64,000 nucleotides of DNA from Cryobacterium psychrotolerans (GTDB lineage: Bacteria; Actinomycetota; Actinomycetes; Actinomycetales; Microbacteriaceae), in assembly GCF_900101115.1 (NCBI RefSeq), contig NZ_FNFU01000012.1, positions 1-64,000 of the forward strand. Direction: 5' to 3'. The notes beneath the pieces are model-generated. The model was not told the origin of the DNA and made no database searches. It saw only the letters and a program-made list of their open reading frames with translations. Shown in pieces: positions 1 through 64,000 of the stretch. The stretch's first letter is position 1. Each line of letters starts with the position of its first letter. A program made the position numbers and the translations under genes.

Positions 1-209
1 AACCGGCGATGCCGTTTCCAGACCGTCTGCCACGGACCGAAATTCTCCGGCAGATCCCGCCACGGAATTCCCGCCCGGAACCGGTAAATGATGCCCTCCA
101 CGATCGAGCGATGATCCCGGAACGGTCGCCCCGCACTGCCATCCGAGCTCGGCATCAACGATTCAATCCGAGCCCACTGGTCATCGATCAGCAAAGCAGT
201 ACGAGACAT
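1..209 (-). CDS. IS5-family transposase, N-terminal fragment (runs off window)
   Basis: Reading leftwards from the ATG at 209 gives an uninterrupted 69-codon frame that leaves the window. The protein starts MSRTALLIDDQWARIE and contains a GRPFRDHRSIVEGIIYRFR block followed by GIPWRDLPENFGPWQTVWKR. These are the conserved N-terminal DNA-binding blocks (DUF4096) of IS5/IS427-group transposases, which usually mobilise by DDE chemistry. A purine-rich AGGGTGGAGGG lies just upstream as ribosome-binding site. The catalytic DDE part lies outside the window, so intactness cannot be judged; IS427-group elements often need a -1 frameshift. Confidence 0.85.
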   Translation of the reverse strand, partial: MSRTALLIDDQWARIESLMPSSDGSAGRPFRDHRSIVEGIIYRFRAGIPWRDLPENFGPWQTVWKRHRR

Positions 210-255
210 CCCTCCACCCTCCCAAACGAATCACGATTCGATTAGGAGACACGCC
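1..255 (-). mobile_element. IS5-type insertion sequence, left part only
   Basis: One end of an insertion sequence that continues beyond the window edge. It holds the first 69 codons of a transposase read leftwards and, outside them, a terminal sequence at about 238-255 that reads GGGCGTGTCTCCTAATCG on the minus strand, as expected for an outer inverted repeat. The element stops at a CTAG tetranucleotide (256-259), which could be its target site. That CTAG contains the TAG stop of the adjoining hydrolase gene. The other end and the target duplication cannot be seen. Confidence 0.75.
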
Positions 256-1131
256 CTAGCTGACGCGGCAGTGCGTGGTGAGGAAACCGATCTTGTCGAT
301 CGACACCGTCACGGTCGAGCCGTCCTGAAGGAATACCTGCGGCTTGCGGCTGTACCCCGCGCCGCCGGGGCTTCCGGTGGAGATCAGGGTTCCCGGCAGC
401 AGGGTCGACGTGGTGGAGAGGTACGCGATGATCTCGGCCACCGTGCGCACCATGTCGCCGCTGGAGGCGTCCTGAAGCACGCGCCCGCCCAGATGGGTCG
501 TCAGCCACAGGTCCTGCGGGTCGGAAATCTCGTCGGCGGTGACGACGACGGGGCCGGTGGGGGTGAAGCCGTCGAAGGACTTGCACCGGGACCACTGCGC
601 CTCGGAGAACTGCAGGTCCCTGGCCGTGATGTCGTTGACGACGGTGTAGCCGAACACGTAGTCGAGGGCGTCGTGAACCGACACGTTTCGCGCCGGGCGG
701 CCGATGATCACACCGAGTTCGGCTTCGTAGTCGACCTGGCCGGTGAGGTCGCCCGGCCAGGTGATGGTCGACTCGTGCCCGGTGAGGGAGTTCGGCCAGA
801 GCGAGAACACCGTCGCGGCGGTCTCGGAGCGCAGCTTGAGCTCGTCGGAGTGGGCGGCGTAGTTGGCGCCGATCGCGATGATCTGCGGCGGGCGCAGCAC
901 GGCGGAGGAGTGGCGGAGCCCGTCGAGCGGGGTGAGGCTCGCTCCGTGGGAGGCCGCGTTGAGGCTGAGCGCGCGCACCCGGTCGAACTCCTGCTCACCC
1001 TTTTCGATCATGTCCTGCAGGTCGCGCGGGGCGTCGTCCATGATCTCGTCGAGGAACAAAGCGGCGTCCCCGAACACCACCGCCAGCCGAGGTGTGGACT
1101 GGCCTTCGACTCTGAGGTGCGCAAACTTCAC
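256..1131 (-). CDS. Fumarylacetoacetate hydrolase family protein
   Basis: A 291-residue cytosolic enzyme of the FAH fold, the usual length for the bacterial 2-hydroxyhepta-2,4-diene-1,7-dioate isomerase / acylpyruvase / ureidoglycolate lyase-like group. Visible signatures are IGANYAAH near residue 88, the metal-binding DYEAELGVIIG block (Glu136, Glu138), VVNDITARD with Asp167, and STGSPGGAG near 251. The family cleaves or isomerises 2-oxo acids in catabolism of aromatic or related compounds; the substrate cannot be read from sequence. The gene starts at a GTG placed 6 nt after a TAGCCT hexamer that overlaps the last codons of the upstream glycosylase gene, so it may have its own leaderless promoter. 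Its stop codon abuts the insertion sequence. Confidence 0.88.
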   Translation of the reverse strand: MKFAHLRVEGQSTPRLAVVFGDAALFLDEIMDDAPRDLQDMIEKGEQEFDRVRALSLNAASHGASLTPLDGLRHSSAVLRPPQIIAIGANYAAHSDELKLRSETAATVFSLWPNSLTGHESTITWPGDLTGQVDYEAELGVIIGRPARNVSVHDALDYVFGYTVVNDITARDLQFSEAQWSRCKSFDGFTPTGPVVVTADEISDPQDLWLTTHLGGRVLQDASSGDMVRTVAEIIAYLSTTSTLLPGTLISTGSPGGAGYSRKPQVFLQDGSTVTVSIDKIGFLTTHCRVS

Positions 1132-1135
1132 CTGT

Positions 1136-2746
1136 CTAGGCTATCGGCACCGGGGAGGCGTTCGGTTGTGGGGCGTAGCCAAGAGCCCCGCCGGATCGTT
1201 GGAGGACATCGACGGGCGCGCCGGCCGCGCGCCACAGGTGCATCCCGGCGTAGCTGCGCCAGGGTGCCCAGCCGGCCCCGCGGACCGCCAGCGCCCTGGC
1301 CTCGCCCGGCAGCCCGAGCCGTGCGGCGCCCTGGCGGAGCGCCAGGTCGCTGGTGAGCAGGATGTCCGGGCTGCCGAGCACGCGCATCGCCACATACCCG
1401 GCCGTCCACGGTCCGATCCCGGCCAGGGCGGTCAGCCGGGACTCCAGGTCTTCGCGGGTTTCCCCAACGTCGAGCGCCAGCTCGCCCGTGCTGAGCGCCT
1501 CGGCGACGCGGATGATCGTGTTGATGCGTGCGGCCGGGCCCCGCAGCACGGAACGTCCGTCGGCGGCGATGCGCTCGGCCGTGGGGAACAGGCGCCGCGG
1601 CCCGTGCTCCTCGCCCGGGAGCCCGCCGCCCGGGTGCTCGTCGCCGAGCGCGGCCGCCAGGCGGGTGAGCGCCGTGCGGGCCGCGGCCACCGAGACCTGC
1701 TGCCCGATCAACGCGCGAAACAGCGTTTCCTCGGGATCCATGCTTCCGGGCACCCGGATGCCGGGGAGCGCCGCGACCGAGGACGCGAGCGCGGGATCGG
1801 CGGCGAGGGCCAGGTCGATCGCCGCGGCGTCCGCGTCCAGGTCGAGCAGGCGGCGAACCCGGCTGACGAGCGGGGCCAGGTCGGTGAGGTTCGTCAGCTT
1901 CGCGGTGCAGAGGATCGCGGGGGCCGCGTTCGTTCCGGCGAGGGACAGCGCGATTGTCGCGACGCCGTGGGGCAGCCGGAGCGTGCGCGCGTAGCCGGTG
2001 CCGGTGGCCTGTTCGACGTCGGCGATGGCGCGCGTGCCGAGGAAGGCGAGCACGCCGGCCCCGTCGAAGGGCGCCCGGGCCGGAAGCTGCAGGGTGATGC
2101 CGGTCGCCAGCGCGGCCGCGGCATCCGTTCGCTCGTCGTGGGACCGGCGGGCCGAGCCGGTGGCCCGCAGTTCGGAGGGGGTGCGCTCATAGACGGCGGC
2201 GATCGTGTCGTTGAACTGGCGCACGCTGCCGAAGCCGGCCGCGAACGCGACCTCGGCGATCGAGAGCCCCGTGTTGATCAACAGCACCCGGGCCGTCTGG
2301 GCGCGGTGCGCGCGGGCCAGGGCGAGCGGCCCTGCCCCGACCTCGGCGACGAGCACGCGGGTCAGGTGCCTCGGGGTGTAGCCGAGGCGCGCCGCGAGGC
2401 CCGGCACGCCGTCGCGTTCGACCGCGCCGTCGGCGATCAGGCGCATGGCCCGTGCGGCGAGGTCGTCACGGATGTTCCAGACCGGCGATCCGGGGACGGC
2501 GTCAGGCAGGCACCGCTTGCAGGCGCGCAGCCCCGCCTCGTGGGCCGCGGCGGCGGTGAGGTAGAACGACACATTCGCAGGTTTGGGCGTGGCGGCCGGG
2601 CAACTGGGCCGGCAGTAGATGCCGGTCGAGTGCACGCCGGTGATGAACTGGCCGTCGAAGCGGGCGTCGCGGCTCGACATGGCCCGGTACCGCTCGTCGA
2701 AGGCCGGGTCGACCGGGCCCGGCCGTGTGGTTCGGTCTCTGCTCAC
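1136..2746 (-). CDS. alkA: Ada-type zinc domain / AraC HTH / AlkA DNA-3-methyladenine glycosylase fusion
   Basis: A 536-residue DNA repair protein joining three parts. Residues 1-85 form an Ada metal-binding domain with Cys45, Cys49, Cys76 and Cys79 in the same spacing as Ada Cys38/42/69/72; the first normally accepts methyl groups from DNA phosphotriesters. Residues 90-190 are an AraC-type helix-turn-helix. From about 210 onward is AlkA, with a helix-hairpin-helix ([13 protein letters not shown]) near 441 and the catalytic Asp467. It should sense alkylation and excise alkylated bases. The start is taken at the GTG at 2746, 6 nt downstream of CAGGCT; a TTG one codon earlier also exists. The hydrolase gene follows after 4 nt. 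Confidence 0.9.
1138..1143 (-). promoter_or_regulatory. Candidate -10 element for the FAH-family gene
   Basis: TAGCCT on the minus strand, overlapping the TAG stop of the glycosylase gene, sits 6 nt before the GTG start of the hydrolase. It fits a TANNNT -10 box of a leaderless internal promoter. Confidence 0.5.
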
Positions 2747-2752
2747 CAACCC

Positions 2753-2758
2753 AGCCTG
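2753..2758 (-). promoter_or_regulatory. Candidate -10 element for the Ada-AlkA gene
   Basis: CAGGCT on the minus strand lies 6 nt before the GTG start. The spacing places the transcription start on or next to the start codon, the arrangement of leaderless actinobacterial genes. Confidence 0.45.
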
Positions 2759-2807
2759 TCACGTCCCGGCGGCCTCCGGTAGCGGAAATCGGACATCGCC
2801 GGCACGC

Positions 2808-2813
2808 TATCCT
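2808..2813 (+). promoter_or_regulatory. Candidate -10 element for the FAD-linked oxidase gene
   Basis: TATCCT lies 7 nt before the ATG at 2821, with no clear Shine-Dalgarno sequence between; leaderless transcription is likely. Confidence 0.5.
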
Positions 2814-2820
2814 GAGCCCC

Positions 2821-4215
2821 ATGACCACACTCGCCCGGCTGCAGGCCGAACTCGGCTCGATCGTCAGCACGGACCCGACCGACCTGGCGGCGGTGCGCGA
2901 GGACAAGTCGGGCTGGGTTGCCGCGGGGATTCCGCTGGCCGTGGTGCGTGCGACGACCACGGAGCAGGTCCAGGCGACATTGCGCATCGCCAGCGAGACC
3001 GGCACGCCCGTCGTCACGCGCGGCGCCGGCACCGGGCTGGCCGGGGGAGCGTGCGGCACGGACGGCTCGATCGTGCTCAGCGTGGCCGGCATGAACCGGA
3101 TCCTCGAGATCCGGCCGGAGGACGAACTCGCCGTGGTCGAACCGGGCGTGATCAACCAGGACCTGAACGACGCGCTCGCCGCCTACGGGCTGTGGTTCGC
3201 GCCCGACCCGGCCAGCAAGGCGATCTGCTCGATCGGCGGCAACATCGCCACGAACGCGGGCGGTCTGCTCTGCGTGAAGTACGGGGTCACCCGGGAGGCC
3301 GTGCTCGCACTGACCGTCGTGCTCGCCGACGGCCGGCTGCTGAAGACCGGCCACCGCACCGTCAAGGGCGTCACCGGGTACGACCTCACCGCGCTGCTCA
3401 CCGGCTCGGAGGGCACGCTCGGCGTCATCGTCGAAGCCACCGTGCGGGTGCGGGCAATCACCCCGGGCGAGGTCGTCACTCTCGGCGCCGTGTTCCCGGA
3501 TGTCGCATCCGCGGCCGCCGCATCCGCCGCCGTCATCGCCGCCCGGGTTCGCCCGGCCGTGATGGAGCTCATCGACCCGGTCGCCCTGGCGATGATCGCG
3601 GACTACCTCGGCCCGGACGGTTCCGCCGGGCTCCCCATCGAGGGAGGAGCGTTCCTGCTGCTGCAGACCGACGGGCCGGCCGCGCTCGCCGAAGCCGACC
3701 AGGCCGCCGCCGTGCTGCGGAGCTCCGGCGGCCAGGTGCGCCAGTCGACGGACCCCGCCTCGGGCGAGCGGCTGCTGGCGATCCGGCGCTCCGCGCACCC
3801 GGCGCTCGCCGCCTACGGCGAGGTCCTGATCGAGGACGTGTCGGTGCCGCGCTCGCGGATGGCCGAGATGTTCGAGCGGATCGCCGAGATCAGCGCCCGC
3901 ACGGGCGTGCCCATTCCGACGGTCGCCCATGCCGGGGACGGCAACCTGCACCCGAACTTCGTGATTCCGATCGACCCGCTGCGGCGGATCGGGGATCCGA
4001 TGGTGCCGGACCACATCTGGGCCGCGGCCGACGAGCTGTTCCGCGCCGCGCTCGCGCTTGGCGGCACGCTCACCGGCGAGCACGGCGTGGGCGTGCTCAA
4101 ACGCCGCTGGCTGGCCGAGGAGATCGGCGACACGAGCCTCGAGCTGCAGCGACGGATCAAGGCGGTGTTCGACCCGCTGGGCATCCTGGGTCCGGACACG
4201 ATGTTCGGCGGCTGA
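2821..4215 (+). CDS. FAD-binding oxidase, glycolate oxidase GlcD / D-lactate dehydrogenase type
   Basis: A 464-residue flavoprotein of the vanillyl-alcohol-oxidase fold that oxidises a 2-hydroxy acid (glycolate, D-lactate or similar) to the 2-oxo acid. The FAD-binding loop VVTRGAGTGLAGGAC is at residues 64-78, and a second FAD contact, SIGGNIATNAGG, at about 138. Near the C-terminus are HAGDGNLHPNF and GEHGVGVLK, diagnostic of the GlcD/DLD branch. No glcE or glcF partner is adjacent, so it probably works as a single-subunit dehydrogenase. The longer upstream frame was rejected: it overlaps the divergent alkA promoter, while the ATG at 2821 follows a -10 hexamer by 7 nt. Confidence 0.9.
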   Translation: MTTLARLQAELGSIVSTDPTDLAAVREDKSGWVAAGIPLAVVRATTTEQVQATLRIASETGTPVVTRGAGTGLAGGACGTDGSIVLSVAGMNRILEIRPEDELAVVEPGVINQDLNDALAAYGLWFAPDPASKAICSIGGNIATNAGGLLCVKYGVTREAVLALTVVLADGRLLKTGHRTVKGVTGYDLTALLTGSEGTLGVIVEATVRVRAITPGEVVTLGAVFPDVASAAAASAAVIAARVRPAVMELIDPVALAMIADYLGPDGSAGLPIEGGAFLLLQTDGPAALAEADQAAAVLRSSGGQVRQSTDPASGERLLAIRRSAHPALAAYGEVLIEDVSVPRSRMAEMFERIAEISARTGVPIPTVAHAGDGNLHPNFVIPIDPLRRIGDPMVPDHIWAAADELFRAALALGGTLTGEHGVGVLKRRWLAEEIGDTSLELQRRIKAVFDPLGILGPDTMFGG

Positions 4216-4258
4216 CGGCCGGGCGCCCGAGCCGGAGCTGCTGCGTCAGAATAGAGGC

Positions 4259-5458
4259 ATGACCTTCGACCAGTCGCCCGTGCAGCCGAGCCCCGAGCCC
4301 GTGCAGCCGGTGTGGACCCCGCCGAAAGCGCCGTCCCGGGCCGGGACGCTCGCCCTGGCCGTCACCGGAATCACCCTGGCCGCGCTCGCCCTCCTGCTCG
4401 TCTTCGTCTACCTCGCGAGCTTCCTCGGCACGTCCGGCCTGCTCGTCTCGCTCCTGCTCGCGCTGATCCCGCTGACCGCGGTGCTGTTCGCGGTGCGCTG
4501 GATCGACCGGTGGGATCCGGAGCCTCGCCCGGCGCTCTGGTTCGCGTTCCTCTGGGGAGCAGGCGTCTCCGTCGTCACGGCGCTCATCTTCGACCTGGGC
4601 GTGCAGCTGACGATCCGGGCCAGCGGGGGCGAACTGGTCGGCAACGACCTGGTCACCGGCGTCGTCCAGGCTCCGATCGTGGAGGAGGCGGCGAAGGGAT
4701 TCGGCGTGCTGCTGATCTTCTGGGCCATCCGCAGGCACTTCGACGGCCCGGTCGACGGCATCGTCTACGCCGCGACGATCGCCGCTGGCTTCGCGTTCTC
4801 GGAGAACATCCAGTACTTCGGCACGGCCATGGCCGACGGCGGGCCGGGAGTCCTGGGCGTGACGTTCCTGCTGCGCGGCGTGTTCTCGCCGTTCGCGCAC
4901 GTCATGTTCACCGCCTGCACCGGCCTGGCCCTGGGGATCGCGGCCCGGCGCACCGGCGCGTTCGGCGCCATCGGCTACTTCGTGATCGGTCTGATCCCGG
5001 CCGTGCTGCTGCATGCCCTGTGGAATGGCGCCTCTTTGGTCTTCGTCGGCGACTCGGCGCTGCTGCGGTACTACGTCTTCGTGCAGGTGCCGCTGTTCAT
5101 CGGCGCGATCCTCGTCGTCAACCTGATGCGCCGGCAGGAGAGGCAGGTCACCCAGGCGCGGCTGAACGAGTACTCCGCGGCCGGCTGGTTCACGCCGGAG
5201 GAGGTCGCAATGCTCGCCACCGCGGCGGGACGTCGCCAGGCCCTGGCCTGGGCGACCGCGCAGCCGCCCGGCCGGCAGGCCGCGATGCGCGGGTTCATCA
5301 CGGATGCCACCCGCCTGGCCTTCGCCCGGGAGCGGATGCTCAACGCGGGGGCGGGAGCCAGGCCCGCCGACCGCTCCGGCGAAGCCCGCCTGCTGGCCTC
5401 GCTGCGGGCCAACCGCGCCGTCGTGATTGGCACGCCCCCGGCGGCTCGTCGCGACTAG
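4259..5458 (+). CDS. PrsW-family intramembrane metalloprotease
   Basis: A 399-residue membrane protein of the PrsW glutamic-type family, which carries out site-1 cleavage of an anti-sigma factor in Bacillus; the target here is unknown. After a Pro-rich cytoplasmic N-terminus (about 30 residues) come about eight hydrophobic segments. The family motifs are present: VEEAAKG at 141-147, FSENIQYFG at 180-188 (Glu182), PFAHVMFTA with His214, and LLHALWNG with His252. The tail from about 290 is soluble and Arg/Ala-rich. The ATG at 4259 follows CAGAAT by 6 nt and is 43 nt after the preceding stop. No anti-sigma factor gene is nearby. Confidence 0.88.
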   Translation: MTFDQSPVQPSPEPVQPVWTPPKAPSRAGTLALAVTGITLAALALLLVFVYLASFLGTSGLLVSLLLALIPLTAVLFAVRWIDRWDPEPRPALWFAFLWGAGVSVVTALIFDLGVQLTIRASGGELVGNDLVTGVVQAPIVEEAAKGFGVLLIFWAIRRHFDGPVDGIVYAATIAAGFAFSENIQYFGTAMADGGPGVLGVTFLLRGVFSPFAHVMFTACTGLALGIAARRTGAFGAIGYFVIGLIPAVLLHALWNGASLVFVGDSALLRYYVFVQVPLFIGAILVVNLMRRQERQVTQARLNEYSAAGWFTPEEVAMLATAAGRRQALAWATAQPPGRQAAMRGFITDATRLAFARERMLNAGAGARPADRSGEARLLASLRANRAVVIGTPPAARRD

Positions 5459-5481
5459 CACGTCGGCGCCGAGGCGCAAAA

Positions 5482-5537
5482 AAACTCGCCGCCCGGTGGT
5501 GTGGCACTGCCGACGACTCTCCCGGTGCGGCGAGTTT
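5482..5537. terminator. Long inverted repeat after the PrsW gene
   Basis: Perfect 11-bp arms (AAACTCGCCGC at 5482-5492 and its complement at 5527-5537) enclose 34 nt. It sits 23 nt after the protease stop. There is an A-run on the left and TTT on the right, so it could terminate on either strand; its layout resembles the other intergenic palindromes of the window. Confidence 0.5.
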
Positions 5538-5628
5538 GTCTGGTTACAGCCTGCACCCGGCGACCCCGTTCGCGCAAGGAGGAATTCTCCGGTGTGCGAT
5601 CCGGCCCGGAATCCGGTTGGATGGTGCA

Positions 5629-6000
5629 ATGACTGATTTGAACTCAAAGCCCGAACTCGACGCCCCGGAGGGCCCCGCGCCCGAACAGCTCGAGATTGTT
5701 GACATCGTCGTCGGGGAAGGCGCAGAGGCCACGCCCGGCGCCACCGTCGACGTCCACTACCTGGGCGTCGAGTACGACTCCGGTGACGAATTCGACTCCT
5801 CCTGGAACCGCGGGCAGTCGATCAACTTCCCGCTCGGCTCGCTCATTGCCGGCTGGCAGCAGGGAATCCCCGGGATGAAGGTCGGCGGACGCCGCAAGCT
5901 CGTCGTCCCGCCGCAGCTGGCCTACGGCCCCGCCGGCGGAGGCCACCGCCTGTCCGGCCAGACGCTGATCTTCGTGATCGACCTGCTCGGTGTGAGCTAA
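5629..6000 (+). CDS. FKBP-type peptidyl-prolyl cis-trans isomerase
   Basis: A 123-residue single-domain FKBP that catalyses cis/trans isomerisation of prolyl bonds in the cytoplasm (no signal peptide). It carries VDVHYLGV, the FDSSWNRGQSINFPLG segment, GWQQGIPGMKVGGRRKLVVPP and the YG.....GHRLSGQTLIFVIDLL end, covering the whole FK506-binding fold. Length is typical for short actinobacterial FKBPs. It is preceded by about 90 nt after the hairpin at 5482-5537. Its TAA stop overlaps the stop of the convergent DUF167 gene. Confidence 0.93.
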   Translation: MTDLNSKPELDAPEGPAPEQLEIVDIVVGEGAEATPGATVDVHYLGVEYDSGDEFDSSWNRGQSINFPLGSLIAGWQQGIPGMKVGGRRKLVVPPQLAYGPAGGGHRLSGQTLIFVIDLLGVS

Positions 6001-6239
6001 GACTCGATCCGCACGTGCTTCACACGTGAGGTGTGGCCCCGGATGATGCGCACCGCGCTCCGGGCCACACCGAAGTGTGCGGCGAGCAATCGGACGAGCG
6101 CGTCGTTCGCGGCCCCGTCGACCGCCCGCTGCTGCAGGAACACCGTCAGCGACGCGTCGTCGGAATCCTCCGTCACGACCAGCGGCCCTTTGCGGCTGCC
6201 CGGCTTCACGCGTACCGTGAGATTCACCGCTGGGGTCAC
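5997..6239 (-). CDS. DUF167 (YggU-like) family protein
   Basis: An 80-residue basic protein of the YggU/DUF167 family, of unknown function. Typical features are NLTVRVKPGSRKGP at the N-terminus, a central segment with AVDGAANDALVRLLA, and the GHTSRVKHVRIE end. The start is taken as the GTG at 6239 because GGAAGGA lies 7 nt before it and no ATG exists in this part of the frame. It converges on and overlaps the stop of the FKBP gene by 2 nt, and diverges from the gene at 6298. Confidence 0.8.
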   Translation of the reverse strand: MTPAVNLTVRVKPGSRKGPLVVTEDSDDASLTVFLQQRAVDGAANDALVRLLAAHFGVARSAVRIIRGHTSRVKHVRIES

Positions 6240-6297
6240 GTACGGTCCTTCCGGTGCAGGCAGCGTCGTCGAGGCAAACGCCAGGATCGAGTGTCCC

Positions 6298-6705
6298 ATG
6301 ATTTCCGTCGAAAACGCCCGTGTGCTCCGCGAGGCCGGCCTGCACTGGCATCCGGTCTCCGGGGATTCGTTCCGCATCGAACGCCCCGATTTCGACAGCG
6401 ACGTGTTCACGGTGAGCGAGATGACGATCGAAGCCCACGAATTCGACATCGGCACGATCCTCGGGTTCAACGGGACCACCGAATGGGCGCTGGACTCCCT
6501 CGCCCTCGAGCACGCTCTCTGGCTGCCGCGGGAAGACCAGCTGCGCGAGCTGCTGCGGGGCACCTTCCGCTCGCTCCACCGGCTGGCAGCTGCCGGTTAC
6601 CGAGTGGAGGTCGAGGTCGCGGGGGAGAGCACGGCGTTCGACGCCGCGGATGCGTCGGATGCCTACGGCGCGGCGCTCCTGGCGCTGCTCACCCGGTCCG
6701 CCTGA
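6298..6705 (+). CDS. Conserved actinobacterial protein of unknown function
   Basis: A 135-residue soluble acidic protein. I recognise the pattern (ISVENARVLREAGLHWHPVSGD, then FTVSEMTIEAH, then GFNGTTEWALDS and WLPREDQLRELL) as one that recurs in small conserved actinobacterial proteins, sometimes labelled as pilus-assembly CpaE, a label the sequence does not support: there is no P-loop or receiver domain. Function is unknown. Its stop overlaps the next start (TGATG), so it is co-transcribed with the DUF1232 membrane protein. Confidence 0.75.
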   Translation: MISVENARVLREAGLHWHPVSGDSFRIERPDFDSDVFTVSEMTIEAHEFDIGTILGFNGTTEWALDSLALEHALWLPREDQLRELLRGTFRSLHRLAAAGYRVEVEVAGESTAFDAADASDAYGAALLALLTRSA

Positions 6706-7109
6706 TGTGGTGGGAGGTCCTGCTCGGCGTCCTGGCCGGGTTCCTGCTGCTGTGGCTGGTTCTCGTCGCGCTCCTCTGGCGTGCCTCACGCGACCGACCG
6801 GACAAGACCACGCTGACGGATGCCCTTCGCCTCATCCCGGACGTCATCCGGCTCGTGCGCCGCCTGGCCGCCGACGGCACGGTTCCCCGACGGGTGCGGG
6901 TCGTGCTGCTCGTCCTGCTCGCGTACCTGGTGTCGCCGATCGACCTGATCCCCGACTTCATCCCGGTGCTCGGCTACGCCGACGATGCCATCATCGTCGC
7001 GGTCGTGCTTCGGTTCGCCACCCGGCACGCCGGGGCGGAAGCCCTCGAGCGGCACTGGCCCGGCACGCCCCAGGGGCTCCAGGCGATGCGCGCGCTCGCC
7101 GGGCTCTGA
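6705..7109 (+). CDS. DUF1232 (YkvA-like) membrane protein
   Basis: A 134-residue protein with an N-terminal transmembrane helix (WWEVLLGVLAGFLLLWLVLVALLW, residues 2-25), a basic linker, and a second hydrophobic region holding the DUF1232 signature YLVSPIDLIPDFIPVLGYADD near residues 74-94. Members are small membrane proteins of unknown role. The ATG overlaps the preceding stop, so the two genes form a translationally coupled pair. It is followed by a hairpin at 7111-7135 shared with the convergent gene. Confidence 0.85.
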   Translation: MWWEVLLGVLAGFLLLWLVLVALLWRASRDRPDKTTLTDALRLIPDVIRLVRRLAADGTVPRRVRVVLLVLLAYLVSPIDLIPDFIPVLGYADDAIIVAVVLRFATRHAGAEALERHWPGTPQGLQAMRALAGL

Positions 7110-7110
7110 C

Positions 7111-7135
7111 CTCGCCGGGTTCTGACCCGGCCGAG
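7111..7135. terminator. Short hairpin between convergent genes
   Basis: CTCGCCGGGT and ACCCGGCCGAG pair around a TCTG loop with one bulged base, between the stops of the DUF1232 gene (+) and the pyridoxamine-oxidase-like gene (-). No U-tract; a bidirectional I-shaped terminator is plausible. Confidence 0.45.
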
Positions 7136-7136
7136 C

Positions 7137-7562
7137 TCAGAACCGTTCGGGTTCCGGGCCCAGGGTGAAACGACGCCCGGACATCCTGGCGGGCGTGATC
7201 TCGACCCAGATGTATTTGAGGGTGGGGACGAGCGGTCGGAGCGGCAGCTGTTCGGCGGCGTCGATCTCCGCCCGCGTTTCGAGGACGCGCGCCGTGCCCT
7301 TGACCACGACGCTCCAGGCCTGCTCCCGGCCGACCCCGTCGCTCTCGAACGCGACCTTGTTGTTCACGGTGAGTTCGAGCAGCTTCTCGCCCTCGGAGGT
7401 GCGGAACAGCAGTTTTTTGTCGGACGCGACGAAGTTCACCGGGTAGATGTCGGGTTCGCCGACGACGCTCACCGCCAGGCGGCCCAGGTTGGCGGACAGC
7501 AGGAATTCCCAGCATTCGTCGTCGCTGAGAATCTCAACCGGGTTCAAGTCGTTGATAGCCAT
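7137..7562 (-). CDS. Pyridoxamine 5'-phosphate oxidase family (split-barrel flavin-binding) protein
   Basis: A 141-residue split-barrel protein of the PPOX-like family, which binds FMN, F420 or haem. Residues such as ECWEFLLSANLGRLAVS, IYPVNFVASDKKLLFRTSEGEKL and WSVVVKGTARVLE match this group; the C-terminus carries YIWVEITPARMSGRRF. Actinobacterial relatives include general stress and F420-dependent reductases, so the exact reaction is open. The start is taken as the ATG at 7562; a GTG two codons upstream is possible. No tight operon partner. Confidence 0.82.
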   Translation of the reverse strand: MAINDLNPVEILSDDECWEFLLSANLGRLAVSVVGEPDIYPVNFVASDKKLLFRTSEGEKLLELTVNNKVAFESDGVGREQAWSVVVKGTARVLETRAEIDAAEQLPLRPLVPTLKYIWVEITPARMSGRRFTLGPEPERF

Positions 7563-7637
7563 ATGCACATCGTCCCACGGGAGGAGCGTCCGTGCGAGCG
7601 AACCACGCCACGAAACGCGCCGCGCATCGCCCGCGCG

Positions 7638-7907
7638 CTACCGACCCTCGTTGACGGCCCTGACCCGGTCGACGAGGTCCTTCCACGGCCCGGCCACCTG
7701 CGGCTCCGGCAGCACCACCTCGTGCGGGGCGCACCGGATGCGATACACATACCGGTCGGGCTCGGGGGCGGTTTCCTCGGCCTGGCCCCAGGGCAGCGAG
7801 TCCAGGAGTTCCCGCCAGCTGGGGGCATCCGGCTGCTCGTCGACCTGCACTTCCCAGGTGACCCGGATGCCGGCGATGCCGCCGCTCCGCGAGACGATGA
7901 CCTTCAT
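7638..7907 (-). CDS. Emfourin-like inhibitor of protealysin-type M4 protease
   Basis: An 89-residue protein whose pattern (MKVIVSRSGGIAGIRVTWEV, a central PSWRELLDSLPW, then the YVYRIRC...HEVVLPEPQV core and a VRAVNEGR tail) matches emfourin, the proteinaceous inhibitor encoded next to protealysin-like metalloproteases. No signal peptide, so it acts in the cytoplasm, where the neighbouring protease also lacks one. It starts 9 nt after the protease stop and follows it on the same strand, so both are made from one transcript. The pairing supports the assignment; by itself the small protein would be ambiguous. Confidence 0.85.
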   Translation of the reverse strand: MKVIVSRSGGIAGIRVTWEVQVDEQPDAPSWRELLDSLPWGQAEETAPEPDRYVYRIRCAPHEVVLPEPQVAGPWKDLVDRVRAVNEGR

Positions 7908-7916
7908 GCGGGAATG

Positions 7917-9014
7917 TTACTCCGAGGGCGCTCGCGCAGGCAGCGACAGGCCGAGACCCACCTCGTGCCACGCGGAGCGCACGGCCGCATGCTCGCGGGA
8001 ACCGGGGCCGAAGCGCGCCGCCGCCGCGGCCTCGGTCGCGCGAGCGAAACCCGCGAAGTCGACCCGCCTGCCCAGGGCGCCGCCGGTCAGGGTGTCGTAC
8101 CAGATCTGCCCCGGCGCCTCCCAGGCATTGCCGCCGAGGGCCTCGGCGACGAGGTAGAACGCACGGTTCGGGATGCCGGAATTCAGGTGCACGCCCCCAT
8201 TGTCGTCTTCGGTGTCGATGTACCCCGCCATGCTGCCTGGTTGCGGGTCCTTACCGAGCACATCGTCGTTGTAGGCGGTGCCGGGCGCCTTCATCGACCG
8301 CAGCGCAACGCCCTGGACCTGCTCCGTGAACAGACCCTCCCCGATCAGCCAGCTCGCCTCCGCCGTGGTCTGGCCCCTGGCGTGCTGCTCGACGAGCGAG
8401 CCGAACACATCGGACATCGATTCGTTGACCGCCCCCGACTGGCCCGCGTAGGTGAGGTTCGCGGTGTGCTGGGTGACCCCGTGGGTGAGTTCGTGCCCGA
8501 TCACCGTGAGCGAGAGCGTGAACCGGTTGAAGACCTGGCCGTCCCCGTCACCGAAGACCATGCGCTCGCCGTCCCAGAACGCGTTGTCGTATTTCCGGCC
8601 GTAGTGCACGCTTGCTTCCAACGGCATCCCCCGGTCGTCGATGGAGTCCCGCGCAAATCGCGTCCAGAACAGGGTGTGGGTCTCACCGAGGCCGTCATGG
8701 GCCTCATTGACCGCGGGGTCCGAGGTGGGCGGCCAGCCCTCCGCGCGGGCGAGAAGGCGCCCGGGCAGCCGTTCCAGGCCCACGGCATCCCAGATGCTGC
8801 GGTCGATCCGGCCGCGCTGCCTGGCCGCACCGGCGCGAACCGCGAGCGCCGGGGGCAGCGGATGCGCCGCGGCACGATGTTCGCGCAGCGGGATGTCGCG
8901 GAGCAGCGATTGCCTGGCCGCTTCCGCCGCCGCGGCGAAGCGCGGGTCGTCCAGCCGCGCCAGCCGCACCAGCAGGTACGGGGGCACGATCGTGCATCGC
9001 GCCGTGGCCTTCAT
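7917..9014 (-). CDS. Protealysin-like M4 metalloprotease
   Basis: A 365-residue thermolysin-family zinc protease. The HELTH zinc motif is at residues 174-178, the third ligand Glu198 lies in AVNESMSDVFG, and the acid/base His276 in GGVHLNSGIPN. It has no signal peptide; instead it begins with a short propeptide containing CTIVPPYLL (residues 7-15), as in protealysin, so it is not a classical secreted protease. The start is the ATG at 9014, preceded by GGGAG; an upstream in-frame start would add 19 residues before the PPYLL motif. The emfourin gene follows directly, giving a protease-inhibitor pair. Confidence 0.92.
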   Translation of the reverse strand: MKATARCTIVPPYLLVRLARLDDPRFAAAAEAARQSLLRDIPLREHRAAAHPLPPALAVRAGAARQRGRIDRSIWDAVGLERLPGRLLARAEGWPPTSDPAVNEAHDGLGETHTLFWTRFARDSIDDRGMPLEASVHYGRKYDNAFWDGERMVFGDGDGQVFNRFTLSLTVIGHELTHGVTQHTANLTYAGQSGAVNESMSDVFGSLVEQHARGQTTAEASWLIGEGLFTEQVQGVALRSMKAPGTAYNDDVLGKDPQPGSMAGYIDTEDDNGGVHLNSGIPNRAFYLVAEALGGNAWEAPGQIWYDTLTGGALGRRVDFAGFARATEAAAAARFGPGSREHAAVRSAWHEVGLGLSLPARAPSE

Positions 9015-9103
9015 CGGTTTGCTCCCTCGCGCCCGGGCGGGCGTCGCACCACAAGGTAGCACCGGGCGCATGCAGCCACGAGAGCGGACCGCTGCGGCAT
9101 CCG

Positions 9104-9109
9104 TAGACT
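9104..9109 (+). promoter_or_regulatory. Candidate -10 element for the LLM-class oxidoreductase gene
   Basis: TAGACT lies 6 nt before the ATG at 9116 with no Shine-Dalgarno sequence; leaderless transcription is likely. Confidence 0.5.
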
Positions 9110-9115
9110 CGCTGC

Positions 9116-10003
9116 ATGCGCTTTGGAATCGTCATTCTCCCGCAGGACTCGTGGCCGGAGGCCCGGCGTCGCTGGCAGGCGGCGGAGCAGTACGGCTTCG
9201 ACCATGCCTGGACCTACGATCACCTTTCCTGGCGGACGCTCGCCGACGAGCCGTGGCACGCCACCGTGCCCACGCTCACGGCCGCCGCGACGCTCACGAG
9301 CCGGATCCGGCTGGGCACGTTCGTGTCGTCGCCGAACTACCGGCATCCCGTCCCGTTCGCCAAGGAGATCGCGACGCTCAGCGACATTTCCGGCGGGCGA
9401 TTCACCCTCGGCGTGGGATCGGGCGGGACCGGTTTCGACGCGTCGGTGCTCGGCCAGCCCGGGTACACGCCCCGCCAGCGCCACGAACGGTTCGCCGAAT
9501 TTGTCCGGGCCCTCGACCAGCTGCTCCGGCACGAGGAAGGCGTCGGCGGCATCAGCTTCGACGGCGACTGGTACAGCGCCGTAGAGGCGCGCATGGTCGG
9601 CCGGCCGGCGCAGCATCCCCGGGTGCCGTTCGTGATCGCCGCGAACGGGCCGAAGGGTCTGCGCCTGGTCGCCGAGCACGGGGCCGGGTGGGTGACCACG
9701 GGCGCCGACGGTGCCACCGGTGAGGACTGGTGGGCCTCGGTCGCCGCGCTCACGGCCAGGCTCGACGACACCGCGCTCGCCGCGGGCCGCGATCCGGCGT
9801 CGATCGAGCGCTACCTCTCGTTGGACAGCAACGGGGCATACTCGCTGCAGAGCGTGGACGCGTTCGACGACGCTGTCGGCCGCGCGGACGCACTGGGCTT
9901 CACCGATGTGATCAGCCACTGGCCGCGCGCCGAGGGGATCTACGCCGGCCGCGAGTCGGTGCTCGAACGCGTGGCCTCAACCCTGGAAGGGCGACGCGCA
10001 TGA
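9116..10003 (+). CDS. LLM-class (luciferase-like) flavin-dependent oxidoreductase
   Basis: A 295-residue TIM-barrel flavoprotein of the luciferase-like monooxygenase / F420-dependent oxidoreductase superfamily. It starts MRFGIVILPQDSW and contains YDHLSWRTL, TSRIRLGTFVSSPNYRHP, LSDISGGRFTLGVGSGG and PFVIAANGPKGLRL. Whether it uses FMN or F420 is not decided by sequence alone. The last four bases overlap the next start (ATGA), linking it to a PaaI-type thioesterase. The substrate is unknown. Confidence 0.85.
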   Translation: MRFGIVILPQDSWPEARRRWQAAEQYGFDHAWTYDHLSWRTLADEPWHATVPTLTAAATLTSRIRLGTFVSSPNYRHPVPFAKEIATLSDISGGRFTLGVGSGGTGFDASVLGQPGYTPRQRHERFAEFVRALDQLLRHEEGVGGISFDGDWYSAVEARMVGRPAQHPRVPFVIAANGPKGLRLVAEHGAGWVTTGADGATGEDWWASVAALTARLDDTALAAGRDPASIERYLSLDSNGAYSLQSVDAFDDAVGRADALGFTDVISHWPRAEGIYAGRESVLERVASTLEGRRA

Positions 10004-10452
10004 TTTCCCTCTTCGACGAGATCGCCCCGGGGCTCTCCGGCCTCGAACAGCTCCGCGCGATGATCGCCTCCGGCCGTCGCCCGGGGATGGGCGAATCGCT
10101 CGATTTCACCCTGGTCGAGGCCGAGGAGGGACGCGCCGTTTTCGAGAGTGTGCCCGGGCGGCACGCCTACAACCCGATCGGCACGGTGCACGGCGGGTAT
10201 GCCGCGACGCTGCTCGACAGTGCCTGCGGCTGCGCGGCGCACTCGCGGCTGACCGCGACGCAGGGGTACACCACCCTGGAGCTCAAGGTGTCGTTCCACC
10301 GCCCGATCACCGCCGACACCGGGCCGGTCCGGGCCGAGGCGACGCTGATCTCCTTCGGCCGACGAGCGGCCTTCGCCCAGGCGGCCCTCACGGATGCCCG
10401 GGGCCGCGTCTACGCCACCGCCACCTCGACCCTGCTCATCTTCGAACGCTGA
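10000..10452 (+). CDS. PaaI-family (hotdog-fold) thioesterase
   Basis: A 150-residue hotdog-fold protein that hydrolyses acyl-CoA or aryl-CoA thioesters. The active-site region is NPIGTVHGGYAATLLDSACGCA (residues 59-80), with the conserved HGG, and TLELKVSFHRPIT follows, typical of the PaaI/YdiI group. The ATG overlaps the TGA of the upstream oxidoreductase gene, so translation is coupled. The stop codon is immediately followed by a palindrome that fills the gap to the convergent gene. Confidence 0.88.
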   Translation: MISLFDEIAPGLSGLEQLRAMIASGRRPGMGESLDFTLVEAEEGRAVFESVPGRHAYNPIGTVHGGYAATLLDSACGCAAHSRLTATQGYTTLELKVSFHRPITADTGPVRAEATLISFGRRAAFAQAALTDARGRVYATATSTLLIFER

Positions 10453-10521
10453 CCCCCGCGAAAACGCAGTTGTGCGCGTTATTCGGGCGTTTTAGCGCGC
10501 ACAACTGCGGTTTCGCGGGGG
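10453..10521. repeat. Dispersed palindrome, family A, copy 1
   Basis: Left arm 10453-10478 (begins CCCCCGCGAAAACGCAGTTG) and right arm 10496-10521 pair over 26 bp with one mismatch, around the 17-nt loop TTATTCGGGCGTTTTAG. The element fills exactly the gap between the stop of the thioesterase gene (10450-10452) and the stop of the convergent DUF6457 gene (10522-10524). Three further copies lie at 21829, 41647 and 48030. Confidence 0.95.
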
Positions 10522-10806
10522 TTATTCGGTCGCGAGCCGGGTGGCGATCGCGGCGATCCGTTCGACGTCGTCGGGGGAGCCGCCGGCGAGAGCGGCCGCG
10601 TAGCCGACCAGGAACGTGGTGAGGGGCGCGGCCGGACGGGCCACGCCGTGGGCTGCGTCGCGGGCGAGGTCGAGCACGAGCGCGACGTTGATGACGTCGG
10701 CCGGAAGACCCAGCTCCCGGACGAGTCGGGTGACCCACTCGTCGAGCACGGCCGGGCCGGATGCCGCGGGGCTGGGCGGCAACACTGGTGCGGTGTCTTC
10801 TGGCAT
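10522..10806 (-). CDS. DUF6457 family protein (molybdenum-cofactor-associated)
   Basis: A 94-residue helical protein with the signature LDEWVTRLVRELGLPADV...LVLDLARDAAHGVARPAAPLTTFLVG. This domain (DUF6457) recurs in Actinobacteria alone or fused to molybdopterin-guanine dinucleotide biosynthesis proteins, so a link to molybdenum cofactor use is likely, but no mo- gene is adjacent here. The ATG at 10806 is preceded by AAGGAGT. Its TAA directly abuts palindrome A1. Confidence 0.78.
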   Translation of the reverse strand: MPEDTAPVLPPSPAASGPAVLDEWVTRLVRELGLPADVINVALVLDLARDAAHGVARPAAPLTTFLVGYAAALAGGSPDDVERIAAIATRLATE

Positions 10807-11053
10807 GGCGCTACTCCTTGGCGACGGTGATGGCTGCGGCCGTGCTGGCTGCGGCGGTGCTGGCGGCCGAGCGGCCCCCCGCCAAGGTTAGCCATCCGGA
10901 GGGGGAGTGCATAGGCTCAAGGGGCGCATGCCGACAACGACCGGGTCGTCACGAGCTCACTTTCGAAGAACAGATTTCCCGGACGCCCACGATGCCGAGC
11001 CGCTCCACCCGATCGGCCGGCCGGGCCATCACCCCAAATGCGGAGGAACTCCC

Positions 11054-12313
11054 ATGGCCATGATCACTGACGTCTTCACCACGCGAGAATCACAGGTCCG
11101 GAGCTATTCCCGGTCCTGGCCGGTCGTGTTCGACCGCGCCGTCGGCAGCACCATGTACGACGAGAACGGCCGCGGCTACCTGGACTTCTTCGCCGGCGCC
11201 GGCGCCCTCAACTATGGCCACAACAACCCGCAACTCAAGAAGGTCCTGATCGACTACCTGAGCGACGACCGGGTCATGCACTCGCTGGACATGTTCACCA
11301 CCGCGCGCCGGGACTTCCTCGAGACCTTCGACTCGCTGATCCTGAAGCCGCGGAACCTCGACTACAAGATCGTCTTCCCCGGCCCCGGCGGCACGAACGC
11401 CGTCGAGGCTGCCCTCAAGCTCGCCCGCAAGGTGACCGGCCGCACCGGCGTCATCAACTTCACGAACGCCTTCCACGGGATGACGCTCGGCGCGCTCGCC
11501 GTGACCGGCAACGCGCTCAAGCGTGGCGGCGCCGGCGTTCCCCTCGTGCACACGACGCCGATGCCGTTCGACGGCTACCTCGAGGGCGGCGCCGACTTCG
11601 CCTACCTGGAACGCCTCCTCGGCGACAGCGGCAGCGGGCTGGACAAGCCGGCCGCGGTCATCGTGGAGTCGGTGCAGGGCGAGGGTGGCATCAACGTGGC
11701 CAGGGCCGAGTGGCTGAGCGGCCTGTCCGAGCTGTGCCGGGAGCACGGCGTGCTGCTGATCCTCGACGATGTGCAGATGGGCTGCGGACGAACCGGCGGG
11801 TTCTTCAGCTTCGAAGAAGCCGGGATCGTGCCCGACATGGTCTGCCTGTCGAAGTCGATCAGCGGCTACGGCCTGCCGATGGCGCTCACCCTCATCCGTC
11901 CGGAGCTCGACATCTGGGCGCCGGGGGAGCACAACGGCACCTTCCGCGGCATCAGCCCCGCGTTCGCCACCGCGGCCGAGGCCATCCGCCTCTACTGGTC
12001 GGATGACGCGCTCGAGCGTTCGACGCTCGCCAGGGGCGAGACCGTGCAGGCACGCTTCGCCGCCATCGCGGCCCGCTACCCGGAGCATGCCCTCGTGGCG
12101 AAGGGACGAGGACTGGCCCGCGGGCTGCAGTTCGCCGACGGTGACCTGGCCGGCCGGGTCTGCGCCGAGGCCTTCACCCGGGGCCTGCTGATGGAAACGT
12201 CGGGTCCGGAGGGCGAGGTCATGAAGATCCTGCCCGCACTGACCATCACCGACGAGGAACTCGAGCGCGGGCTCGGCATCATCGACGAATCCGTCGCGGC
12301 GGTCCTCGGCTAA
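11054..12313 (+). CDS. ectB: Diaminobutyrate--2-oxoglutarate transaminase, EctB type, without ectA/ectC
   Basis: A 419-residue class-III PLP aminotransferase, full length for EctB. It transfers an amino group from glutamate to L-aspartate-4-semialdehyde, giving L-2,4-diaminobutyrate. Diagnostic stretches are YLDFFAGAGALNYGHN, GPGGTNAVEAALKLARK, LILDDVQMGCGRTG (Asp238/239) and LSKSISGYG with the PLP lysine Lys267. The ATG at 11054 has a perfect GGAGG 7 nt upstream. EctB usually sits in ectABC; here neither neighbour belongs to ectoine synthesis. In Microbacteriaceae with type-B peptidoglycan, diaminobutyrate is a wall component, which may be its job (inference). Confidence 0.88.
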   Translation: MAMITDVFTTRESQVRSYSRSWPVVFDRAVGSTMYDENGRGYLDFFAGAGALNYGHNNPQLKKVLIDYLSDDRVMHSLDMFTTARRDFLETFDSLILKPRNLDYKIVFPGPGGTNAVEAALKLARKVTGRTGVINFTNAFHGMTLGALAVTGNALKRGGAGVPLVHTTPMPFDGYLEGGADFAYLERLLGDSGSGLDKPAAVIVESVQGEGGINVARAEWLSGLSELCREHGVLLILDDVQMGCGRTGGFFSFEEAGIVPDMVCLSKSISGYGLPMALTLIRPELDIWAPGEHNGTFRGISPAFATAAEAIRLYWSDDALERSTLARGETVQARFAAIAARYPEHALVAKGRGLARGLQFADGDLAGRVCAEAFTRGLLMETSGPEGEVMKILPALTITDEELERGLGIIDESVAAVLG

Positions 12314-12390
12314 AGGTCAGGCGGTCGGTCCTCGGCCAGGGCGATTCACGGCAGGCCGCACGACAGGAGTCGTCGGCCCCGCCGCCTGTC

Positions 12391-12396
12391 TAAGGT
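12391..12396 (+). promoter_or_regulatory. Candidate -10 element for the AI-2E family gene
   Basis: TAAGGT lies 6 nt before the ATG at 12403; leaderless arrangement. Confidence 0.5.
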
Positions 12397-12402
12397 TGCA
12401 CC

Positions 12403-13518
12403 ATGGGAGAAGACGACAACACCGGCCGACCGTCCATTCGAGCACCCTGGACGGACCGCCTGGGGCGCCTCGGCATCCGCAGCGGGCAGCTCATCCTGGT
12501 GATCACGCTCGCCTCGGTGGTCGTGTTCGGGTTGGTGCAGTTGAAGCTCGTGGTGATTCCGGTCCTGATCTCCGTGATTCTCGCGGCCGCGATCGCCCCG
12601 CTCGTCGGCTGGCTGCGGCGGCGCGGCCTCTCGGCGATGCTCGCCACCTGGCTCACGCTGCTCGCCGGTGTGCTCGTTTTCGGCGGGATCATCACCCTTA
12701 TCGTGTTCGCCGTGCGCAACCAGTGGGGCGAACTGGCCCAGGCCGGCTCTGACGGCCTGGACGAGCTGCAGGCCTTCCTGGCCGACGGGCCGATCCCGAT
12801 CGACCAGGCGCAATTGGATGACGCACGCGCGGCACTCGTCGATTTCATCACGAGCAGCCAGTTCGGCACCGGTGCGATTGCCGGGGTCTCCGCCGCGGCC
12901 GAGGCGATCACCGGGATCCTGCTCGTGGCGGTCATCCTGTTCTTCTTCCTCAAAGACGGCGACGGGATCTGGGCGTTCTTCCTGCGCCCCTTCCGTGGCG
13001 AGCGCCTCGAGCGGATGCGCCGCATCGGGGACACCGCGCCGCGGGTGCTCGGCGGCTACGTGCGAGGCACGGCGATCATCGCCCTGGTCGACGCGGTGGC
13101 GATCGGAGGCGGGCTGGCGATCCTCCAGGTCCCGCTGGCGCTCCCGCTGGCCGTCATCATCTTCCTCACCGCCTTCATCCCCCTGATCGGGGCGACGGTC
13201 GCGGGTATCCTCGCCGCACTCGTCGCGCTGGTCGCCAACGGGCCGGTCGTCGCCCTCATCGTGCTGGGCATCGTCATTGTGGTCAACCAGCTGGAGGGGG
13301 ACCTGCTGCAGCCCCTGGTGATGGGGCAGTCCCTCAAGCTTCACCCGCTGGTGATCCTGGTGGCCCTGACCGCCGGCACGATCCTCGGCGGCATTGCCGG
13401 GGCGGTCCTCGCGGTGCCGATCACGGCGGTGGGTTGGGCGATCCTCAAGGTGTGGAACGGTCCGGACGAATCCCTCCTCGCGCGGGCGCCCCGCAAGCGG
13501 CGGGCCGCGAGCGTGTAG
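12403..13518 (+). CDS. AI-2E family (PerM/YdgG-like) permease
   Basis: A 371-residue polytopic membrane protein of the AI-2 exporter / PerM superfamily. After a short polar N-terminus come the paired helices [38 protein letters not shown], a long extracytoplasmic section (about residues 105-155), and five C-terminal helices including [15 protein letters not shown] and the [20 protein letters not shown] block characteristic of the family. Members have been linked to autoinducer-2 export or ion antiport; the substrate cannot be assigned. It is a monocistronic gene with its own leaderless start. Confidence 0.88.
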
Positions 13519-13570
13519 CGTCGTCCGCAACGCCGCGTACCGGAAGCTGTTCGGCTGCCGGTTCCGAGCT

Positions 13571-13632
13571 GCGCGGGTGGCACGCCGCTGCGCGGGTGGC
13601 GCATCGCACGCGATGCGGCGTACTACCCGCGC
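13571..13632. repeat. Single-copy palindrome in the AI-2E / VWA gap
   Basis: Arms 13571-13588 (GCGCGGGTGGCACGCCGC) and 13615-13632 pair over 18 bp with two mismatches; the loop contains a second small palindrome, GCATCGCACGCGATGC, and a second copy of GCGCGGGTGGC. It occupies the centre of a 255-nt gap in which I see no gene. Resembles the other intergenic palindromes in layout, not in sequence. Confidence 0.7.
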
Positions 13633-13773
13633 GACGCTTCCGACCCGGCACATCGGAAGGAATGTCGGTCGTCCCCTGCACCATGTGGGATACGAGTCGT
13701 CCTGCGGTTGTAGCTGCGACGCCGGGTCCGGCCAACGTGGCGCGGGCGCACACTCACGCGACAGGAGACTCCC

Positions 13774-14403
13774 ATGACCGACCCCAACTACACCGGACTG
13801 CTGCTCATCATCGACCGCAGCGGATCGATGACGACGATTCGGAACGACATGGTCGGCGGGCTCGAATCGATGCTGCGCGACCAGGCCGCCGAGCCCGGCC
13901 GGCTCAGCGTCGACATCGTGACCTTCGACACCGAGATCGAGACGCAGGCCACCTTTGCCGACCCGGCCAACGTCGTTGTCGCGCTGGAACCCCGCGGGGC
14001 TACGGCCCTCTACGACGCGATCGGCCACGCCGTCTCGACCTTCGGCTGGCGCCTCGCCCTGCTGCCCGAAGACCAGCGTCCCGGCACGGTGCAGGTCGTC
14101 GTGGCCACCGACGGAGAGGAGAACTCGAGCCACGAGTGGACCGCGGAATCCGTGCGCACGCTCGTGCGGCAGCAGACGAACGACTTCAACTGGGACTTCG
14201 TCTTCCTCGGCGCGAACCAGGACGCCGTGCTCACCGGGGCCCACCTCGGCTTCCAGGCCGACAAGTCGATGACCTACGCGGCCGTGCCCGACGGTGTCGC
14301 CGGGCTCAGTGCGGGCCTGAACGACTACATCAAGCGCTCTCGCACCGGCGTCGACGGGGCGTTCTCGTCGGAGCAGCGGAAGGCCGCCACGGGGGAGAAG
14401 TGA
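13774..14403 (+). CDS. VWA domain-containing protein
   Basis: A 209-residue protein that is essentially one von Willebrand factor A domain. The MIDAS metal site begins with DRSGSM at residues 14-19, followed by the threonine-containing [11 protein letters not shown] near 77 and [11 protein letters not shown] near 109, so metal coordination should be intact. There is no signal peptide or transmembrane helix, so it is cytoplasmic. Similar stand-alone VWA proteins act in protein-protein contacts with unknown partners. AGGAG lies 7 nt before the ATG. No MoxR-type ATPase is nearby. Confidence 0.88.
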
Positions 14404-14410
14404 CGTCTGC

Positions 14411-14502
14411 GCATAACTCCGCCAGAATGTCGGACCCGCGTCCTGAGCCGGCGAAATCACGGGGTTGTTCCGGCGACCGCCGCAGATCTGGCGGAGTTAT
14501 GC
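14411..14502. repeat. Dispersed palindrome, family B, copy 1
   Basis: Outer arms GCATAACTCCGCCAGA (14411-14426) and its exact complement (14487-14502) enclose about 60 nt. Its right 50 nt match, without gaps and with 8 differences, the reverse complement of copy 2 at 31864-31953. It begins 8 nt after the VWA stop codon. Confidence 0.9.
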
Positions 14503-14522
14503 ACCGCGGCCGTCACGGCCTG

Positions 14523-14557
14523 AGCCGCCAGCCGCCAGCCGCCAGCCGCCAGGCGCC
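14523..14557 (+). repeat. Heptanucleotide tandem repeat upstream of rpsO
   Basis: Four copies of AGCCGCC followed by AGGCGCC. It lies between palindrome B1 and the rpsO promoter region. Confidence 0.9.
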
Positions 14558-14696
14558 AGGGTCCGGTGCCCGAGGGAGCGAGCCCGGGCATCCGACTCTG
14601 CTAAACTCTTCAGGTTGCCGTCTAACGGCCGCGGACAAAGAGAGCCCAGGCATTCTGCCCCGGGCACCGCGCAGTGAGAGAAAGGGGATCCCATCT

Positions 14697-14966
14697 ATGG
14701 CACTCGAAGCTAATGCTAAGAAGGCGATCATCGAAAAGTACGCTACCCACCCAGGCGACACGGGTTCCCCCGAGGTCCAGATTGCAATGCTCACGCAGCG
14801 CATCCTCGACCTGACGGAGCACCTCAAGGAGCACAAGCACGACCACCACTCACGTCGTGGCCTGCTGCTTCTGGTTGGACAGCGTCGCCGTCTGCTCGGT
14901 TACCTGTCGGATGTCGACATCAACCGGTACCGCTCGCTGATCGAGCGCCTCGGCCTTCGTCGATAA
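14697..14966 (+). CDS. rpsO: 30S ribosomal protein S15
   Basis: An 89-residue protein, exactly the usual S15 length, binding 16S rRNA in the platform of the small subunit. It shows the family pattern [48 protein letters not shown] and [12 protein letters not shown]. The ATG at 14697 has GAGAAAGGGGA upstream. A TAAACT hexamer near 14603 is a possible -10 site, leaving a leader of about 90 nt. In related genomes pnp follows directly; here about 7 kb of other genes intervene. A strong terminator follows. Confidence 0.98.
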
Positions 14967-14982
14967 CGCGATCTTCTTACGA

Positions 14983-15019
14983 ACGGGCCGTCACCTTGGG
15001 GTGGCGGCCCGTTTTGTTT
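14983..15019 (+). terminator. Rho-independent terminator of rpsO
   Basis: ACGGGCCGTCACC pairs with GGTGGCGGCCCGT over 13 bp around a short loop, followed by TTTTGTTTT. It begins 17 nt after the rpsO stop. Confidence 0.9.
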
Positions 15020-15160
15020 TCCCCGCTCGAGGGCCCGCGGCTGTCCCCCTTCATGCCGACTGCGGGCATCCGTCGCCGATGCTAGCGTGGCGCCAGCGCC
15101 GTTCCGGATTCCAACTCCGGATCAGGCGCAGGCACGAACAATGCACCGGGGGAGAAGATC

Positions 15161-15499
15161 ATGAACCAGGTTTCATATTCCGGAGAGTCCTTCCTGACCA
15201 CGGATGAAGGCGCGGACGCCCTCTTGCTTCTCGTCGCCTCCTTTGACGACGGAGACAATTCCGAGATGGTGGAACGGGCCGTCAAGAACGACGCGAGAAC
15301 GGTGACGGTGCAACTGATCGTCGGCTCGCGGAGCGCACTGACGGGCATCCCCGAGGATCTGGCGGCGGAACCGGACTCGACGGACGTGCTCTCGGAGCTG
15401 CGTGACCGCGCGCGAAGCCTGTCCACGCAGCTGGAGCAGGAATACGCCGATGCCTGCGCAGCGATGGAGTATGGCTGGGACGACATCTACGCGCGCTGA
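15161..15499 (+). CDS. Hypothetical protein
   Basis: A 112-residue acidic soluble protein that I do not recognise. It has no signal peptide, no transmembrane segment and no cysteines in metal-binding spacing. The C-terminal third (SELRDRARSLSTQLEQEYADACAAMEYGWDDIYA) is predicted helical. GGGGGAGAAG lies 5 nt before the ATG, which supports real translation. It stands alone downstream of the rpsO terminator and converges with the aldo/keto reductase gene 13 nt away. Function unknown. Confidence 0.65.
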   Translation: MNQVSYSGESFLTTDEGADALLLLVASFDDGDNSEMVERAVKNDARTVTVQLIVGSRSALTGIPEDLAAEPDSTDVLSELRDRARSLSTQLEQEYADACAAMEYGWDDIYAR

Positions 15500-15512
15500 T
15501 CCGCGCGCTCTG

Positions 15513-16340
15513 TCAGTGCCCGATCACGTCCGAGTCGACGCCGGCATCCGGTCCCTGATCGAGCGCGGCCAGCGCCTCGACGTCCGTCGGGTCGAGGGTG
15601 AAGTCGAACACGTCGATGTTCTGGCGGATCCGCTCCGGGGTCTTCGACTTCGGGATGGCGACCAGGCCGAGTTCGATGTGCCAGCGCAGCACGATTTGGG
15701 CGGGGGTCTTCTCGTACTTCTCGGCGAGGAAGCCGAGCAGCGGCTCGCTGAGCAGCTCGGTTCCCTGCCCGAGCGGGCTCCAGGATTCCGTGACGATGCC
15801 ATGCATGGCGTTGTAGGCGCGCTGCTCTGCGCGGGTCACGTAGGGGTTCAGCTCGATCTGGTTCACGGCCGGCACGATGTCCGTCTCCGCGAGGAGCCGG
15901 TCGAGGTGGGCGGGCTTGAAGTTCGACACCCCGATCGACCTGGACTTCCCGGACGCCACCAGCTTCTCGAACGTCTTCCAGGTCGAGACGAAGAGGCCGC
16001 GCTGCGGCACCGGCCAGTGGATCAGCAGCAGGTCCACGTAGTCCAGGCCCAGCCGGGTGAGGGACTCATCGAGCCCGGCGATCGCCTTGTCGTCGCCCAT
16101 GTAGACGCCATTGAGCTTCGTCGTGACGAACAGCTCGCCCCTGGCGATGCCGCTGTCCCGGATGCCGCGGCCGACGCCGGCCTCGTTGCCGTACTTGACG
16201 GCCGTGTCGAGGTGCCGGTACCCGGCCTCGATGGCGGTCACGATCACGGGAGCCACCTCGGCGTCGTCCAGCGGCCAGGTCCCGAGCCCGATCTGAGGGA
16301 TGCTGCGACCATTGCCCAGCGGCAGGAGCGGTGCGTTCAT
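15513..16340 (-). CDS. Aldo/keto reductase (2,5-diketo-gluconate reductase type)
   Basis: A 275-residue NADPH-dependent carbonyl reductase with an AKR (beta/alpha)8 barrel. The catalytic tetrad is complete: Asp45 and Tyr50 in HLDTAVKYGNE, Lys75 in VTTKLNG, His108 in LLIHWPVP. The cofactor-binding tail AIPKSKTPERIRQNIDVFDF is present near 235. The start is the ATG at 16340 with AAGGACCT just upstream; the longer in-frame start would add 20 unrelated residues. The substrate cannot be given. It diverges from the permease gene at 16471. Confidence 0.92.
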   Translation of the reverse strand: MNAPLLPLGNGRSIPQIGLGTWPLDDAEVAPVIVTAIEAGYRHLDTAVKYGNEAGVGRGIRDSGIARGELFVTTKLNGVYMGDDKAIAGLDESLTRLGLDYVDLLLIHWPVPQRGLFVSTWKTFEKLVASGKSRSIGVSNFKPAHLDRLLAETDIVPAVNQIELNPYVTRAEQRAYNAMHGIVTESWSPLGQGTELLSEPLLGFLAEKYEKTPAQIVLRWHIELGLVAIPKSKTPERIRQNIDVFDFTLDPTDVEALAALDQGPDAGVDSDVIGH

Positions 16341-16470
16341 GAGGTCCTTTCGAAGCGGATGGTCGCGGACAAATTCCGTAGCCCCGTCAACGGGGGACAC
16401 TGCGACACCTAGGATTGGTGTTTGCCCGGCAGGGAAGCCGGACGACCAACTGAACGGACACTACCCCGCC

Positions 16471-18003
16471 ATGAGCCTCAGGCGCACCAAGAGTATCGAA
16501 TCTTCCATCGCGGACTCCCTCGAAAAGGGCCACAGCCTCAAACGCACGCTGGGCACCTGGGACCTGATGATCATGGGCGTCGCCGTCGCGGTCGGGGCCG
16601 GTATCTTCTCGGTCGGCGCGAAGGCCGCCGGCAGCTACGCCGGGCCGTCCGTCACGCTGGGCTTCATCCTCGCGGCCTTCACCTGTGCCCTCGCGATCAT
16701 GTGTTACGCGGAGTTCGCGTCGGCCGTTCCGGTCGCCGGATCCGCCTACACGTTCACCTACGCGACGCTCGGCGAACTGCTCGCCTGGATCATCGGCTGG
16801 GACCTCATCCTCGAGATGCTGACCGCCGCGGCCGTCATCGCCAAGTACTGGGGCATCTACCTCAGTAACGTGTTCGCGCTCTGGAATTGGGACATCCCCG
16901 CCGAGATCGATGTGGTCGGCCTGAAGGTGAGCTGGGGCGCGTTCGTCATCGTCGCCATCTTCACGACCCTGCTCGTCTTCGGCACCAAGCTCTCCGCGCG
17001 CGTCGCCAGCATCTTCACCCTGATCAAGATCGCGATCGTCGTCTTCGTGATCGTCGTCGGCGCGTTCTTCATCAACATCAAGAACTACACGCCGTTCATC
17101 CCGGACGCCATTCCCACCAAGGGCGGCGACGGCGACGCCTGGGGACAGTCGCTGTTCTCCTTCATGACCGGAGCGGCGCCCGCCCAGTACGGGATCTTCG
17201 GTCTGCTGGCCGGCGCCTCGCTCGTGTTCTTCGCCTTCATCGGCTTCGACGTGATCGCGACCTCCGCGGAGGAAGTCAAGAACCCGCAGAAGACCCTCCC
17301 GCGTGGAATCTTCGCCGGCCTGGCCATCGTCACGGTGCTCTACATCGGTGTCAGCCTCGTGCTGACCGGCATGGTGCCCTACACGGTGCTCGCCGACGAC
17401 CCCAACGCGTCCCTCGCGACGGCATTCGTCGCGGTCGGCGCAGGATGGGCCGCCCAGGTCATCTCCGTCGGCATCCTGGTGGGCCTGACCACCGTGATCA
17501 TGGTGCTGCTGCTCGGCCTCTCCCGCGTTCTCTTCGCGATGAGCCGCGACGGCCTGCTGCCGCGGTCGCTGAGCAAGACCTCCGCCAAGCGCGGCACCCC
17601 GGTGCGCATCCAGATCATCACCGGCCTGGCCGTTGCCCTGATCGCCGGGCTCACCGACGTTGGCGTGCTCGAGGAAATGATCAACATTGGCACGCTGTCG
17701 GCCTTCGTGCTTGTAAGCATCGCCGTCGTCGTGCTGCGCAAGAAGCGCCCGGACCTGAAGCGGGCGTTCAGGGTGCCGTTCTCGCCGTTCCTGCCGATCC
17801 TCTCCGCCGTGCTCTGCTTCTGGCTGATGCTGAACCTCACCACGCTGACCTGGGTTCGTTTCGCGGTCTGGCTCGCGATCGGGCTCATCGTGTACTTCGC
17901 GTACGGCCGTCGCCACTCGGTTGTCGGCATCGAAGCGAAGCGGATCTTCGACGATACGATCCGCGACGAAGCCATCGCCGAGGAAGACTCGCTCCGCAAG
18001 TAG
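16471..18003 (+). CDS. APC-superfamily amino acid permease
   Basis: A 510-residue transporter with about 12 transmembrane helices, of the amino acid-polyamine-organocation superfamily, closest in pattern to the cationic amino acid / YfnA group. Helix 1 carries the unwound GVAVAVGAGIFSVGAKAAG segment (about residues 36-54), helix 6 GASLVFFAFIGFDVIATSAEEVKNPQKTLPRG, both substrate-site features. An N-terminal cytoplasmic tail with SLKRTLGTWDLMIMG precedes helix 1. A TAGGAT hexamer at 16410-16415 is a likely -10 site, giving a leader of about 48 nt. The substrate is unproven. Confidence 0.9.
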   Translation: MSLRRTKSIESSIADSLEKGHSLKRTLGTWDLMIMGVAVAVGAGIFSVGAKAAGSYAGPSVTLGFILAAFTCALAIMCYAEFASAVPVAGSAYTFTYATLGELLAWIIGWDLILEMLTAAAVIAKYWGIYLSNVFALWNWDIPAEIDVVGLKVSWGAFVIVAIFTTLLVFGTKLSARVASIFTLIKIAIVVFVIVVGAFFINIKNYTPFIPDAIPTKGGDGDAWGQSLFSFMTGAAPAQYGIFGLLAGASLVFFAFIGFDVIATSAEEVKNPQKTLPRGIFAGLAIVTVLYIGVSLVLTGMVPYTVLADDPNASLATAFVAVGAGWAAQVISVGILVGLTTVIMVLLLGLSRVLFAMSRDGLLPRSLSKTSAKRGTPVRIQIITGLAVALIAGLTDVGVLEEMINIGTLSAFVLVSIAVVVLRKKRPDLKRAFRVPFSPFLPILSAVLCFWLMLNLTTLTWVRFAVWLAIGLIVYFAYGRRHSVVGIEAKRIFDDTIRDEAIAEEDSLRK

Positions 18004-18085
18004 TGCGTCACCGGTGAATCGAGCCCGCCGCCACCGTGTTCTCGGCGGGCTCGACCTCGGCCACCTCCTGTCGCGACGGCCCGGT

Positions 18086-18165
18086 GGCCAACTCAGGAGA
18101 TTCCGGGGGAATGGTGCGCAAACGGGCGAATTCCGGCCGTTTTCCCCGATTCTCCTGAGTTGGCC
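18086..18165. repeat. Single-copy long palindrome (family C)
   Basis: Arms GGCCAACTCAGGAGA (18086-18100) and its exact complement (18151-18165) extend inwards with a small bulge to about 25 bp (GGGGAA against TTCCCC). The enclosed 30 nt contain CGAATTCCGG. It lies in the 239-nt gap between the permease and VanZ genes, with no gene visible there. Confidence 0.9.
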
Positions 18166-18242
18166 CCGGGGCGAGGGCGAGAGGCCGCGGCTGAGGCGCG
18201 CCGCGGGGTGGACATCCAGGCGCGATCGGGCACGATGGGGGG

Positions 18243-18683
18243 ATGCTGCATCGCCATCCCGTCCTGTCCCTGGTCACGCTCGCCTACCTGGCGTTCGTCG
18301 GCTGGGTGACCCTCGGACCGCAGCCGCTCGACAGCGCAAACAACGGCTGGCTGCTCCGCGCGCTGGGGTTCTTCGCCCGGCACGACTCGACCGACTGGAT
18401 CACCTATGGGCGGGTCGAATTCGCGGCCAACATCGGTATTTTCATCCCGATCGGGGTGTTCCTGCTCCTGCTCTTCGGGCGCCGGCTCTGGTGGCTCGCC
18501 ATCGTCATCGGCGTCGTGCTCACTTGCTCGATCGAGTTCACCCAGCAGTTCCTGCCGACCCGATACCCCGACGTTCGCGACCTCATCGCGAACGGCGCCG
18601 GCGCCGTGCTCGGGGTTGTGTTCGCCCTCGTCATCACGGCCTGGCAGGTCGTGCGTCGCCCGCCCGTCCGTGCACGCGTGTAA
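18243..18683 (+). CDS. VanZ family membrane protein
   Basis: A 146-residue integral membrane protein with four hydrophobic helices. The VanZ signature is seen: VTLGPQPLD in the first loop, FAANIGIFIPIGVFLLLL near residue 59, SIEFTQQFLPTRYPDVRDLIANGAGAVLGV near 98. VanZ homologues contribute low-level teicoplanin resistance in enterococci but are widespread in genomes without vancomycin genes, so this is not evidence for glycopeptide resistance. It converges with the alpha-glucosidase gene, 25 nt away. Confidence 0.87.
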   Translation: MLHRHPVLSLVTLAYLAFVGWVTLGPQPLDSANNGWLLRALGFFARHDSTDWITYGRVEFAANIGIFIPIGVFLLLLFGRRLWWLAIVIGVVLTCSIEFTQQFLPTRYPDVRDLIANGAGAVLGVVFALVITAWQVVRRPPVRARV

Positions 18684-18708
18684 GGATCGCGACAAGCCGT
18701 CACAGCCG

Positions 18709-20400
18709 TCACAGCCGGTAGAGCCGTGCCTCCCAGGGCCGCAGCCCGCTTCCCGCGGCGTCGGCGTAGTTGCCGAGCACCAGTACGCCGCCCGTGACAT
18801 CGACCGGGAGCGGCCCGGCCAGGGGCGCATGCGAGGCGTTGGCAACCACGAGGAGCGCCCGGTCGCCGAGCGTGCGGGTGAACGCGTAGAGCTGGTCGTG
18901 CTCCGGCTCGAGCATCGAGAACGCGCCGAGCGCCACGACCGGGCTCTCGTGGCGCAGCGCGATCAGGCGCTGGTAGAAGCGGAAAATGCTCCGCTGGTCG
19001 GCCCGGTCGGTAACCGTGTTGATCTCGGGATAATTCGGGTTCGCCGCGATCCACGGTATTCCGGAGGTGAAGCCGGCGTTGTCGGACGCGTCCCACTGCA
19101 TCGGCGTTCGGGCGTTGTCCCGGCCCATGGTGTGCACCCCTGCCAGCACCGCGGCGGGCGACTGGTCGAACTCCTGCACGGCCTCGCGGAAGTGGTTGAG
19201 CGACTCGATGTCGCGGTAGTCGTCGATGGAATCGAAGCGCACGTTGGTCATGCCGATTTCCTCGCCCTGGTAGATGTAGGGCGTTCCGCGGTGCAGGTGC
19301 AGCACGAGCGCCCAGAGCGTGGCGGATTCGTACCGGTATTCGGCGTCGTTGCCGAACCGCGACACCAGCCGGGGCTGGTCGTGGTTGTTGAGGTAAAGGC
19401 TGTTCCAGCCGGTTTCGGCCAGGCCGTCCTGCCAGCGGGAGAGGCTCTTCTTCAGCGCGGGCAGGCTGCGCGGCAGCGCCAGGAACTTGTGGTCTCCCTG
19501 ATCGAGCGACACGTGTTCGAACTGGAAGATCATGTCGACCTCAGCCCGGGCCGGGTCGGTGAACAGCACGGCGTCGCTGACGCTCACACCGGGCATCTCT
19601 CCGACCGTGAGGTGCTCGCCCGCTCGCCCGGCGAAGACCTCGCGGTGCATCTCCTGCAGGTAGTCGTGGATCTGCGGCCCCATCGGGGAGCCGCCGTCCA
19701 GGCTCGGGTGGGGTCCGTCGACGAGCTCGATCTGCTTGGCGATGTAGTTGATCACGTCCATCCGGAAGCCGTCGACCCCGCGGTCGAGCCACCAGTTCAT
19801 CATCGCGTAGACGGCCTGGCGCACCTCGCGGTTCTCCCAGTTGAGGTCGGGCTGCTGCCGGGCGAACAGGTGCAGGTAGTACTCGCCGGTGGCCCCGTCG
19901 AGGGTCCAGGCCGGGCCGCTGAAGGCGCTGCGCCAGCCGTTGGGCGGTCCGCCGTCGGCTGCGGCCGGCCGCCACCAGTACCAGTCGCGCCGGGGGCTCG
20001 TCCGCGAGGAGCGAGACTCCTCGAACCAGGCGTGTTCGTCGCTCGTGTGGTTGACGACGAGGTCCATCACGATCTTGATGCCGCGCTCGTGAGCCTCGGC
20101 CAGCAGCGCGTCGAACTCCGCGAGGCTGCCGAACACCGGGTCGATGTCCTGGTAGTCACGGATGTCGTAGCCGTTGTCGTGCTGCGGCGACGGGTAGACC
20201 GGGGAGAGCCAGACCGCGTCGACGCCGAGCTCGGCCAGGTAATCGAGCTTCGACCGGATGCCGCCCAGATCGCCGATCCCGTCGCCGTCCGAGTCCGCGA
20301 AACTGCGCGGGTACACCTGGTACACCACGGCCTGCGTCCACCACGGGGCAGGAGCGGGGACCGTGGCGAAGGCAGGATCGAGGTCCGGGGCATCCGTCAT
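18709..20400 (-). CDS. Glycoside hydrolase family 13 alpha-glucosidase (oligo-1,6-glucosidase type)
   Basis: A 563-residue cytosolic GH13 enzyme that hydrolyses alpha-glucosidic bonds of short malto- or isomalto-oligosaccharides or sucrose-like substrates. The nucleophile Asp215 is in GFRMDVIN, the acid/base Glu268 in TVGEMPG, and the transition-state Asp341 in LNNHDQPR. The first conserved region DLVVNHTS is at 113-120 and a calcium-binding-like loop DSDGDGIGDL at 37-46. The start follows CAGGAT by 6 nt on the minus strand. No sugar transporter or LacI regulator is adjacent. Confidence 0.93.
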   Translation of the reverse strand: MTDAPDLDPAFATVPAPAPWWTQAVVYQVYPRSFADSDGDGIGDLGGIRSKLDYLAELGVDAVWLSPVYPSPQHDNGYDIRDYQDIDPVFGSLAEFDALLAEAHERGIKIVMDLVVNHTSDEHAWFEESRSSRTSPRRDWYWWRPAAADGGPPNGWRSAFSGPAWTLDGATGEYYLHLFARQQPDLNWENREVRQAVYAMMNWWLDRGVDGFRMDVINYIAKQIELVDGPHPSLDGGSPMGPQIHDYLQEMHREVFAGRAGEHLTVGEMPGVSVSDAVLFTDPARAEVDMIFQFEHVSLDQGDHKFLALPRSLPALKKSLSRWQDGLAETGWNSLYLNNHDQPRLVSRFGNDAEYRYESATLWALVLHLHRGTPYIYQGEEIGMTNVRFDSIDDYRDIESLNHFREAVQEFDQSPAAVLAGVHTMGRDNARTPMQWDASDNAGFTSGIPWIAANPNYPEINTVTDRADQRSIFRFYQRLIALRHESPVVALGAFSMLEPEHDQLYAFTRTLGDRALLVVANASHAPLAGPLPVDVTGGVLVLGNYADAAGSGLRPWEARLYRL

Positions 20401-20503
20401 TGGCCAATCCTGTCACGCGATCACGGGCGCGACGGAATAAGATCACTCGGTCGGTCGTTGGCTAGAATATCCATGCAAACGCATTGAGATTGAGAGGCTG
20501 GAA

Positions 20504-21658
20504 ATGCAGTTCGGAATCTTCACCGTCGGGGACATCACCACCGACCCCACGACCGGTCGGACCCCGACCGAACACGAGCGCATCAAGGCCATGGTCACCA
20601 TCGCCAGGAAGGTCGAAGAGGTCGGGCTCGACGTCTTCGCCACCGGCGAGCACCACAACCCGCCCTTCGTGCCCTCCTCGCCGACCACCCTCCTCGGCTA
20701 CATCGCCGCGCAGACCGAGCGGATCGTGTTGTCCACGGCGACCACGCTGATCACGACCAACGACCCGGTCAAGATCGCCGAGGACTACGCCATGCTGCAG
20801 CACCTCGCCGAAGGCCGGGTCGACCTGATGCTGGGCCGCGGCAACACGGGCCCGGTCTACCCCTGGTTCGGCCAGGACATCCGCCAGGGCATCCCGCTGG
20901 CCCTCGAGCACTATGCGCTGCTGCGCCGGCTCTGGCGCGAGGACTCCGTGGACTGGTCGGGCCAGTTCCGCACCCCCCTGCAGGGCTTCCAGTCGACGCC
21001 GCGTCCGCTCGACGGCGTGCCGCCCTTCGTCTGGCACGGCAGCATCCGCACCCCGGAGATCGCCGAGCAGGCCGCCTTCTACGGCGACGGCCTCTTCTCG
21101 AACCACATCTTCTGGCCCGCCTCGCACACCGCGAAGATGGTGGGGTACTACCGCCAGCGCTTCGAGCACTACGGCCACGGGACCGCCGCGCAGGCCATCG
21201 TCGGACTCGGCGGGCAGGTGTTCATGCGCAAGAACTCGCAGGACGCCGTCAATGAGTTCCGCCCGTACTTCAACAACGCCCCGGTCTACGGCCACGGCCC
21301 GAGCCTGGAGGAGTTCACCGAGCAGACTCCGCTGACCGTCGGCAGCCCGCAGGAGATCATCGACCGCACGCTCGGCTTCCGCGATTACGTGGGCGACTAC
21401 CAGCGCCAGCTCTGGCTGATGGACCACGCGGGCCTGCCCCTGAAGGTCGTGCTCGAACAGCTCGACCTCCTCGGCGAGGAAGTCGTGCCCGTGCTCCGAG
21501 CCGAGTTCGCGAAGATGCGCCCGGCGACCGTGCCGGATGCCCCGACGCACGCCTCCCTCACGGCCGCCGCCGAGGCGCGGGCGATCGCGGAGACCGTCCT
21601 GAAGTCGAGCCCGGCCGGTGCCCCCGGCCTCGCCGCGTCGAACCCGAAGGGGGCCTGA
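20504..21658 (+). CDS. CE1758-type FMN-dependent luciferase-like monooxygenase
   Basis: A 384-residue LLM-superfamily flavoprotein. It opens MQFGIFTVGDITTDPTTG and carries the group signature FATGEHHNPPFVPSSP (residues 46-61), VLSTATTLITTNDPVKIAEDYAMLQHL and RGNTGPVYPWFGQD. This subgroup (CE1758) is normally encoded with a CE1759-type NADPH:FMN reductase that supplies reduced flavin. Here the partner directly downstream is a broken remnant, so reduced FMN must come from elsewhere or the pathway is decaying. A TAGAAT at 20463-20468 is a probable -10 site and GAGAGG precedes the ATG. The substrate is unknown. Confidence 0.9.
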   Translation: MQFGIFTVGDITTDPTTGRTPTEHERIKAMVTIARKVEEVGLDVFATGEHHNPPFVPSSPTTLLGYIAAQTERIVLSTATTLITTNDPVKIAEDYAMLQHLAEGRVDLMLGRGNTGPVYPWFGQDIRQGIPLALEHYALLRRLWREDSVDWSGQFRTPLQGFQSTPRPLDGVPPFVWHGSIRTPEIAEQAAFYGDGLFSNHIFWPASHTAKMVGYYRQRFEHYGHGTAAQAIVGLGGQVFMRKNSQDAVNEFRPYFNNAPVYGHGPSLEEFTEQTPLTVGSPQEIIDRTLGFRDYVGDYQRQLWLMDHAGLPLKVVLEQLDLLGEEVVPVLRAEFAKMRPATVPDAPTHASLTAAAEARAIAETVLKSSPAGAPGLAASNPKGA

Positions 21659-21659
21659 G

Positions 21660-21827
21660 ATGACGACCCGCCGACTTGCCGTGGTGTCCGCCGGGCTGAG
21701 CCAAGTCCCTCACCGACATGCCGGTGCTGATCGGGGCGACCGCCGGCACGGCGCGCCACTCGCTGGCGCTGGACCACGCGCTGCGGCCGATGTTCACCTA
21801 CCTGCATTCCGTGGGCGTGCCGTCTAA
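21660..21827 (+). pseudogene. Remnant of CE1759-type NADPH:FMN reductase
   Basis: Directly after the monooxygenase stop, an ATG opens MTTRRLAVVSAGLS, the expected first 14 residues of the partner FMN reductase. The homology then jumps: from about 21703, in a different frame, it resumes with DMPVLIGATAGTARHSLALDHALRPMFTYL, a block that normally lies near residue 110 of a roughly 200-residue protein. The stretch between is deleted and the frame is shifted. The remaining C-terminal part is missing too; homology ends at the palindrome at 21829. The initial frame stops at 21827 after 55 codons. Confidence 0.82.
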
Positions 21828-21828
21828 C

Positions 21829-21891
21829 CCGCGAAACCGCAGTTGTGCGCGCTAAAACGTCGTTTTAGCGCGCACAACTGCGGTTTCGCGG
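21829..21891. repeat. Dispersed palindrome, family A, copy 2
   Basis: The most perfect copy: 31-bp arms (21829-21859, starting CCGCGAAACCGCAGTTGTGC, and 21861-21891) with no mismatch around a single T. The 17-nt loop of the other copies is here CTAAAACGTCGTTTTAG, itself palindromic. It abuts the truncated reductase remnant on the left and the pnp promoter region on the right. Confidence 0.95.
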
Positions 21892-22163
21892 AGGGGGGAA
21901 GGGGGTATCTGGGGGCGGGGCTGTTAGAATTGGGACGGCCATTCTCGGATGGCCGAGCAATTGGAGCAGGCTGGCAGGAAGCTGGTCCTCGGTGGTGGTT
22001 TCCCAACCGCGGTTCACACGAACGGCGTGGTGGTGAATTTCTACTGGTGGCCAGCACGAGTCGGCGCTCACTGCGCACGACTTCGTCCTGCCTGTTCCCT
22101 GCTCCTTGTCCCACTCGCGCGCCACACGGGCATGCGAGTCTAAACAAAGGAGAGAACCCCCAC
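21892..22163 (+). promoter_or_regulatory. Promoter and long leader of pnp
   Basis: TAGAAT at 21925-21930 is a likely -10 element. It implies a 5' leader of about 227 nt before the pnp ATG, with no convincing small gene inside. Long structured leaders are used for PNPase autoregulation in other bacteria; whether that holds here is inference. AAAGGAGAGAA precedes the start codon. Confidence 0.5.
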
Positions 22164-24440
22164 ATGGAGGGTCCAGAAATCACTTTCGCTGAAACCGTTA
22201 TCGATAACGGCAAGTACGGCAAGCGCACCATCCGTTTTGAAACCGGGCGTCTCGCCCAGCAGGCGCAGGGTTCTGCCGCCGCATACATCGACGAAGAAAC
22301 CATGCTTCTCTCCGCCACGAGCGCGAGCAAGCAGCCGAAGGAAAACTTCGACTTCTTCCCGCTGACCATCGATGTCGAGGAGCGTATGTACGCTGCCGGC
22401 CGCATCCCGGGCAGCTTCTTCCGTCGCGAAGGTCGCCCGTCGACCGAGGCGATCCTCACCTGCCGCCTGATCGACCGGCCGCTGCGCCCGTCGTTCGTCG
22501 ACGGCCTCCGCAACGAGATCCAGGTCGTCGTGACCGTTCTGGCCATCGCGCCGGACGAGTACTACGACGTGCTCGCGATCAACGCCGCGTCCATGTCGAC
22601 GCAGCTCGCCGGCCTCCCCTTCTCCGGACCGATCGGTGGCGTTCGCGTCGCCCTCATCCCCGATGAGAACGGCTCCGGCCAGTGGGTTGCCTTCCCGAAG
22701 TACTCGCAGATCGCCGACGCCGTGTTCAGCATGGTCGTTGCCGGTCGCGTCGTCACGGATGCCGATGGCGGCCAGGACGTCGCGATCATGATGATCGAGG
22801 CCGAAGCCACCGACAACTCGTGGGACCTCATCAAGGGCGGCGCCATCAAGCCGAACGAAGAGGTCATCGCCGAGGGCATCGAGGCATCCAAGCCCTTCAT
22901 CAAGCAGCTCATCGAGGCCCAGCAGAAGGTCGCGGCATCCGCTGCCAAGCCGACCGGCAACTACCAGGTCTTCCCGCCCTACCAGCCGGAGACCTACGAC
23001 GCCGTCGCGGCCCTGGCCGAGGCCGAGCTGGGCGACGTGTACAAGATCGCCGGCAAGGTCGAACGCCAGGATGCGGATGACGCACTCAAGGCTCGTGTCA
23101 AGGACGCCATCGCGGCCAGGATCGACGCCGGTGAACTTCCCGCCGGTGCGCTCGGCCAGGTCTCAGCGGCGTACAAGTCCGTCACGAAGAAGGTTGTCCG
23201 CACCCGCGTCCTCAACGAGGGCGTGCGCATGGACGGTCGCGGCCTCGCCGACATCCGCCCGCTCGACGCCGAGGTGGCTGTCATCCCGCGCGTGCACGGT
23301 TCGGCGATCTTCCAGCGCGGCGAGACCCAGATCCTGGGTGTCACCACGCTGAACATGCTCAAGCTCGAGCAGACGATCGACTCCCTGAGCCCGGTCACCA
23401 AGAAGCGCTACATGCACAACTACAACTTCCCGCCCTACTCGACCGGTGAAACCGGCCGGGTCGGAACGCCGAAGCGCCGCGAGATCGGCCACGGAGCACT
23501 CGCCGAGCGCGCCCTGGTCCCCGTGCTGCCCACGCGCGAGGAGTTCCCGTACGCCATCCGTCAGGTCTCCGAGGCGCTCAGCTCCAACGGTTCCACCTCG
23601 ATGGGTTCCGTCTGCGCCTCGACCCTGTCGATGCTCAACGCCGGTGTGCCGCTGCGCGCGCCCGTTGCCGGCATCGCCATGGGCCTCATCTCCGACACCG
23701 TTGACGGCAAGACCCGCTACGCGGCCCTGACCGACATCCTCGGCGCCGAAGACGCACTCGGCGACATGGACTTCAAGGTCGCCGGCACGAGCGAGTTCGT
23801 CACCGCGATCCAGCTCGACACCAAGCTCGACGGCATCCCCGCGTCGGTCCTGGCCGGAGCGCTCACCCAGGCCAAGGATGCTCGCACCACGATCCTCGCC
23901 GTGCTGAACGCCGCGATCGACAAGCCCGACGAGATGGCCCCGACCGCGCCCCGCGTGATCTCGGTCCAGATCCCGGTCGACAAGATCGGCGAGCTGATCG
24001 GCCCGAAGGGCAAGATGATCAACTCGATCCAGGACGAGACCGGAGCCGACATCTCGATCGAGGAAGACGGAACCGTGTACATCGGCGCCGTCGACGGTCC
24101 CTCGGCCGAGGCCGCCCGCGCCATGGTCAACGCCGTCGCGAATCCGACCAACCCCGAGGTTGGCGAGCAGTTCCTCGGAACTGTCGTGAAGATCGCCGCA
24201 TTCGGCGCCTTCGTCTCGCTGCTCCCGGGCAAGGACGGCCTGCTGCACATCTCCGAGGTGCGCAAGCTCGCCGGTGGCAAGCGGGTCGAGAACGTCGAAG
24301 ACGTGCTCGGCGTGGGCCAGAAGGTCCTCGTTGAGATCACCAAGATTGACGACCGGGGCAAGCTGTCGCTCGCACCGGTTCTCGAGGAGTCGGCCGAGTC
24401 GGCCGAGTCCGCGAACGCCGAGGCTCCGACCGAAGCGTAG
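22164..24440 (+). CDS. pnp: Polyribonucleotide nucleotidyltransferase (PNPase)
   Basis: A 758-residue phosphorolytic 3'-5' exoribonuclease. Two RNase PH-like halves come first: residues about 20-250 with [25 protein letters not shown], and about 340-560 with [13 protein letters not shown] and the catalytic-site region [26 protein letters not shown] domain with [18 protein letters not shown] is near 615 and an S1 domain with [27 protein letters not shown] near 675, ending in an acidic tail. All domains are intact. Start at 22164 with a good ribosome-binding site. A UUCG-capped terminator follows. Confidence 0.97.
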
Positions 24441-24490
24441 TCTGGTAGTTCTCCCGATCACCTCTCGCCAGGTAGATCGGTGAGACGGAG

Positions 24491-24522
24491 GGCCCGTCCT
24501 GCTTCGGCAGGGCGGGCCGTTT
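24491..24522 (+). terminator. Rho-independent terminator of pnp
   Basis: A 12-bp stem (24491-24502 with 24507-24518, one wobble pair) closes a TTCG tetraloop and is followed by GTTT. It lies 51 nt after the pnp stop. Confidence 0.85.
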
Positions 24523-24593
24523 CGCCTGCCGGGCGATCGTCACCCCCGAACTGGGGCCAGAGCCCGCCCTAGTCGGTGCCGCCGGACGGGCAA

Positions 24594-24599
24594 TAACCT
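24594..24599 (+). promoter_or_regulatory. Candidate -10 element for the SGNH hydrolase gene
   Basis: TAACCT ends 5 nt before the ATG at 24605, with no Shine-Dalgarno sequence; compatible with leaderless transcription. Confidence 0.4.
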
Positions 24600-24604
24600 G
24601 CAGC

Positions 24605-25507
24605 ATGACAAATTCTCAGAATCGCACGCGTTCCCTGTCGCGCGTCGGCGCCCTCTCCCTTCTGAGCGTCGCCCTGGTCGTCGGCGTCGTTGCAGCCCCG
24701 GCCACCGCCGCCCCGTCCCTGTCCGCCCCCACCGGGCCCGTCGCGAGCTCGAATGCGACCCGGGCCGGCCTCGCGCTCTCCGCGCCGCTCGGCTATGTCG
24801 CCCTCGGCGACTCGTTCACCTCCGGCCAGGGTGCCCCGCCGTACTCCGACGCGACCTGCCAGCGCAGCCGGTACAAGAGCTACCCGGTGATCAGCTCCCT
24901 GCTCAGCCCGTACCGCCTGAGCGCGAACAAGGCCTGCTCCGGGGCGCGCATGGCCGACATCCCGGCCCAGCTGGCCGGGGTGAGCGCCACGACGACGCTG
25001 GTCACGATCACGGTCGGCGGCATCGATGCCGGATCCACCGCGATCCTGCAGGCCTGCGCCCCGGACCCGGCGAGTGTGCCCTGCGGCCTGGCCGTGCAGA
25101 CGAGCGTGGCCACCCTGTCCAGCCCGGCCTTCGTGACCGGCCTCGCGCAGACCTACGGCTACATCGCGGCGACCCTGCCGAATGCCCGCGTCGCCGTGCT
25201 GAACTATCCGCTGTTGTTCCAGCCGGGAGTGTCGCCCCTGGGTGACCTGGTCAACCAGGGCACCGCGGGCCTGAACAGCGCGATCAATCTGGCCGTCACC
25301 GCCATTCCCGAACCGGCCGGCGTCGACCGGATCCGCTACATCGACGCGACCCAGGAATTCGCCGGCCACGGCATTGGGTCTGCCGTGCCCTACATCGCGT
25401 TCAACCCGGCGAACCTGCTGGCGCCGAGCAACTTCCACCCGAACGCGCTGGGCAACACCTTCGGCTACTACCGGGCACTCGTGGGCGACGGCGTGCTGCG
25501 CCGCTGA
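24605..25507 (+). CDS. Secreted SGNH/GDSL-family hydrolase
   Basis: A 300-residue exported esterase/lipase-like protein. A Sec signal peptide covers residues 1-36 (Arg-containing n-region, hydrophobic ALSLLSVALVVGVVAA, cleavage after ATA). The mature part has the nucleophile in ALGDSFTSGQG (Ser70) and a His278 in NFHPNALG. Two usual features are altered: the block III motif GGND reads GGID (138-141), changing the oxyanion-hole Asn to Ile, and the Asp normally three residues before the catalytic His is Ser. A Ser-His dyad is known in some family members. Four Cys suggest disulphides. Activity is therefore likely but not certain. Confidence 0.87.
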   Translation: MTNSQNRTRSLSRVGALSLLSVALVVGVVAAPATAAPSLSAPTGPVASSNATRAGLALSAPLGYVALGDSFTSGQGAPPYSDATCQRSRYKSYPVISSLLSPYRLSANKACSGARMADIPAQLAGVSATTTLVTITVGGIDAGSTAILQACAPDPASVPCGLAVQTSVATLSSPAFVTGLAQTYGYIAATLPNARVAVLNYPLLFQPGVSPLGDLVNQGTAGLNSAINLAVTAIPEPAGVDRIRYIDATQEFAGHGIGSAVPYIAFNPANLLAPSNFHPNALGNTFGYYRALVGDGVLRR

Positions 25508-25514
25508 CGGCGTC

Positions 25515-25550
25515 GGGAGCGCTCGTGGCCGCGAGGCTGCGAGCGCTCCC
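25515..25550 (+). terminator. Hairpin after the SGNH hydrolase gene
   Basis: Perfect 11-bp arms GGGAGCGCTCG (25515-25525) and its complement (25540-25550), 14-nt loop, 8 nt after the stop. Only a weak T-rich tail (TTGCGCTT) follows. Confidence 0.65.
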
Positions 25551-25610
25551 TTGCGCTTCCCGGACCCGGGCACCCGGGCGAATCTATGTAAAGAAAATGT
25601 AACTTAGCGA

Positions 25611-25616
25611 TATAAT
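25611..25616 (+). promoter_or_regulatory. -10 element of the ArsR-SulP operon
   Basis: A consensus TATAAT sits 6 nt before the GTG at 25623, suggesting leaderless transcription from that codon. The AT-rich stretch 25583-25616, with two ATGTAA repeats, stands out in GC-rich surroundings and may be the regulator's own operator. Confidence 0.55.
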
Positions 25617-25622
25617 CAGATG

Positions 25623-25964
25623 GTGCTCTCCACCGAACTTCCCGTTGCTCAGCTGAAGGCCGAGCTCTTCAAGGCCCTGGGCCACCCGTTGCGAGTCCAG
25701 GTGCTCGAGCAGCTCGTCGGCGGCGAACGCTCCGTCGGCAGCCTGGCCGATGCGCTTGGCTCCGAGCTGTCGAGCCTGTCGCAGCAGCTCGGCGTGCTGC
25801 GCCGCGCGGGTGTCGTGACGACCCGGCGAGAGGGCAACACCATCTTTTACGCGCTGCGCGACCGGGACATGATCGACCTGCTCGAGGTTGCCAAGCGGAT
25901 GCTCGTCGCCAACCTGCAGGACTCGCACGCCCTGCTGCGCACGATGGAAAAGGACGCACGATGA
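25623..25964 (+). CDS. ArsR-family winged-helix repressor
   Basis: A 113-residue winged-helix regulator. The recognition region reads LFKALGHPLRVQVLEQLVGGERSVGSLADALGSELSSLSQQLGVLRRAGVVTTRREGNTIFYALRD. The Cys pair typical of arsenic or cadmium sensors is missing (no Cys at all), so the signal is probably not a thiophilic metal. The GTG at 25623 is preferred over the ATG one codon upstream, since the TATAAT box predicts transcription to begin there. Its stop overlaps the start of the SulP gene (ATGA), so it probably controls that transporter and itself. Confidence 0.88.
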   Translation: MLSTELPVAQLKAELFKALGHPLRVQVLEQLVGGERSVGSLADALGSELSSLSQQLGVLRRAGVVTTRREGNTIFYALRDRDMIDLLEVAKRMLVANLQDSHALLRTMEKDAR

Positions 25965-27643
25965 AGACGAAGGCGCTGCACGGACTGGCCTTCGCGCGGG
26001 GGCTCTTGCCGCAGCGCGCCGACTTCACCCTGATGCGCCGCTCGCCCGGGCGCGACCTGCTCGCCGGGCTCACCGTCGCCATCGTCGCCCTGCCCCTCGC
26101 CCTGGCCTTCGGGGTCGCTTCCGGGCTGGGGGCGACGGCGGGCCTCACGACGGCGGTCATCGCCGGCATCCTCGCCGCGGTGTTCGGCGGCAGCAACATC
26201 CAGGTCTCCGGTCCGACCGGGGCGATGACGGTCGTGCTCGTGCCCGTGGTGCACCAGTTCGGGGTGTCCGGCGTGCTCGAGGTGACGCTCATGGCCGGCG
26301 TCATCCTGCTCGTCCTGGCCCTCAGCGGCATCGGCCGATACGTGCGCTACCTGCCCGCCTCTCTGGTGGAGGGCTTCACCGCCGGCATCGCTGTGGTCAT
26401 CGCGCTGCAGCAGGTGCCCAACATGCTGGGCGTGGAACCGGGAGACGAGGAGAAGGTCTGGGCCCTCGCGTGGGACGCGGTCGTACGCTTCATGCAGGCG
26501 CCGGACCCGGTCGCCCCGCTCATCACCCTCGGCGTGGCCGGGGTCATCCTGGCCGGCGCCCGGTGGCGCCCGTCGCTTCCGCTTTCGCTGCTCGCCGTGG
26601 TGATCGTGACGGTGATCGCTGCCTACGGCCGGTCCGACCTCCCGGTCATCGGCGCGCTGCCGAGCGCGCTGACCGCCCCGGCCGCCGACTTCTTCGACCC
26701 GGCCATGCTCGCCGTTCTGCTGCCCTCGGCGCTGGCGATCGCAGCCCTGGCGGCCCTGGAGAGCCTGCTGAGCGCAACCGTAGCCGACGGGATGAGCGTG
26801 GGGGAGCGGCACAACCCCGACCGCGAGCTGTTCGGGCAGGGGATCGCCAACCTCGTCGTGCCGTTCTTCGGCGGAGTGCCGGCCACGGCCGCCATCGCCC
26901 GAACGGCCGTCAACGTGCGCAGCGGCGCCCGGTCCCGGCTCGCCGCGATCTCGCACTCGGTCGTGCTGCTCGTGGTCGTGCTGGTCGCGGGGTCGCTCGT
27001 GGGCTACGTGCCGCTGGCCGCCCTGGCCGGTGTGCTGCTGGCCACGACCATCCAGATGGTGCAGCTCGGCGCGATCCGCGCCATCATGAGGGCCACCCGC
27101 GGTGACGCCGTCGTGCTCGTGGTCACATTCGGTGTCACCGTCGCCATCGACCTGGTCACCGCGGTCGTGGTGGGGCTCGCGGCGGCGGCGCTGCTCGCCC
27201 TGCGAGAGGTTGCCCGCAGCGCCCGGGTCGAGCGGGTGCCGCTGGACACCGCGGACCACAGCGCAGAGGAACGCGAACTTCTCGCCGAGCACATCGTCGC
27301 CTACCGGTTCGACGGACCGCTGTTCTTCGGCGCGGCGCACCGCTTCCTGCTCGAGCTCACAGAGGTGAGCGCCGTGTCTGTGGTGATCCTCCGGATGAGC
27401 CGGGTCACCACCCTCGACGCGACCGGAGGCCTGATGCTCGATGACGTGATCACGCGCCTGGAGGCCAAGGGGATCGTGGTGCTCGTCTCCGGCGTCACCG
27501 ACGAGCACCGGGCGGTGCTCAGGCGACTCGGCGTCGCGCCGCACCTGCGTGAGCTGGGGCGGGTCTTCGCCGGCACCCCCGACGCGATTCGCTACGCCCG
27601 CACGCTGATTCCGCCGGCCCGGAAGCCACGCACCGCCGGCTGA
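25961..27643 (+). CDS. SulP-family inorganic anion transporter with STAS domain
   Basis: A 560-residue transporter of the SLC26/SulP family. About 11 hydrophobic helices run from residue 30 to 425, including the signature GLTVAIVALPLALAFGVASG and the ATAGLTTAVIAGILAAVFGGSNIQVSGPTGAM block, where anion-binding residues lie. A C-terminal STAS domain occupies about 445-545 (VVILRMSRVTTLDATGGLMLDDVI). Substrates in the family include sulfate, bicarbonate and other anions; none is assigned. It is translationally coupled to the ArsR gene. A carbonic anhydrase partner, frequent for bicarbonate carriers, is not adjacent. Confidence 0.92.
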   Translation: MKTKALHGLAFARGLLPQRADFTLMRRSPGRDLLAGLTVAIVALPLALAFGVASGLGATAGLTTAVIAGILAAVFGGSNIQVSGPTGAMTVVLVPVVHQFGVSGVLEVTLMAGVILLVLALSGIGRYVRYLPASLVEGFTAGIAVVIALQQVPNMLGVEPGDEEKVWALAWDAVVRFMQAPDPVAPLITLGVAGVILAGARWRPSLPLSLLAVVIVTVIAAYGRSDLPVIGALPSALTAPAADFFDPAMLAVLLPSALAIAALAALESLLSATVADGMSVGERHNPDRELFGQGIANLVVPFFGGVPATAAIARTAVNVRSGARSRLAAISHSVVLLVVVLVAGSLVGYVPLAALAGVLLATTIQMVQLGAIRAIMRATRGDAVVLVVTFGVTVAIDLVTAVVVGLAAAALLALREVARSARVERVPLDTADHSAEERELLAEHIVAYRFDGPLFFGAAHRFLLELTEVSAVSVVILRMSRVTTLDATGGLMLDDVITRLEAKGIVVLVSGVTDEHRAVLRRLGVAPHLRELGRVFAGTPDAIRYARTLIPPARKPRTAG

Positions 27644-27655
27644 GGGGTGCGCGGC

Positions 27656-28123
27656 TCAGGCGCCGTTGTCCTCGAGAATCGGTGTGATCCGGTACGGGAT
27701 CAGTTCGCCCATGGCGAGCGACGTCTCGGTGCGCTCGACGCCGTCGCAGGCGAGAATCGTGCCGTCGATGCGGAACAGGTCGTCGGCGTCCCGGCAGACC
27801 ACCCGCACGAGGAGGTCAGCCGGCCCGCTCATGCCGTGGGCCTGCACGATCTCCGGGATCAGGGCGAGGTCGACCACGATCTGGGACAGCCTTTTCTGTT
27901 GCACATGCACGGTGATGAACGCCGTCAGCTGGAAGCCGAGGACCACCGGATTGATGCGACGGTCGAAGCTCAGGAACGCGTTGGAGTCCTCGAGCCTGGC
28001 CATCCTCGCCTGCACGGTATTGCGGGAAAGGCCCAGCTTCTGCGCGAGAGCCACGAAGGTGCTGTTCGGGTCGTCGCAGAGAGCGGCAAGAAGCTGCGTG
28101 TCGGTTTTGTCCAGGCTGTGCAT
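27656..28123 (-). CDS. Lrp/AsnC-family transcriptional regulator
   Basis: A 155-residue feast/famine regulator. Residues 1-60 form the helix-turn-helix (LDKTDTQLLAALCDDPNSTFVALAQKLGLSRNTVQARMARLE) and 65-145 the ligand-binding RAM domain (AFITVHVQQKRLSQIVVDLALIPEIVQAHGMSGPADLLVRVV). The start is the ATG at 28123; the longer upstream frame lacks homology. It is transcribed away from the branched-chain oxoacid dehydrogenase operon with a 132-nt shared region, the arrangement of bkdR-type regulators, so it likely controls that operon in response to branched-chain amino acids (inference). Confidence 0.92.
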   Translation of the reverse strand: MHSLDKTDTQLLAALCDDPNSTFVALAQKLGLSRNTVQARMARLEDSNAFLSFDRRINPVVLGFQLTAFITVHVQQKRLSQIVVDLALIPEIVQAHGMSGPADLLVRVVCRDADDLFRIDGTILACDGVERTETSLAMGELIPYRITPILEDNGA

Positions 28124-28255
28124 AGTGCAAGACGTTAGCACGCGGCTCGCGCGCTGGATAGGGCAGTATGCACAATGGATTCGAATGGAGTTGTGCTTTG
28201 TGCCGCATGACTCTAGGCTCGGGTCAACTTTAGCAAGGACGCTAGGAGCGGTACT

Positions 28256-29353
28256 TTGGTTGATTTCCCCGCAGATTTCGTGCAATTACTCACTCCCGGC
28301 GGTGTCCGGTCGGCCATGGTCGACTACGACCCGTGGGTCGCCGACGTCACCGGCGAACAACTGGCGGCGATGTACGAAGACATGATCGTCGTTCGCCGCA
28401 TCGACACCGAAGCCACCGCGCTCCAGCGCCAGGGCGAGCTCGGCCTGTGGCCGCCGCTCCTCGGCCAGGAAGCCGCGCAGATCGGCTCGGCCCGCTCACT
28501 CCGCAGCGACGACTTCGTCTTCTCCAGCTACCGCGAGAACGCGGTCGCGTACTGCCGCGGCGTCGACTACACCGACATCCTCCGGGTGTGGCGCGGCTCC
28601 GCGCAGTCAGGCTGGAACCCGTTCGAGATCGGCATGGCGACCCCGGCGATCATCATCGGCGCGCAGACGCTCCACGCCACCGGCTGGGCGATGGGCGCCA
28701 AGTTCGACGGCTCCGACTCCGCCGCGATCACCTACTTCGGCGACGGCGCCACGAGCGAGGGCGACGTCAACGAGGCCATGGTCTTCGCCGCCAGCTTCCA
28801 GGTTCCGGTGATCTTCTTCTGCCAGAACAACCAGTGGGCCATCTCCGAGCCGGTCGCCCTGCAGGCCCACCGCAACATCGCCGACCGCGCTCCCGGGTTC
28901 GGCATCCCCAGCATCCGGGTCGACGGCAACGACGTGCTCGCGGTGATGGCAGCGACCCGCATCGCCCTCGACCGGGCACGCAACGGCGGGGGACCCACCT
29001 TCATCGAGGCCGTCACCTACCGGATGGGCCCGCACACCACCGCGGATGACCCCACCAAGTACCGCGAGACCGCCGAGCTCGAGGCGTGGAAGGCGAAGGA
29101 CCCGATCCTGCGCCTGCAGCGCCTGCTCGACTCGATGGGCCTCTTCACGCCCGAGCTGGAGGCGAAGACGCAGGCGAAGGCGGATGCCGTCGCCGCGGAA
29201 CTCCGCGCCGGCTGCATCGGGATGCCCGACCCCGCGCCGCTCACGGTCTTCGACCACGTCTACTCGACGCCGAACGCCACGCTGGACGGCCAGCGCGCCG
29301 AATACGCCGACTACCTCGCGAGCTTCGACGCCGCGGACGGGAGCAGCTCATGA
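28256..29353 (+). CDS. bkdA: Branched-chain 2-oxoacid dehydrogenase E1 component, alpha subunit
   Basis: A 365-residue thiamine-diphosphate enzyme subunit that decarboxylates branched-chain 2-oxoacids (from Leu, Ile, Val). The ThDP motif runs from GDGATSEGD (residues 162-170) to CQNNQWAIS (189-197). PPLLGQEAAQIGSARSL near 66 and FSSYRENAVAYCRG near 89 are typical of the heterotetrameric E1 group. The best start is the TTG at 28256 with AGGAG 7 nt upstream; no ATG fits the conserved N-terminus as well. Its last codons overlap the beta-subunit start. Pyruvate dehydrogenase is the alternative; the neighbouring leucine genes favour the branched-chain role. Confidence 0.88.
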   Translation: MVDFPADFVQLLTPGGVRSAMVDYDPWVADVTGEQLAAMYEDMIVVRRIDTEATALQRQGELGLWPPLLGQEAAQIGSARSLRSDDFVFSSYRENAVAYCRGVDYTDILRVWRGSAQSGWNPFEIGMATPAIIIGAQTLHATGWAMGAKFDGSDSAAITYFGDGATSEGDVNEAMVFAASFQVPVIFFCQNNQWAISEPVALQAHRNIADRAPGFGIPSIRVDGNDVLAVMAATRIALDRARNGGGPTFIEAVTYRMGPHTTADDPTKYRETAELEAWKAKDPILRLQRLLDSMGLFTPELEAKTQAKADAVAAELRAGCIGMPDPAPLTVFDHVYSTPNATLDGQRAEYADYLASFDAADGSSS

Positions 29354-30396
29354 GCATGACAACGCTGAAGACTCAGGACTCGATGACGACGAGCGCCGTG
29401 AAGACGACGACCGCCCTGGCAACGCCGACGACCCTGACGCTGGCCAAATCCATCACCGCGGCGCTCCGCCAGTCGATGCTGGACGACCCCAAGGTGGTGC
29501 TGCTCGGTGAGGACATCGGCGCTCTCGGCGGCGTTTTCCGGGTCACCGACGGGCTGCTCGCCGAGTTCGGCGCGAATCGCGTGATCGATACCCCGCTGGC
29601 CGAATCCGCCATCATCGGCACCGCCGTCGGCCTCGCCTACCGCGGCTACCGTCCGGTCTGCGAAATCCAGTTCGACGGCTTCATCTACCCGGGCTTCGAC
29701 CAGATCGTCAGCCAGGTCGCCAAGCTGCACTACCGCACCCAGGGAGCGGTGAAGATGCCGATCACGATCCGGGTGCCGTTCGGCGGGGGCATCGGCGCCG
29801 CCGAGCACCACTCCGAGTCGCCCGAGGCCTACTTCACCCATACCTCCGGGCTCCGCGTGATCTCCGTGTCCAACCCCCAGGATGCCTACAGCATGCTCCG
29901 CCAGGCCATCTCATTGGACGACCCGGTGCTCTACTTCGAGCCAAAGCGCCGGTACCACGTCAAGGGTGAGGTTTCCCCGGTGCTCGGCGAATCGATGGAG
30001 AAGGCGGTCATTGTCGCGCCGGGCACGGATGTCACGCTCGTGACCTACGGCCCGCTGGTGCCCACCGCCCGGGATGCCGCCCTCGCAGCCGCCGACGAAG
30101 GCGTCTCGGTCGAGGTCATCGACCTCCGCTCGCTTGCGCCGGTCGACTACGCGACGGTGGAGGCATCCGTTCGCAAGACCGGACGGCTCGTCGTCACCCA
30201 CGAGGCGGTCCGCTCCGGCGGCATCGGCGGCGAGATCATCGCCAGCATCACCGAACGCTGCTTCAACTATCTCGAGGCCGCCCCGGTGCGCGTCACCGGC
30301 TGGGACATTCCGTACCCGCCCGCGAAGCTCGAGAGCCACCACCTGCCAGACCTCGACCGCATGCTCGCCGGCGTCGACCGCGTGATGGGACGCTGA
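29350..30396 (+). CDS. bkdB: Branched-chain 2-oxoacid dehydrogenase E1 component, beta subunit
   Basis: A 348-residue partner of the alpha subunit, forming the alpha2-beta2 E1. After a Thr-rich N-terminal extension of about 27 residues comes the transketolase-like pyrimidine-binding domain with VVLLGEDIGALGGVFRVTDGL and DTPLAESAIIGTAVGLAYRG, then MPITIRVPFGGGIGAAEHHSES, and a C-terminal domain with VEVIDLRSLAPVDYATVEASVRKTGRLVVTHEA. The ATG at 29350 overlaps the previous stop, so translation is coupled. A GTG start for the E2 gene follows 2 nt after its stop. Confidence 0.9.
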   Translation: MSMTTLKTQDSMTTSAVKTTTALATPTTLTLAKSITAALRQSMLDDPKVVLLGEDIGALGGVFRVTDGLLAEFGANRVIDTPLAESAIIGTAVGLAYRGYRPVCEIQFDGFIYPGFDQIVSQVAKLHYRTQGAVKMPITIRVPFGGGIGAAEHHSESPEAYFTHTSGLRVISVSNPQDAYSMLRQAISLDDPVLYFEPKRRYHVKGEVSPVLGESMEKAVIVAPGTDVTLVTYGPLVPTARDAALAAADEGVSVEVIDLRSLAPVDYATVEASVRKTGRLVVTHEAVRSGGIGGEIIASITERCFNYLEAAPVRVTGWDIPYPPAKLESHHLPDLDRMLAGVDRVMGR

Positions 30397-30398
30397 AC

Positions 30399-31808
30399 GT
30401 GATCAAGGTTTTCAAGCTGCCCGACCTCGGTGAAGGACTCACAGAGTCGGAGATCGTGGCCTGGCACATCGCCCCTGGCGACACGGTCACCCTCAATCAG
30501 CACATCGCCGACGTGGAGACGGCCAAGGCCGTGGTCGAGCTCCCGTCTCCGTTCGCGGGCACCGTTTCCACGCTGCACCAGCCGACCGGTGTCGTCGTGC
30601 AGGTCGGCGAGGCGATCGTGTCGTTCGACGTTGAAGGCGCCGAGCCGGCCGCTGCCGCGCCGACTGCCGGGACGGATGTCCCTGCCGGTGTCCCTGCCGG
30701 TGTCGCCGCCCCGGCCGAGCCGGCGCAGGAGCGTGAGGCCGTGCTCGTCGGCTACGGCGCGTCGGTCGAACGCGGCGGACGCCCACAGCGGCGCGCGCGC
30801 CGCGGTGCCGCGCCGGCGCCCGCGGCCGCCATCGTCGTACCCGCGGCCGCCTCCGTTCGGGCCTCCGTTCCCGGCTCCGTTCCCGCCTCCGTTCCTGCAG
30901 GCGTCGGCGCCGTCGGCGCCGAACGCCCCCGCTCCACCCCGCCGGTGCGAGCCCTCGCCCGCGACCTGGGCATCGACCTCGCCCGTCTGACCGGCACCGG
31001 CCCCGACGGCCTGATCACCAGGGACGACGTGCGGGCGGGGGCCCTGACCGGCCCGGGCGCCGACGCGACCGTTCCGGCGATCGGCGCCGCGGCATCCGTT
31101 CCCGGCGCCCGGGAGAGCCGCACGCCGATCAAGAGCGTGCGCAAGCACACCGCTGCCGCCATGGTGCGGAGCGCGTTCACGGCGCCCCACGTCACGGAGT
31201 TCCTCACGGTCGACGTCACCCCGACGATGGAGCTGCTCGACTCGCTCAAACGCAACCGGGCCTTCGCCGACCAGCGGATCAACATCCTCACCGTCGTCGC
31301 GAAGGCGCTCTGCATCGCGGCATCACGGCACCCCTCGGTGAACACCCGCTGGGACGACGAGGCCGGCGAGATCGTGCAGTACCACTACGTGAACCTCGGC
31401 ATCGCCGCGGCAACACCGCGCGGGCTGCTCGTGCCGAACATCACGGACGCCGACGCGCTCGGCCTGACCGGCCTCTCCGCCGCTCTCGCCGCGCTCACCG
31501 ACGCGGCCAGGGCGGGAACGACCAGCCCGGCTGCGCTCAGCGGCGGCACGATCACGATCACCAACATCGGCGTCTTCGGGATCGACGCCGGCACGCCGAT
31601 CCTGAACCCGGGGGAGGCGGCCATCCTCGCGATGGGCGCGATCCGCCGCACGCCGTGGGAATACAAGGGCGAGATCGCGCTGCGCCAGGTCATGACGCTG
31701 AGCCTGTCCTTCGACCACCGCCTCGTCGACGGGGAGCAGGGGTCGAGGTTCCTCGCCGACATCGGGGCCATCCTGGCCGAGCCCGGCATGGTCCTCACGA
31801 TGGTGTAA
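30399..31808 (+). CDS. bkdC: Dihydrolipoamide acyltransferase (E2) of branched-chain oxoacid dehydrogenase
   Basis: A 469-residue E2 core enzyme. The lipoyl domain (residues 1-78) has the modified Lys43 in DVETAKAVVEL. An Ala/Pro/Val-rich linker follows, then the E1/E3-binding domain at about 183-218 (PPVRALARDLGIDLARLTGTGPDGLITRDDV), a second linker, and the catalytic domain from 240 with SFDHRLVDGEQG (His440, Asp444) at the end. The gene starts at GTG 30399. No dihydrolipoamide dehydrogenase (E3) gene is in the window, so E3 is presumably shared from elsewhere. Confidence 0.92.
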   Translation: MIKVFKLPDLGEGLTESEIVAWHIAPGDTVTLNQHIADVETAKAVVELPSPFAGTVSTLHQPTGVVVQVGEAIVSFDVEGAEPAAAAPTAGTDVPAGVPAGVAAPAEPAQEREAVLVGYGASVERGGRPQRRARRGAAPAPAAAIVVPAAASVRASVPGSVPASVPAGVGAVGAERPRSTPPVRALARDLGIDLARLTGTGPDGLITRDDVRAGALTGPGADATVPAIGAAASVPGARESRTPIKSVRKHTAAAMVRSAFTAPHVTEFLTVDVTPTMELLDSLKRNRAFADQRINILTVVAKALCIAASRHPSVNTRWDDEAGEIVQYHYVNLGIAAATPRGLLVPNITDADALGLTGLSAALAALTDAARAGTTSPAALSGGTITITNIGVFGIDAGTPILNPGEAAILAMGAIRRTPWEYKGEIALRQVMTLSLSFDHRLVDGEQGSRFLADIGAILAEPGMVLTMV

Positions 31809-31863
31809 TCCGCTCCACCCGTCCGCGCATCGCGGGTGGTGCTTCTGCGGCGCACGCCGCGTT

Positions 31864-31953
31864 CATAACTCCTCCAGATCGGCGGCCGTCGCCGTAACTG
31901 CCCCGGAATTTCGGGGTGTCGCGGCGCGGCGCGGACATTCCGGAGGAATTATG
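31864..31953. repeat. Dispersed palindrome, family B, copy 2
   Basis: Arms CATAACTCCTCCAGA (31864-31878) and TCCGGAGGAATTATG (31939-31953) pair with two wobble mismatches. Read on the minus strand it aligns with copy B1. The right arm contains the TAA stop (31949-31951) of the convergent HAD gene. Confidence 0.88.
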
Positions 31954-32740
31954 CGCGAAACCCGGATGCTGCCACCAGCGCCGGGAGCGACGCGATCGAG
32001 TCGATTTCGTGCACGGCCCGGATCGTGGCCCGCTCGACGGCCTGATCCGGGTACTTGCCCGTGCGCACCTGCACGGTCGTCGCCCCGGCCGCGTTGCCCA
32101 TCGCGATGTCGGTGGTCGCATCGTCGCCCGCTATCCACACCTCGTGCGGTTCGGCGCCGGCGGACTCCGCGGCGAGCCGCAGGAAATCCTGGGACGGCTT
32201 GCCGAGCAGCACGGCGGGCGACCCGCTGGAGTACTCGAGGGCGGCCACGATCGCGCCGGTGTCGATGTGGTCGCCGTCGGCCCGCTTGAAGTAGCGGCCG
32301 CGCTGCAGGGCGATGAGCTGCGCGCCGGCGCGGAGCGCGCGGAACGCCGCATCGAGCAGGGGGTAGCTGAGCGTGTCGCGCGCGTCGCCCGCGATCACAT
32401 GGGTGATCGGGTCGGAGTCCCGCCCGACGTACGGAGCGAAGGACTCAAGCAGCACGCTGGAGACGACCGGCAGCACGTTCACCGGCCCCGCGGCGGCGAG
32501 GTAGCGGCGGGCAGCGGTGACCGGGGTGAAGAGCTCGCCGGGGCGCACGTCGATCCCGCGGGCGTGCAGGTCGGAGACGATCAGCTCCTCGGGCCTGGAA
32601 TCGGTGTTGGTGAGGAAACGGATGACGCAGCCCAGCTCCCTGAGTTCCCGGATCGCCTCGCCCGCCCCGGCGACGGTCACGCCCGAGGAATAGATCGTGC
32701 CGTCGAGGTCGCACAGGATGGTTGCTCCGGAAGTGGCCAC
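31949..32740 (-). CDS. HAD-IIA family phosphatase (NagD/AraL-like)
   Basis: A 263-residue haloacid-dehalogenase-type phosphatase. Motif I is LCDLDGTIYSSG (nucleophile Asp11, Asp13), motif II RFLTNTDSRP near 43, and the C-terminal motif region ends with VWIAGDDATTDIAMGNAAGATTVQVRTGKY (motif IV). The cap domain between is of the IIA type, as in NagD and phosphoglycolate or nitrophenyl phosphatases. The substrate is unknown. The start is taken as GTG at 32740; an upstream GTG would add five residues. The stop codon lies inside the right arm of palindrome B2. Confidence 0.83.
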   Translation of the reverse strand: MATSGATILCDLDGTIYSSGVTVAGAGEAIRELRELGCVIRFLTNTDSRPEELIVSDLHARGIDVRPGELFTPVTAARRYLAAAGPVNVLPVVSSVLLESFAPYVGRDSDPITHVIAGDARDTLSYPLLDAAFRALRAGAQLIALQRGRYFKRADGDHIDTGAIVAALEYSSGSPAVLLGKPSQDFLRLAAESAGAEPHEVWIAGDDATTDIAMGNAAGATTVQVRTGKYPDQAVERATIRAVHEIDSIASLPALVAASGFRA

Positions 32741-32827
32741 GCCCCAGTGTTCCACCGCCCGTCCCTTTTCGGCTAGAGCCGGGCGCGGCCGGATGCCCTT
32801 GACCGGTCTCCGGAGGCGGGGGAGAGT

Positions 32828-33502
32828 ATGGGCATGAGCCACACCCGCACCCACGGCATCCTCGCTCCCGCCGACACCGAAGTCGCCATCGCCGGCAGCG
32901 CGTTCGTCCACCTCGACGGCAGCCTGCACGGCAGATACAAGACCGCGGATTTCGCATCCGCGCTTCGCCTGGTCGACAGGGTCGGCGAGGATGCCGAGGC
33001 GATGAACCACCACCCGGAGGTCAGGCTCGGCTACGGGACGGTCACCTTCCGCCTGCATTCGCATGACGCCGGCGGGGTCACCGCGCGGGACGTGAAGCTG
33101 GCCCGCCGGATCCAGGAACTCGCCGACGAACTCGGCGCGAGAAACGCGCACGCGGCCCCGGCCCGCTACGACATCGCCATCGATTGCACCGACGCCGACG
33201 TCATCCGCCCGTTCTGGATGGTCGGCCTCGGCTACAAGGAAGTCGTCGCCGAGGGGGAGCTCGAGCTGGTCGACCCGCACGGGAACGGGCCGCGGGTCTG
33301 GTTCCAGCACATGGAGATCGCCCGCACCGACCGCAACCGCATCCACATCGACGTGTACGTGCCCACCGCGGATGCCGAATCCAGGGTGCAGGAAATCGTC
33401 GACGTGGGTGGGATCCTCCTCACCGACGAGCACGCCCCGGACTGGTGGGTGCTGGCCGACGAGGAGGGCAACGAGCTCTGCGTCTGCACGGCGGCGAACT
33501 GA
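32828..33502 (+). CDS. Fusion of pterin-carbinolamine-dehydratase-like and VOC domains
   Basis: A 224-residue two-domain protein. Residues about 20-100 resemble 4a-hydroxytetrahydrobiopterin dehydratase (YKTADFASALRLVDRVGEDAEAMNHHPEVRLGYGTVTFRLHSHD, with the paired His of the active site); the usual Trp after HHPE is absent. Residues about 112-222 form a glyoxalase/VOC domain (YDIAIDCTDADVIRPFWMVGLGY ... DRNRIHIDVYV ... VLADEEGNELCVC). The combination is seen in some actinobacterial VOC proteins; its substrate is not known. The metallo-hydrolase gene follows after 10 nt, so the two are probably co-transcribed. Confidence 0.78.
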   Translation: MGMSHTRTHGILAPADTEVAIAGSAFVHLDGSLHGRYKTADFASALRLVDRVGEDAEAMNHHPEVRLGYGTVTFRLHSHDAGGVTARDVKLARRIQELADELGARNAHAAPARYDIAIDCTDADVIRPFWMVGLGYKEVVAEGELELVDPHGNGPRVWFQHMEIARTDRNRIHIDVYVPTADAESRVQEIVDVGGILLTDEHAPDWWVLADEEGNELCVCTAAN

Positions 33503-33512
33503 GCGGCGGCGT

Positions 33513-35108
33513 ATGGTGCCGGTCTGGATTTGCGAGGCCTGCGGGCTGGAGCATCCGGAGACGGCCGAACCGCCGCCGGTGTGCGTGATCTGCACCGACG
33601 AACGGCAATTCGTGCCGCCCGTCGGCCAGAGCTGGACCACCTCGGAGCGGCTCGAACGGGCGGGCACCACTGCGAGCGTCGCCGCGGTCGAGGCCGGGCT
33701 CCACCGGATGACGGTGGCGCCTCGGGTCGGGATCGGCCAGCAGGCATTCCTCGTCACCACTCCGGCCGGGAACCTGCTCTGGGAGCCGCCGGGATTCATC
33801 TCCGCGGCCTTCGGCGACGCCGTGCGGGCCCTCGGCGGAGTGGCGGCGGTGGCCGGGAGCCATCCGCACCTGATGGGGGCGGCCATCAGCTGGAGCCACG
33901 CCTTCGGCGACGCCCCGGTCTACGTCGCTTCGGACGACGCGGCCTGGAGCCGCCGGCCCGACCCGGCGATCCGGCACTGGGGCGGCCGCGAGAGCCCGCT
34001 GCCGGGCGTCACCCTCGTGCAGTGCGGCGGGCACTTCCCGGGCAGTTGCGTGCTGTTGTGGCGGGACGGCGCCGAGGGTCGCGGGGTGCTCCTGACCGGC
34101 GACACGATCTTCATCGGCCCGGACAATATGACCGTCAGCGCGATGCGCTCGTACCCGACCCTGATCCCGCTGCCCGAGCAGGCGGTGCGGATCATCCGGG
34201 ACCGGCTGGACTCGCTGACCTACGACCGCATGTACGGCCCCTTCGGCCAGGTCGTGGCCTCGGGCGCCCGCCCCATCGTTACGCGCTCCCTCACCCGCCT
34301 GATCGCCTGGCTCCGAGCCGACATCCCCGATTTCGCCCCCACTACCTACCCCGCCCCCTCCGCCCCGCCCCCTCCGCCGAACTGTGAGTTTGGCACCTTC
34401 GTGGGCGTCGGGAAGGTGCCAAACTCACAGTTCGGCGGTAGTTCGGCGGAGGGGTGGGTCGGCGGGTGGGTGTCAGGCGGGCGTGAGGGCGGTGAGGGCC
34501 ATCTGCTCGAGGAGGGCGCGCACGGTTGCCGGACTGGCGCCGGCGGTGGCGCTGTGCGGGGTCGAGTTGATCAGGCCGAACGTCGCATGGGCACGGATGC
34601 GAAGCAGCGCCGTGTCCACGCCCGGATGCACGCGGCCGAGCACCTGCACCCACAGCTCCACGTAGGCCCGCTGCAGGGCGCGCACCCGGTGCCGGTCCGC
34701 CTCGGCGAGGCTGTCGAGGTCGCGGTCCTGCACCCGGATGACGTCGGGGTTGGACAGGGCGAAGTCCACGTGGAAGCGCACCAGCGCGGCCAGCGCGGCC
34801 GCGGCATCCGGATGCGCGCCGGCGACGGCGCGGCCCCCGGCGACGAGGTCCTCGCTGGCGCCGACCAGCAGCGCGGCGAGCACCGCCTGCTTGCCGCTGA
34901 AATGGCGGTAGACGGCCGGCCCGCTGACCCCGGCGGCCGTGCCGAGGTCTTCGATCGAGGCGCCGTTGAAGCCCGAGCGGGCGAAAAGCGACGCGGCGGC
35001 CGCCAGCAGCGCCTCGCGCCGGTCGGCCTTGGCCAGGCTGCGGGGCGTTGGCGCGGCGGCCGGCGCCGGCCGGGGGGCCGGCGCGGCGGCTCTCATGTCG
35101 ACCATTGA
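33513..35108 (+). CDS. MBL-fold hydrolase with zinc ribbon; frame runs on past its natural end
   Basis: The first about 280 residues form a metallo-beta-lactamase-fold protein preceded by a zinc ribbon (Cys7, Cys10, Cys24, Cys27). Recognisable parts are AGNLLWEPPGFIS, AVAGSHPHLMGA, VQCGGHFPGSCVLLW and GVLLTGDTIFIGPD; a full HxHxDH is not present, so this is a divergent branch. Homology-like sequence ends at about 34370 (AWLRADIPDFAP). No stop occurs there: the frame passes through the palindrome at 34374-34438 and continues antisense to the tetR gene to 35108, adding some 240 low-complexity residues. The natural stop seems lost. Confidence 0.7.
   Translation: MVPVWICEACGLEHPETAEPPPVCVICTDERQFVPPVGQSWTTSERLERAGTTASVAAVEAGLHRMTVAPRVGIGQQAFLVTTPAGNLLWEPPGFISAAFGDAVRALGGVAAVAGSHPHLMGAAISWSHAFGDAPVYVASDDAAWSRRPDPAIRHWGGRESPLPGVTLVQCGGHFPGSCVLLWRDGAEGRGVLLTGDTIFIGPDNMTVSAMRSYPTLIPLPEQAVRIIRDRLDSLTYDRMYGPFGQVVASGARPIVTRSLTRLIAWLRADIPDFAPTTYPAPSAPPPPPNCEFGTFVGVGKVPNSQFGGSSAEGWVGGWVSGGREGGEGHLLEEGAHGCRTGAGGGAVRGRVDQAERRMGTDAKQRRVHARMHAAEHLHPQLHVGPLQGAHPVPVRLGEAVEVAVLHPDDVGVGQGEVHVEAHQRGQRGRGIRMRAGDGAAPGDEVLAGADQQRGEHRLLAAEMAVDGRPADPGGRAEVFDRGAVEARAGEKRRGGRQQRLAPVGLGQAAGRWRGGRRRPGGRRGGSHVDH
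34374..34438. repeat. Palindrome, family D/E, copy 1
   Basis: Perfect 27-bp arms (34374-34400, starting CCGCCGAACTGTGAGTTTGG, and 34412-34438) with an 11-nt loop GTGGGCGTCGG. It shares the inner CACCTTC...GAAGGTG core with the element at 54098 but has unrelated outer arms. Lies between the metallo-hydrolase and tetR genes. Confidence 0.95.
34473..35105 (-). CDS. TetR/AcrR-family regulator of the acyl-CoA carboxylase operon
   Basis: A 210-residue repressor. After an Ala/Pro-rich N-terminus (about 22 residues) comes the TetR helix-turn-helix (RREALLAAAASLFARSGFNGASIEDLGTAAGVSGPAVYRHFSGKQAVLAALL, about 28-80), then a helical ligand-binding domain. It is divergent from accD1, with 100 nt between the starts, containing a near-perfect 16-bp palindrome at 35156-35171 suited to a TetR dimer. 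By analogy with actinobacterial acyl-CoA carboxylase clusters, it likely represses the leucine-catabolism operon and responds to an acyl-CoA (inference). Confidence 0.9.
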   Translation of the reverse strand: MVDMRAAAPAPRPAPAAAPTPRSLAKADRREALLAAAASLFARSGFNGASIEDLGTAAGVSGPAVYRHFSGKQAVLAALLVGASEDLVAGGRAVAGAHPDAAAALAALVRFHVDFALSNPDVIRVQDRDLDSLAEADRHRVRALQRAYVELWVQVLGRVHPGVDTALLRIRAHATFGLINSTPHSATAGASPATVRALLEQMALTALTPA

Positions 35109-35155
35109 GCTTCCCGTCTGGACATCTCGGCGACGACCGGCTAGCCTGAATTTCG

Positions 35156-35171
35156 GTTAGTGATCATTAAC
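35156..35171. promoter_or_regulatory. Probable TetR operator
   Basis: GTTAGTGATCATTAAC is palindromic except for one base pair. It lies in the divergent region between tetR and accD1, just downstream of TAGCCT, a possible -10 box of the accD1 promoter. Confidence 0.6.
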
Positions 35172-35205
35172 TGTACTTGATGCACGCAGCAACGGGAAGA
35201 CGTCA

Positions 35206-36813
35206 ATGGAGACACTCGAGAGTCGGATCGACTCCAGCAGCCCGACCTTCACGGAGAACGACGCCGCCCAACGCGCCCTCGTCGCAGACCTGCAGCAGCG
35301 CCTCGCGCTCGCGGCCCTCGGCGGCCCGGAGAAATCCCGGCAGCGCCACATCGGTCGCGGCAAACTCCTGCCGCGCGAACGCATCGACGCGCTGCTCGAC
35401 GAAGGCAGTCCCTTCCTCGAAATCGCTCCGCTCGCGGCCAACGGCATGTACCACGACGCCTGCCCGGGCGCCGGCATCATCGCCGGCGTCGGGCTCGTCC
35501 ACGGCCGCCAGGTTCTCGTCATCTCCAACGACGCCACCGTCAAGGGCGGCACCTACTACCCGATGACGGTCAAGAAGCACCTCCGCGCGCAGGAGATCGC
35601 CTTCGAGAACCGCCTCCCGTGCGTCTACCTGGTCGACTCGGGCGGAGCGTTCCTGCCGATGCAGGACGACGTCTTCCCCGACAAGGAGCACTTCGGCCGG
35701 ATCTTCTACAACCAGGCCCGGATGTCCGCGGCGAAGATCCCGCAGATCGCCTCGGTCATGGGGTCCTGCACCGCCGGCGGCGCCTACGTGCCGGCGATGA
35801 GCGACGAGACCGTGATCGTTCGTAACCAGGGCACGATCTTCCTCGGTGGCCCGCCGCTGGTTAAGGCCGCGATCGGCGAGATCGTCACCGCAGAGGAGCT
35901 GGGCGGCGGCGACCTGCACGCCCGCACCTCCGGAGTCACCGACCACCTCGCCGAGAACGACCAGCACGCCCTGCAGATCGTGCGCGACATCGTGTCCACC
36001 CTGCCCCGGCCTGCCCAGCCGGCCTGGGACATCCTCCCGACGGTCGAACCCGTCGCCGACGAAACCGAACTCTACGGCGCCGTCCCCACCGACGTGCAGG
36101 GCCAGTACGACGTGCACGAGGTCATCTCGCGCATCGTCGACGGCAGCGAGTTCCACGAGTTCAAGAAGGAATACGGCACGACGCTGATCACCGGCTTCGC
36201 CCGCCTGCACGGGCACCCGATCGGCATCATCGCCAACAACGGCGTGCTGTTCGCCGAGTCGGCGATGAAGGGCGCGCACTTCATCGAGCTCTGCGACCAG
36301 CGCGGCATCCCGATGGTCTTCCTGCAAAACCTGGCCGGATTCATGGTCGGCAAGGACTACGAGGCCGGCGGAATCGCCAAGCACGGCGCCAAGATGGTCA
36401 CCGCCGTGGCGACCGCCCGCGTGCCCAAGCTCACCGTCGTCATCGGCGGATCCTTCGGCGCCGGCAACTACTCGATGTGCGGGCGCGCCTACTCGCCGCG
36501 CTTCCTCTGGATGTGGCCGGCCAGCCGCATCTCCGTGATGGGCGGCGCGCAGGCCTCCTCCGTGCTCGCCACCGTGAAACGGGAGCAGTACGAGGGCCGG
36601 GGCGAGGAATGGTCGGCCGAGGACGAGGCCGCCTTCAAAGCCCCGATCAAGGAACAGTACGAGCACCAGGGCAGCCCCTACTACTCGACCGCCCGCCTCT
36701 GGGACGACGGCGTGATCGACCCGCTGGACACCAGGACCGTGCTCGGCCTGGCCCTCGACGTCTGCGCCGCCACCCCGCTACCCGAGACCGCCTTCGGCCT
36801 CTTCCGGATGTGA
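35206..36813 (+). CDS. accD1: Acyl-CoA carboxylase, carboxyltransferase (beta) subunit, AccD1 / methylcrotonyl-CoA type
   Basis: A 535-residue carboxyltransferase of the crotonase-like double fold. It transfers CO2 from carboxybiotin to an acyl-CoA, most likely 3-methylcrotonyl-CoA in leucine breakdown. Features include [55 protein letters not shown] and [17 protein letters not shown], the latter close to methylcrotonyl-CoA carboxylase rather than propionyl-CoA carboxylase. It is the first gene of a six-gene operon under the divergent TetR. The biotin-carboxylase gene starts 8 nt after its stop. Confidence 0.9.
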
Positions 36814-36821
36814 GAGAGACC

Positions 36822-38861
36822 ATGACCATGTTCCACACCGTCCTCGTCGCCAACCGCGGCGAAATCGCCTGCCGCATCATCCGCACGCTGCGGGAGCTCG
36901 GCATCCGCTCGGTCGCCGTCTACAGCGACGCCGACCGCGGTGCCCTGCACGTCTCGCTCGCGGATGTCGCGGTGCGGATCGGCCCCGCGAAGCCCCAGCT
37001 GAGCTACCTCAGCATCGAGGCCATCCTCGACGCCGCCGCCCGCACCGGCGCCCAGGCGATCCACCCCGGCTACGGCTTCCTCTCCGAAAACCAGGCCTTC
37101 GCCCGGGCCTGCTCCGACGCCGGCGTCGTCTTCATCGGGCCCAGCGTGCACGCGCTGAACATGATGGGCGACAAGATCCGCTCGAAGAACCACGTGGCGG
37201 AGTCCGGTGTGCCGGTCGTCCCCGGGGTGTCCCTGCCCGGCCAGAGCGACGAGCAGCTCATCGCCGCCTCTGAGGGCGTCGGCTACCCGATGCTGATCAA
37301 GCCGTCCGCCGGCGGCGGCGGCAAGGGCATGCACCTCGTCGAGCGAGCGGGCGACCTCGCCGGCGCGCTCGTGACCGCCCGCCGCGTCGCATCCAGCGCG
37401 TTCGGCGACGACACCCTGCTGATCGAACGGTTCGTCAGCGCACCCCGGCACATCGAGGTGCAGGTGCTCGCGGACAACCACGGCAACGTCATCCACCTCG
37501 GCGAACGCGAGTGCTCCCTGCAGCGCCGCCACCAGAAGGTCATCGAAGAGGCCCCGTCGCCCCTGCTCGACGCGGACACCCGCGCCCGGATCGGCGAGGC
37601 CGCCTGCGCCGCCGCCCGCAGCGTCGGCTACACCGGCGCCGGGACCGTCGAGTTCCTGGTCTCGGATGCCGCGCCCGACGAGTTCTTCTTCATGGAGATG
37701 AACACCCGGCTCCAGGTGGAACACCCGGTCACCGAGATGGTCACCGGGCTCGACCTCGTCGAGTGGCAGGTGCGCGTGGCGGCGGGGGAGACCCTGCCGC
37801 TGGCCCAGCAGGACGTCGTGCTCACCGGGCACGCGGTCGAGGCCCGCGTCTACGCCGAGAACCCCGAGCGCGGCTTCCTGCCGACCACCGGCACGGTGCT
37901 GCGGCTCGAGGAGGCGTGCGGCGAAGGCATCCGCGTCGACAGCGCCCTCACCCCGGGGCTGGCGATCTCCTCCGACTACGATCCGATGCTCGCCAAGGTC
38001 ATCGCCTGGGCGCCCACCCGCGCCGAGGCGCTGTCCCGCCTCGACCGCGCCCTCGCCGACACGGTCGTGCTCGGCGTGCGCACCAACATCGAATACCTCC
38101 GGCTCCTGGTGCAGGATGAGGACGTCCGCGCCGGGCACCTCGACACCGGCCTGATCGAGCGCAAGCTCCCGGGCCTCGGCTTCCGCGCGGCCGACGACCA
38201 CGTCTACGCCGCAGCGGCGCTGTTCCTGCACGCGCAGGCCTGGTCGGGGGAGAACCCGGTCTGGTCCCGCCCGAGCGGCTGGCGGATGGGCCCGCACCGC
38301 CAGGCCCGGTACAACCTGGCCGTGAGCGCGACCGAGTCGGTCGACGTGCGGGTCGAGGGTGGCCCGGATGCGGCATCCGTCGCCGTCGGCGCCGGCGAGC
38401 CCGCGCCGGCGAGCCTGGCCGAGGTGGCCGGCCGCCCCGGCGCCTTCAGCATCGAGCTCGACGGGGTGAGCCGCGTGCTCGACCTGGTCCGGGACGGCCG
38501 GCGGCTGTGGATCGGCAGCGACGGGTTCTCGGTCGACCTGCGCCGCCGCTCCCGCGCCGAGCAGCTGGCCGAGCAACTCGCCGGCCGCGACCGCGTCGAG
38601 GGCGCGGCCAGCCCCGACGTGCGCTCGCCCATGCCCGGGACCGTCATCGCCGTGCACGCCGCCTCGGGCGACCTCGTCGAGATCGGCCAGACCATCCTCA
38701 CGGTCGAGGCCATGAAGATGGAACACAAGCTCACCGCGGCAACGGCCGGCGTCGTCAGCGTCACCTTCAAGCCAGGCGACCTGGTCAAGCTCGACCAGAT
38801 TGTCGCCACCATCGCAGCGATCGCCACGATGGCCGAGCCCGACGACGCACCGATGGTGTGA
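36822..38861 (+). CDS. accA1: Acyl-CoA carboxylase, biotin carboxylase / biotin carrier (alpha) subunit, AccA1 type
   Basis: A 679-residue subunit combining biotin carboxylase (residues 1-450; [18 protein letters not shown], the ATP-grasp loop [15 protein letters not shown], and [17 protein letters not shown]), a linker domain, and a C-terminal biotin carrier domain with EAMKMEHKL (biotinyl Lys632). ATP-dependently it carboxylates its own biotin, which AccD1 uses. Two ATGs 6 nt apart are possible starts; the first is used. Its neighbours, scoA/scoB, maoC-like and citE-like, match the leucine-degradation cluster known from mycobacteria, except that the acyl-CoA dehydrogenase gene usually following accA1 is absent. 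Confidence 0.92.
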
Positions 38862-38913
38862 CGGACGAGCCGACCTGGCCCTATCGTGAGTGCATGCAGA
38901 ACGGGAGATCGAA

Positions 38914-39699
38914 ATGATTGACAAAGTTGTGGCGAGTGCGGCGGAGGCCGTCGCCGACGTTCCGGATGGGGCATCCCTCGCCGTCGGCGGCTTCGGGCTG
39001 TGCGGCATCCCCGAGAACCTGATCGAGGCCCTGCACGCGCAGGGCACGACCGACCTCGAGACGATCAGCAACAACTGCGGCGTCGACGGCTGGGGACTCG
39101 GGCGGCTGCTCGAAGACCACCGCATCCGCCGCACGATCAGCTCCTACGTGGGCGAGAACAAGGAATTCGCACGCCAGTTCCTCTCCGGCGAGCTCGAGGT
39201 CGAGCTGACCCCCCAGGGCACGCTCGCCGAGAAGCTGCGCGCCGGCGGCGCCGGAATCCCCGCCTTCTTCACCCCGGCCGGCGTCGGCACCCAGGTCAGC
39301 GAAGGCGGGCTGCCGCAGCGCTACAACACGGACGGCACGGTCGCGAAGGCGTCCGAGCCCAAGGAGGTGCGCAGCTTCGACGGCGCCGACTACGTGATGG
39401 AGCACTCGGTCACCCCCGACTTCGCCCTCGTGCACGCAGCGAAGGGCGACCGCTACGGCAACCTCGTCTTCCACGCGGCCGCCGCGAACTTCAACCCGCT
39501 CGCCGCCATGGCCGGGCGGATCACGATCGCCCAGGTCGAGGAGCTCGTCGAGCCCGGCGAGCTGGACCCCGAGCACATCCACACGCCGGGCATCTTCGTG
39601 CAGCGTGTCGTCGTCGTCGGAGCGATCGAAAAGCGGATCGAGAAGCGCACCATCACCGGCGCCCCCATCACCCCAGCCACCAAGGAGTTCGGCGCATGA
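38914..39699 (+). CDS. scoA: 3-oxoacid CoA-transferase, alpha subunit
   Basis: A 261-residue subunit of succinyl-CoA:acetoacetate CoA-transferase (SCOT-type; 3-oxoadipate CoA-transferase is the alternative). It has the class I motif [17 protein letters not shown] near residue 21 and [15 protein letters not shown] near 110. With subunit B it activates acetoacetate formed at the end of leucine catabolism. The ATG at 38914 has CGGGAG 7 nt upstream and is preferred over the GTG at 38890. A 52-nt gap separates it from accA1; the next gene overlaps it (ATGA). Confidence 0.9.
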
Positions 39700-40346
39700 G
39701 CCTCACCCGCGAGGAGCTCGCGGCGCGCGTCGCCCTGGAGCTCGAAAACGGCCAGTACGTCAACCTCGGCATCGGCATGCCCACGCTGATTCCGAACTAC
39801 ATTCCGGATGACATCGAGGTCGTCCTGCACGCCGAGAACGGCATCCTCGGTGTCGGGCCGTACCCCACCGACGACAACGTCGACCCGGACCTGATCAACG
39901 CGGGCAAGGAAACCGTCACGGTCAACCAGGGCGCGGCGTTCTTCGACTCCGCGGCATCCTTCGGCATGGTCCGCGGCGGACACGTCGACGTGGCGGTGCT
40001 CGGGGCGATGGAGGTCGCCGCGAACGGCGACCTGGCCAACTGGATGGTCCCCGGCAAGATGGTCAAGGGCATGGGCGGGGCGATGGACCTCGTCTTCGGG
40101 GCCAAGCGCCTGATCGTCATGATGGAGCACACCGACCGCGCCGGCAACCCGAAGATCCTCGAACGCTGCTCGCTGCCGCTGACCGGCCGGGGTTGCGTCG
40201 ACCGCATCATCACCGACCTCGCCGTGATCGACGTCACCCCCGACGGCCTCGTGCTGCGCGAGCTCGCGCCCGGCGTCACGGTGGAGCAGGTCATCGCGGC
40301 GACCGGCGCCGAGCTGCTGGTCGAGGAACACGAGGTCAGCGTATGA
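39696..40346 (+). CDS. scoB: 3-oxoacid CoA-transferase, beta subunit
   Basis: A 216-residue partner of ScoA. The catalytic glutamate lies in [11 protein letters not shown] (Glu46 region), preceded by [16 protein letters not shown], and [27 protein letters not shown] follows, all class I CoA-transferase hallmarks. Length is standard. The start overlaps scoA by 4 nt and its stop overlaps the next start, so the genes are translationally coupled along the operon. Confidence 0.92.
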
Positions 40347-40828
40347 CCGGCGACCGCACCGTGATCGAGCAGCGCGGGCTGTACTTCGAGGAGTTCGACC
40401 TGGCCGCGCGCTACCTGCACCGCCCCGGCCGCACGGTCACCGAGGCCGACAACGTGCTGTTCACGACCATGACGATGAACACGCAGTCGCTGCACCTCGA
40501 CGCGGCCTGGTCGGCCACCCAGCCGTTCGGCCAGCGGCTGATGAACTCGATGTTCACGCTGTCCACCCTGGTCGGCAGTTCCGTCGCGCAGCTCACCCAG
40601 GGCACGATCGTGGCGAACCTGGGCTTCGCCGAGGTGAAGTTCCCGCATCCGCTTTATCATGGCGACACCATGTACTCCGAGACGATCGTGACCGACAAAC
40701 GGCTCTCCGGCTCCCGGCCGGGCCAGGGCATCCTGACGCTCGAACACACGGCCCGCAACCAGCACGGCGACGTCGTGGCGACCGCGATCCGCACCGTCAT
40801 GGTCTGGTGCAAGGACTCGGCGCCGTGA
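40343..40828 (+). CDS. MaoC-like hotdog-fold dehydratase
   Basis: A 161-residue single hotdog protein of the MaoC-like hydratase family. It contains [27 protein letters not shown] and [17 protein letters not shown], corresponding to the (R)-hydratase catalytic region with Asp and His. In the equivalent mycobacterial cluster a protein of this type (Rv2499c) sits between fadE19 and citE. Here it presumably hydrates the unsaturated acyl-CoA made in leucine degradation (inference from context). Overlaps both neighbours by 4 nt. Confidence 0.87.
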
Positions 40829-41634
40829 GCTTCGACCTGGGCCCGGCCCTCCTCTTCTGCCCGGCCGACCGGCCGGAGCGCTACGCGAAGGCGGCCGCAC
40901 GGGCCGACGCGGTCATCATCGATCTCGAGGATGCCGTCAGCCCCGACGCCCGCGCCGACGCGCGGGTGTCACTGATCGCGAACCCGCTGGATCCCGCGCG
41001 CACCGTCGTGCGGGTCAACGCGGTCGGCACCGAGGACTTCGAACTCGACCTGGCTGCGCTGGAACAGACGCTGTACCGCACGGTCATGCTGCCCAAGGCG
41101 GTCAGCGCCGCACAGCTGGAGGCGCTGCCCGCGTACGACGTGATCGCCCTCTGCGAAACGGCCGCGGGCATCCTCGCCGCGCCTGAGATCGCCGCGGTGC
41201 CCAATGTGGTCGCGTTGATGTGGGGGGCCGAAGACCTCATTGCCTCGCTCGGCGGAAGCTCGAGCCGCTTCGCCGACGGCAGCTACCGCGCCGTCGCCCG
41301 CCACGCCAGGTCCTCCGTGCTCCTGGCCGCCGGCGCGCACGACAAGGCCGCCATCGACAGCGTGTTCCTGGCCATCGCCGACATCACCGGCCTCGCCGCC
41401 GAGGCCGAAGACGCCGTGGCCAGCGGGTTCCGGGCAACGGCCTGCATCCACCCCGGCCAGGTCGCCGTCATCCGGGACGCCTACCGGCCGACCGCCGCGG
41501 AGATCGCCTACGCCTGGGCGATCCTCGAGGCCTCGGCCACGGAAGGCGGCGTCTTCCAGTACCAGGGACGGATGATCGACGGCCCGCTGCTGCGCCACGC
41601 CGAGGCGGTCCTCCGCCGAGCCGAAGCCCCCTGA
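40825..41634 (+). CDS. citE: CitE-like HpcH/HpaI-family acyl-CoA lyase
   Basis: A 269-residue TIM-barrel protein of the citrate-lyase beta-like family. It shows LLFCPADRPERYAKAAARADAVIIDLEDAV (Mg-binding Glu/Asp), VRVNAVGTEDFELDL, MLPKAVSAAQLEAL, ALCETAAGILAAPEIAAV and WGAEDLIASLGG. Stand-alone CitE-like enzymes next to accA1/accD1 act on beta-hydroxyacyl-CoAs in leucine catabolism and itaconate dissimilation in mycobacteria; that role is likely here. Citrate lyase itself is unlikely, because citD and citF are absent. GTG start overlapping the maoC-like stop (GTGA), with AAGGA upstream. Last gene of the operon. Confidence 0.88.
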   Translation: MSFDLGPALLFCPADRPERYAKAAARADAVIIDLEDAVSPDARADARVSLIANPLDPARTVVRVNAVGTEDFELDLAALEQTLYRTVMLPKAVSAAQLEALPAYDVIALCETAAGILAAPEIAAVPNVVALMWGAEDLIASLGGSSSRFADGSYRAVARHARSSVLLAAGAHDKAAIDSVFLAIADITGLAAEAEDAVASGFRATACIHPGQVAVIRDAYRPTAAEIAYAWAILEASATEGGVFQYQGRMIDGPLLRHAEAVLRRAEAP

Positions 41635-41646
41635 CCCCTCGCCACA

Positions 41647-41713
41647 TCCCGCGAAACCGCAGTTGTGCGCGTTATTCCGGCGTCTTGGCGCGCACAACTG
41701 CGGTTTCGCGGGA
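41647..41713. repeat. Dispersed palindrome, family A, copy 3
   Basis: Perfect 25-bp arms (41647-41671, starting TCCCGCGAAACCGCAGTTGT, and 41689-41713) around the 17-nt loop TTATTCCGGCGTCTTGG. The right arm and loop encode the last 13 residues and the stop codon of the glutathione peroxidase gene on the minus strand. Confidence 0.95.
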
Positions 41714-42187
41714 GATGGCCCGCACGATTTGCTCGGATTCGGGTTCCACCGTCGACGCGAAGCGGTCGACGACCTGGCCGGCGGAGTTGACCAGGAACTT
41801 CTCGAAGTTCCACTTGATCAGTCCCGGCAGCGGGCCGCTCTTGAAGGTCGTCAGTTCCGCGTAGAGCGGATGCTGGTGCTTGCCCCGCACATCCACCTTC
41901 TCGGTCAGCGGGAAGCTCACGCCGAAGTTCAGTTCGCAGAACGACGCGATATCGGCCTCGTCGCCCGGCTCCTGGCCCATGAACTGGTTGCAGGGCAGGC
42001 CGAGCACCACGAAGCCCTCGTCCTTGTACCTGCGGTACAGCGCCTCCAGGCCCGCGTACTGAGGGGTGAAGCCGCACTTCGAGGCGACGTTGACGACGAG
42101 CACCGTCTTGCCCCTGAACCGGTCGAACGTCGTCTCCGTGCCGTCGATGAGGGTGAGCGGGATCTCGTAAAGCGTCGATGCTGTCAT
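41672..42187 (-). CDS. Glutathione peroxidase family thiol peroxidase
   Basis: A 171-residue thioredoxin-fold peroxidase that reduces hydroperoxides. The peroxidatic Cys38 is in NVASKCGFTPQY, with Gln68/Asn67 in LPCNQFMGQEPG and Trp126 in IKWNFEKFLV completing the active site; a possible resolving Cys84 is in ASFCELNFG. Bacterial members usually use thioredoxin rather than glutathione. ATG at 42187 lies 6 nt after TATCCT, so it is probably leaderless. The final residues 159-171 ([13 protein letters not shown]) and the stop are contributed by palindrome A3, so the native C-terminus was replaced or extended. Confidence 0.9.
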   Translation of the reverse strand: MTASTLYEIPLTLIDGTETTFDRFRGKTVLVVNVASKCGFTPQYAGLEALYRRYKDEGFVVLGLPCNQFMGQEPGDEADIASFCELNFGVSFPLTEKVDVRGKHQHPLYAELTTFKSGPLPGLIKWNFEKFLVNSAGQVVDRFASTVEPESEQIVRAISRETAVVRAKTPE

Positions 42188-42193
42188 CCGCCG

Positions 42194-42199
42194 AGGATA
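42194..42199 (-). promoter_or_regulatory. Candidate -10 element for the peroxidase gene
   Basis: TATCCT on the minus strand, 6 nt before the ATG at 42187; leaderless arrangement. Confidence 0.5.
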
Positions 42200-42351
42200 G
42201 CCCGGCGCGCTTCGAGGAAGCTGAAGCGGCTCGCGGGCAGGGGCGCCGCGTGAGCGCACCGCTTGGATAACGGTTCCCGCAAGCCCCTCGGAAAGACCGG
42301 GAACGGGGATTATTCTCGGGGCACAGCAGCAGGCAACGGGAAGGGAGAGCC

Positions 42352-43479
42352 ATGCCTCGGTTCCCAGCGCCCCGGTCAGCGACCCATGCCTCGCACAGGT
42401 CGCTCAGTCCCCGGCCCCCACAGGGGTCACGCCCGCGGCAGCCCCTCTCCGCCGGCCCGCCGCCCATTTCGGCGCCGGTCCCGGTGCAGTCGGCGCCCGT
42501 GTCCGGAGCGGTCCCGGCGCCCCAGGGCGCCGCGGCCAGGCATCCGATCGCGGACACGGACCTGCTGGTGCACCCGCTCGCCCTCGGCTGCAGCGTCTTC
42601 GGCTGGACAATCGACGGGAGTGCCGCCATGCGCGTCCTCGACCGGCACCGCGACCTGGGCGGCAACTTCCTCGACACGGCCGACAGTTACGCGGCAGGAC
42701 GCAGCGAGGTGATCATCGGCTCGTGGCTGCGCAGCCGCGGGGCTCGAGGCGACACGGTGATCGCGACCAAGATCGGCCGGAACCGGGACCACCCCGGCCT
42801 GAGCGCCGAGAGCATCACCGGCGCCGTGCAGGCTTCCCTGGAACGGCTGGGCACCGACTACATCGACCTGCTCTACTTCCACCTGGACGATCCGGAGGTT
42901 CCCCTCGAGGAGAGCCTCGGCGCCATCGACGTCCTCATCCGCCGCGGCCAGGTGCGCTACCTGGCCGCCTCGAACTTCACCGCCGAACGGCTGATGGAGG
43001 CGAGGGTGCTTTCCGCCAACGGCCTGCCCCGGTTCGTGGCCCTGGAAACGCACTACAACCTTGTGCACCGCGAGCCCTTCGAATCGTCCCTCGCCCTGGT
43101 GACCCATGCGCAGGGGATGACGGTGCTGCCGTACTTCGCGCTGGCTCATGGCTTCCTGGCCGGCCGGTATCGCACCAGGGCCGAGGCCGCCGGAACGGCC
43201 AGGGCCGAACGCGCCGCCGGTTACCTGAACCGCCACGCGCTGCGGACGCTCGCCGTGGTCGACCGGATCGCGGATGAACACGGCGTGGAACCGGCGACGA
43301 TTGCCCTCGCCTGGCTGCTGGCCCGGGACGGAACCTTCGTGCCCGTCGCCGGCGCCAGCCTGCCGGAGCAAGTGGACGCGCTCGTGGCGGCCGCGGGCAT
43401 CCGGCTCGGCCGAGGCGAGATGGTCGAACTCGACCGGGCGTCGGCCGCCCCCGGCCCGGCTACGGGATCTCGGCGATAA
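42352..43479 (+). CDS. Aldo/keto reductase with Pro/Ser-rich N-terminal extension
   Basis: A 375-residue AKR-family oxidoreductase of the YajO/Tas-like type. The barrel starts near residue 68 (DLLVHPLALGCSVFGWTID) and includes NFLDTADSYAAGRSEVIIGSWL (Asp, Tyr), VIATKIGRN (Lys) and IDLLYFHLDDPEVPLEESL (His). The first about 65 residues are a low-complexity Pro/Ser/Ala tail of no recognised fold; an internal start could omit part of it, but AAGGGAGAG precedes the ATG used. Substrate unknown. It overlaps the end of the convergent TetR gene by 20 nt. Confidence 0.87.
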   Translation: MPRFPAPRSATHASHRSLSPRPPQGSRPRQPLSAGPPPISAPVPVQSAPVSGAVPAPQGAAARHPIADTDLLVHPLALGCSVFGWTIDGSAAMRVLDRHRDLGGNFLDTADSYAAGRSEVIIGSWLRSRGARGDTVIATKIGRNRDHPGLSAESITGAVQASLERLGTDYIDLLYFHLDDPEVPLEESLGAIDVLIRRGQVRYLAASNFTAERLMEARVLSANGLPRFVALETHYNLVHREPFESSLALVTHAQGMTVLPYFALAHGFLAGRYRTRAEAAGTARAERAAGYLNRHALRTLAVVDRIADEHGVEPATIALAWLLARDGTFVPVAGASLPEQVDALVAAAGIRLGRGEMVELDRASAAPGPATGSRR

Positions 43480-44047
43480 CGCGCTGGATCGCGCGCTGCA
43501 GCGCGGCATGCGCGGCGATGGGGTCGCCCAGGTTGGCGCCGGCGTAGGCCCCGTCACGGGCGAGGAAGAAGTCGTCGGCGGCGTCGCCGGGGTGGGAGTG
43601 CCCCATGCCGCGGAACAGGCCCTCGATCGTCGTGCCGTACCACTCGCGGTGAGCGGCAACGGCCTCGCGCACCGGATGCCGCGGGTCGGCGAACTGGGCC
43701 GCCGCGTTGATGAACGGGCAGCCGTGAAACCCGGGGCGCATGACCTCGTCGGCGATCTCGTCCACGATGCCGCGCAGCCGCTGCTCGGGGCTGTCGTAGC
43801 GCAGGGCGACGTCCGCCACGAAGTCGCGGGCCCGCGTGTCCCGCCCCTGGAGGTAGGCCACGATCAGGCTGTCCTTCGAACGGAAGTACTTGTAGAACGT
43901 GGCCTTGGTGACCTTCGCCTCACTGATGATGCGATCGACACCGACCGTGTGCACACCCTCGCTGTAGAACAGGCCGTCTGCGGTGGCGAGGATACGCACC
44001 TTCGCGTGCGTGGTCGGCCTCGCCGGTGTTGGTGCCGCCTCGGCCAT
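43460..44047 (-). CDS. TetR/AcrR-family transcriptional regulator
   Basis: A 195-residue repressor. The DNA-binding domain (KVRILATADGLFYSEGVHTVGVDRIISEAKVTKATFYKYFRSKDSLIVAYL) occupies about 16-66; the C-terminal domain carries the GFHGCPFINAAAQFADP stretch typical of this subgroup. A perfect 16-bp palindrome, GACAGACCAGTCTGTC, lies 92 nt upstream at 44139-44154, a classical TetR operator, so it likely represses itself and possibly the divergent M16 peptidase gene. The aldo/keto reductase gene converging on it may be a further target (inference). Confidence 0.9.
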   Translation of the reverse strand: MAEAAPTPARPTTHAKVRILATADGLFYSEGVHTVGVDRIISEAKVTKATFYKYFRSKDSLIVAYLQGRDTRARDFVADVALRYDSPEQRLRGIVDEIADEVMRPGFHGCPFINAAAQFADPRHPVREAVAAHREWYGTTIEGLFRGMGHSHPGDAADDFFLARDGAYAGANLGDPIAAHAALQRAIQRVIAEIP

Positions 44048-44138
44048 GCGTGCTGCTCCTCCGCGTCGCGCGTGTCGCGCCGCGATTCAGGGCACGCCCG
44101 GCGTGCGCCGGTGGCTAAACGCTAGCACAAAACGGCTA

Positions 44139-44154
44139 GACAGACCAGTCTGTC
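44139..44154. promoter_or_regulatory. TetR operator palindrome
   Basis: Perfect 16-bp palindrome GACAGACCAGTCTGTC between the tetR start (44047) and the M16 peptidase start (44208). It lies 38 nt upstream of the TAAGGT that may be the peptidase -10 box. Confidence 0.7.
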
Positions 44155-44207
44155 GTGGCCGACCGGTGGGACGCCCGGCCGGGCGGTGTCGTAAGGTTGT
44201 CAGTGAC

Positions 44208-45560
44208 ATGAACGGTGCTGTTGAGTTCCCCCTGGACCTGGCCGAACTCTCTTTCCGGGCCGCCGGTGAGTCGCTGGTGCGCCGAAGCGTGCTACCCAGC
44301 GGCGTGCGCATCCTGAGCGAACACGTTCCGGGCAGCCGCAGCCTGACGATCGGCTACTGGGTCGCGGTCGGTTCACGCGACGAGCAGCCAGGTCACTTCG
44401 GTTCGACGCACTTCCTGGAGCACCTGCTTTTCAAGGGCACGCAGAAACGCACCGCACTCGACATCGCGGTCGCCTTCGACTCGGTCGGCGGCGAACACAA
44501 CGCCATGACGGCCAAAGAATACACCTGCTACTACGCCAAGGTACAGGACCGCGACCTGTCGATGGCCGTCGAGGTGCTCACCGACATGATCACCTCCTCC
44601 CTGCTCGACCCGGTGGAGTTCGAGAACGAGCGCGGCGTCATCCTCGAAGAGCTGGCGATGGCCGACGACGACCCGGCGGATGTCGCGAACGAGCGATTCT
44701 TCGAGGCCGTCATGGGCGCCCACCCGCTCGGTCGCCCGATCGGCGGCACCCGCGAAACGATCCAGGCCGCCACCCGCGCCGCCGTCTGGGAGCACTACCG
44801 CGCCAACTACCGCCCGCAGGACCTCGTCGTCACGGTCGCCGGCGCGGTCGACCACGACGTGCTCGTGGCCGCCGTCACCCGTGCCCTGCTCCTCGCCGGC
44901 TGGGACCTGGGCGAATATGCGGCCCCGGTCGCCCGCCGCACCGGCCGGGCCGCGCTGATCAGCCAGGGCGACCCGGTCACGATCGTGCGGCGCCCGTTGG
45001 AGCAGGCGAACCTCCTCGTGGGTGTCCCGGGCCTGCTCGCGGCCGACGACCGCCGCGTCACGATGAGCGTGCTCAACTCGATCTTCGGCGGCGGCATGTC
45101 ATCCCGCCTGTTCCAGGAGGTGCGCGAGAAGCGCGGCCTGGCCTACTCCGTCTACTCGTTCGCGCCCGGATACTCGGATGCCGGGCTGTTCGGCATGTAC
45201 GCCGGCTGCACCCCGGCGAAGGCGGGGCAGGTGGTCGAGCTGATGCTCGGCGAGCTGAACCGGCTCGCCGAAGGCGGCGTCACCGCCGACGAGATGAAGC
45301 GGGCCTCCGGGCAGCTGTCCGGGGCATCCGCCCTCGCCCTCGAGGACTCGGACACCCGCATGTCCCGGCTCGGTCGCTCGGAAATCACCCTGGGGGAGTT
45401 TGTGGATCTCGACGAGGCGCTCCGACGCCTGGCGCTCGTGACGGCCGAGGACGTGCAGGAGCTCGCCGCCGAGCTGGTCGCCGGTCCCATCTCGGTCGCC
45501 GCCGTCGGCGCCCTCGATGACGACGCGTTCACAGCGGCCCTCACCGCCGCCAGGCACTAG
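44208..45560 (+). CDS. M16-family zinc metallopeptidase (PepR/mitochondrial-processing-like)
   Basis: A 450-residue inverzincin. The inverted zinc motif HFLEH is at 68-72, with the distal Glu ligand near 148 in ILEELAMADDDP. The C-terminal half-domain contains NSIFGGGMSSRLFQEVREKRGLAYSVYSF, completing the M16B unit. In Actinobacteria this gene lies just after pnp and before dapB; here 20 kb of other genes separate it from pnp. The ATG at 44208 follows TAAGGT by 10 nt; the upstream in-frame extension was rejected because it overlaps the tetR gene. Substrates are probably peptides in the cytoplasm. Confidence 0.93.
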   Translation: MNGAVEFPLDLAELSFRAAGESLVRRSVLPSGVRILSEHVPGSRSLTIGYWVAVGSRDEQPGHFGSTHFLEHLLFKGTQKRTALDIAVAFDSVGGEHNAMTAKEYTCYYAKVQDRDLSMAVEVLTDMITSSLLDPVEFENERGVILEELAMADDDPADVANERFFEAVMGAHPLGRPIGGTRETIQAATRAAVWEHYRANYRPQDLVVTVAGAVDHDVLVAAVTRALLLAGWDLGEYAAPVARRTGRAALISQGDPVTIVRRPLEQANLLVGVPGLLAADDRRVTMSVLNSIFGGGMSSRLFQEVREKRGLAYSVYSFAPGYSDAGLFGMYAGCTPAKAGQVVELMLGELNRLAEGGVTADEMKRASGQLSGASALALEDSDTRMSRLGRSEITLGEFVDLDEALRRLALVTAEDVQELAAELVAGPISVAAVGALDDDAFTAALTAARH

Positions 45561-45625
45561 CCGTAGCGCGCTCCGCCCGCAGCCGCGCTTCGCGCTTTCC
45601 GCAGCAAGACAACGAAAGAGACACC

Positions 45626-46228
45626 GTGCCCCACTACCTCTACCTGGTTCGCCACGGCGAACAGCAGGACGCCGAGCACGGCCTCCCGGACGGCCCGCTG
45701 TCGCCGCGCGGCAAGCGCCAGGCCCACCTGATCGCCGAACGACTCGGGGGAGTCCCGTTCACCGGCGCCTGGCACTCGCCGCTGCAGCGCGCGGCGGAGA
45801 CGGCGGACATCATCGCCGAAAGGCTTCCCGCCCTCACCTCCGAGCCGTCCGCGCTGCTGATGGACTGCATCCCCACCGGAAAGACGCCGGAGATGCCCTC
45901 GGCCTTCGACCCGTTCTTCGGCGCGGTCTCCGAGGCCCAGATCGAGGCCGGCCGGGCCCAGATGGAAGACGCAGCGGCCGAATTCCTCCGCTCCAGGCGC
46001 GGTGAACGCCACGACCTCCTGATCACCCACAACTTCGTCATTGCCTGGTTCGTCCGCGAGGTGCTCGGTGCTCCCGACTGGCGCTGGATCAGCATCAACC
46101 AGGCCAACTGCGGGCTCACCGTGCTGCAGCAGAAGCCCGGGCGGCCCTGGACGCTGGTGACCCACAACGACCTCGGGCACCTGCCGGTCGAGCTCCGAAC
46201 CGGGCTGCCGGACCAGCTTCTCTTTTAG
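45626..46228 (+). CDS. Histidine phosphatase superfamily protein
   Basis: A 200-residue phosphoglycerate-mutase-like phosphatase. The phosphohistidine motif is LVRHGE at residues 7-12; SPLQRAAETADII (second Arg) is near 51, and LLITHNFVIAWFV provides the second catalytic His. This is a small phosphatase of unknown substrate, not a glycolytic mutase (the length and the insert differ). Start GTG at 45626. It ends overlapping the convergent GNAT gene by 4 nt. Confidence 0.87.
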   Translation: MPHYLYLVRHGEQQDAEHGLPDGPLSPRGKRQAHLIAERLGGVPFTGAWHSPLQRAAETADIIAERLPALTSEPSALLMDCIPTGKTPEMPSAFDPFFGAVSEAQIEAGRAQMEDAAAEFLRSRRGERHDLLITHNFVIAWFVREVLGAPDWRWISINQANCGLTVLQQKPGRPWTLVTHNDLGHLPVELRTGLPDQLLF

Positions 46229-46728
46229 GCCTCGGCCCGCTCCTGGCTGACCAGCGCCTTGCGGTACCAGTTCGTGGCGTTGGGGTTGTCGTTGTACGGC
46301 GCGATGTCCTCGTAACCCGCTTTCCGGTACAGGGCCCCGGCCGCCTCGAGGCTGGCGTTCGTGTCGAGCACGACCTCGCCGGCGCCGAACGCGCTCGCCC
46401 GGCTCTCCAGCTCGCCCAGCAGCACGCGCCCCCAGCCGAGGCCGCGCACGTGCGGCTGCAGCCACAGGTGCTTGATCTCGTACCGCACGGCGCCGGCCGG
46501 GGAGTCGGCGATGCGCCGCACCCCGCCGCAGCCGACGTAGCGGCCGGAATGTCCCTCCTCCACCAGCAAGAACACGCCCCGCGGCGGCAGGAACTCCTCC
46601 GCGACGGGCAGGGTGGTGCGGTAGCTGCCCTGAGCCGACGGGAACGACGACGCGCGGTCGCTGAAGTATTGGGTGAGCAGGGTGAGCGCCGGCGCATCCG
46701 TCACCGACACTTCTCTGAATTCAGGCAT
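46225..46728 (-). CDS. GNAT-family N-acetyltransferase
   Basis: A 167-residue acetyl-CoA-dependent acyltransferase. The acetyl-CoA-binding motif A is HLWLQPHVRGLGWGRVLLGELESRA near residues 89-113 (the R/Q-x-x-G-x-G/A pattern), followed by VVLDTNASLEAAGALYRKAGYEDI, a typical C-terminal motif. The acceptor substrate is unknown. The ATG at 46728 is exactly 6 nt from TAGCCT on the minus strand, so it is likely leaderless, and divergent from dapB (51 nt between the starts). Confidence 0.88.
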   Translation of the reverse strand: MPEFREVSVTDAPALTLLTQYFSDRASSFPSAQGSYRTTLPVAEEFLPPRGVFLLVEEGHSGRYVGCGGVRRIADSPAGAVRYEIKHLWLQPHVRGLGWGRVLLGELESRASAFGAGEVVLDTNASLEAAGALYRKAGYEDIAPYNDNPNATNWYRKALVSQERAEA

Positions 46729-46734
46729 GCCCCT

Positions 46735-46740
46735 AGGCTA
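46735..46740 (-). promoter_or_regulatory. Candidate -10 element for the GNAT gene
   Basis: TAGCCT on the minus strand, 6 nt before the ATG at 46728; leaderless arrangement. Confidence 0.5.
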
Positions 46741-46766
46741 CGTCGGGCCCGCAAGGTCGCGCTTGG

Positions 46767-46772
46767 TAGATT
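46767..46772 (+). promoter_or_regulatory. Candidate -10 element for dapB
   Basis: TAGATT lies 6 nt before the dapB ATG at 46779, with no Shine-Dalgarno sequence; leaderless arrangement. Confidence 0.55.
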
Positions 46773-46778
46773 GGGAAC

Positions 46779-47576
46779 ATGACAACACGGGTGGCCGTTA
46801 TCGGCGCAACGGGCAAGATGGGCCGCCTGGTTTCCTCGCTCATTGAAGACACCGACGGCTACGAACTCGTCGCCCGGCTGGACTCGAAGAGTGCGCTCTC
46901 CGAGATGCTCGGGGCGGATGTCGCCGTCGACCTGACAGCGCCGGGCGTCAGCCAGCGCGTGGTCGAGTTCGCCGTCGACCACGGCATCCGGGTGCTCGTC
47001 GGCACGTCCGGCTGGTCGCAGGAGCGGATCGACTCGCTCGCCTTCCGCCTCGCCGGCCTGGACGATGCGGGCGTCGTCATCATCCCCAACTTCTCCATCG
47101 GCTCCGTGCTCGGGTCGGCATTCGCCGCCCAGGCCGCCCGCTTCTTCGACTCGATCGAGATCGTCGAGGCGCACCAGGCCGGCAAGGTCGACTCGCCGTC
47201 GGGCACGGCGGTGCGCACGGCCGAGCTGATCGGGCGGGCGCGGGCCGGCCTCGGCCCGGTCTCGGCCCCGCACACCGACCAGCGCGCCCGCGGCCAGCAG
47301 GTCTCCAGTGTGCCCGTGCACAGCCTGCGGCTGGACGGCCTCCTCGCCCGCCAGGACGTGTTCCTCGGCGGACCGGGCGAGACGCTGACCATCAGCCACA
47401 ACACGCTCTCGGCCGAGGCCTACGAGCGCGGCATCCTGCTGGCCCTCGCGGCCACCCGCACGGCCCGCGGGGTGACCGTCGGCCTGGACCGGATCGTCGA
47501 CCTCGGCCTGGGCGAGGCCGGCGCCGGCTCGCCGCGCGCCGCCGGCTCCGCCGCCACGTCCGGGGCAGCGGAATGA
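46779..47576 (+). CDS. dapB: 4-hydroxy-tetrahydrodipicolinate reductase
   Basis: A 265-residue NAD(P)H-dependent enzyme of lysine and diaminopimelate synthesis, using the product of DapA. The nucleotide-binding GATGKMG is at 9-15, NFSIGSVLGSAFAAQAARFF near 104, and the active-site segment EAHQAGKVDSPSGTA (His132, Lys136) near 130. Fold and length are canonical. dapA lies 4.6 kb downstream. The ATGA overlap with the next gene implies co-transcription with the small membrane protein. Confidence 0.96.
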   Translation: MTTRVAVIGATGKMGRLVSSLIEDTDGYELVARLDSKSALSEMLGADVAVDLTAPGVSQRVVEFAVDHGIRVLVGTSGWSQERIDSLAFRLAGLDDAGVVIIPNFSIGSVLGSAFAAQAARFFDSIEIVEAHQAGKVDSPSGTAVRTAELIGRARAGLGPVSAPHTDQRARGQQVSSVPVHSLRLDGLLARQDVFLGGPGETLTISHNTLSAEAYERGILLALAATRTARGVTVGLDRIVDLGLGEAGAGSPRAAGSAATSGAAE

Positions 47577-48013
47577 GGGGTCGCCTGGCCGCCGCGCTGA
47601 TGGCCCTGCTGCTCCTGGTCTACCTGGTCCTCGTGGGCTGGCAGGCCGTGAAGTTTATGCTGACCGGCGAGCCGATCGGTATCGTGATCGGCGGGGCGCT
47701 GATCATCCTGCCCATCGTCGGGGTCTGGGCGCTCGCCCGCGAGCTGCAGTTCGGGCTGGGCTCGGAGCGGCTGCTGCGGCGCCTGGACGCCGAGGGCGAA
47801 CTGCCCGTCGACGAGCTTCCGTCCCGGCCCAGTGGGCGGCCCTACCGGGACGCGGCCGACGCCGATTTCCCCCGCTTCCGCGAAGCGGCGGAGGCCGACC
47901 CGGAAAACTGGCGCGCCTGGTTCCGGCTCGGGCTCGCCTACGACGCCTCGGGGGACCGGCGCCGCGCGCGTGGCGCCATCCGCACCGCCATCGCTCTCGA
48001 ACGCCGCGCGTAA
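47573..48013 (+). CDS. Small membrane protein with TPR-like C-terminus
   Basis: A 146-residue protein with two N-terminal transmembrane helices (LMALLLLVYLVLVGWQAVKFML and IGIVIGGALIILPIVGVWALA) followed by an acidic linker and a soluble C-terminus whose final helices (ADPENWRAWFRLGLAYDASGDRRRARGAIRTAIAL, about 109-143) match one tetratricopeptide repeat. Such genes commonly follow dapB in Actinobacteria. No enzymatic motif; a role in protein interaction at the membrane is only a guess. Start overlaps the dapB stop. Confidence 0.8.
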   Translation: MRGRLAAALMALLLLVYLVLVGWQAVKFMLTGEPIGIVIGGALIILPIVGVWALARELQFGLGSERLLRRLDAEGELPVDELPSRPSGRPYRDAADADFPRFREAAEADPENWRAWFRLGLAYDASGDRRRARGAIRTAIALERRA

Positions 48014-48029
48014 CCCGCCTTCCCCGCCT

Positions 48030-48092
48030 CCGCGAAACCGCAGTTGTGCGCGCTAAAACGCGTTCATAACGCGCACGACTGCGGTTTCGCGG
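48030..48092. repeat. Dispersed palindrome, family A, copy 4
   Basis: Arms 48030-48052 (CCGCGAAACCGCAGTTGTGC onward) and 48070-48092 pair over 23 bp with one mismatch; loop CTAAAACGCGTTCATAA, which is the reverse complement orientation of the loops in copies 1 and 3. Located between two convergent genes (stops at 48013 and 48110). Confidence 0.95.
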
Positions 48093-48109
48093 GGGGAAGA
48101 CGGGGGAAG

Positions 48110-48997
48110 TCAGGCGCGGAGCATGTGGTCGACGGCCTCGGCGGCGGTGCGGTGGGTGAAGACGAAGCCGTCGGCCTGCAGTTTCGCGGAGCTCACCTGC
48201 TGGTCGGCCAGGAGCAGCTGCCGGGCGGCATCCTGCAGCGCGAGGGTGAGCACGAACTCCGGAACGGGGATGAAAAAGGGGCGGTGCAGGGCCCTCGCCA
48301 CCGCCCTGATCACGTCGTTCGCCGTCGCCGGGGTGGGCCCGACCAGGTTGACCGGGCCGCTCAGAGTCGAGGTGAGCAGGTGCACGATGGCCGCGGCCTC
48401 GTCATGCAGGCTGATCCACGACCAGTGCTGGGTGCCGCGGCCGAGCGGTCCGCCCAGCCCGAGCCGGACGATCGGCAGCAGCGGCTTGAGGGCGCCGCCG
48501 CGCTCGAGCACGAGCCCGGTGCGGAAGGTCACGACCCGGGTCTGCTCGGGCGCGCGCAGGGCTTCGCGTTCCCAGGCGGAGACGACGCCGGCGAGGAAAT
48601 CCTGTGCCGGCGGGGATTCCTCGGTGAGCGTTTCGCCCGGCCGGTTGCCGTAGATGCCGATCGCCGAGGCGTTCAGCAGCACCGCGGGCGGCGTTGCGCT
48701 CTGCCGCATCGCATCGGTGAGGGCACGCGTCGCCCGCACGCGGGAACGCAGGATCTCCCGTCGGTACGCCGGGGTCCACGGAAGGCGGGCCAGGGAGGCG
48801 CCGGACAGGTTGACGACCGCGTCGACGCCGTCGAGCACGCCGGCCGCGAGGCCCGCCCCCGCCGGGTCCCAGCGGATTTCGCCGCTCGTGCGCGGTTCGC
48901 TCCGCACCAGGCGGAGCACTGTGTGGCCGGCCTCCTCGAGTTGGCGGGAGAGCTCGGTGCCGATCAGGCCGGATGCCCCGGCGATCAGGACTCGCAT
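48110..48997 (-). CDS. TIGR01777-family epimerase (SDR fold)
   Basis: A 295-residue extended short-chain dehydrogenase/reductase-like protein. The Rossmann motif GASGLIGTEL is at residues 7-16; VNLSGASLARLPWTPAYRREILRSRVRATRAL and SAIGIYGNRPGETLTEESPP follow, with the tyrosine of the YxxxK-like site altered as in this family, and the C-terminal DUF1731-like region ends near GFVFTHRTAAEAVDHML. The role is unknown; members are sometimes tied to cell-division-inhibitor SulA-like annotations without support. Lies 17 nt downstream of the osmC gene, probably in one operon. Confidence 0.87.
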   Translation of the reverse strand: MRVLIAGASGLIGTELSRQLEEAGHTVLRLVRSEPRTSGEIRWDPAGAGLAAGVLDGVDAVVNLSGASLARLPWTPAYRREILRSRVRATRALTDAMRQSATPPAVLLNASAIGIYGNRPGETLTEESPPAQDFLAGVVSAWEREALRAPEQTRVVTFRTGLVLERGGALKPLLPIVRLGLGGPLGRGTQHWSWISLHDEAAAIVHLLTSTLSGPVNLVGPTPATANDVIRAVARALHRPFFIPVPEFVLTLALQDAARQLLLADQQVSSAKLQADGFVFTHRTAAEAVDHMLRA

Positions 48998-49014
48998 GGC
49001 GCCGCAGCCCCGGC

Positions 49015-49440
49015 TCAGGCCAGTTCCGCCTCGATCGTGATCGGGATGCCGGTCAGTGCCTTGGAAATCGGGCAGTTCTGCTTGGCGTCCTCGGCGAAGG
49101 CCTCGAAGGCTTCCTCGGTCATGCCCGGGATCCGGGCGCTCACGAGCAGGTGGCTGCCGACGACACCGGTTCCAGGCTGGAAGGTGACCGCCGCGGTGGT
49201 CTGGATGCTCTCCGGCGTGTGGCCGGCGGCAGCGAGCGCGTTCGCCAGCGCCATCGAGAAGCAGGCGGAGTGGGCCGCGCCGAGCAGTTCCTCCGGGTTG
49301 GTCGTGTTGGGCGTGCCCTCTGCGCGCGCCGCCCAGGTGACGGGAAATTCCGCGGCGTGCGACGAGTCGAGAGTGGTGGTGCCGCGACCCGACATCAGGT
49401 CGCCGGTCCACACTGTTGTTGCTTCGCTGGTCAGAGCCAT
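49015..49440 (-). CDS. OsmC-type (Ohr/OsmC) peroxiredoxin
   Basis: A 141-residue hydroperoxide-detoxifying protein. The two redox cysteines are in HSACFSMAL (near residue 60) and KQNCPISKALTG (near 123), with the N-terminal RGTTTLDSS strand region; the pattern fits the OsmC rather than the Ohr branch. It reduces organic hydroperoxides with a dithiol partner. TACCTCCAGG-like complement (AGGAGGTATCACC) precedes the ATG, an extended ribosome-binding site. First gene of a likely two-gene unit with the epimerase. Confidence 0.93.
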   Translation of the reverse strand: MALTSEATTVWTGDLMSGRGTTTLDSSHAAEFPVTWAARAEGTPNTTNPEELLGAAHSACFSMALANALAAAGHTPESIQTTAAVTFQPGTGVVGSHLLVSARIPGMTEEAFEAFAEDAKQNCPISKALTGIPITIEAELA

Positions 49441-49518
49441 GGTGATACCTCCTGGAAGTGGAACCCCAGCCTAACCGCCGCGCGACCTCGGAACCTGATT
49501 GCCGCCCAGCGGGCCGCT

Positions 49519-50001
49519 CTATGCTGCGCCGCCGACCCTCCCGGAGCGGCCCAGCACGCCGGCGCGCACGAGCAGCAGGTAGAGCTGGCAGCCGAGGCAG
49601 TAGTCGAACGCGGCGTTGAGGAAGGCCGCGACGAAGGCGGCAGCCGCGGCGGCCGCGAGGCCGCCGGAAAGGCCGACCAGGCCCAGGATGACGCCGATCA
49701 GGCTGACGACCAGGCCCACGCCCTGCGCGAAGGTCGGCGGAGCCGGGTCTTCCAGCTCGGCCGGCGCGGCCAGCCTCGGCCGCACGTACCGTTTGAACAG
49801 CAGCCCGAACGGATGCCGCCCGGCACCGGCGAAGGCGCCCCAGGCGAACAGCGCCGCCAGCACGGTGAGCAGCAGAAGCGCGGCGACGGATGCCCCGGTC
49901 AGGGACAGGAAGACCACGGCCAGGAGCAGCGCGGCGGTGATCCCGGCGACGAACCGTGGGCCGCGCGGGTCGATCCGGGGCCTAGCGGGCGAGGCTGACA
50001 T
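49519..50001 (-). CDS. DUF4395 membrane protein
   Basis: A 160-residue protein with about four hydrophobic helices, matching DUF4395: DPRGPRFVAGITAALLLAVVFL at the N-terminus, HPFGLLFKRYVRPRL in the middle loop, and FLNAAFDYCLGCQLYLLLVR near the end. The CLGC pair (two Cys three apart) in the last helix is typical and suggests a redox role. It overlaps the end of a thioredoxin-like gene by 20 nt. DUF4395 proteins often accompany thioredoxin- or rhodanese-like proteins, so a transmembrane redox relay is plausible (inference). Confidence 0.85.
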   Translation of the reverse strand: MSASPARPRIDPRGPRFVAGITAALLLAVVFLSLTGASVAALLLLTVLAALFAWGAFAGAGRHPFGLLFKRYVRPRLAAPAELEDPAPPTFAQGVGLVVSLIGVILGLVGLSGGLAAAAAAAFVAAFLNAAFDYCLGCQLYLLLVRAGVLGRSGRVGGAA

Positions 50002-50428
50002 TGTTGCTCCCGGTGAGGTCGTCGAGGTGTCGGGCGATGCCGGAGCGGTGCGGAACCCCGCCGATTCGGGCCCGAACCCGGCCGTCGCCGTCGAGGATGA
50101 GCGTGGTCGGTGTCTGCATGACCCGGTACCGGTTGGCGAGGTCCGCGCGGTGGGTCAGGTCGACATCGAGGTGAGCGACGCCGGGGCGCGAGCTCGCGAC
50201 TCCGGCCAGCAGTCGGCTCGTGCCGGGGCAGCGCGCGCACAGCTCGGTGGAGAACTGGAGCAGGGTGGCGTTCCGGCCGAACGGGACGTCGCTGGCAACA
50301 TCCGTCGGCGTGATGACCACCCCGGAGACCGTCGCGATTCGCCCCTGCCGGGCACGCCAGACCAGGCCCAGCGCGGTCGCGGCCGCGACGAGCGCCAGGA
50401 TGACGGTGAGCGCGGTGAGAGGATTCAT
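49982..50428 (-). CDS. Membrane-anchored thioredoxin-like protein
   Basis: A 148-residue protein with an N-terminal membrane anchor (LTALTVILALVAAATALGLVWRA) and a thioredoxin domain containing the active-site CARC in QFSTELCARCPGTSRLLAG (Cys64 and Cys67 region) and the cis-proline in MQTPTTLILDGDGRV. The orientation places the domain most likely on the cytoplasmic or outer face depending on topology, which sequence alone does not settle. It is the first gene of a pair with the DUF4395 membrane protein, which it overlaps, and lies divergent from thyX. Confidence 0.85.
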   Translation of the reverse strand: MNPLTALTVILALVAAATALGLVWRARQGRIATVSGVVITPTDVASDVPFGRNATLLQFSTELCARCPGTSRLLAGVASSRPGVAHLDVDLTHRADLANRYRVMQTPTTLILDGDGRVRARIGGVPHRSGIARHLDDLTGSNNVSLAR

Positions 50429-50529
50429 GCTCGCAACGTTACGCGGGCAAACTCCGGATCCCGGTCTGTGACAACAGGTTACGCGGGACCGGGCGGCGAG
50501 CCACGGCTCGGCGGGCACGCGGCACCGGG

Positions 50530-50535
50530 TATCGT
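50530..50535 (+). promoter_or_regulatory. Candidate -10 element for thyX
   Basis: TATCGT lies 7 nt before the GTG at 50543; leaderless arrangement. Confidence 0.5.
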
Positions 50536-50542
50536 TTACGCC

Positions 50543-51280
50543 GTGCCTGAGATTGAGTTTCGCTCCGATGTGACCGTTGAACTGGTTCGCGCCAGCGCCC
50601 ACGACTCCGACGTGCTGTTCGCAGCCCGGGTGTCGACCCAGGGCGAGCAAACCCTCGAGGAGAGCCGCCTGGAGGGCTCGGAATCCGAGGCCGACCTGAA
50701 GCGCGACCGTGGGTTGATCAATTACCTGATGCGCGACCGGCACGGTTCGCCGTTCGAGCACAACTCGATGACCTTCTACGTGCAGGCGCCGATCTTCGTG
50801 TTCCGCGAGTTCATGCGCCACCGCATCGCCTCCTACAACGAAGAATCGGGCCGCTACCGCGAGCTGAACCCGGTCTTCTACGTTCCCGCCCCCGAGCGCA
50901 ACCTGCTCCAGGTCGGCAAGCCGGGAGCCTACGACTTCCTGCCCGGCTCTGCCGAGCAGACCGCCCTGGTCGAGCAGCAGACCCGCGACGTGTCCGTGCA
51001 CGCCTACGGCGCCTACCAGCGGATGCTGGAGGCCGGCGTCGCCCGCGAAGTCGCGCGGATCATCCTGCCGCTGAACATCTACTCGTCGATGTACGTCACC
51101 ATGAACGCCCGCTCGCTGATGAACTTCCTCAGCCTGCGCACGAAGCGCGAAGGGACGCACTTCCCGTCGTTCCCGCAGCGCGAGATCGAAATGTGCGCGG
51201 AGAAGATGGAGGACTTCTTCGCCGAACTCATGCCGCTCACCTACGACGCGTTCAACACGAACGGCAGAGTCGCCCCCTGA
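50543..51280 (+). CDS. thyX: Flavin-dependent thymidylate synthase ThyX
   Basis: A 245-residue FAD-dependent enzyme converting dUMP to dTMP with methylenetetrahydrofolate. The ThyX motif RHRIASYNEESGRY begins at residue 92 (RHR 92-94, Ser102), preceded by HGSPFEHNSMTFYVQAPIFVFREFM. The C-terminal part RIILPLNIYSSMYVTMNARSLMNFLSLR is also diagnostic. Start GTG at 50543 behind TATCGT. The gene is followed by a 106-nt spacer with short GTGTTGCG-type repeats, then dapA, the conserved actinobacterial order. Confidence 0.96.
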   Translation: MPEIEFRSDVTVELVRASAHDSDVLFAARVSTQGEQTLEESRLEGSESEADLKRDRGLINYLMRDRHGSPFEHNSMTFYVQAPIFVFREFMRHRIASYNEESGRYRELNPVFYVPAPERNLLQVGKPGAYDFLPGSAEQTALVEQQTRDVSVHAYGAYQRMLEAGVAREVARIILPLNIYSSMYVTMNARSLMNFLSLRTKREGTHFPSFPQREIEMCAEKMEDFFAELMPLTYDAFNTNGRVAP

Positions 51281-51299
51281 CCTCTGGGCCAGGGGCCCC

Positions 51300-51347
51300 G
51301 TGTCGCCGCCCGTGTTGCGGCCTGTGTTGCGACCCCGTGTTACGACC
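51300..51347 (+). repeat. Imperfect tandem repeat between thyX and dapA
   Basis: About four degenerate units of roughly 13 nt with core CSTGTTGCGRC (CCCGTGTCGCCG, CCCGTGTTGCGG, CCTGTGTTGCGA, CCCGTGTTACGA). It precedes the dapA -10 box by about 28 nt. Confidence 0.65.
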
Positions 51348-51374
51348 GGGCTGCAGGCAAACCCGCCGAGCCGC

Positions 51375-51380
51375 TAGCCT
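51375..51380 (+). promoter_or_regulatory. Candidate -10 element for dapA
   Basis: TAGCCT lies 6 nt before the GTG at 51387; leaderless arrangement. Confidence 0.55.
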
Positions 51381-51386
51381 GTAATC

Positions 51387-52364
51387 GTGACTACGCCATC
51401 GAATCCATTCGGCCAGGTGCTCGTCGCCCTGGTGACTCCCTTCACTGCCGACGGGGAAGTCGACTGGCCCGGCGTCGCCCAGCACATCGACGATGTGATC
51501 CGGGCGGGAGCGGACGGCATCGTCGTCACCGGCACCACCGGCGAGACCTCCACCCTGACCGACCCGGAGAAGATCCGCCTGGTCGAGGTCGGCAAGGATG
51601 TCTCCGCCGGCCGGGCGAAAATCATCACCGGCGGCGGTTCCAACGAGACCGCCCATGCCATGCAGCTCGCCAAGCAGAGCGAGAAGGCGGGCGCCGACGG
51701 CAACATGATCGTCACCCCGTACTACAACAAGCCCACCCAGGCCGGCGTGCTCACCCACTTCCGCATGATCGCGGATGCCACCGACCTCCCGGTCATCCTC
51801 TATGACATCCCGGGCCGCACCGGCATCCCGATCGAGTACGCGACCATCCTCCGCGCCGCCAAGCACCCGAACATCCTCGCCGTGAAGGACGCCAAGGGCG
51901 ACCTCGCCCAGGTCAGCCGGGTGCTCAACCAGACCGACCTGTTGTACTTCTCCGGCGACGACCCCAACGTGCTGCCGCACCTGGCCATCGGCGCCACCGG
52001 GCTGATCGGCGTCACCGCGAATATCGCGGCCACCCCCTACCGGCAGATGGTCGACGCGGTCAACGCCGGCGACCTGAAGACGGCCACCGCCGCCCACAAG
52101 CAACTCGAACCGCTGGTGCGGGCGTGCATGACCCACGTGCCGGGCACCGTCGCGGTGAAGTACATCCTGCACGGCCTCGGCCGGATCGGCAGCCCGCGCG
52201 TGCGCCTGCCCCTCGTCGGGCCGGAAGAGTGGGAAGCCGCCCAGATCGAAGACGAAATCGACCTGGTCACCGGCATCCCGGGCGTGGACTTCTCCAACTT
52301 CCGGCCCGACCGCAACGCCGCGGCCGGAGGGGCGCTGCCCAGGATCGCCGGCACGACCCGCTAA
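51387..52364 (+). CDS. dapA: 4-hydroxy-tetrahydrodipicolinate synthase
   Basis: A 325-residue TIM-barrel aldolase that condenses pyruvate with aspartate semialdehyde in the lysine pathway. The Schiff-base lysine is Lys167 in ILAVKDAKGD, with Tyr139 in ILYDIPGRTG and the GTTGETSTL segment (about 49-57). The C-terminal tail is slightly extended. GTG start at 51387, 6 nt from TAGCCT. The RNase J gene follows after 23 nt, as in other Actinobacteria. Its substrate aspartate semialdehyde is shared with the EctB-type transaminase encoded at 11054. Confidence 0.96.
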   Translation: MTTPSNPFGQVLVALVTPFTADGEVDWPGVAQHIDDVIRAGADGIVVTGTTGETSTLTDPEKIRLVEVGKDVSAGRAKIITGGGSNETAHAMQLAKQSEKAGADGNMIVTPYYNKPTQAGVLTHFRMIADATDLPVILYDIPGRTGIPIEYATILRAAKHPNILAVKDAKGDLAQVSRVLNQTDLLYFSGDDPNVLPHLAIGATGLIGVTANIAATPYRQMVDAVNAGDLKTATAAHKQLEPLVRACMTHVPGTVAVKYILHGLGRIGSPRVRLPLVGPEEWEAAQIEDEIDLVTGIPGVDFSNFRPDRNAAAGGALPRIAGTTR

Positions 52365-52387
52365 ACGAAAGAGCCCCGGGAGGGCAT

Positions 52388-54064
52388 ATGCCAGGCGACG
52401 TATACGAACCGGCCGCACTCGAGCCCGGGACCCTCCGGATCATCCCGATCGGAGGCCTGGGCGAAATCGGCCGGAACATGACCTCCTTCGAGATCAACGG
52501 CAAGATCCTGATCGTGGACTGCGGCGTGCTGTTCCCCGAGGAGCACCAGCCGGGCGTCGACCTGATCCTGCCGGACTTCGGCCCCATCCGAGACCGCCTG
52601 GGCGACATCCTCGGCGTCGTGCTCACGCACGGCCATGAGGACCACATCGGTGCCGTCCCGTACCTGCTCAAACTCCGCCAGGACATCCCCCTGATCGGCT
52701 CCGGGCTCACCCTCGCGTTCATCGAGGCCAAGCTCAAGGAGCACCGGATCACCCCGTACACGCTGCAGGTGGCCGAGGGGCAGACCGAGCGGCTCGGCCC
52801 GTTCAGCCTGGAGTTCGTCGCCGTCAACCACTCGATTCCCGACGCCCTCGCCGTGGCGATCAAGACCGAGGGCGGCACGGTGCTGCACACGGGCGACTTC
52901 AAGATGGACCAGCTGCCCCTGGACGGCCGGCTCACCGACCTGCGCGAATTCGCGCGCCTCGGCACCGAGGGCGTCGACCTGTTCCTGGTCGACTCGACCA
53001 ACGCGGATGTCCCCGGCTTCACCCCGTCCGAGCGCCTGATCGGGCCCGTGCTGGAGGACGTGATCGCCCGGGCGCCGCGCCGGGTCATCGTCGCCAGCTT
53101 CTCCAGCCACGTGCACCGGGTGCAGCAGGTCCTCGACGCCGCGCACGCCAACGGCCGCCGGGTGGCGTTGCTCGGCCGCTCGATGGTGCGCAACATGACC
53201 ATCGCCGCCGACCTCGGCTACCTCAAAGTGCCGGAGGGGGTGCTGGTCGACTTCAAGAAGGCCGGCAACATCCCAGGCGACAAGATCGTCTACATGTCGA
53301 CCGGCTCCCAGGGCGAGCCGATGGCGGTGCTCAGCCGGATGGTCAACCGGGACCACCAGATCGAGGTCGGCCACGGCGACACCGTCGTCCTGGCCTCCAG
53401 CCTCATCCCCGGCAACGAGAACGCGGTCTACCGGATCATCGACGGCCTGACCAGGCTCGGTGCGAACGTGGTGCACAAGGGCAACGCGAAGGTGCACGTC
53501 TCCGGGCACGCCGCCGCCGGGGAGCTGCTGTACTGCTACAACATCGTCAAGCCGAAGAACGTGCTGCCGGTGCACGGCGAATACCGTCACCTCGTCGCGA
53601 ACGCCCGGCTGGCCATGGACAGCGGCGTGCCCGAGGCGAACACCATCCTCGCCGAGGACGGCACCGTGATTGACCTGCGGGACGGAATCGCCCGCACGGT
53701 CGGCCAGCTCGACATCGGCTACGTGTACGTGGACGGGTCGACGGTGGGCGAGATCACCGACGCCGACCTCAAGGATCGCCGCACGCTGGCCGAGGAGGGG
53801 TTCATCTCGATCATCATCGTCGTCGACGCCAACACCGGGAAGGTCATCGTCGGGCCGGAGATCCACGCGAAAGGGTTCGCCGAGGATGACGCCGTCTTCG
53901 ACGCGGTCAAGCCGAAAATCGTGGCGGCCCTCGCCGAGGCCGCCCACAGCGGAGTGCGGGACCCGTACGCGCTGCAACAGGCCGTGCGCCGGGTAGTCGG
54001 CCGCTGGGTGAACGTGTCGTTCCGCCGCCGCCCGATGATCGTGCCCCTCGTCATCGAGGCCTGA
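52388..54064 (+). CDS. rnj: Ribonuclease J
   Basis: A 558-residue metallo-beta-lactamase/beta-CASP nuclease with endo- and 5'-3' exoribonuclease activity in mRNA turnover and rRNA maturation. The zinc motif HGHEDH is at 81-86, further ligands are in HTGDFKMD and near VHVSGHAAAGELL. The beta-CASP part includes IVASFSSHVHRVQQVLDAA and the GSQGEPMAVLSRM motif. The C-terminal domain from about 450 is present. AGAGCCCCGGGAGGGC precedes the ATG at 52388. It follows dapA and precedes ftsK, the canonical order. Confidence 0.95.
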   Translation: MPGDVYEPAALEPGTLRIIPIGGLGEIGRNMTSFEINGKILIVDCGVLFPEEHQPGVDLILPDFGPIRDRLGDILGVVLTHGHEDHIGAVPYLLKLRQDIPLIGSGLTLAFIEAKLKEHRITPYTLQVAEGQTERLGPFSLEFVAVNHSIPDALAVAIKTEGGTVLHTGDFKMDQLPLDGRLTDLREFARLGTEGVDLFLVDSTNADVPGFTPSERLIGPVLEDVIARAPRRVIVASFSSHVHRVQQVLDAAHANGRRVALLGRSMVRNMTIAADLGYLKVPEGVLVDFKKAGNIPGDKIVYMSTGSQGEPMAVLSRMVNRDHQIEVGHGDTVVLASSLIPGNENAVYRIIDGLTRLGANVVHKGNAKVHVSGHAAAGELLYCYNIVKPKNVLPVHGEYRHLVANARLAMDSGVPEANTILAEDGTVIDLRDGIARTVGQLDIGYVYVDGSTVGEITDADLKDRRTLAEEGFISIIIVVDANTGKVIVGPEIHAKGFAEDDAVFDAVKPKIVAALAEAAHSGVRDPYALQQAVRRVVGRWVNVSFRRRPMIVPLVIEA

Positions 54065-54097
54065 CCCGCGCCCCTCCCGCCCGCCTCCCGGGTTGAC

Positions 54098-54146
54098 TTG
54101 CGGAAAAAGTACCTTCGTCGAGCCCGGGAAGGTACTTTGTCCGCAA
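54098..54146. repeat. Palindrome, family D/E, copy 2
   Basis: Arms TTGCGGAAAAAGTACCTTC (54098-54116) and its complement (54128-54146) pair over 19 bp with one mismatch around the 11-nt loop GTCGAGCCCGG. The inner TACCTTC/GAAGGTA matches the core of the element at 34374 with a compensating base-pair change. In the 168-nt gap between RNase J and ftsK, just upstream of the ftsK promoter. Confidence 0.92.
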
Positions 54147-54219
54147 TTCAGCGGGCGATGGATGGGCAGCAAGCCGTGACGGGTGGGCGTGGGCTGCCGA
54201 ACAACGGCGCGGGCGGCGG

Positions 54220-54225
54220 TACCTT
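54220..54225 (+). promoter_or_regulatory. Candidate -10 element for ftsK
   Basis: TACCTT lies 7 nt before the ATG at 54233; leaderless arrangement. The downstream TTAGATT is too close to the start codon. Confidence 0.45.
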
Positions 54226-54232
54226 AGATTCC

Positions 54233-57091
54233 ATGGCTACGAGCACTAAGTCGACCGGTCGCGCGCGCACCACGCCCGCACGCGGCACCCCGGCGCGGAA
54301 GCCCGTCGCCAGGACGGCGACCCAGAAGACCGTGAAGTTCGAACCGAAGCCGGCCCTGCCCGTGCGCATCTGGATGGCGCTCGCCCACGTGACCGGCGGC
54401 GCCGCCCGCGCCCTCGGCCCCGAGCAGCTGTCCAAAGAGGAGCGCCGCGACGGACTGCCGTTCTTCCTCGTGCTGCTCTCGATCGTCGGTGCCGTGATCG
54501 AGTGGTTCCTGATCAACAGCCCCGTCGCCAGGACCCTCGACGCCTGGACCTTCGGCGGGCTGTTCGGGCGGGTCGCCTTCGCGCTGCCCGTGATCATGCT
54601 GCTGTTCGCAATCTGGCTGTTCCGCAAGCCCAGTTCGATCCACGACAACGGCCGCGTCGGCATCGGCCTGTCCGTCCTGCTGGTCTCGGTGTCCGGGCTC
54701 TCCCACATCTTTGGCGGGATGCCGGCACCCAGCGAGGGCATGGAGCGGCTCGCCCTGGCCGGAGGCGTGATCGGCTGGATGATCGCGGCCCCACTCACCT
54801 TTCTCACCACCTCGATCGGCGCGACGATCATCGTCATCCTGCTGCTCATCCTCAGCCTCTTCATCATCACCAGGACGCCGCCGAACAAGCTGCCGGAACG
54901 GCTGCGCGAACTGTACGCCTGGCTCTTCGGCGCGCAGCTGCCGGACGCAGAGGAACGCCAGGCCACCCGGGACGCCAAGGCCGGGAAGACCGCGCAGGTC
55001 GAACTCGACGGTGTCGACGGCGACAACACCGGCGGCGACAACAGCGCGCTGCCCTGGTGGAGGCGCAACAACAGCAAGCGCGAGGAAGACCCCGACTTCG
55101 ACGGGCCGATCAGCGTCGACGCGCGAGGCAAGGCCCGGGACGCCGACTCCGGCACCGTGGACCCGCTCAGGGACCTGCTCGGCGGCGACGGAACCGGGGG
55201 CTTCGCCACCGCCCTCGAGCCGGCGGAGACCCCGGCCGACCCGCGCAGCGACCACTACGGCACCGAGGTGCTCGAAGACCTGGTGCGGGCCGAGGACGCG
55301 GTCAAGCGCTTCACCGGCGAGGTCGAGCCGCACGCGTCCGCGATCGGCCTCCACGCCGACGACCCGACGGGCCTGACCGAGGTGCTGCCCGGCTTCGAGG
55401 AACTGGAGGCGGCCCTGGCCGCTCCGCCCGCCGAGGCGACCGCGCCCACCGCGCCGCAGCCGACCGTCCCCTACGTGCTGCCGTCGGCGATGACCCTGAT
55501 CGCCGGGCCCCCGGCCAAGGCCAGGTCCGCCGCCAACGACGACATCGTCCGGTCGATCACCGAGGTGCTGCGCCAGTTCCAGGTCGACGCAAAGGTCACC
55601 GGGTTCTCCCGCGGCCCGACCGTGACGCAGTACGAGATCGAACTCGGCCCCGGCGTCAAGGTGGAACGGGTCACCGCCCTGAGCAAGAACCTCTCCTACG
55701 CCGTCGCCTCGAACGAGGTGCGCATCCTCTCGCCCATCCCGGGCAAGAGCGCCATCGGCATCGAAATCCCGAACACCGACCGCGAAATCGTCACCCTGGG
55801 CGATGTGCTGCGCTCGGCGACGGCCACGAACAGCACCCACCCGATGACCATCGGCGTCGGCAAGGACGTCGGCGGCGGCTTCGTCATCGCCAACCTCGCC
55901 AAGATGCCCCACCTCCTCGTCGCCGGCTCGACCGGCTCCGGCAAGTCCAGCTTCGTGAACTCGATGATCACCAGCCTGCTCATGCGCGCCAAGCCCAGCG
56001 AGGTGCGGATGGTGCTGATCGACCCGAAGCGGGTCGAGCTCGCCGCGTACGCCGGCGTCCCGCACCTGATCACGCCCATCATCACGAACGCGAAAAAGGC
56101 CGCCGAGGCCCTGCAGTGGGTCGTCAAAGAAATGGACATGCGCTACGACGACCTGGCCAGCTTCGGCTTCCGTCACATCGACGACTTCAACAAGGCCGTC
56201 GTGGGCAACGAGATCGTGCTGCCGGCGGGCAGCGCCCGCACGCTCAAGCCCTACCCGTACCTGCTCGTGGTCGTCGACGAGCTCGCCGACCTCATGATGG
56301 TGGCCCCGCGCGACGTCGAAGACTCGATCGTGCGGATCACCCAGCTCGCGCGCGCATCCGGAATCCACCTGGTGCTCGCCACCCAGCGCCCCAGCGTCGA
56401 CGTCGTCACCGGCCTGATCAAGGCCAATGTGCCCTCGCGCCTCGCCTTCGCCGTGACCAGCGTCACCGACTCCCGCGTCATCCTCGACCAGCCCGGCGCC
56501 GACAAGCTCATCGGCCAGGGAGACGCCCTGTTCCTGCCGATGGGCGCCTCCAAGGCGATCCGGGTGCAGGGCGCCTGGGTCAACGAGGCCGAGATCGAGA
56601 AGGTCGTCAAGCACGTGACCCGCCAGGCGCGCCCCGACTACCGGCCGGATGTCGCCATGGAGGCCCCCCGCAAGGAGATCGACTCCGACATCGGCGACGA
56701 CCTCGAGGTGCTGCTCGCGGCCGCCGAGCTCGTGGTGTCCACGCAGTTCGGGTCGACCTCGATGCTCCAGCGCAAGCTGCGCGTGGGCTTCGCCAAGGCC
56801 GGCCGCTTGATGGACCTGCTCGAGTCGCGGGAGATCGTCGGTCCCTCGGAGGGGTCGAAGGCGCGCGACGTGCTCGTCAGCGCCGAGCAGCTGCCGAGCG
56901 TGCTCGCCAAGCTGCGCGGATCGGACGCGGAGCACCACGCCGCGGAGCAGCGCGCGGCCGCGTACCCGCCGGCCAATGCCGCCCCGGATCCGCGCTACGC
57001 CGACGACCCGGTCGCGAAAATGACCGAAGACTATCCTGAAGAGGACGCCTCCTCCGACGAAGACGCCTGGCAACTGACCGACAGGGATTGA
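54233..57091 (+). CDS. ftsK: DNA translocase FtsK/SpoIIIE
   Basis: A 952-residue septal DNA pump. After a basic N-terminus, four transmembrane helices lie between about 80 and 220 (such as [18 protein letters not shown] and [18 protein letters not shown]). An acidic linker (about 260-440) precedes the alpha-beta motor domain with Walker [10 protein letters not shown] near 564 and Walker B-type [13 protein letters not shown] near 675. The C-terminal gamma winged-helix ([23 protein letters not shown]) recognises KOPS-type sequences. All parts are intact. The upstream in-frame extension through the palindrome was rejected. Confidence 0.96.
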
Positions 57092-57095
57092 ACCG

Positions 57096-57695
57096 ATGGC
57101 AACGCCGAACACCGATCCTTCCGCCACGCCGAGCAATTGGAACCTGCCTAACGTGATCACGGTCATTCGCATCCTGATGGCCCCCGTGTTCTTCTGGATG
57201 CTCCTGGCCGACGCCGGTCAGCACGGCTCGCTGCGCTGGGCCGCTGCCGTGGTCTTCATCGTCGCGATCGCGACCGACGGCATCGATGGTGCCATCGCCC
57301 GTCGCCGCAACCTCGTCACCGACCTCGGCAAGCTGCTGGACCCGATCGCGGACAAGGTGCTCACCGGCGGGGCGCTCGTCTGCCTGTCCATCCTCGGAGA
57401 GCTGTGGTGGTGGGTCACGATCGTGATCCTGGTGCGCGAGATCGGCATCACCGTGTTCCGGTTCGTCATGCTCCGCGACCACGTCATCCCTGCCTCCCGC
57501 GGCGGGAAGCTCAAGACCGTCACGCAAGCCGTCGCGATTTCGCTCGCGCTGCTCCCGCTCTGGCTGGTCGTGGGCGAGTGGGTGTACTGGGTCAACTGGA
57601 CCGCCATGGCGCTCGCCCTCATCCTCACCGTCGTGACCGGCGTCGACTACCTCGCGGCCGGCTGGCGCGAGCGCCGGAAGCGCCGCCATGCCTGA
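57096..57695 (+). CDS. pgsA: CDP-diacylglycerol--glycerol-3-phosphate 3-phosphatidyltransferase
   Basis: A 199-residue membrane enzyme of phospholipid synthesis, making phosphatidylglycerol phosphate. The CDP-alcohol phosphotransferase motif DGIDGAIARRRNLVTDLGKLLDPIADK fits DGxxAR(x8)Gx3Dx3D exactly and lies at about residues 61-88. Four to six hydrophobic helices surround it. The start is 4 nt after the ftsK stop and the end overlaps cinA by 8 nt, so ftsK-pgsA-cinA form one transcriptional unit as in related genera. A phosphatidylinositol-phosphate synthase is a less likely alternative. Confidence 0.93.
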   Translation: MATPNTDPSATPSNWNLPNVITVIRILMAPVFFWMLLADAGQHGSLRWAAAVVFIVAIATDGIDGAIARRRNLVTDLGKLLDPIADKVLTGGALVCLSILGELWWWVTIVILVREIGITVFRFVMLRDHVIPASRGGKLKTVTQAVAISLALLPLWLVVGEWVYWVNWTAMALALILTVVTGVDYLAAGWRERRKRRHA

Positions 57696-58239
57696 CCTCC
57701 CGGCCGCCGGCCCCGCCTCCCCGCAGGCCCGGGATGCCGACAGCGCCGATGCCGCGGCCCTCCTGATTGCGGAGCTCACGGCCCGGCACCTCACCATCGC
57801 GGTGGCGGAGTCGCTCACCGGCGGCCTGCTGGTGGCCGAACTCGTTCGCATCCCCGGCGCATCCGTCGTCGTCAATGGGGGAGTGGTGGCCTACCAGACC
57901 GAACTCAAGCACCGCCTCCTCGCGGTGGACAGCAGCATCCTCAACGTGCACGGACCCGTGCACCCCGATGTGGCCATGCAGATGGCGATCGGTGTGCGCA
58001 CGCACCTCGCCGTCGGCGGTGAGCGGGCCGACATTGGCGTTTCTACGACCGGGGTGGCCGGCCCGGATGCCACGGAGGGGCACGCGCCGGGCACGGTGTA
58101 CATCGGCCTGTCGCAGGGCTCCGGGTCCTGGGTGATCCCGCTTCGTCTCGCCGGCGACCGCGACGCGGTTCGCGCGCAGGCCGTCGTGCGCGCCGTCCAG
58201 GCCGTGCGTGAACTACTCGGCCGGGACCCGTCGGAATAG
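57688..58239 (+). CDS. cinA: CinA C-terminal family nicotinamide-nucleotide amidohydrolase
   Basis: A 183-residue protein consisting only of the CinA/PncC C-terminal domain, which deamidates nicotinamide mononucleotide. It has the pattern TIAVAESLTGGLLVAELVRIPGASVVVNGGVVAYQTELKHRLLAV (about 32-76) and GVSTTGVAGPDATEGHAPGTVYIGL. The N-terminal MoCF domain of full CinA is absent, usual for many Actinobacteria. The ATG overlaps the pgsA end. A 184-nt gap with the clgR promoter follows. Confidence 0.93.
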   Translation: MPDLPAAGPASPQARDADSADAAALLIAELTARHLTIAVAESLTGGLLVAELVRIPGASVVVNGGVVAYQTELKHRLLAVDSSILNVHGPVHPDVAMQMAIGVRTHLAVGGERADIGVSTTGVAGPDATEGHAPGTVYIGLSQGSGSWVIPLRLAGDRDAVRAQAVVRAVQAVRELLGRDPSE

Positions 58240-58423
58240 TTCCGCGGAGGGCGTGGTTACAGTCACAAGATTCCCGAGGCCACGGCAGGACATTCACAAG
58301 GAAAGTCCAGTGACCGAGGGTACTCTGGGAGTGTCGGACGGTTGCGGTAACGTAGGCCATCCGCCACCACGAACCCGATCGTGATGGGCACAGTGAGCAC
58401 AGTTGCATGAGAAGGAGGTTCCG

Positions 58424-58732
58424 ATGATTCTTGTACGTCAGGAAATCGGCGATGTACTCAGGGACTTCCGCCTGCAAAAAGGTCGGACCCTTCGCCAGGT
58501 AGCCAGCAAGGCCAGCGTGGCCCTGGGGTATCTCAGCGAAGTCGAGCGTGGTCAGAAGGAAGCTTCTTCTGAGATTCTCGCTTCCGTAGCAGACGCGCTT
58601 GACACCCCGATCTCGGTCATCATGCGTGAAGTCGGCGATCGCCTCGCCGTGATCGAAGGCCTCGAACCGTTCCCGGACACCATCCCCGACGAATTCGTTT
58701 CGACCTTCGACTCCACCATCATGGCCCGCTAG
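58424..58732 (+). CDS. clgR: Cro/CI-type transcriptional regulator ClgR
   Basis: A 102-residue XRE-type activator; in Actinobacteria ClgR controls clp protease genes and part of the DNA-damage response. The helix-turn-helix (EIGDVLRDFRLQKGRTLRQVASKASVALGYLSEVERGQKEASSEILASVADAL) covers residues 7-60. GAAGGAGG precedes the ATG at 58424; the 21-nt longer frame starting with TTG is less credible. The C-terminal Leu-Ala-Ala-like tail that can be cut by Clp is not obvious; the protein ends STIMAR. Upstream 184 nt contain TACTCT and TAACGT as possible -10 boxes. Confidence 0.93.
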   Translation: MILVRQEIGDVLRDFRLQKGRTLRQVASKASVALGYLSEVERGQKEASSEILASVADALDTPISVIMREVGDRLAVIEGLEPFPDTIPDEFVSTFDSTIMAR

Positions 58733-58754
58733 AGCGACCGGCGCTGGGCGAGTT

Positions 58755-58979
58755 GTGCGACTGAGTGAGTTCCGCCAGGCCCTGAAAGACGAGTTCGGCG
58801 ACGCCTACGGCCGGGTGCTCACCCGAGACCTGGTGCTGACCCCCCTGGGCGGTCGCACGGCCGACCAGGCCCTCGCCGGTGGCACGCCCGCCCGCGATGT
58901 CTGGCTCGCGCTCTGCGTCGAAACGGATGTGCCCAAGAGCCGCTGGTACGGCGCGGGGCTGCCCGCCCCGCACAAGTAG
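58755..58979 (+). CDS. DUF3046 family protein
   Basis: A 74-residue soluble protein, full length for DUF3046: MRLSEFRQALKDEFGDAYGRVLTRDLVLTPLGGRTADQALAGG...WLALCVETDVPKSRWYG. The family is restricted to Actinobacteria and nearly always sits between clgR and recA, as here; function unknown, with a link to DNA repair suggested only by position. GTG start at 58755. A DedA gene is placed between it and recA. Confidence 0.9.
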   Translation: MRLSEFRQALKDEFGDAYGRVLTRDLVLTPLGGRTADQALAGGTPARDVWLALCVETDVPKSRWYGAGLPAPHK

Positions 58980-58995
58980 ACCTCAGCGGGACGAG

Positions 58996-59712
58996 GTGCC
59001 GCCCTGGGCAGACGCGTTCACCGGGGTTGACGACGCCATAGCGCCCTTCGGCGACCTCCCGGGGCTCGTCGGGATTGCGGTTCGCCTTGTTGAGCGACTG
59101 GGCGAGTGGGGAGTGGGCCTGTTCACCCTGGCCGAAACGGTCTTTCCGCCCATCCCGAGTGAGGTCGTTCTTCCCCTGGCGGGCTTCCTGGCCCAGCAGG
59201 GCGAGCTGAGCGGCGCCCTCCTGGTCGTCACGAGCACGCTGGGCGCTTATCTCGGCGCCCTGCTGCTGTACGGACTCGGGGCGCGCCTCGGGCTCGAGCG
59301 CTCCATTCGCTGGCTGGCGAAACTTCCCCTCGTTGATCGTGACGACTGGGACAGGGCTGCCCGCTGGTTCGGCCGGCACGGTCGATCGGCCGTCTTTTTT
59401 GGTCGTCTCGTGCCGGGGATCAGAAGCCTGGTCTCATTGCCGGCCGGCGCCGAAAGGATGAATCTCACCTCGTTCAGCATCTTCACGATCGCGGGAAGCG
59501 GAATCTGGAACACCCTCCTGATCCTCCTGGGCGCCGCCCTGGGCACGCAGTACGAGCTGGTGGCCCAGTACGCCCTGTACCTCAACTACGTGCTCTATGC
59601 GGCCATTGCCGGGGTCGTTGTCTGGCTTGTGCTGCGGCGGATGCGAGGACGGCGAGCGGCGAGTGCGCGCGCCGACGACGCGGCGGATGACCCTGGTTCA
59701 CCGTCCGGGTGA
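58996..59712 (+). CDS. DedA-family membrane protein
   Basis: A 238-residue SNARE-associated/DedA protein with five to six hydrophobic segments. The signature region reads FTLAETVFPPIPSEVVLPLAGFLAQQGELSGALLVVTSTLGAYLGALLLYGLGARLG, followed by FFGRLVPGIRSLVSLPAGAERMNLTSF. DedA proteins act in lipid-carrier recycling and membrane homeostasis (undecaprenyl phosphate or phospholipid flipping). The start is taken as the GTG at 58996, with GGGACGAG upstream; longer frames overlap DUF3046. The placement between DUF3046 and recA is uncommon. Confidence 0.88.
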   Translation: MPPWADAFTGVDDAIAPFGDLPGLVGIAVRLVERLGEWGVGLFTLAETVFPPIPSEVVLPLAGFLAQQGELSGALLVVTSTLGAYLGALLLYGLGARLGLERSIRWLAKLPLVDRDDWDRAARWFGRHGRSAVFFGRLVPGIRSLVSLPAGAERMNLTSFSIFTIAGSGIWNTLLILLGAALGTQYELVAQYALYLNYVLYAAIAGVVVWLVLRRMRGRRAASARADDAADDPGSPSG

Positions 59713-59755
59713 CCGAGTGCGGGCGTGACGCGCCACGCCGCGGGTCGCAGGTTCA

Positions 59756-59771
59756 TCGAATACCTGTTCGG
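59756..59771. promoter_or_regulatory. SOS box (LexA operator) of recA
   Basis: TCGAATACCTGTTCGG fits the Gram-positive/actinobacterial LexA consensus TCGAAC-N4-GTTCGA with two deviations. It lies 208 nt upstream of the recA ATG, just before TAGGCT, a probable -10 box at 59779-59784. Confidence 0.75.
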
Positions 59772-59978
59772 ATATTGCTAGGCTCCTCAACAGCAGAAGT
59801 CGAAGACGGCTTATCCACTTCCGCCGCGATCACCGACCAATGTCGGGGGCCCGGCGTACAGTCGATTTCGTCAACGACAGACCGCACAAGCCTTGTCGAC
59901 AGGGCGCAATCGGGGTCTTCCCGGTGAGCCGAACGACAGCCTATAGGCGCCACAACGCATGACCGAAGGAGAACGACA

Positions 59979-61091
59979 ATGGCATCAGCAGCAGATCGCG
60001 AGAAGGCCCTGGAAGCGGCACTCGCCCAGATCGACCGCCAGTTCGGCAAGGGCTCCGTCATGCGTCTGGGCAGTGACGAGCGCGCGCCCGTCGAAACCAT
60101 CTCCACGGGGTCGATCGCCCTGGACGTCGCGCTCGGCATAGGCGGCCTGCCCCGCGGCCGCATCGTCGAGATCTACGGTCCTGAATCGTCCGGTAAGACC
60201 ACACTCACCCTCCACGCCATCGCCAACGCCCAGAAGGGCGGCGGTATCGCGGCTTTCATCGACGCCGAACACGCGCTCGACCCGGAGTACGCCAGGAAGC
60301 TCGGCGTCGACATCGACGCGCTCCTCGTCTCCCAGCCCGACACGGGCGAGCAGGCCCTCGAGATCGCGGACATGCTCGTCCGCAGCGGGTCGATCGACCT
60401 GATCGTCATCGACTCCGTCGCGGCGCTCGTGCCTCGCGCCGAGATCGAGGGCGAAATGGGAGACTCGCACGTCGGCCTCCAGGCTCGGCTGATGTCCCAG
60501 GCCCTGCGCAAGCTCACCGGTGGGCTCAGCCAGACCAACACCACCATGATCTTCATCAACCAGTTGCGCGAGAAGATCGGCGTGTTCTTCGGCAGCCCGG
60601 AAACCACCGCCGGCGGCAAGGCGCTCAAGTTCTACGCCTCGGTGCGCCTCGACATCCGCCGGATCGAAACCCTGAAGGACGGCACCGAGGCCGTCGGTAA
60701 CCGCACGAGGGTCAAGGTCGTCAAGAACAAGATGGCCCCGCCCTTCAAGCAGGCCGAATTCGACATCATCTACGGGGTCGGCATCTCCCGAGAGGGCAGC
60801 CTGATCGACTTCGGAGTGGACCAGGGCATCGTCAAGAAGTCCGGCGCCTGGTACACCTACGACGGAGACCAGCTCGGCCAGGGCAAGGAGAACTCGCGCA
60901 ACTTCCTGCTCAAGAACCCGGACATGGCCAACGACATCGAGAAGAAGATCCTCATCAAGCTCGGTGTCGGCCCGGAGGGCATCGCCGCAGCCAAGGCCGC
61001 CAAGGACGCCGCCACGGCAGCCGCAGCCGCCGAGGGCGGCGCCAAGGTCGAGTCCATCCAGACGAAGCTCAGCGCCCGCAAGGGCGCCTAG
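59979..61091 (+). CDS. recA: Recombinase RecA
   Basis: A 370-residue ATP-dependent strand-exchange protein and LexA co-protease. Walker [10 protein letters not shown] is at 67-75, Walker B-type [10 protein letters not shown] near 144, and the L1/L2 loop region with [25 protein letters not shown] and [29 protein letters not shown] follows. The C-terminal tail is Ala/Lys-rich rather than the acidic tail of enterobacteria. No intein. GAAGGAGAA lies 7 nt before the ATG. The long leader (about 190 nt) carries an SOS box at its start. recX follows after a GCACG microsatellite. Confidence 0.98.
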
Positions 61092-61125
61092 CCCCGGCCC
61101 ACGGCGCTGCACGGCCCCGGCCACT

Positions 61126-61150
61126 GCACGGCACGGCACGGCACGGCACC
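61126..61150 (+). repeat. Pentanucleotide microsatellite between recA and recX
   Basis: Four GCACG units followed by GCACC, directly upstream of the recX start region. Confidence 0.9.
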
Positions 61151-61182
61151 GAACGATTCAGCACGAGAGGCAGGTCACGGGC

Positions 61183-61809
61183 GTGGTTCACTTCGAAGCA
61201 TCAGATTCAGCGCAGGACGCGGCGCAGGACAGCACGATGGCGCCCGTGACCTACCTCCCCGGGGTCGTCCCGCCGGAAGACCCGGCCGCCGAGCAGGCCG
61301 CGCACGACGATGCGAGCGCGGAGCGCGAACGGGCCGAGAAGGTGCTGCTGCACCGGCTGCGGGGACGGTCGCTGTCCATCTCCGAGGCGCGCACGGTTCT
61401 TCGCACGACCGACATCGACCAGAACGAGGCCGAGGAGATCATCGAGCGTTTCGCGGAACTCCACTACATCGACGAGGAGAAACTCGCCGAGCAGATCATC
61501 CACAGCCACCACGAACGCAAGGGCCTCGGTCGAGCCGGGGTGCAGACGGAGATGCGCCGCCGGGGCCTCGACGCCAACCTGATCCTGGAAAAGCTCGAAG
61601 AGCTGCCGGACGATGAGGCCGAGCGGGCGATCGAGATGGCCATCAAGCGGGTCGGGCAGCTCGAACGATTCGACGAGCAGACAATCGACCGCCGGCTCAC
61701 CGGCTTCCTCATGCGCAAGGGCTACAGCTCCGGCGCCGTGCGGCTGGCCGTGAAGGCGGCGCTGGCGTCCCGGTCCGTCGGCAGACCCACGACCGTACGG
61801 TTCCGCTAG
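61183..61809 (+). CDS. recX: Regulatory protein RecX
   Basis: A 208-residue inhibitor of RecA filament growth. After a poorly conserved acidic N-terminus (about 55 residues) come the three helical RecX repeats: VLLHRLRGRSLSISEARTVL, IIERFAELHYIDEEKLAEQIIHSHHERKGLGRAGVQTEMRRRGL and IDRRLTGFLMRKGYSSGAVRLAVKAAL. The start is taken as GTG 61183; the ATG 18 codons later is an alternative, and only the first part is affected. Directly follows recA, as in nearly all Actinobacteria. Confidence 0.9.
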   Translation: MVHFEASDSAQDAAQDSTMAPVTYLPGVVPPEDPAAEQAAHDDASAERERAEKVLLHRLRGRSLSISEARTVLRTTDIDQNEAEEIIERFAELHYIDEEKLAEQIIHSHHERKGLGRAGVQTEMRRRGLDANLILEKLEELPDDEAERAIEMAIKRVGQLERFDEQTIDRRLTGFLMRKGYSSGAVRLAVKAALASRSVGRPTTVRFR

Positions 61810-61816
61810 GCCCCCG

Positions 61817-61852
61817 GGCCGACGGGCCGATGGGCCGACGGGCTGACGGGCC
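61817..61852 (+). repeat. Octanucleotide tandem repeat between recX and miaB
   Basis: About four degenerate GGGCCGAC/GGGCCGAT/GGGCTGAC units followed by GGGCCGG, starting a few bases after the recX stop. Confidence 0.8.
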
Positions 61853-61913
61853 GGAGAGTGCCGGATCCGGCTGGCGCGCGGCATCCGCCCCGCAAACGTA
61901 AACTAGACCCACT

Positions 61914-63536
61914 ATGACCAGCATGACCGCAACACCCGCCCGTGCCACGACGCCCTCCACCGGGCCGACCGTGATCGCCCCGTCCGAGGCCGCCATCGAT
62001 GCGGATGGCCGCGCGCGCAGCTATGAGGTGCGCACCTTCGGCTGCCAGATGAACGTGCACGACTCTGAGCGGCTCAGCGGCTCCCTCGAGGCGGCCGGCT
62101 ACGTTCCCGCGAACGGCGTCGAAGCGGACATCGTCGTGCTCAATACCTGCGCCGTTCGGGAGAACGCAGACAACAAGCTGTACGGCAACCTCGGCCACCT
62201 CGCGTCCGTCAAGCGCCGCCACGAAGGCATGCAGATCGCCGTCGGCGGCTGCCTGGCCCAGAAGGACAAAGACACCATCCTGGCGAAGGCGCCCTGGGTG
62301 GACGTCGTCTTCGGCACCCACAACATGGGTGCCCTGCCCAGCCTGCTCGAGCGTGCCCGGCACAACGGGGAGGCCCAGCTGGAGATCCTCGAGTCCCTCG
62401 AGACGTTCCCGTCGACCCTGCCCACGAAGCGGGACTCCAGCTACAGCGGCTGGGTGTCCATCTCGGTCGGCTGCAACAACACCTGCACGTTCTGCATCGT
62501 CCCGGCGCTGCGCGGCAAGGAGAAGGACCGCCGTCCGGGGGAGGTCCTCGCGGAGATCCAGGCCCTCGTCGACGACGGCGCCATCGAGGTCACCCTCCTC
62601 GGCCAGAACGTCAACTCCTACGGCGTCGAATTCGGCGACCGGCTCGCATTCGGCAAGCTGCTGCGTGCGGCCGGCCGGATCGAGGGGCTGGAGCGCATCC
62701 GTTTCACCAGCCCGCATCCGGCGGCCTTCACCGACGACGTCATCGACGCCATGGCCGAGACCCCCGCGGTGATGCCCCAGTTGCATATGCCGCTGCAGTC
62801 CGGCTCCGACCGCGTCCTCAAAGCCATGCGCCGCTCCTACCGCTCCACGAAGTTCCTCGGCATCCTCGACCGGGTGCGGGCGCAGATGCCCGGCGCGGCG
62901 ATCAGTACCGACATCATCGTCGGCTTCCCCGGCGAGACCGAGGAGGATTTCCAGGAGACCCTCCGCGTCGTTGAGTCGGCGCGCTTCGCGACCGCCTTCA
63001 CCTTCCAGTACTCGATCCGCCCCGGCACGCCCGCGGCGACCATGGCCGACCAGGTCCCGAAGGCCGTCGTGCAGGAACGCTACGAACGCCTCGCCGCCCT
63101 GCAGGAACGCATCTCCTGGGAGGAGAACCAGAAGGTCGTCGGCCGCGAGGTCGAGCTCCTCGTCGCCAACGGCGAGGGACGCAAGGACGCCGACACCCAC
63201 CGGCTCAGCGGGCGCGCGCCGGACAGCCGGCTCGTGCACTTCAACCTGCCCGACGGATCGCCCCGCCCCCGGCCTGGAGACATGGTCACCGTCACGGTCA
63301 CCGAGGCGTTCCCGTTCCACCTGATCGCCGACTCCGCCGACTCCGCCCCGCTCCGCATCCGCCGCACCATCGCCGGGGACGCGTGGGACCGGCTCGAGGC
63401 CGAATCCTGCGGGGTGCCGGCGTCGCATGGCGCGGACAGTGCCGCCGGGCCGGTGTCGCTCGGACTGCCGACCCTGCGACCGGGCAGCGGCTCCGCCACC
63501 ATTCCGATCTACGACGTCACCGACGGAGAGCGCTGA
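61914..63536 (+). CDS. miaB: tRNA-2-methylthio-N6-dimethylallyladenosine synthase
   Basis: A 540-residue radical-SAM methylthiotransferase modifying A37 of tRNAs reading U-starting codons, acting after MiaA. The N-terminal UPF0004 domain binds an auxiliary iron-sulfur cluster through Cys44, Cys79 and Cys113. The radical-SAM CxxxCxxC triad is Cys187, Cys191 and Cys194 in [14 protein letters not shown]-terminal TRAM domain is near 415-475, followed by a poorly conserved tail of about 60 residues. The ATG at 61914 lies 9 nt after TAAACT. The miaA gene follows directly. Confidence 0.96.
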
Positions 63537-63541
63537 CGCCC

Positions 63542-64000
63542 GTGCTCGTCGTCATCGTCGGGCCGACCGGCACCGGCAAATCCGAGCTGTCACTCGACCT
63601 GGCCGAGCGCCTTGCCGCCCGCGGACAGCCCGCGGAGATCGTCAACGCCGACGCCATGCAGCTCTACCGAGGCATGGACATCGGCACGGCGAAGCTTCCG
63701 GTGGCCGAGCGGCGCGGCATCCCGCACCACCTGCTCGACGTGCTCGCCGTCACCGACGAAGCCACGGTAGCCAACTACCAGCGGGATGCCCGGGCGGCCA
63801 TCGACGAGATCTCCGCGCGCGGCGCCGTGCCGATCCTCGTCGGCGGCTCCGGGCTCTACATCTCCTCCGTCGTATACGACTTCCAGTTTCCCGGCACCGA
63901 CCCCGCTCTCCGGGCCCGGCTCGAGGGGGAGCTGGCCGAGCAGGGGCCCGGCACCCTGTACGGCAGGCTGAAGGCCGTCGATCCGGAGGCCGCGGCCAGG
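63542..64000 (+). CDS. miaA: tRNA dimethylallyltransferase, N-terminal part (runs off window)
   Basis: The first 153 codons of MiaA, which adds the dimethylallyl group to A37 of tRNA, the substrate of MiaB. The P-loop [10 protein letters not shown] is at residues 7-16, [15 protein letters not shown] near 37 supplies the catalytic Asp region and tRNA contact, and PHHLLDVL plus [11 protein letters not shown] follow in the expected order. GTG start at 63542, 5 nt after the miaB stop, with GGAGAG inside the miaB end as ribosome-binding site. The C-terminus is outside the window. Confidence 0.93.

Follow-up and report, generated by a model that had tools for sequence, protein, structure and literature searches.

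The FMN reductase of a two-gene monooxygenase operon in Cryobacterium psychrotolerans has most probably decayed in the lineage of this genome after its split from a sister species, the palindrome behind it being older than the damage and independent of it, and the monooxygenase staying under constraint and being fed by an unlinked reductase. The first-pass annotation of the window, that is, the whole 64,000-nucleotide stretch analysed here (contig NZ_FNFU01000012.1, positions 1 to 64,000), had the reductase gene breaking off exactly at the palindrome and tied that element to the gene loss. The reading in which a palindrome broke the gene gives way here to an event placed on one branch. The host genome, G000, comprises 3.25 Mb in 45 contigs with a completeness given as 99.99, and comparisons within the genus were made in a sample of 57 Cryobacterium genomes, one per species.

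Results

An operon with a decayed reductase

The luciferase-like gene at 20504–21658 (+ strand) is intact, as first annotated. In a profile search, it passes the CE1758 family model TIGR04036 with 705 bits against a curated cut-off of 479.1, over model positions 1–354 of 355, and it also matches PF00296 with an E-value of 5.2e-67. Based on its family, the enzyme is predicted to oxidize a substrate with reduced FMN and oxygen. A literature search on CE1758/CE1759 returned nothing relevant and no experimental work on the Cryobacterium enzyme.

Directly 3' of this gene, at 21660–21827 on the same strand, lies the relic of a CE1759-type FMN reductase. The locus resembles the CE1758/CE1759 pair (TIGR04036/TIGR04037) in gene order and strand, in a monooxygenase far over its cut-off and in a reductase that is intact in the sister species; it differs in that the reductase of the window is reduced to 168 nt with two deletions. 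The relic reaches 59.1 bits in a genome-wide profile search, compared with a TIGR04037 cut-off of 175.9, and is not a working member of the CE1759 family. The recognizable part is a 41-aa piece at 21703–21825, which matches positions 101–140 of the 199 in TIGR04037 (E 2e-17).

Alignment to the intact gene of the sister species bears out the internal deletion and frameshift previously noted and gives the anatomy of the relic. Two deletions, of 272 nt and 157 nt, have all of their ends within coding sequence and amount to a net loss of 429 of 597 nt. They separate a 5' remnant of about 14 codons (21660–21702), a middle remnant (21703–21818) that is frameshifted relative to the start, and a 3' remnant (21819–21827) that includes the stop codon. 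Since the ATG at 21660 shares its frame with the TAA at 21825–21827, where the sister has TAG, a 55-aa open reading frame with a frameshifted middle remains. The terminal GCCGTC of the gene and the stop codon are still present just 5' of the palindrome, and the gene, therefore, does not break off at that element. Both deletion junctions can be read as putative short-microhomology events (1–4 nt), a reading that codon variants in the relatives allow.

The nearest relative and sister species, G054, was matched to Cryobacterium tagatosivorans Sr47. It carries the same operon, with an intact reductase of 198 codons and the same palindrome just 3' of the stop codon. Because the sister has this palindrome beside an intact gene, the palindrome predates the damage, a cut through the reductase by palindrome insertion is ruled out, and the proposed causal link between the palindrome and the deletion is unsupported. 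An intact pair of this kind in a close relative is the outcome that the first-pass annotation had itself named as refuting the link. Downstream of the palindrome, a probable Actino-pnp leader RNA at 21981–22055 (+ strand; RF01688, E 5.6e-6, 37.7 bits with a gathering score of 47.7 not reached) precedes a gene at 22164–24440 (+ strand). We take the latter to be pnp, encoding polyribonucleotide nucleotidyltransferase, a name that agrees with the leader RNA upstream. This gene is matched in all 57 genus genomes and was used as the synteny anchor 3' of the palindrome; its protein is 99% identical between G000 and G054.

Recurrent reductase absence and constraint on the monooxygenase

The monooxygenase scores above its cut-off in 53 of the 57 genus genomes and the reductase in 29 of the 57, not always in the same place, which leaves 24 of the 53 with a monooxygenase and no reductase. 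Reductase presence changes at least eight times on the pnp tree and at least seven times on the monooxygenase tree, with six changes forced by well-supported branches in each; any of these changes may be a gain or a loss, and both trees come from quick searches, with branch support by SH-aLRT and not by bootstrap. The reductase loss in the window is thus gene decay of an ordinary kind, in a situation that recurs across the genus. As a side observation, another truncated CE1759-type reductase, the second besides the relic of the window, occurs in G036 (L094 11099–11221); in it, only the first 33–34 model positions are matched.

The median dN/dS in a 12-species clade without the reductase is 0.107 for the monooxygenase and 0.078 for pnp. 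In two reductase-bearing clades, the values are 0.056 and 0.028 for the monooxygenase and 0.075 and 0.117 for pnp, and in the window–sister pair they are 0.225 and 0.074, respectively. All are pairwise counts, with G008, G039 and G043 excluded for pnp and the better match taken in G012, which has two monooxygenases. The monooxygenase is constrained in the absence of the reductase, somewhat less than in its presence, and the higher values in the reductase-less clade and in the window–sister pair could reflect relaxing constraint. They are also what one would expect if the whole monooxygenase system were decaying and the monooxygenase had simply not been broken yet, as are the four of the 57 genomes without an above-cut-off monooxygenase, among which G037 has an 84-residue remnant. 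This broader decay is nevertheless unlikely, given that the 12-species clade has retained its monooxygenase at a dN/dS of 0.107 and that polarized changes in non-synonymous codons stand at 8/19 on the window branch against 6/20 on the sister branch, with 13 more assigned to neither.

PyrD- and PyrK-like genes occur between the monooxygenase and pnp in some genomes, for example at L101 3495–5485 and L096 6208–8549. Within the stretches around the monooxygenase or pnp, they were found in 24 genus genomes and are absent from that of the window. Their presence in these stretches in 12 of the 29 genomes with the reductase and 12 of the 24 without it rules them out as its replacement.

Candidate sources of reduced FMN

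A genome-wide profile search for another reductase of the same type, as the first-pass annotation had proposed, gave no further CE1759-type match in G000 at E 0.001, which rules out a second such gene elsewhere in the genome at this threshold. Other flavin-reductase candidates were found. One is the single PF01613 flavin reductase of G000 (185 aa, G000:C34:246123-246554, E 2.5e-29), which scores under the cut-offs of the HsaB, RutF and HpaC models; the other is a single weak PF03358 protein (28.7 bits) that matches no NCBIfam model. These results, and the like condition of the 24 genomes above, support the earlier suggestion of a monooxygenase without a partner, perhaps served from elsewhere. 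The diketocamphane monooxygenases of Pseudomonas putida are described as receiving reduced FMN from several reductases encoded elsewhere (PMC6352141). These enzymes also belong to the FMN-dependent luciferase family and provide a model for how the window enzyme could work, while differing from it in subfamily and substrate.

A lineage-specific family of palindromes

The palindrome at 21829–21891 is perfect, with 31-nt arms around a 1-nt centre. It belongs to a family, here called family A, with a unit of 61 nt made up of a conserved 22-nt arm, a variable core of exactly 17 nt and the inverted arm. The window holds four copies (10452–10522, 21829–21891, 41641–41719 and 48027–48095), and a 25-nt arm pattern matches it five times, compared with 0.00 expected from 100 shuffles. 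The copy behind the relic had been described as the most perfect one, which holds within the window and not genome-wide, the 61 nt of copy L189 being identical to it.

Allowing up to two mismatches, the arm is matched 82 and 79 times on the two strands of G000 and 84 and 84 times on those of G054, corresponding to about 80 copies in each, and not at all in the other 55 genus genomes. A longer pattern of 33 nt had no match in 397 other genomes sampled from the taxonomic family, 388 of them from other genera, a weak negative because in G000 itself the same pattern recovers no more than 23 and 19 matches. We examined 119 copies individually, 66 in G000 and 53 in G054, a subset of all arm matches. 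For 42 of the 66 copies in G000, a flank match was present in the examined sister set, and 35 of the 66 match on both flanks. In these 35 orthologous pairs, divergence is 3.1% in the arms and 19.5% in the cores, with a mean flank identity of 90.7%. One pair (L008 1501 and L322 1458) has a core that appears inverted between the orthologues, with 16 of 17 positions matching in inverted orientation and 7 in direct orientation. Core inversion is suggestive in two further pairs and, as it is clear in only one of the 35, we do not claim it.

A second palindrome family was also observed. The stretch at 34374–34438 is a copy of it, with the arm GAACTGTGAGTTTGGCACCTTC, which is matched 39 and 41 times on the two strands of G000, 49 and 51 times in G054 and 0–6 times per strand in the others. 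A looser palindrome at 54094–54150 has only the inner arm sequence in common with this family.

Palindromes at gene 3' ends

A stop codon lies 0–30 nt from the arm in 91 of the 119 copies, so proximity to a gene end is the usual arrangement for these palindromes and not a scar. By setting, 54 of the copies stand between convergent genes, 52 between tandem and 2 between divergent ones; another 5 are overlapped by a called ORF, and for 6 just one neighbour was called. For comparison, the same gene caller gives 10 convergent pairs among 50 adjacent gene pairs of the window. Among the gene ends that face palindromes, 34 of 166 are farther than 30 nt away. The surrounding genes were called by a simple codon-usage caller, which misses the relic, and the nearest called gene end to the window copy is therefore that of the monooxygenase, 171 nt away.

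The palindrome of the window folds as RNA into a stable hairpin (−61.6 kcal/mol, z −11.25). The T-tract expected of an intrinsic terminator is missing, since only 5 of the 238 outward flanks of 12 nt contain TTTT, and a terminator scan did not report this palindrome. Since the fold is very stable but lacks a T-tract, we describe the element as a 3'-end hairpin that is terminator-like; it may act as a bidirectional terminator or as a hairpin at mRNA ends. Based on a simple scan, other species, among them G004, G031 and G044, have long hairpins 3' of the same reductase whose stems are unrelated, and many species have only weak ones there. Rfam microRNA matches at the palindrome were far under their gathering scores and were taken as chance.

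Like REP elements mobilized with RAYT proteins, the members of family A are short extragenic palindromes repeated genome-wide. They differ in that their unit is 61 nt long, with a 17-nt core of fixed length, and in having no accompanying Y1_Tnp match: the domain (PF01797) was absent from all 57 genus genomes in a search whose control was positive in 5 of 14 genomes, which rules out a RAYT-driven REP origin. DNA uptake sequences occur in many single copies across a genome, also within genes. Of the family A arms in stretches that were chosen for palindromes, together with the 64-kb window, none was unpaired (127 arms in G000, 102 in G054), and over the whole genomes the arm counts on the two strands are balanced. 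The uptake-sequence terminators of Neisseria and Pasteurellaceae are built from a motif of 9–11 nt with generally at least 1,000 occurrences (PMC1852404). As described there, they share with family A a lineage-specific sequence, inverted pairs and a position common to many gene 3' ends, whereas family A has a 22-nt arm found about 80 times per strand, with 229 of 229 examined arms paired.

Palindromes and rearrangement

It is conceivable that the hairpin or cruciform stalled replication and that slippage then deleted the adjoining reductase sequence. The 157-nt deletion comes within 11 nt of the palindrome arm at one end. Across the flanks of the 35 orthologous copies, G000 and G054 differ by 55 indels of at least 20 nt, and 15 of these fall 0–29 nt from an arm, some of these near-arm gaps possibly being alignment effects at the anchored end. 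In addition, at another locus (L030 1501–2296 compared with L252 1908–1968), a 735-nt stretch of G000 lies between two copies where the sister has one copy, which indicates that rearrangements can involve family A elements. Another locus that at first seemed to show a rearrangement bounded by palindromes (L282 compared with L327/L328) was more complex on inspection and was not counted. For the reductase itself, a loss caused by the palindrome is improbable, as the sister keeps both the palindrome and an intact gene, the start of the larger deletion is 126 nt away from the arm, and the palindrome was itself retained. The zone near the arm, its first 30 nt or so, is mostly non-coding, so relaxed constraint explains the clustering of indels equally well.

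Discussion

Taken together, our data favour the decay of a reductase in an operon whose palindrome was already in place. The ancestral operon would have consisted of an FMN-dependent luciferase-like monooxygenase and an FMN reductase, closed by the palindrome before any damage occurred. The reductase would then have decayed on the branch to G000 through the two intragenic deletions. The monooxygenase most likely obtains its reduced FMN by diffusion from an unlinked reductase, for which the PF01613 protein is a candidate. The deletions are known from one assembly only, and long palindromes pose difficulties for both copying and assembly, but an artefact of sequencing or assembly at a site that forms a hairpin is highly improbable in view of two separate deletions, one of them starting well away from the palindrome, the completeness given for the genome and the intact sister copy at the same place.

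The lineage-specific palindromes at gene 3' ends are a more unusual part of this locus than the gene decay. It is possible, if somewhat doubtful, that gene 3' ends in Cryobacterium are often served by long hairpins whose stems are common within a lineage and give way to unrelated ones from lineage to lineage, even where the gene in front of them is the same. Family A might then be a concertedly evolving, lineage-specific repertoire with fast-changing cores that has spread without a RAYT protein and occasionally rearranges its surroundings. The presence of family A in two sister species, with about 80 sites in each, and its apparent absence from 55 relatives is a separate question from the fate of the reductase.

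For the monooxygenase family, absence of the dedicated reductase recurs within a single genus, with the monooxygenase itself retained. This recurrent absence makes the family a natural test of the extent to which oxygenases of this kind share reduced flavin.
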